Made by a program: the position numbers and the translations under genes
Shown: positions 1 through 6,370 of the stretch, in pieces
Layout: the number at the start of each line of letters is the position of its first letter
How positions within the stretch are numbered: the first letter of the stretch is position 1
Notes under the pieces: model-generated
Seen by the model: the letters and a program-made list of their open reading frames with translations, nothing else
The model's database searches: none
Told to the model about the DNA's origin: nothing
From: Oscillospiraceae bacterium
GTDB taxonomy: Bacteria > Bacillota_A > Clostridia > Oscillospirales > Oscillospiraceae
Length of the DNA: 6,370 bases
NCBI GenBank assembly: GCA_017396725.1
Contig: JAFQLA010000118.1
Coordinates: forward strand, 1-6,370
Reading direction: 5' to 3'

Positions 1-867
1 ATGATGAACCTCACCATCGACGAGGTGAAGCTGCCCGAAAAGCTGGAACTGGAAGATAAGTGGGTCCTCTCCAAGCTCAATACTCTCATTCGCGAAGTCA
101 CCGAAAACATGGATACTTTCGAACTGGGCGTAGCTTCCGCCAAGGTCTATGACTTCATCTGGGATACCTACTGCGACTGGTACATCGAGCTTACCAAGAC
201 CCGCCTCTACGGTGAAGATGAGGAAGCCAAGAAGAACACCCAGAATGTTCTCTGCTATGTTCTCATCCAGATCCTCAAGCTGCTCCATCCCTTCATGCCC
301 TTCATCACCGAAGAGATCTGGCAGGCTCTGCCTCACGAAGGTGACTTCCTTATGAAGGCGCAGTGGCCCGAATACAGCGAGGAAATGAACTTCGCCGCGG
401 AAGAGCGCACCATGGAAGCCGTGAAGGACGCGATCACCGCTATCCGCGCCCGCCGCGCTGAAATGAATGTACCTCCTTCCAAGAAGGCTCAGATGATCAT
501 CGTTTCCGAGACTCCCGAAGTTTACGAAGCAGGCCGCGCCTTTATGATGCGCCTTGCTTACTCCAATGAGATCACCGTTACCGATAAGGCTCCCGAAGAT
601 CTCAGCGGTCTTGTAACTGTGGTCACCCACAATGCCAATGTCTATATGCCTCTTGCCGAGCTGGTGGATTTCGAAAAGGAACTGGCCCGCATCGCAAAGG
701 AAAAGGCAGACGCTGAAAAGAATCTCCAGCGCATTGAAGGCAAGCTCTCCAACCCCGGCTTCCTGGCAAAGGCTCCCGAAGCTGTTGTCAACGGGGAAAA
801 GGAAAAGGCTGAAAAGCTCCGCGCCCTCATCGCCAAGCTGGATGAATCCGCTGCCGCTATGAAGTAA
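1..867 (+). CDS. valS: Valyl-tRNA synthetase, C-terminal part (5' end outside window)
   Basis: This is the C-terminal 288 residues of a class I aminoacyl-tRNA synthetase that charges tRNA-Val in the cytoplasm using ATP. The visible part starts inside the protein: the ATG at base 1 is just the window edge, and the catalytic HIGH and KMSKS motifs would lie upstream. Residues about 15-130 are the helical anticodon-binding domain, with a segment around YDFIWDTYCDWYIELTK and a later HPFMPFITEEIWQ that are hallmarks of the ValS/IleS/LeuS group. Residues about 217-285 form the Lys/Glu-rich C-terminal coiled coil typical of ValS (FEKELARI, then NPGFLAKAPEAVV), which contacts tRNA. This arm separates ValS from IleS and LeuS. 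The gene stops at TAA followed at once by a second in-frame TAA, and then a strong terminator. Its codon use favours C-ending codons and AAG, as expected for a highly expressed gene. Confidence 0.96.
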   Translation: MMNLTIDEVKLPEKLELEDKWVLSKLNTLIREVTENMDTFELGVASAKVYDFIWDTYCDWYIELTKTRLYGEDEEAKKNTQNVLCYVLIQILKLLHPFMPFITEEIWQALPHEGDFLMKAQWPEYSEEMNFAAEERTMEAVKDAITAIRARRAEMNVPPSKKAQMIIVSETPEVYEAGRAFMMRLAYSNEITVTDKAPEDLSGLVTVVTHNANVYMPLAELVDFEKELARIAKEKADAEKNLQRIEGKLSNPGFLAKAPEAVVNGEKEKAEKLRALIAKLDESAAAMK

Positions 868-868
868 T

Positions 869-905
869 AAAAAAGAGTGAGTTGGTTTTCAACTCACTCT
901 TTTTT
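869..905 (+). terminator. Intrinsic terminator of valS
   Basis: A perfect 10-bp stem, GAGTGAGTTG (875-884) with CAACTCACTC (890-899), encloses a 5-nt loop. It is flanked by six A (869-874) and six T (900-905), so the A and T tracts can extend the stem to 16 bp. It begins directly after the valS stop. The same arm sequence recurs in the terminator at 1555-1596. Confidence 0.93.
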
Positions 906-944
906 CTCTACGGAGCGTGGATAGGAATTTTCAACAAAGCGTTG

Positions 945-967
945 TATAATGCTTTTGAGGTGAGAAT
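945..967 (+). promoter_or_regulatory. -10 element and RBS of the HTH-desulfoferrodoxin gene
   Basis: A perfect TATAAT lies at 945-950. At 17-bp spacing the -35 region (922-927, TAGGAA) is poor, so the promoter may need an activator or be weak. The RBS GAGGTGA (957-963) sits 4 nt before the ATG at 968. An inverted repeat CAAC-N5-GTTG (932-944) abuts the -10 box and could be an operator, perhaps for autoregulation; that is inference. Confidence 0.6.
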
Positions 968-1567
968 ATGGACCAGAGCAGAATGGGCGAATTGATCCGC
1001 GACAACCGAAAACGGCTGAATTTAACCCAGCGGGAACTGGCGGAAAAGCTGCATATCAGCGATAAAGCCGTTTCCAAATGGGAGAGGGGGATGGGTTGCC
1101 CCGATGTGGGACTGCTGACGGCGCTTTCGGATGTGTTCGGTATGGATCTCAAGGTGCTGCTCTCGGGCGGCGCGGAAAGCAACGAACCCACAGGAGGCAA
1201 TATGAAAAAACTGAAATTTTATGTCTGTCCCGTCTGCGGTAATCTTGTGACCTCCGCGGCGGAAACGACTGTCAGCTGCTGCGGCAAGATCCTTATGCCG
1301 CTGAAAGCGCAAAAGGCGGATGAAGCGCATGCCCTTAAGATCGAGGTGATTGAAAACGAGTTTTTCGTGACCTCTCAGCATGAGATGACCAAGGCGCATT
1401 ATATTTCCTTCCTTGCGCTTTTGACGGGGGACACACTGGTTTTGAAAAAGCAGTATCCCGAATGGGGGCTGGATACCCGCCTTCCCATGCTGCGCTACGG
1501 AACGCTTTATTGGTATTGCACGGAACACGGGCTTTTCTATCAGCTGATGAAAGCAAAAAAAGAGTGA
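968..1567 (+). CDS. XRE-family regulator fused to a desulfoferrodoxin-like domain
   Basis: A 199-residue two-domain protein, probably a cytoplasmic DNA-binding regulator that senses redox state, iron or reactive oxygen. Residues about 6-66 are an XRE helix-turn-helix (LTQRELAEKL, then SDKAVSKWERG). Residues 79-192 resemble desulfoferrodoxin. A C87-x2-C90 plus C104-C105 set matches the FeCys4 desulforedoxin knuckle. H121, H138, H144 (HEMTKAH, six apart as in HPMxxxH), C184 and H187 (CTEHG) match the four-His one-Cys iron site of superoxide reductase. The catalytic lysine normally just before the first histidine is Ala120 here, so a sensing role is more likely than efficient superoxide reduction. 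Fused HTH/desulfoferrodoxin proteins occur in Clostridia, but I know of no settled function. The start at 968 has a GAGGTGA RBS. The TGA stop lies inside the downstream terminator stem. Confidence 0.85.
   Translation: MDQSRMGELIRDNRKRLNLTQRELAEKLHISDKAVSKWERGMGCPDVGLLTALSDVFGMDLKVLLSGGAESNEPTGGNMKKLKFYVCPVCGNLVTSAAETTVSCCGKILMPLKAQKADEAHALKIEVIENEFFVTSQHEMTKAHYISFLALLTGDTLVLKKQYPEWGLDTRLPMLRYGTLYWYCTEHGLFYQLMKAKKE
1192..1204 (+). promoter_or_regulatory. Internal Shine-Dalgarno and ATG at the domain boundary
   Basis: A perfect AGGAGG (1192-1197) lies 4 nt before an in-frame ATG (1202-1204, Met79). Met79 begins MKKLKFYVCPVCG, which looks like a natural start of a stand-alone desulfoferrodoxin. 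Initiation here would make a 121-residue metal domain without the DNA-binding part. The spacing is short but workable. The sequence also simply encodes Gly-Gly-Asn, so chance is possible. Confidence 0.45.
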
Positions 1568-1596
1568 GTTGAGGATTCTCAACTCACTCTTTTTTT
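1555..1596. terminator. Bidirectional terminator between the HTH gene and nadE
   Basis: A perfect 12-bp stem, GAGTGAGTTGAG (1562-1573) with CTCAACTCACTC (1578-1589), has a GATT loop. Seven A (1555-1561) and seven T (1590-1596) flank it, giving a U-tract on either strand. It therefore serves both convergent genes. The TGA of the HTH gene (1565-1567) is inside the left arm, and the reverse-strand TAA of nadE (1595-1597) overlaps the T-tract. Ten bases of each arm are identical to the valS terminator at 869-905. Confidence 0.93.
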
Positions 1597-2326
1597 ATAC
1601 CTTTTTGAAGAAATAGGGGCCGTTGATCTTATGGTCGGCGCGGCTGTGATAGCGGTCAATAACCGCCTTATCGGCTTCGTTGACAGTGCCGTAAAGCAGG
1701 AAATCATCAATAGCTTTATAGGTGACGCCCATATCCTGCTCATCGGTCTGACCTTCATAGAGACCGGCGGAGGGAGCCTTGGTAATGATGTTGGTGGGGG
1801 CTTTCAGGTAAGCGAGGAACTCAAAAACTTCCGTAGCGGTAAGGTCGGAGATGGGGTTAAAGTCGCAGCCGCCGTCGCCCCACTTGGTGAAATAGCCCAT
1901 GTAGCGCTCGCTGCGGTTGCCGGTGCCGGCTACCAGCAGGTTTTCCGAAGCGCCGATGGTATAAAGGGCCAGCATACGCAGGCGGGGAGCAATATTGGAA
2001 ATAGCGGATGCGTTCAAAGTGGTGACAGAAGAGGTGACCTCTATCACAAGAGCCTTTTCGGCGGTGAGATCCAGAACGCGGGTCTCAATACCGTACTGCT
2101 CGGCAAGATCGCAGCCGTCGTCCTTATCCTCGCCGAAGTTGCGCTTGGATTCGCAGGGCATGATGATGCCCACGGTATTATCGCAGGCGGCTTTGCAGAG
2201 AATGCCCACAAGGGCGCTGTCCTTGCCGCCGGAGTTACCGAAGATGATGCCCTTGGCGCCGCTGTTCTTCAAAAGACCCTGAATAAATTCGACTCTATCT
2301 TTAAATTCCTGTGCGTAATCTCTCAT
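1595..2326 (-). CDS. nadE: NH3-dependent NAD+ synthase
   Basis: This 243-residue enzyme makes NAD+ from nicotinic acid adenine dinucleotide, ATP and ammonia, the last step of NAD synthesis in the cytoplasm. The ATP pyrophosphatase P-loop SGGKDS is at residues 32-37. Family signatures NIAPRLRM (111-118), GTGNRSE (134-140), a GYFTKWGDGG stretch (144-153) and PSAGLYEGQTDE (185-196) are intact. There is no N-terminal nitrilase/glutaminase domain, so free ammonia or a separate amidotransferase is the expected nitrogen donor. I chose the ATG at 2326 because a perfect AGGAGG (complement at 2335-2340) lies 8 nt upstream. The in-frame GTG at 2344 falls on that ribosome site and would add only six residues. 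The gene is monocistronic and convergent with the HTH gene, with a shared terminator. Confidence 0.96.
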   Translation of the reverse strand: MRDYAQEFKDRVEFIQGLLKNSGAKGIIFGNSGGKDSALVGILCKAACDNTVGIIMPCESKRNFGEDKDDGCDLAEQYGIETRVLDLTAEKALVIEVTSSVTTLNASAISNIAPRLRMLALYTIGASENLLVAGTGNRSERYMGYFTKWGDGGCDFNPISDLTATEVFEFLAYLKAPTNIITKAPSAGLYEGQTDEQDMGVTYKAIDDFLLYGTVNEADKAVIDRYHSRADHKINGPYFFKKV

Positions 2327-2334
2327 GCTGATTG

Positions 2335-2340
2335 CCTCCT
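2335..2340 (-). promoter_or_regulatory. nadE ribosome binding site
   Basis: AGGAGG on the reverse strand, 8 nt before the ATG at 2326. It decides the start in favour of MRDYAQEF over the GTG at 2344, which lies just upstream of and partly defines this site. Confidence 0.85.
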
Positions 2341-2368
2341 GCACTGAAAATGGATTTTGACTGCAATC

Positions 2369-2397
2369 AGCATATCACATTTTGCGCGGAAAGTTAA
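2369..2397 (-). promoter_or_regulatory. nadE sigma-A promoter
   Basis: Read leftwards, TTAACT (2397-2392) and TATGCT (2374-2369) are separated by 17 bp. A TG lies one base before the -10, making it an extended -10 element. Initiation would fall near 2362, giving a leader of roughly 36 nt. I see no NiaR/NadR-type operator that I could name with confidence. Confidence 0.6.
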
Positions 2398-2442
2398 GAG
2401 GAGGAGTGAAAAAAGAGAAATTTTGCTTCTCCGCCCAAGGGA

Positions 2443-2449
2443 TTCGACA
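2443..2449 (+). promoter_or_regulatory. Spo0A box
   Basis: TTCGACA is the exact reverse complement of the 0A-box core TGNCGAA (TGTCGAA). It overlaps the -35-like TCGACA of the spoIIA promoter, as expected for activation of the sporulation operon by phosphorylated Spo0A. Only one clear box is visible. Confidence 0.6.
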
Positions 2450-2477
2450 GAAAAGAAAGTCGCGTCTCACCTATAAT
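2444..2477 (+). promoter_or_regulatory. Candidate Spo0A-dependent sigma-A promoter of the spoIIA operon
   Basis: A -35-like TCGACA (2444-2449, 5/6 to TTGACA) and a perfect TATAAT (2472-2477) are separated by exactly 22 bp. That spacing is too long for ordinary sigma-A use, but it is the known arrangement of Spo0A-activated promoters such as B. subtilis spoIIG, where the 0A box overlaps the -35. I could not find a convincing sigma-H promoter (no GAAT -10), although B. subtilis spoIIA uses sigma-H. Confidence 0.5.
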
Positions 2478-2510
2478 CACCCTATCCTGCAAAGGGACGG
2501 GTGATTTTTT
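2475..2510 (+). terminator. Terminator-like hairpin at the head of the spoIIA operon
   Basis: An 8-bp stem, AATCACCC (2475-2482) with GGGTGATT (2499-2506), has a small inner stem CCT-GCAA-AGG with a GNRA loop (2486-2495). A run of six T (2505-2510) follows. The left arm begins inside the TATAAT box. A transcript starting near 2484 from that promoter would lack the left arm and escape termination, while read-through from upstream would be stopped. Confidence 0.6.
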
Positions 2511-2527
2511 GGTAAAGGAGCGAGGAA

Positions 2528-2860
2528 ATGGAGATCATTTCGAAACGGATAGAACGGAATCTGCTTTTGGAATTGAAGGGGGAATTGGATCACCACGGCG
2601 CCAGGTACGCCATGGAGGAGATCGCCCGTGAGGTGGACGCGGCGCTGCCGCTGCGTCTGGTGCTGGATTTTTCCGGCATTACCTTTATGGATAGCTCGGG
2701 GATCGCCGTGCTGCTGCGGACCCAGCGGCGGCTGCAATGCTACGGCGGCAGCATGCTTTTGTGCGGTGTGCCGCCGCAGGCAGGACGGATTCTGGAGATC
2801 GCGGGAGTCGGGCGGCTGATTCACATGAAAAAGGAGAAGGACTATGGAATTGATCAATGA
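2528..2860 (+). CDS. spoIIAA: Anti-sigma-F factor antagonist (STAS domain)
   Basis: This 110-residue STAS-domain protein, in its unphosphorylated form, binds SpoIIAB in the forespore and frees sigma-F. The conserved phospho-acceptor loop reads FMDSSGIAV at residues 53-61. By analogy with B. subtilis, Ser57 (second of the pair) is phosphorylated by SpoIIAB and dephosphorylated by SpoIIE. The length matches the family (about 115 residues). The ATG has a good RBS, AAGGAG (2515-2520), 7 nt upstream. Its last 17 bases overlap the spoIIAB start, so the two are probably made in a coupled way. It is the first gene of the three-gene sigma-F operon. It could only be confused with other STAS antagonists such as RsbV; the neighbours settle it. 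Confidence 0.94.
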   Translation: MEIISKRIERNLLLELKGELDHHGARYAMEEIAREVDAALPLRLVLDFSGITFMDSSGIAVLLRTQRRLQCYGGSMLLCGVPPQAGRILEIAGVGRLIHMKKEKDYGIDQ

Positions 2861-3284
2861 AATGCAGCTGACCTTTGGCAGCCGCAGTATCAATGAAGGC
2901 TTTGCCAGATGCGCTGTGGCGGGTTTTGCCGCGCAGCTGGATCCCACGCTGGAGGAGCTGGGCGATATCAAAACGGCGGTGAGCGAGGCGGTGACCAATG
3001 CCATCGTCCACGCCTATCCCGATACCATCGGGAAGATCACTCTCCGCGGGCGGATCTACGAGGGGAACATTCTTGAGATCGTGGTGCGGGACGCAGGATG
3101 CGGTATTGAGGATGTGGAAAAGGCGAGAGCGCCGCTTTTTACCACCGGGGGTGACGAGCGCAGCGGCATGGGATTTACCATTATGGAGAGCTTTATGGAT
3201 GCCCTTCGCATCCGCACCAAGGTGGGGCGGGGCACCACGGTGACCATGCGCAAAAAGATCGCGCTTCGCGCCAAGCGCCCATGA
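2844..3284 (+). CDS. spoIIAB: Anti-sigma-F factor, serine kinase
   Basis: A 146-residue GHKL-fold protein that holds sigma-F inactive and phosphorylates SpoIIAA using ATP. The N box is SEAVTNAIVHAY (47-58), with Glu48 as the likely catalytic base and Asn52 the Mg/ATP ligand. The G1 box is DAGCGIEDV (83-91). The G2/ATP-lid region is GGDERSGMGFTIMESFMD (102-119). The start overlaps the end of spoIIAA, with an RBS AAGGAG (2831-2836) inside that gene. Its stop shares an ATGA with the sigF start. The length agrees with B. subtilis SpoIIAB (146), and all binding motifs look intact. Confidence 0.95.
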   Translation: MELINEMQLTFGSRSINEGFARCAVAGFAAQLDPTLEELGDIKTAVSEAVTNAIVHAYPDTIGKITLRGRIYEGNILEIVVRDAGCGIEDVEKARAPLFTTGGDERSGMGFTIMESFMDALRIRTKVGRGTTVTMRKKIALRAKRP

Positions 3285-3985
3285 GGACGGAACTCAAAGA
3301 GCGGCTTTTGCAGGCGCAGCAGGGTGACGGAGAGGCGGAAAGCTGCCTGCTGGAGGAAAACGCGGGGCTGATCTACGGCATCGTGCGGCGGTACTTGGGC
3401 CGCGGGGTGGAGGCGGAGGATCTCTATCAGCTGGGCTGCATCGGTTTTATCAAAGCGGTGCGGGGGTTTGATTTTACATACGGAACGGAGTTTTCCACTT
3501 ATTCCGTTCCCAAAATAGATGGGGAGATCCGCCGCTATTTTCGGGATAACGGAACGATAAAAGTGAGTCGCAGCATAAAGAGTAATGCGATATTGCTTTA
3601 CAGATGCAAAGAGGAGCTGGAGGCCCGTTTGGGGCGGGAAGCCACCTTGAGTGAGCTCCAAACAGAGTCCGGACTTTCCATGGAAGACATCCTGCAGGCG
3701 GAAGGCGCCTCCCGTGAGGTAAGCTCTATGCAGGAGGAAGTCAGCGAGGGGATGACGCTGGAAGGTACCCTTTCAGACGGTACTACAGAAGATGACCTTT
3801 TGGAAAAAATCACATTGCGGGAAGCCATTGGCATGCTGGAAGAACGGGAAAAGATCACGGTGCTCCTTCGCTACTACCGGGGATTTACTCAAAGTCAGGT
3901 GGCGCGGGTGCTGCGGGTTTCCCAGGTGCAGGTATCGCGGTTGGAGAAGCGGGCAATGGAGCGGCTGCGGCAGTATTTCCGCTAG
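3281..3985 (+). CDS. sigF: RNA polymerase sporulation sigma factor F
   Basis: A 234-residue sigma-70 family factor directing the first forespore-specific transcription. Region 2 is seen at 46-90, with EDLYQLGCIGFIKAVRGFD and the promoter-melting stretch FSTYSVPKIDGEIRRYFRDN. Region 3 follows at about 100-145 (KVSRSIK onward). Region 4.2 is the helix-turn-helix at about 203-230 (TQSQVARVLRVSQVQVSRLE). It is slightly shorter than B. subtilis sigma-F (255), mainly at the N-terminus. The ATG overlaps the spoIIAB stop by 4 nt and has no clear Shine-Dalgarno, so translation probably depends on ribosomes finishing spoIIAB. Its last 101 bp overlap the end of a convergent gene. No U-tract terminator follows, and spoVA genes do not follow here. 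Sigma-G is a close relative, but the operon with spoIIAA and spoIIAB identifies sigma-F. Confidence 0.94.
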   Translation: MRTELKERLLQAQQGDGEAESCLLEENAGLIYGIVRRYLGRGVEAEDLYQLGCIGFIKAVRGFDFTYGTEFSTYSVPKIDGEIRRYFRDNGTIKVSRSIKSNAILLYRCKEELEARLGREATLSELQTESGLSMEDILQAEGASREVSSMQEEVSEGMTLEGTLSDGTTEDDLLEKITLREAIGMLEEREKITVLLRYYRGFTQSQVARVLRVSQVQVSRLEKRAMERLRQYFR

Positions 3986-4739
3986 GCTCGAAATAGGAAG
4001 GAGCCTGAAATTCCGTCATATACTTCCAATGGCGCTTGGGCATGAAGCTCATGCGGCAGCGGGGGTTATCCCGCTCGCGGATGGCAACGGTATCGTAAAA
4101 CCGCTTCCAGAGGAGGCGGAAAGAGGCTTCCTCCGCGTCCGGCGCGGCCATTTGAAAATCCTGCAGCGGCACGATGCGGGAGGTACCTGCTGCGTAAAAA
4201 AGGGCCTCGCAATGGGTGCGGTCGTAGATAAAGAAGGTCTCGTTATGGTAGCGGGAGCAGAAGTGGTGGCGCAGCATGGGAAGAACGCGGTTATTGGGTT
4301 CGATCTCGCTGCCAAGCACGCCGTTGAACTCGGAAAAACGGACAAAGCCGCGGTAATGCTCTGTTTCGGTGTAGAGATTGCGCAATGCCTTTCGGATGGG
4401 AAGATAGGTCTCCTCTGTGAGGTTGGAAAGAAGCGGCGCGCCGCAGCGATAGAGTTTGCGGATAAAGCGGTAAAGGACAAGCTCCTTTTCCGGCATATGG
4501 GTAAGGAAAGCCTGCCGCAGGAGCCGGCAGGCTTTGGGTGAGAGCTTGTAAATGCTGCGGTAGATCCGCTGGGAGTTTTCCCATTTGGTGATGACCGTGC
4601 GGACGGGAAAGAGGGAAATGGTCTCCGCGTCGGGGGTGATATCCACGGGATTTTCCTTTTCCGTATAGCTCATAAAAACACAGCACAGAAAGCCTTCAAA
4701 GGTGCCGTCATATGTGTATAAGATATCTTTCCATGCCAT
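3885..4739 (-). CDS. DUF4130-type putative DNA repair protein, partner of the radical SAM protein
   Basis: A 284-residue protein resembling the TIGR03915/DUF4130 family, which is regularly encoded next to the putative DNA modification/repair radical SAM protein. In some proteobacteria this family is fused to a UdgX-like uracil-DNA glycosylase. Its biochemical role is not established; a part in repair or processing of damaged bases is inferred from those links. Seen here: the N-terminal YDGTFEGFLCCVF (10-22), the central NNRVLPMLRHHFCSRY (149-164) and the C-terminal NPRCRMSFMPKRHWKYMTEF (225-244). The family's conserved part ends at about residue 244. Residues 245-284 are an Ala/Pro-rich tail whose last 33 codons, including the stop, are antisense to the sigF end, so the tail is probably not functional. 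The start has an AGAGG RBS 8 nt upstream. It follows the radical SAM gene by 15 nt. Confidence 0.82.
   Translation of the reverse strand: MAWKDILYTYDGTFEGFLCCVFMSYTEKENPVDITPDAETISLFPVRTVITKWENSQRIYRSIYKLSPKACRLLRQAFLTHMPEKELVLYRFIRKLYRCGAPLLSNLTEETYLPIRKALRNLYTETEHYRGFVRFSEFNGVLGSEIEPNNRVLPMLRHHFCSRYHNETFFIYDRTHCEALFYAAGTSRIVPLQDFQMAAPDAEEASFRLLWKRFYDTVAIRERDNPRCRMSFMPKRHWKYMTEFQAPSYFEPSGNTAAAAPLPASPTAIPAPGKPAAPAPPDFE
3984..4006. other. Small hairpin after sigF without a U-tract
   Basis: AGGCTC (3984-3989) and GAGCCT (4001-4006) form a 6-bp stem with an 11-nt loop, starting in the sigF stop codon. No T-run follows on either strand, so it is a weak candidate for termination or mRNA end protection. 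Confidence 0.25.
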
Positions 4740-4754
4740 AGCGGTATCCTCTGA

Positions 4755-6011
4755 TCAGAAAAGTGAAAGCTGTTCCATGGCGGCAGGGCCGAGACTCTGC
4801 CGCTCGGCTGCCACAAGATTGTGCTGCAGGCTCTCGAAAGAAAAGCGAAGGCCTTCCAGCATCCTGAAATTGCAGGTGATAAAATACTGTGCCCGCTTCA
4901 TAACAACGCCCAGCTTTGCAAGGTCCTCGTGGCGCAGGGAATGGGCGCGGCGGCTGACGAGAATGCGCCGCGCGGAGGTGACGCCAACGCCGGGGATCCG
5001 CAGCAGCATTTCATAGTCGGCGGTATTGACCTCCACGGGGAAAAGCTCCAGATGCTGCAGCGCCCAGTTGCACTTGGGGTCAAGGTAAGGATTGAAGTTG
5101 GGGTTTTCCGCCGTCAGCAGCTCTTCGGCGCGGAAGCCGTAAAAGCGAAGGAGCCAGTCGGACTGATAGAGTCGATGCTCCCGCAGAAGGGGCGGCTTGG
5201 TGTCCGGCGAGGGGAGAAGGGAATTTTCCACCACGGGTACATAAGCGGAGAAAAAGACCCGCTTGAGCTTATACCGATCGTAAAGCGACTGGGTAAGGGA
5301 TAGAATATGGCGGTCGGAATCAGCGGTGGCGCCCACGATAAGCTGGGTGCTTTGCCCTGCGGGTGCAAAAGGAAGAGCCTTTTTATACTTCATAAGCTCT
5401 TCCTTGTTTTCTTTTCTGTATGCGGCGATCTGGCCCATGGGGCGAAGGATCGCCGATTTTGTTTTATTGGGAGCCAGCGTCTTAAGGCCCGCCTCAGAGG
5501 GAAGCTCAATATTGACGCTGAGACGGTCTGCCAGAAGCCCCAGCTGCGTGACAAGCTCGGGGGAGGTGCCGGGGATCACCTTGGCGTGGATATAGCCGTT
5601 GAAACCGTACTCATCTCTGAGAAGGCGCAGCGCGGTGATCATGCGCTCGGTGGTATAGTCCGGGCTTTTCATGACGCCGGAGGAGAGGAAAAGCCCCTCG
5701 ATATAATTGCGGCGGTAAAAGCCGATGGTGAGCTCTGCCAGCTCGCGGGGGGTGAAGGCAGTGCGGCGCACATCGTTGGAGCAGCGGTTGACACAGTACT
5801 TGCAGTCGAAGACGCAGTAGTTAGTCATGAGCACCTTGAGAAGCGTGATGCAGCGCCCGTCGGCCGAGAAGCTGTGGCAGCAGCCGGCAATAGAAGAGGT
5901 GGTGCTGCCGATCTTGCCTTGCTGCGGGCCGCGGCGCACACCGCTGGAGGTGCAGGCGGCATCATATTTGGCGGCGTCTGTCAGAATGGTCAGCTTATCG
6001 AGAAGCTCCAT
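4755..6011 (-). CDS. Radical SAM protein, putative DNA modification/repair family, with C-terminal HhH
   Basis: A 418-residue radical SAM protein of the TIGR03916 type. The [4Fe-4S]/SAM motif is C66-x3-C70-x2-C73 (CVFDCKYC), followed by a further C77. The N-terminus carries extra cysteines (C20, C44, C45, C54; AGCCHSF) conserved in this family that may hold another cluster. Residues about 100-290 fit the partial TIM barrel (LFLSSGV, SVNIELPSE, QLIVGATADSD). Residues 333-352 (YEMLLRIPGVGVTSARRILV) are a helix-hairpin-helix that probably binds DNA without sequence preference. Its substrate is unknown. The family nearly always sits next to the DUF4130-type protein, as here (15 nt downstream). 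The ATG at 6011 has only a weak ribosome site and lies 12 nt past the stop of the upstream 41-codon gene, so coupled translation is likely. The promoter lies upstream of that small gene and carries LexA boxes. Confidence 0.9.
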   Translation of the reverse strand: MELLDKLTILTDAAKYDAACTSSGVRRGPQQGKIGSTTSSIAGCCHSFSADGRCITLLKVLMTNYCVFDCKYCVNRCSNDVRRTAFTPRELAELTIGFYRRNYIEGLFLSSGVMKSPDYTTERMITALRLLRDEYGFNGYIHAKVIPGTSPELVTQLGLLADRLSVNIELPSEAGLKTLAPNKTKSAILRPMGQIAAYRKENKEELMKYKKALPFAPAGQSTQLIVGATADSDRHILSLTQSLYDRYKLKRVFFSAYVPVVENSLLPSPDTKPPLLREHRLYQSDWLLRFYGFRAEELLTAENPNFNPYLDPKCNWALQHLELFPVEVNTADYEMLLRIPGVGVTSARRILVSRRAHSLRHEDLAKLGVVMKRAQYFITCNFRMLEGLRFSFESLQHNLVAAERQSLGPAAMEQLSLF

Positions 6012-6023
6012 GGCAACAGCCCA

Positions 6024-6149
6024 TCAGCGGGCGTAAGCGCGGCGGGAAGATCTCTTGGCAGGGCGTTCCAGCCAATCGATAAGGCGGAACATCTGAGATA
6101 CACCTGCGGCAATACCCATAACGATGAAAGTCATACTCCAGAAACCCAT
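6024..6149 (-). CDS. 41-residue single-span membrane protein, first gene of the SOS operon
   Basis: A small gene I do not recognise. The product begins MGFWSMTFIVMGIAAGVSQM, where residues about 2-20 form one short hydrophobic span. An amphipathic stretch (FRLIDWLERP, 21-30) and a strongly basic tail (six Lys/Arg in the last ten or so residues, ending RRAYAR) follow. The positive-inside rule places the tail in the cytoplasm. It is well supported as a gene: a perfect AAGGAGG (complement at 6158-6164) lies 8 nt before the ATG, it is first behind a strong promoter with LexA boxes, and a closely spaced gene follows. By position it resembles small SOS-induced membrane inhibitors of cell division (SidA, YneA), but it shows no sequence similarity I can point to. 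It could also be a membrane anchor for the repair proteins or mainly a leader for coupled translation. Confidence 0.75.
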   Translation of the reverse strand: MGFWSMTFIVMGIAAGVSQMFRLIDWLERPAKRSSRRAYAR

Positions 6150-6157
6150 AACAGAAA

Positions 6158-6164
6158 CCTCCTT
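6158..6164 (-). promoter_or_regulatory. Ribosome binding site of the 41-codon gene
   Basis: AAGGAGG on the reverse strand, 8 nt before the ATG at 6149. It is the strongest ribosome site of the operon and the main evidence that the small gene is translated, rather than a 61-codon frame that overlaps it. Confidence 0.8.
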
Positions 6165-6173
6165 GGAAGAAAT

Positions 6174-6187
6174 CGAACATTTATTCT
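6174..6187. promoter_or_regulatory. LexA-like box 1 (weaker)
   Basis: CGAACATTTATTCT agrees at 11 of 14 positions with the Gram-positive LexA/DinR consensus CGAACRNRYGTTYG; the left half is perfect. It covers about +1 to +14 of the leftward transcript. Its centre is 29 bp from box 2. Confidence 0.5.
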
Positions 6188-6193
6188 ATTTGC

Positions 6194-6222
6194 AGTATAT
6201 ATCGAACAAGTGTTCTTGTCAA
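6194..6222 (-). promoter_or_regulatory. Sigma-A promoter of the SOS operon
   Basis: Read leftwards, a perfect TTGACA (6222-6217) and TATACT (6199-6194, 5/6) are separated by the ideal 17 bp. Initiation should fall near 6187. The LexA box at 6203-6216 lies entirely inside the spacer, so LexA binding would block RNA polymerase. Confidence 0.85.
6203..6216. promoter_or_regulatory. LexA box 2 (strong)
   Basis: CGAACAAGTGTTCT matches 13 of 14 positions of CGAACRNRYGTTYG, with perfect arms GAACA and TGTTC around a 2-bp centre. It lies between the -35 and -10 of the leftward promoter, the classic place for LexA repression. Confidence 0.85.
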
Positions 6223-6227
6223 GTGGT

Positions 6228-6249
6228 AAATCGAAATTTTGTTCGATTT
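6228..6249. promoter_or_regulatory. LexA-like box 3 within a 22-bp inverted repeat
   Basis: CGAAATTTTGTTCG (6232-6245) agrees at 11 of 14 consensus positions; the right half is perfect. Outer bases extend the symmetry to AAATCGAA (6228-6235) and TTCGATTT (6242-6249). It lies upstream of the leftward -35 and about 50 bp upstream of the rightward -10, so it could influence both genes. Confidence 0.5.
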
Positions 6250-6263
6250 TTTGGATTTTGTGG

Positions 6264-6292
6264 TTTCTATTTTCAAGGAGGTGTGGTATACT
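6264..6292 (+). promoter_or_regulatory. Extended -10 promoter of the rightward gene
   Basis: TATACT (6287-6292) is preceded by TGG (6284-6286), a full extended -10 element. The -35 at 17-bp spacing (TTTCTA, 6264-6269) is weak, as is common with extended -10 promoters. Initiation near 6299 would leave a short leader before the ATG at 6329. Confidence 0.65.
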
Positions 6293-6328
6293 CTCAAAAG
6301 AGAAAGAAAAAGTGAGGTCAAAAGAACC

Positions 6329-6370
6329 ATGCACGACTTCTGTGAAAGATATATCGCGGCGAGAAAAAAA
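6329..6370 (+). CDS. Start of a rightward gene, possibly a UvrD/PcrA-like helicase (3' end outside window)
   Basis: Only 14 codons are visible: MHDFCERYIAARKK. A GTGAGGT ribosome site (6312-6318) lies 10 nt upstream, and an extended -10 promoter precedes it. The ERYxxARxx opening recalls, from memory, the N-terminus of clostridial UvrD/PcrA-type helicases just before their Q motif. A shared LexA control region would suit a repair helicase. Fourteen residues are too few to decide: a helix-turn-helix regulator start is also possible. That a gene starts here is fairly safe; its identity is not. Confidence 0.45.
   Translation, partial: MHDFCERYIAARKK

Follow-up and report, generated by a model that had tools for sequence, protein, structure and literature searches.

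The window analysed here, a stretch of 6,370 nucleotides, carries on its reverse strand a small ORF that starts with ATG (ORF list of the window) and encodes the 41-aa product MGFWSMTFIVMGIAAGVSQMFRLIDWLERPAKRSSRRAYAR. Upstream lie promoter elements interspersed with LexA-type boxes, and two genes for putative DNA repair proteins follow downstream (Table 1). The divergent gene at the window end is presumably the start of a gene for a UvrD/PcrA-type helicase; a GAGSGKT motif was found in the divergent ORF at 19 of 29 loci. Elsewhere in the window, near-identical terminator-like hairpins (AAAAAGAGTGAGTTG...CAACTCACTC) were seen at 867-905 and 1555-1596, each after one of two successive genes; the latter appeared in the terminator list, the former was recognized by eye. 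Three consecutive ORFs at 2528-3985 resemble, again by eye, an anti-anti-sigma factor, an anti-sigma kinase and a sporulation sigma factor. The end of the DUF4130 gene is located inside the opposite-strand ORF 3281-3985 (overlap 3885-3985), and past the TIGR03915 match, which covers residues 8-244 of 284, its product has a tail that is rich in Ala and Pro and in part antisense to that ORF.

Table 1. Features of the small-ORF locus in the window (dG, Shine-Dalgarno energy)
Feature	Position	Strand	Evidence
Small ORF, 41 codons, single hydrophobic span and basic tail	6024..6149	-	Family conservation, selection
Shine-Dalgarno sequence of the small ORF, AAGGAGG (+ strand CCTCCTT)	6158..6164	-	Letters of the window; spacer to ATG 8 nt
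GAATAAATGTTC, a weaker LexA-type box immediately after the -10	6175..6186	-	Letters; box at about the same place in relatives
Promoter TTGACA-17-TATACT	6194..6222	-	Promoter scan, 11/12 positions; best scoring of four in the window
LexA-type box GAACACTTGTTC, perfect GAACN4GTTC, in the spacer between -35 and -10	6204..6215	-	Letters
Third, weak LexA-like element GAAATTTTGTTC (+ strand letters)	6233..6244	.	Letters
Putative DNA repair radical SAM protein, TIGR03916	4755..6011	-	634 bits, cut-off 343.5
DUF4130 / TIGR03915 putative DNA repair protein	3885..4739	-	210 bits, cut-off 112; Shine-Dalgarno dG -5.8
Divergent gene, cut by the window end	6330..6370	+	By eye, first 14 residues similar to the N-terminal ends of the divergent ORFs of relatives

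The small peptide consists of a hydrophobic span (approximately residues 4-22), a juxtamembrane LIDWLERP and the basic tail. Its hydropathy reached a maximum of 1.59 (19-residue window, from residue 6), and its net charge was 0 over residues 1-20 and +6 from residue 29 on. A hydrophobic span was likewise present in 31 family members, with net charges of -1 to +1 ahead of the span and +2 to +7 after it. Under the positive-inside rule, this charge distribution suggests an N-out/C-in topology with a cytoplasmic tail. The AlphaFold model, a single helix of residues 2-39 (mean pLDDT 76, pTM 0.34), was little informative. No family was matched in an NCBIfam scan of the peptide, and nothing exceeded the cut-off in Pfam; the Pfam model ATPase_gene1 (E 0.05, under its own cut-off) was read as generic membrane-helix likeness, and hits of a PDB profile search to potassium-channel helices (E 0.15-0.41) and to another chain (0.88) were dismissed as chance. 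Over 29 small ORFs (window and relatives) the mean Shine-Dalgarno dG was -10.5. The initial annotation had proposed a real small membrane gene, and the AAGGAGG, the single span and the basic tail that it named are all present in the letters of the window. The small ORF is almost certainly a translated gene.

A single-sequence search returned two close homologues of the peptide, the window's own sequence not being among the matches listed. Among the best 80 of 185 radical SAM loci from public genomes, which were the ones kept, four had a similar ORF directly upstream of the radical SAM gene. A first profile (seven sequences) was run at E <= 0.01 against 400 genomes from the bacterial family to which an Oscillibacter MAG belongs and matched 34 of them, and a second profile (31 rows) matched 28 of the same 400 genomes at E <= 0.001; the 28 members form part of the second profile, so that their matches with it are by construction, and this search scored at most 18 candidates per genome, a limit to which the absence from 372 genomes holds. 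Six genomes matched by the first profile (G057, G102, G150, G222, G349 and G371) were discarded; their matches were partial (E 6e-4 to 0.0087), three contained stops, and the second profile gave no match in them at E <= 0.001. Loci L087, L088, L113 and L114 were omitted from the locus reading as non-members, and L085 and L086 never entered it. An order-wide search with the second profile (394 genomes) gave six matches, all in genomes already known from the family search. In all 28 carrier genomes a copy was found directly before the radical SAM gene, which bears out the proposed tie of the small ORF to this repair gene. The radical SAM gene itself scored above the cut-off in 143 of the 400 genomes, 115 of which were without the peptide at E <= 0.001.

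A protein search with the profile yielded 193 matches; among the 120 listed, seven were named, always as 'hypothetical protein', 113 were nameless, and no functionally named relative was found. The ORF had been called unannotated, which needs correcting in that protein databases do contain relatives. Pooled pN/pS was 0.32 in the frame of the small ORF versus 0.49-1.70 in the other five frames, as determined from 11 disjoint pairs with a nucleotide identity of at least 60%, out of 29 sequences; the window entered none of these pairs because its relatives are too distant. Divided by part, codons 1-30 gave 0.25 and the tail 0.51, while for many more distant pairs, which are highly diverged, the ratio approached or exceeded 1. 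Residues M1 and G12 were invariant and P30 almost so in the 31 rows, while all three were invariant in 40 hand-picked rows from the profile matches. Conservation of the reading frame had been chosen beforehand as a check that might refute the initial annotation; the frame was kept in 28 further operons and was under purifying selection. By sequence, the small ORF belongs to a conserved family that bears no functional name. A chance ORF, as short and hydrophobic frames may suggest, was rejected on account of this conservation and the frame-specific selection, and we regard it as practically negligible.

The four promoter matches in the window correspond approximately to the chance number (mean of shuffles 3.6), and TTGACA was present in 29 of 29 upstream regions of small ORFs. 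With the strict box pattern the window has a single box; its two weaker boxes stand 29 nt either side of the perfect one. Boxes were detected within 110 nt upstream of 25 of the 29 small ORFs (window and 28 relatives) compared to a mean of 0.42 and a maximum of 3 in shuffles, in agreement with the earlier assignment of the small ORF as first in an operon behind a LexA-type promoter. By that pattern, no box was found upstream of the small ORF at L082, L099, L105 and L116. Fifteen of the 29 small ORFs had two or more boxes, and the 29-nt spacing recurred in 14 of those 15. A GTTC half-site no more than 35 nt before TTGACA was observed in 23 of 29 cases (GAAC accepted for the window) and was missing in six. 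Boxes also occurred ahead of radical SAM genes that lack the peptide (in 30 of 76 loci overall and in 15 of the 21 closest). The lexA gene was present in all eight genomes tested, and GAACN4GTTT was found in four of the eight lexA promoters, the strict box form in none. The ORF divergent from lexA resembled secG by eye, and was unlike yneA, in six of these eight genomes (L190-L197); L194 and L197 carry other genes. Genome-wide, GAACNNNNGTTCGA occurred once in genome G293, at the small-ORF promoter (reversed control 10), and four times in genome G003, one of them at the small-ORF promoter (reversed control 29). The plain GAACN4GTTC was not enriched (32 vs 61 and 32 vs 45 in the reversed control), and the case for LexA therefore rests on position and conservation. 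On these grounds, control of the small-ORF operon by LexA appears highly probable.

The start of the radical SAM gene in the window lies 12 nt after the small ORF and is devoid of a Shine-Dalgarno sequence (dG -2.4). Across the 29 operons, gaps of 1-12 nt separated the radical SAM gene from the small ORF; at L102 and L116 the start codon used for this measure lies 3 nt ahead of the aligned one. When the start codon was chosen as the best one in a range of 30 nt, a Shine-Dalgarno sequence at dG <= -5 was found at the radical SAM gene in 0 of 29 operons with the small ORF (window included) versus 73 of 76 relatives without it; L018, L041 and L080 have neither the small ORF nor a strong Shine-Dalgarno sequence at this position. 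At dG <= -4, two of the 29 operons with the small ORF scored. The mean energy with the small ORF was -1.5, like random positions (background -2.4); without it, the mean was -9.0 for 68 loci, and -10.4 when only the 21 closest were counted. The DUF4130 start, treated with the same leniency, reached <= -5 in 24 of the same 29 operons (mean -6.5; -8.7 over 67 loci without the small ORF). Both sequence features of a coupled gene pair, the short gap and the missing Shine-Dalgarno sequence on the second gene, were therefore found, and the 0 of 29 indicates that the small ORF probably has a second role in cis as the ribosome entry point. We thus infer that termination-reinitiation coupling of the small ORF to the radical SAM gene is quite likely. 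Presence and absence of the small ORF amounted to only three changes on a quick radical SAM tree, and the tree gave one (supported branches) to three (all) independent contrasts, which are too few for a test. At L034, L043, L054, L056, L063 and L075, an S24-peptidase-like ORF (similar to the LexA C-terminus by eye) precedes the radical SAM gene, with 12-133 nt between its end and that gene.

Furthermore, the search revealed 18 additional peptide matches (E <= 0.001) in 12 of the 28 carrier genomes and none in the other 372 genomes. Of the 16 stand-alone loci that we examined, 13 belong to these 18 matches and three (L121, L126, L129) were matched by the first profile alone. A radical SAM gene was absent from the fetched stretch of all 16, and none of the 16 copies had a LexA-type box. 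Phage-family neighbours were identified at seven stand-alone loci (L104, L115, L119, L120, L123, L129 and L130) and comprised an integrase, a DNA methyltransferase, an ssDNA annealing protein, a RecE-associated protein, a replication initiation protein and repressors; the scan included nine neighbours, one without a match, and covers seven of the 16 loci. These loci may represent a prophage setting, as judged from the neighbours alone, genes of this kind occurring on other mobile elements too. One stand-alone relative had no PHROG match; a search of the phages collection with one stand-alone relative gave no match, and a single-protein query of viral contigs returned no relative. A five-row alignment yielded four loci in viral contigs, of which L186, L187 (its peptide identical to that of L186) and L188 look like family members by eye, and L189 proved to be a longer unrelated frame. 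In two genomes, at L118 (small ORF at 4001 after reverse complement) and L127 (198-287), a 29-30-aa relative of the peptide is situated upstream of an acyl-CoA/amino-acid condensing enzyme (named by eye). Since these 16 stand-alone copies lack a nearby radical SAM gene and a LexA-type box, and seven of them lie beside phage-type genes, the peptide likely has a function of its own.

Small membrane proteins of the SOS response offer points of comparison. The new clostridial counterpart of SidA, YneA or TisB that the initial annotation suggested may exist as regards function. SidA of Caulobacter is described as a 29-aa inner-membrane division inhibitor that is induced through LexA and acts on FtsW (PMC4211646). 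Compared by description, the present peptide is likewise a tiny, predicted inner-membrane protein, with LexA-type boxes in place of the LexA induction of SidA, but differs in that a repair gene follows, apparently coupled. YneA of B. subtilis, an SOS-induced membrane protein blocking division, needs its extracellular LysM domain (PMC13396833); in contrast, the peptide of 41 residues has a short basic tail, predicted to be cytoplasmic, and neither a LysM nor any second domain was found in it by the NCBIfam and Pfam scans. SosA of S. aureus is a further SOS-induced membrane protein of a Gram-positive bacterium that blocks division (PMC6851548), and TisB of E. coli is an SOS membrane toxin (PMC11575346). 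Bicistronic designs place a short first cistron ahead of a target gene (PMC5995908), whereas the arrangement here is natural, lies behind LexA-type boxes and shows selection on the peptide itself. DUF4130 has been presented as an enzyme predicted to be related to mutagenesis or repair, in association with SplB-like radical SAM proteins and uracil DNA glycosylase (PMC3765255); the same radical SAM/DUF4130 pair lies downstream here, and the available text of that source names no small ORF. It was the only report on DUF4130 or TIGR03916/TIGR03915 found in an open-access search, and nothing related was found in the open-access literature on SOS-induced small membrane proteins of Clostridia or on Oscillospiraceae and LexA.

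The reading that we favour, at a probability of about 0.4 from these sequence data, is that the small ORF, under LexA control and coupled in translation to the radical SAM gene, encodes a membrane effector that may be a brake on division. After DNA damage, the small inner-membrane protein would be produced first. In cis, ribosomes ending on the small ORF would go on to the radical SAM gene 1-12 nt downstream, so that, for want of its own Shine-Dalgarno sequence, the repair enzyme would hardly be made without the peptide. Acting in trans from the membrane, the peptide would most likely slow division or envelope growth once induced by damage. This part is modelled on SidA and YneA, which act through FtsW; the target assumed here is a guess, and no link of the peptide to FtsW or to division emerged among the sequence data gathered. 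By analogy, a brake on division would deserve about half of the confidence that we place in a function of the peptide's own.

The close rival to this reading treats the peptide as an anchor in the membrane, or a subunit, of a radical SAM/DUF4130 repair complex, the coupling serving to fix the stoichiometry. Both the copy that lies beside the radical SAM gene in each of the 28 genomes and the putative translational coupling would be accounted for in this way. Against it stand 16 stand-alone relatives whose fetched stretch contains no radical SAM gene (13 matched by the second profile at E <= 0.001) and 115 of 143 genomes in which that gene occurs without a detected peptide, and we hold an anchor or subunit to be possible though rather doubtful. 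A mere translation leader, in which the small ORF serves the repair gene without its own Shine-Dalgarno sequence and the peptide sequence is immaterial, would agree with the Shine-Dalgarno contrast (0 of 29 versus 73 of 76 at dG <= -5). It appears unlikely in view of the purifying selection on amino acids, strongest in codons 1-30 (pN/pS 0.25; tail 0.51), the (nearly) invariant M1, G12 and P30 and the existence of stand-alone relatives. Still less probable is an SOS toxin of the TisB type that depolarizes the membrane and induces dormancy, as the LexA-type promoter and a short, hydrophobic peptide with a charged end might suggest. In TisB the charges are distributed along the helix, whereas here they sit in a tail. 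The gene context differs as well: a strong Shine-Dalgarno sequence and a repair gene behind the small ORF speak for routine translation.

If the coupling of the small ORF to the radical SAM gene is true, a nameless 41-codon gene controls the synthesis of a DNA-repair enzyme. Two predictions follow from the sequence, namely that translation of the radical SAM gene would depend on the small ORF and that the peptide alone would alter division or the membrane. It is conceivable, if on balance doubtful, that in a clade of gut-associated Clostridia a damage checkpoint has become hard-wired to a repair enzyme: without its own ribosome-binding site, the SOS radical SAM gene would be translated only via a tiny membrane brake, with a module common to prophage-like elements. 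In such a hard-wired checkpoint, the brake would precede each burst of the repair enzyme.
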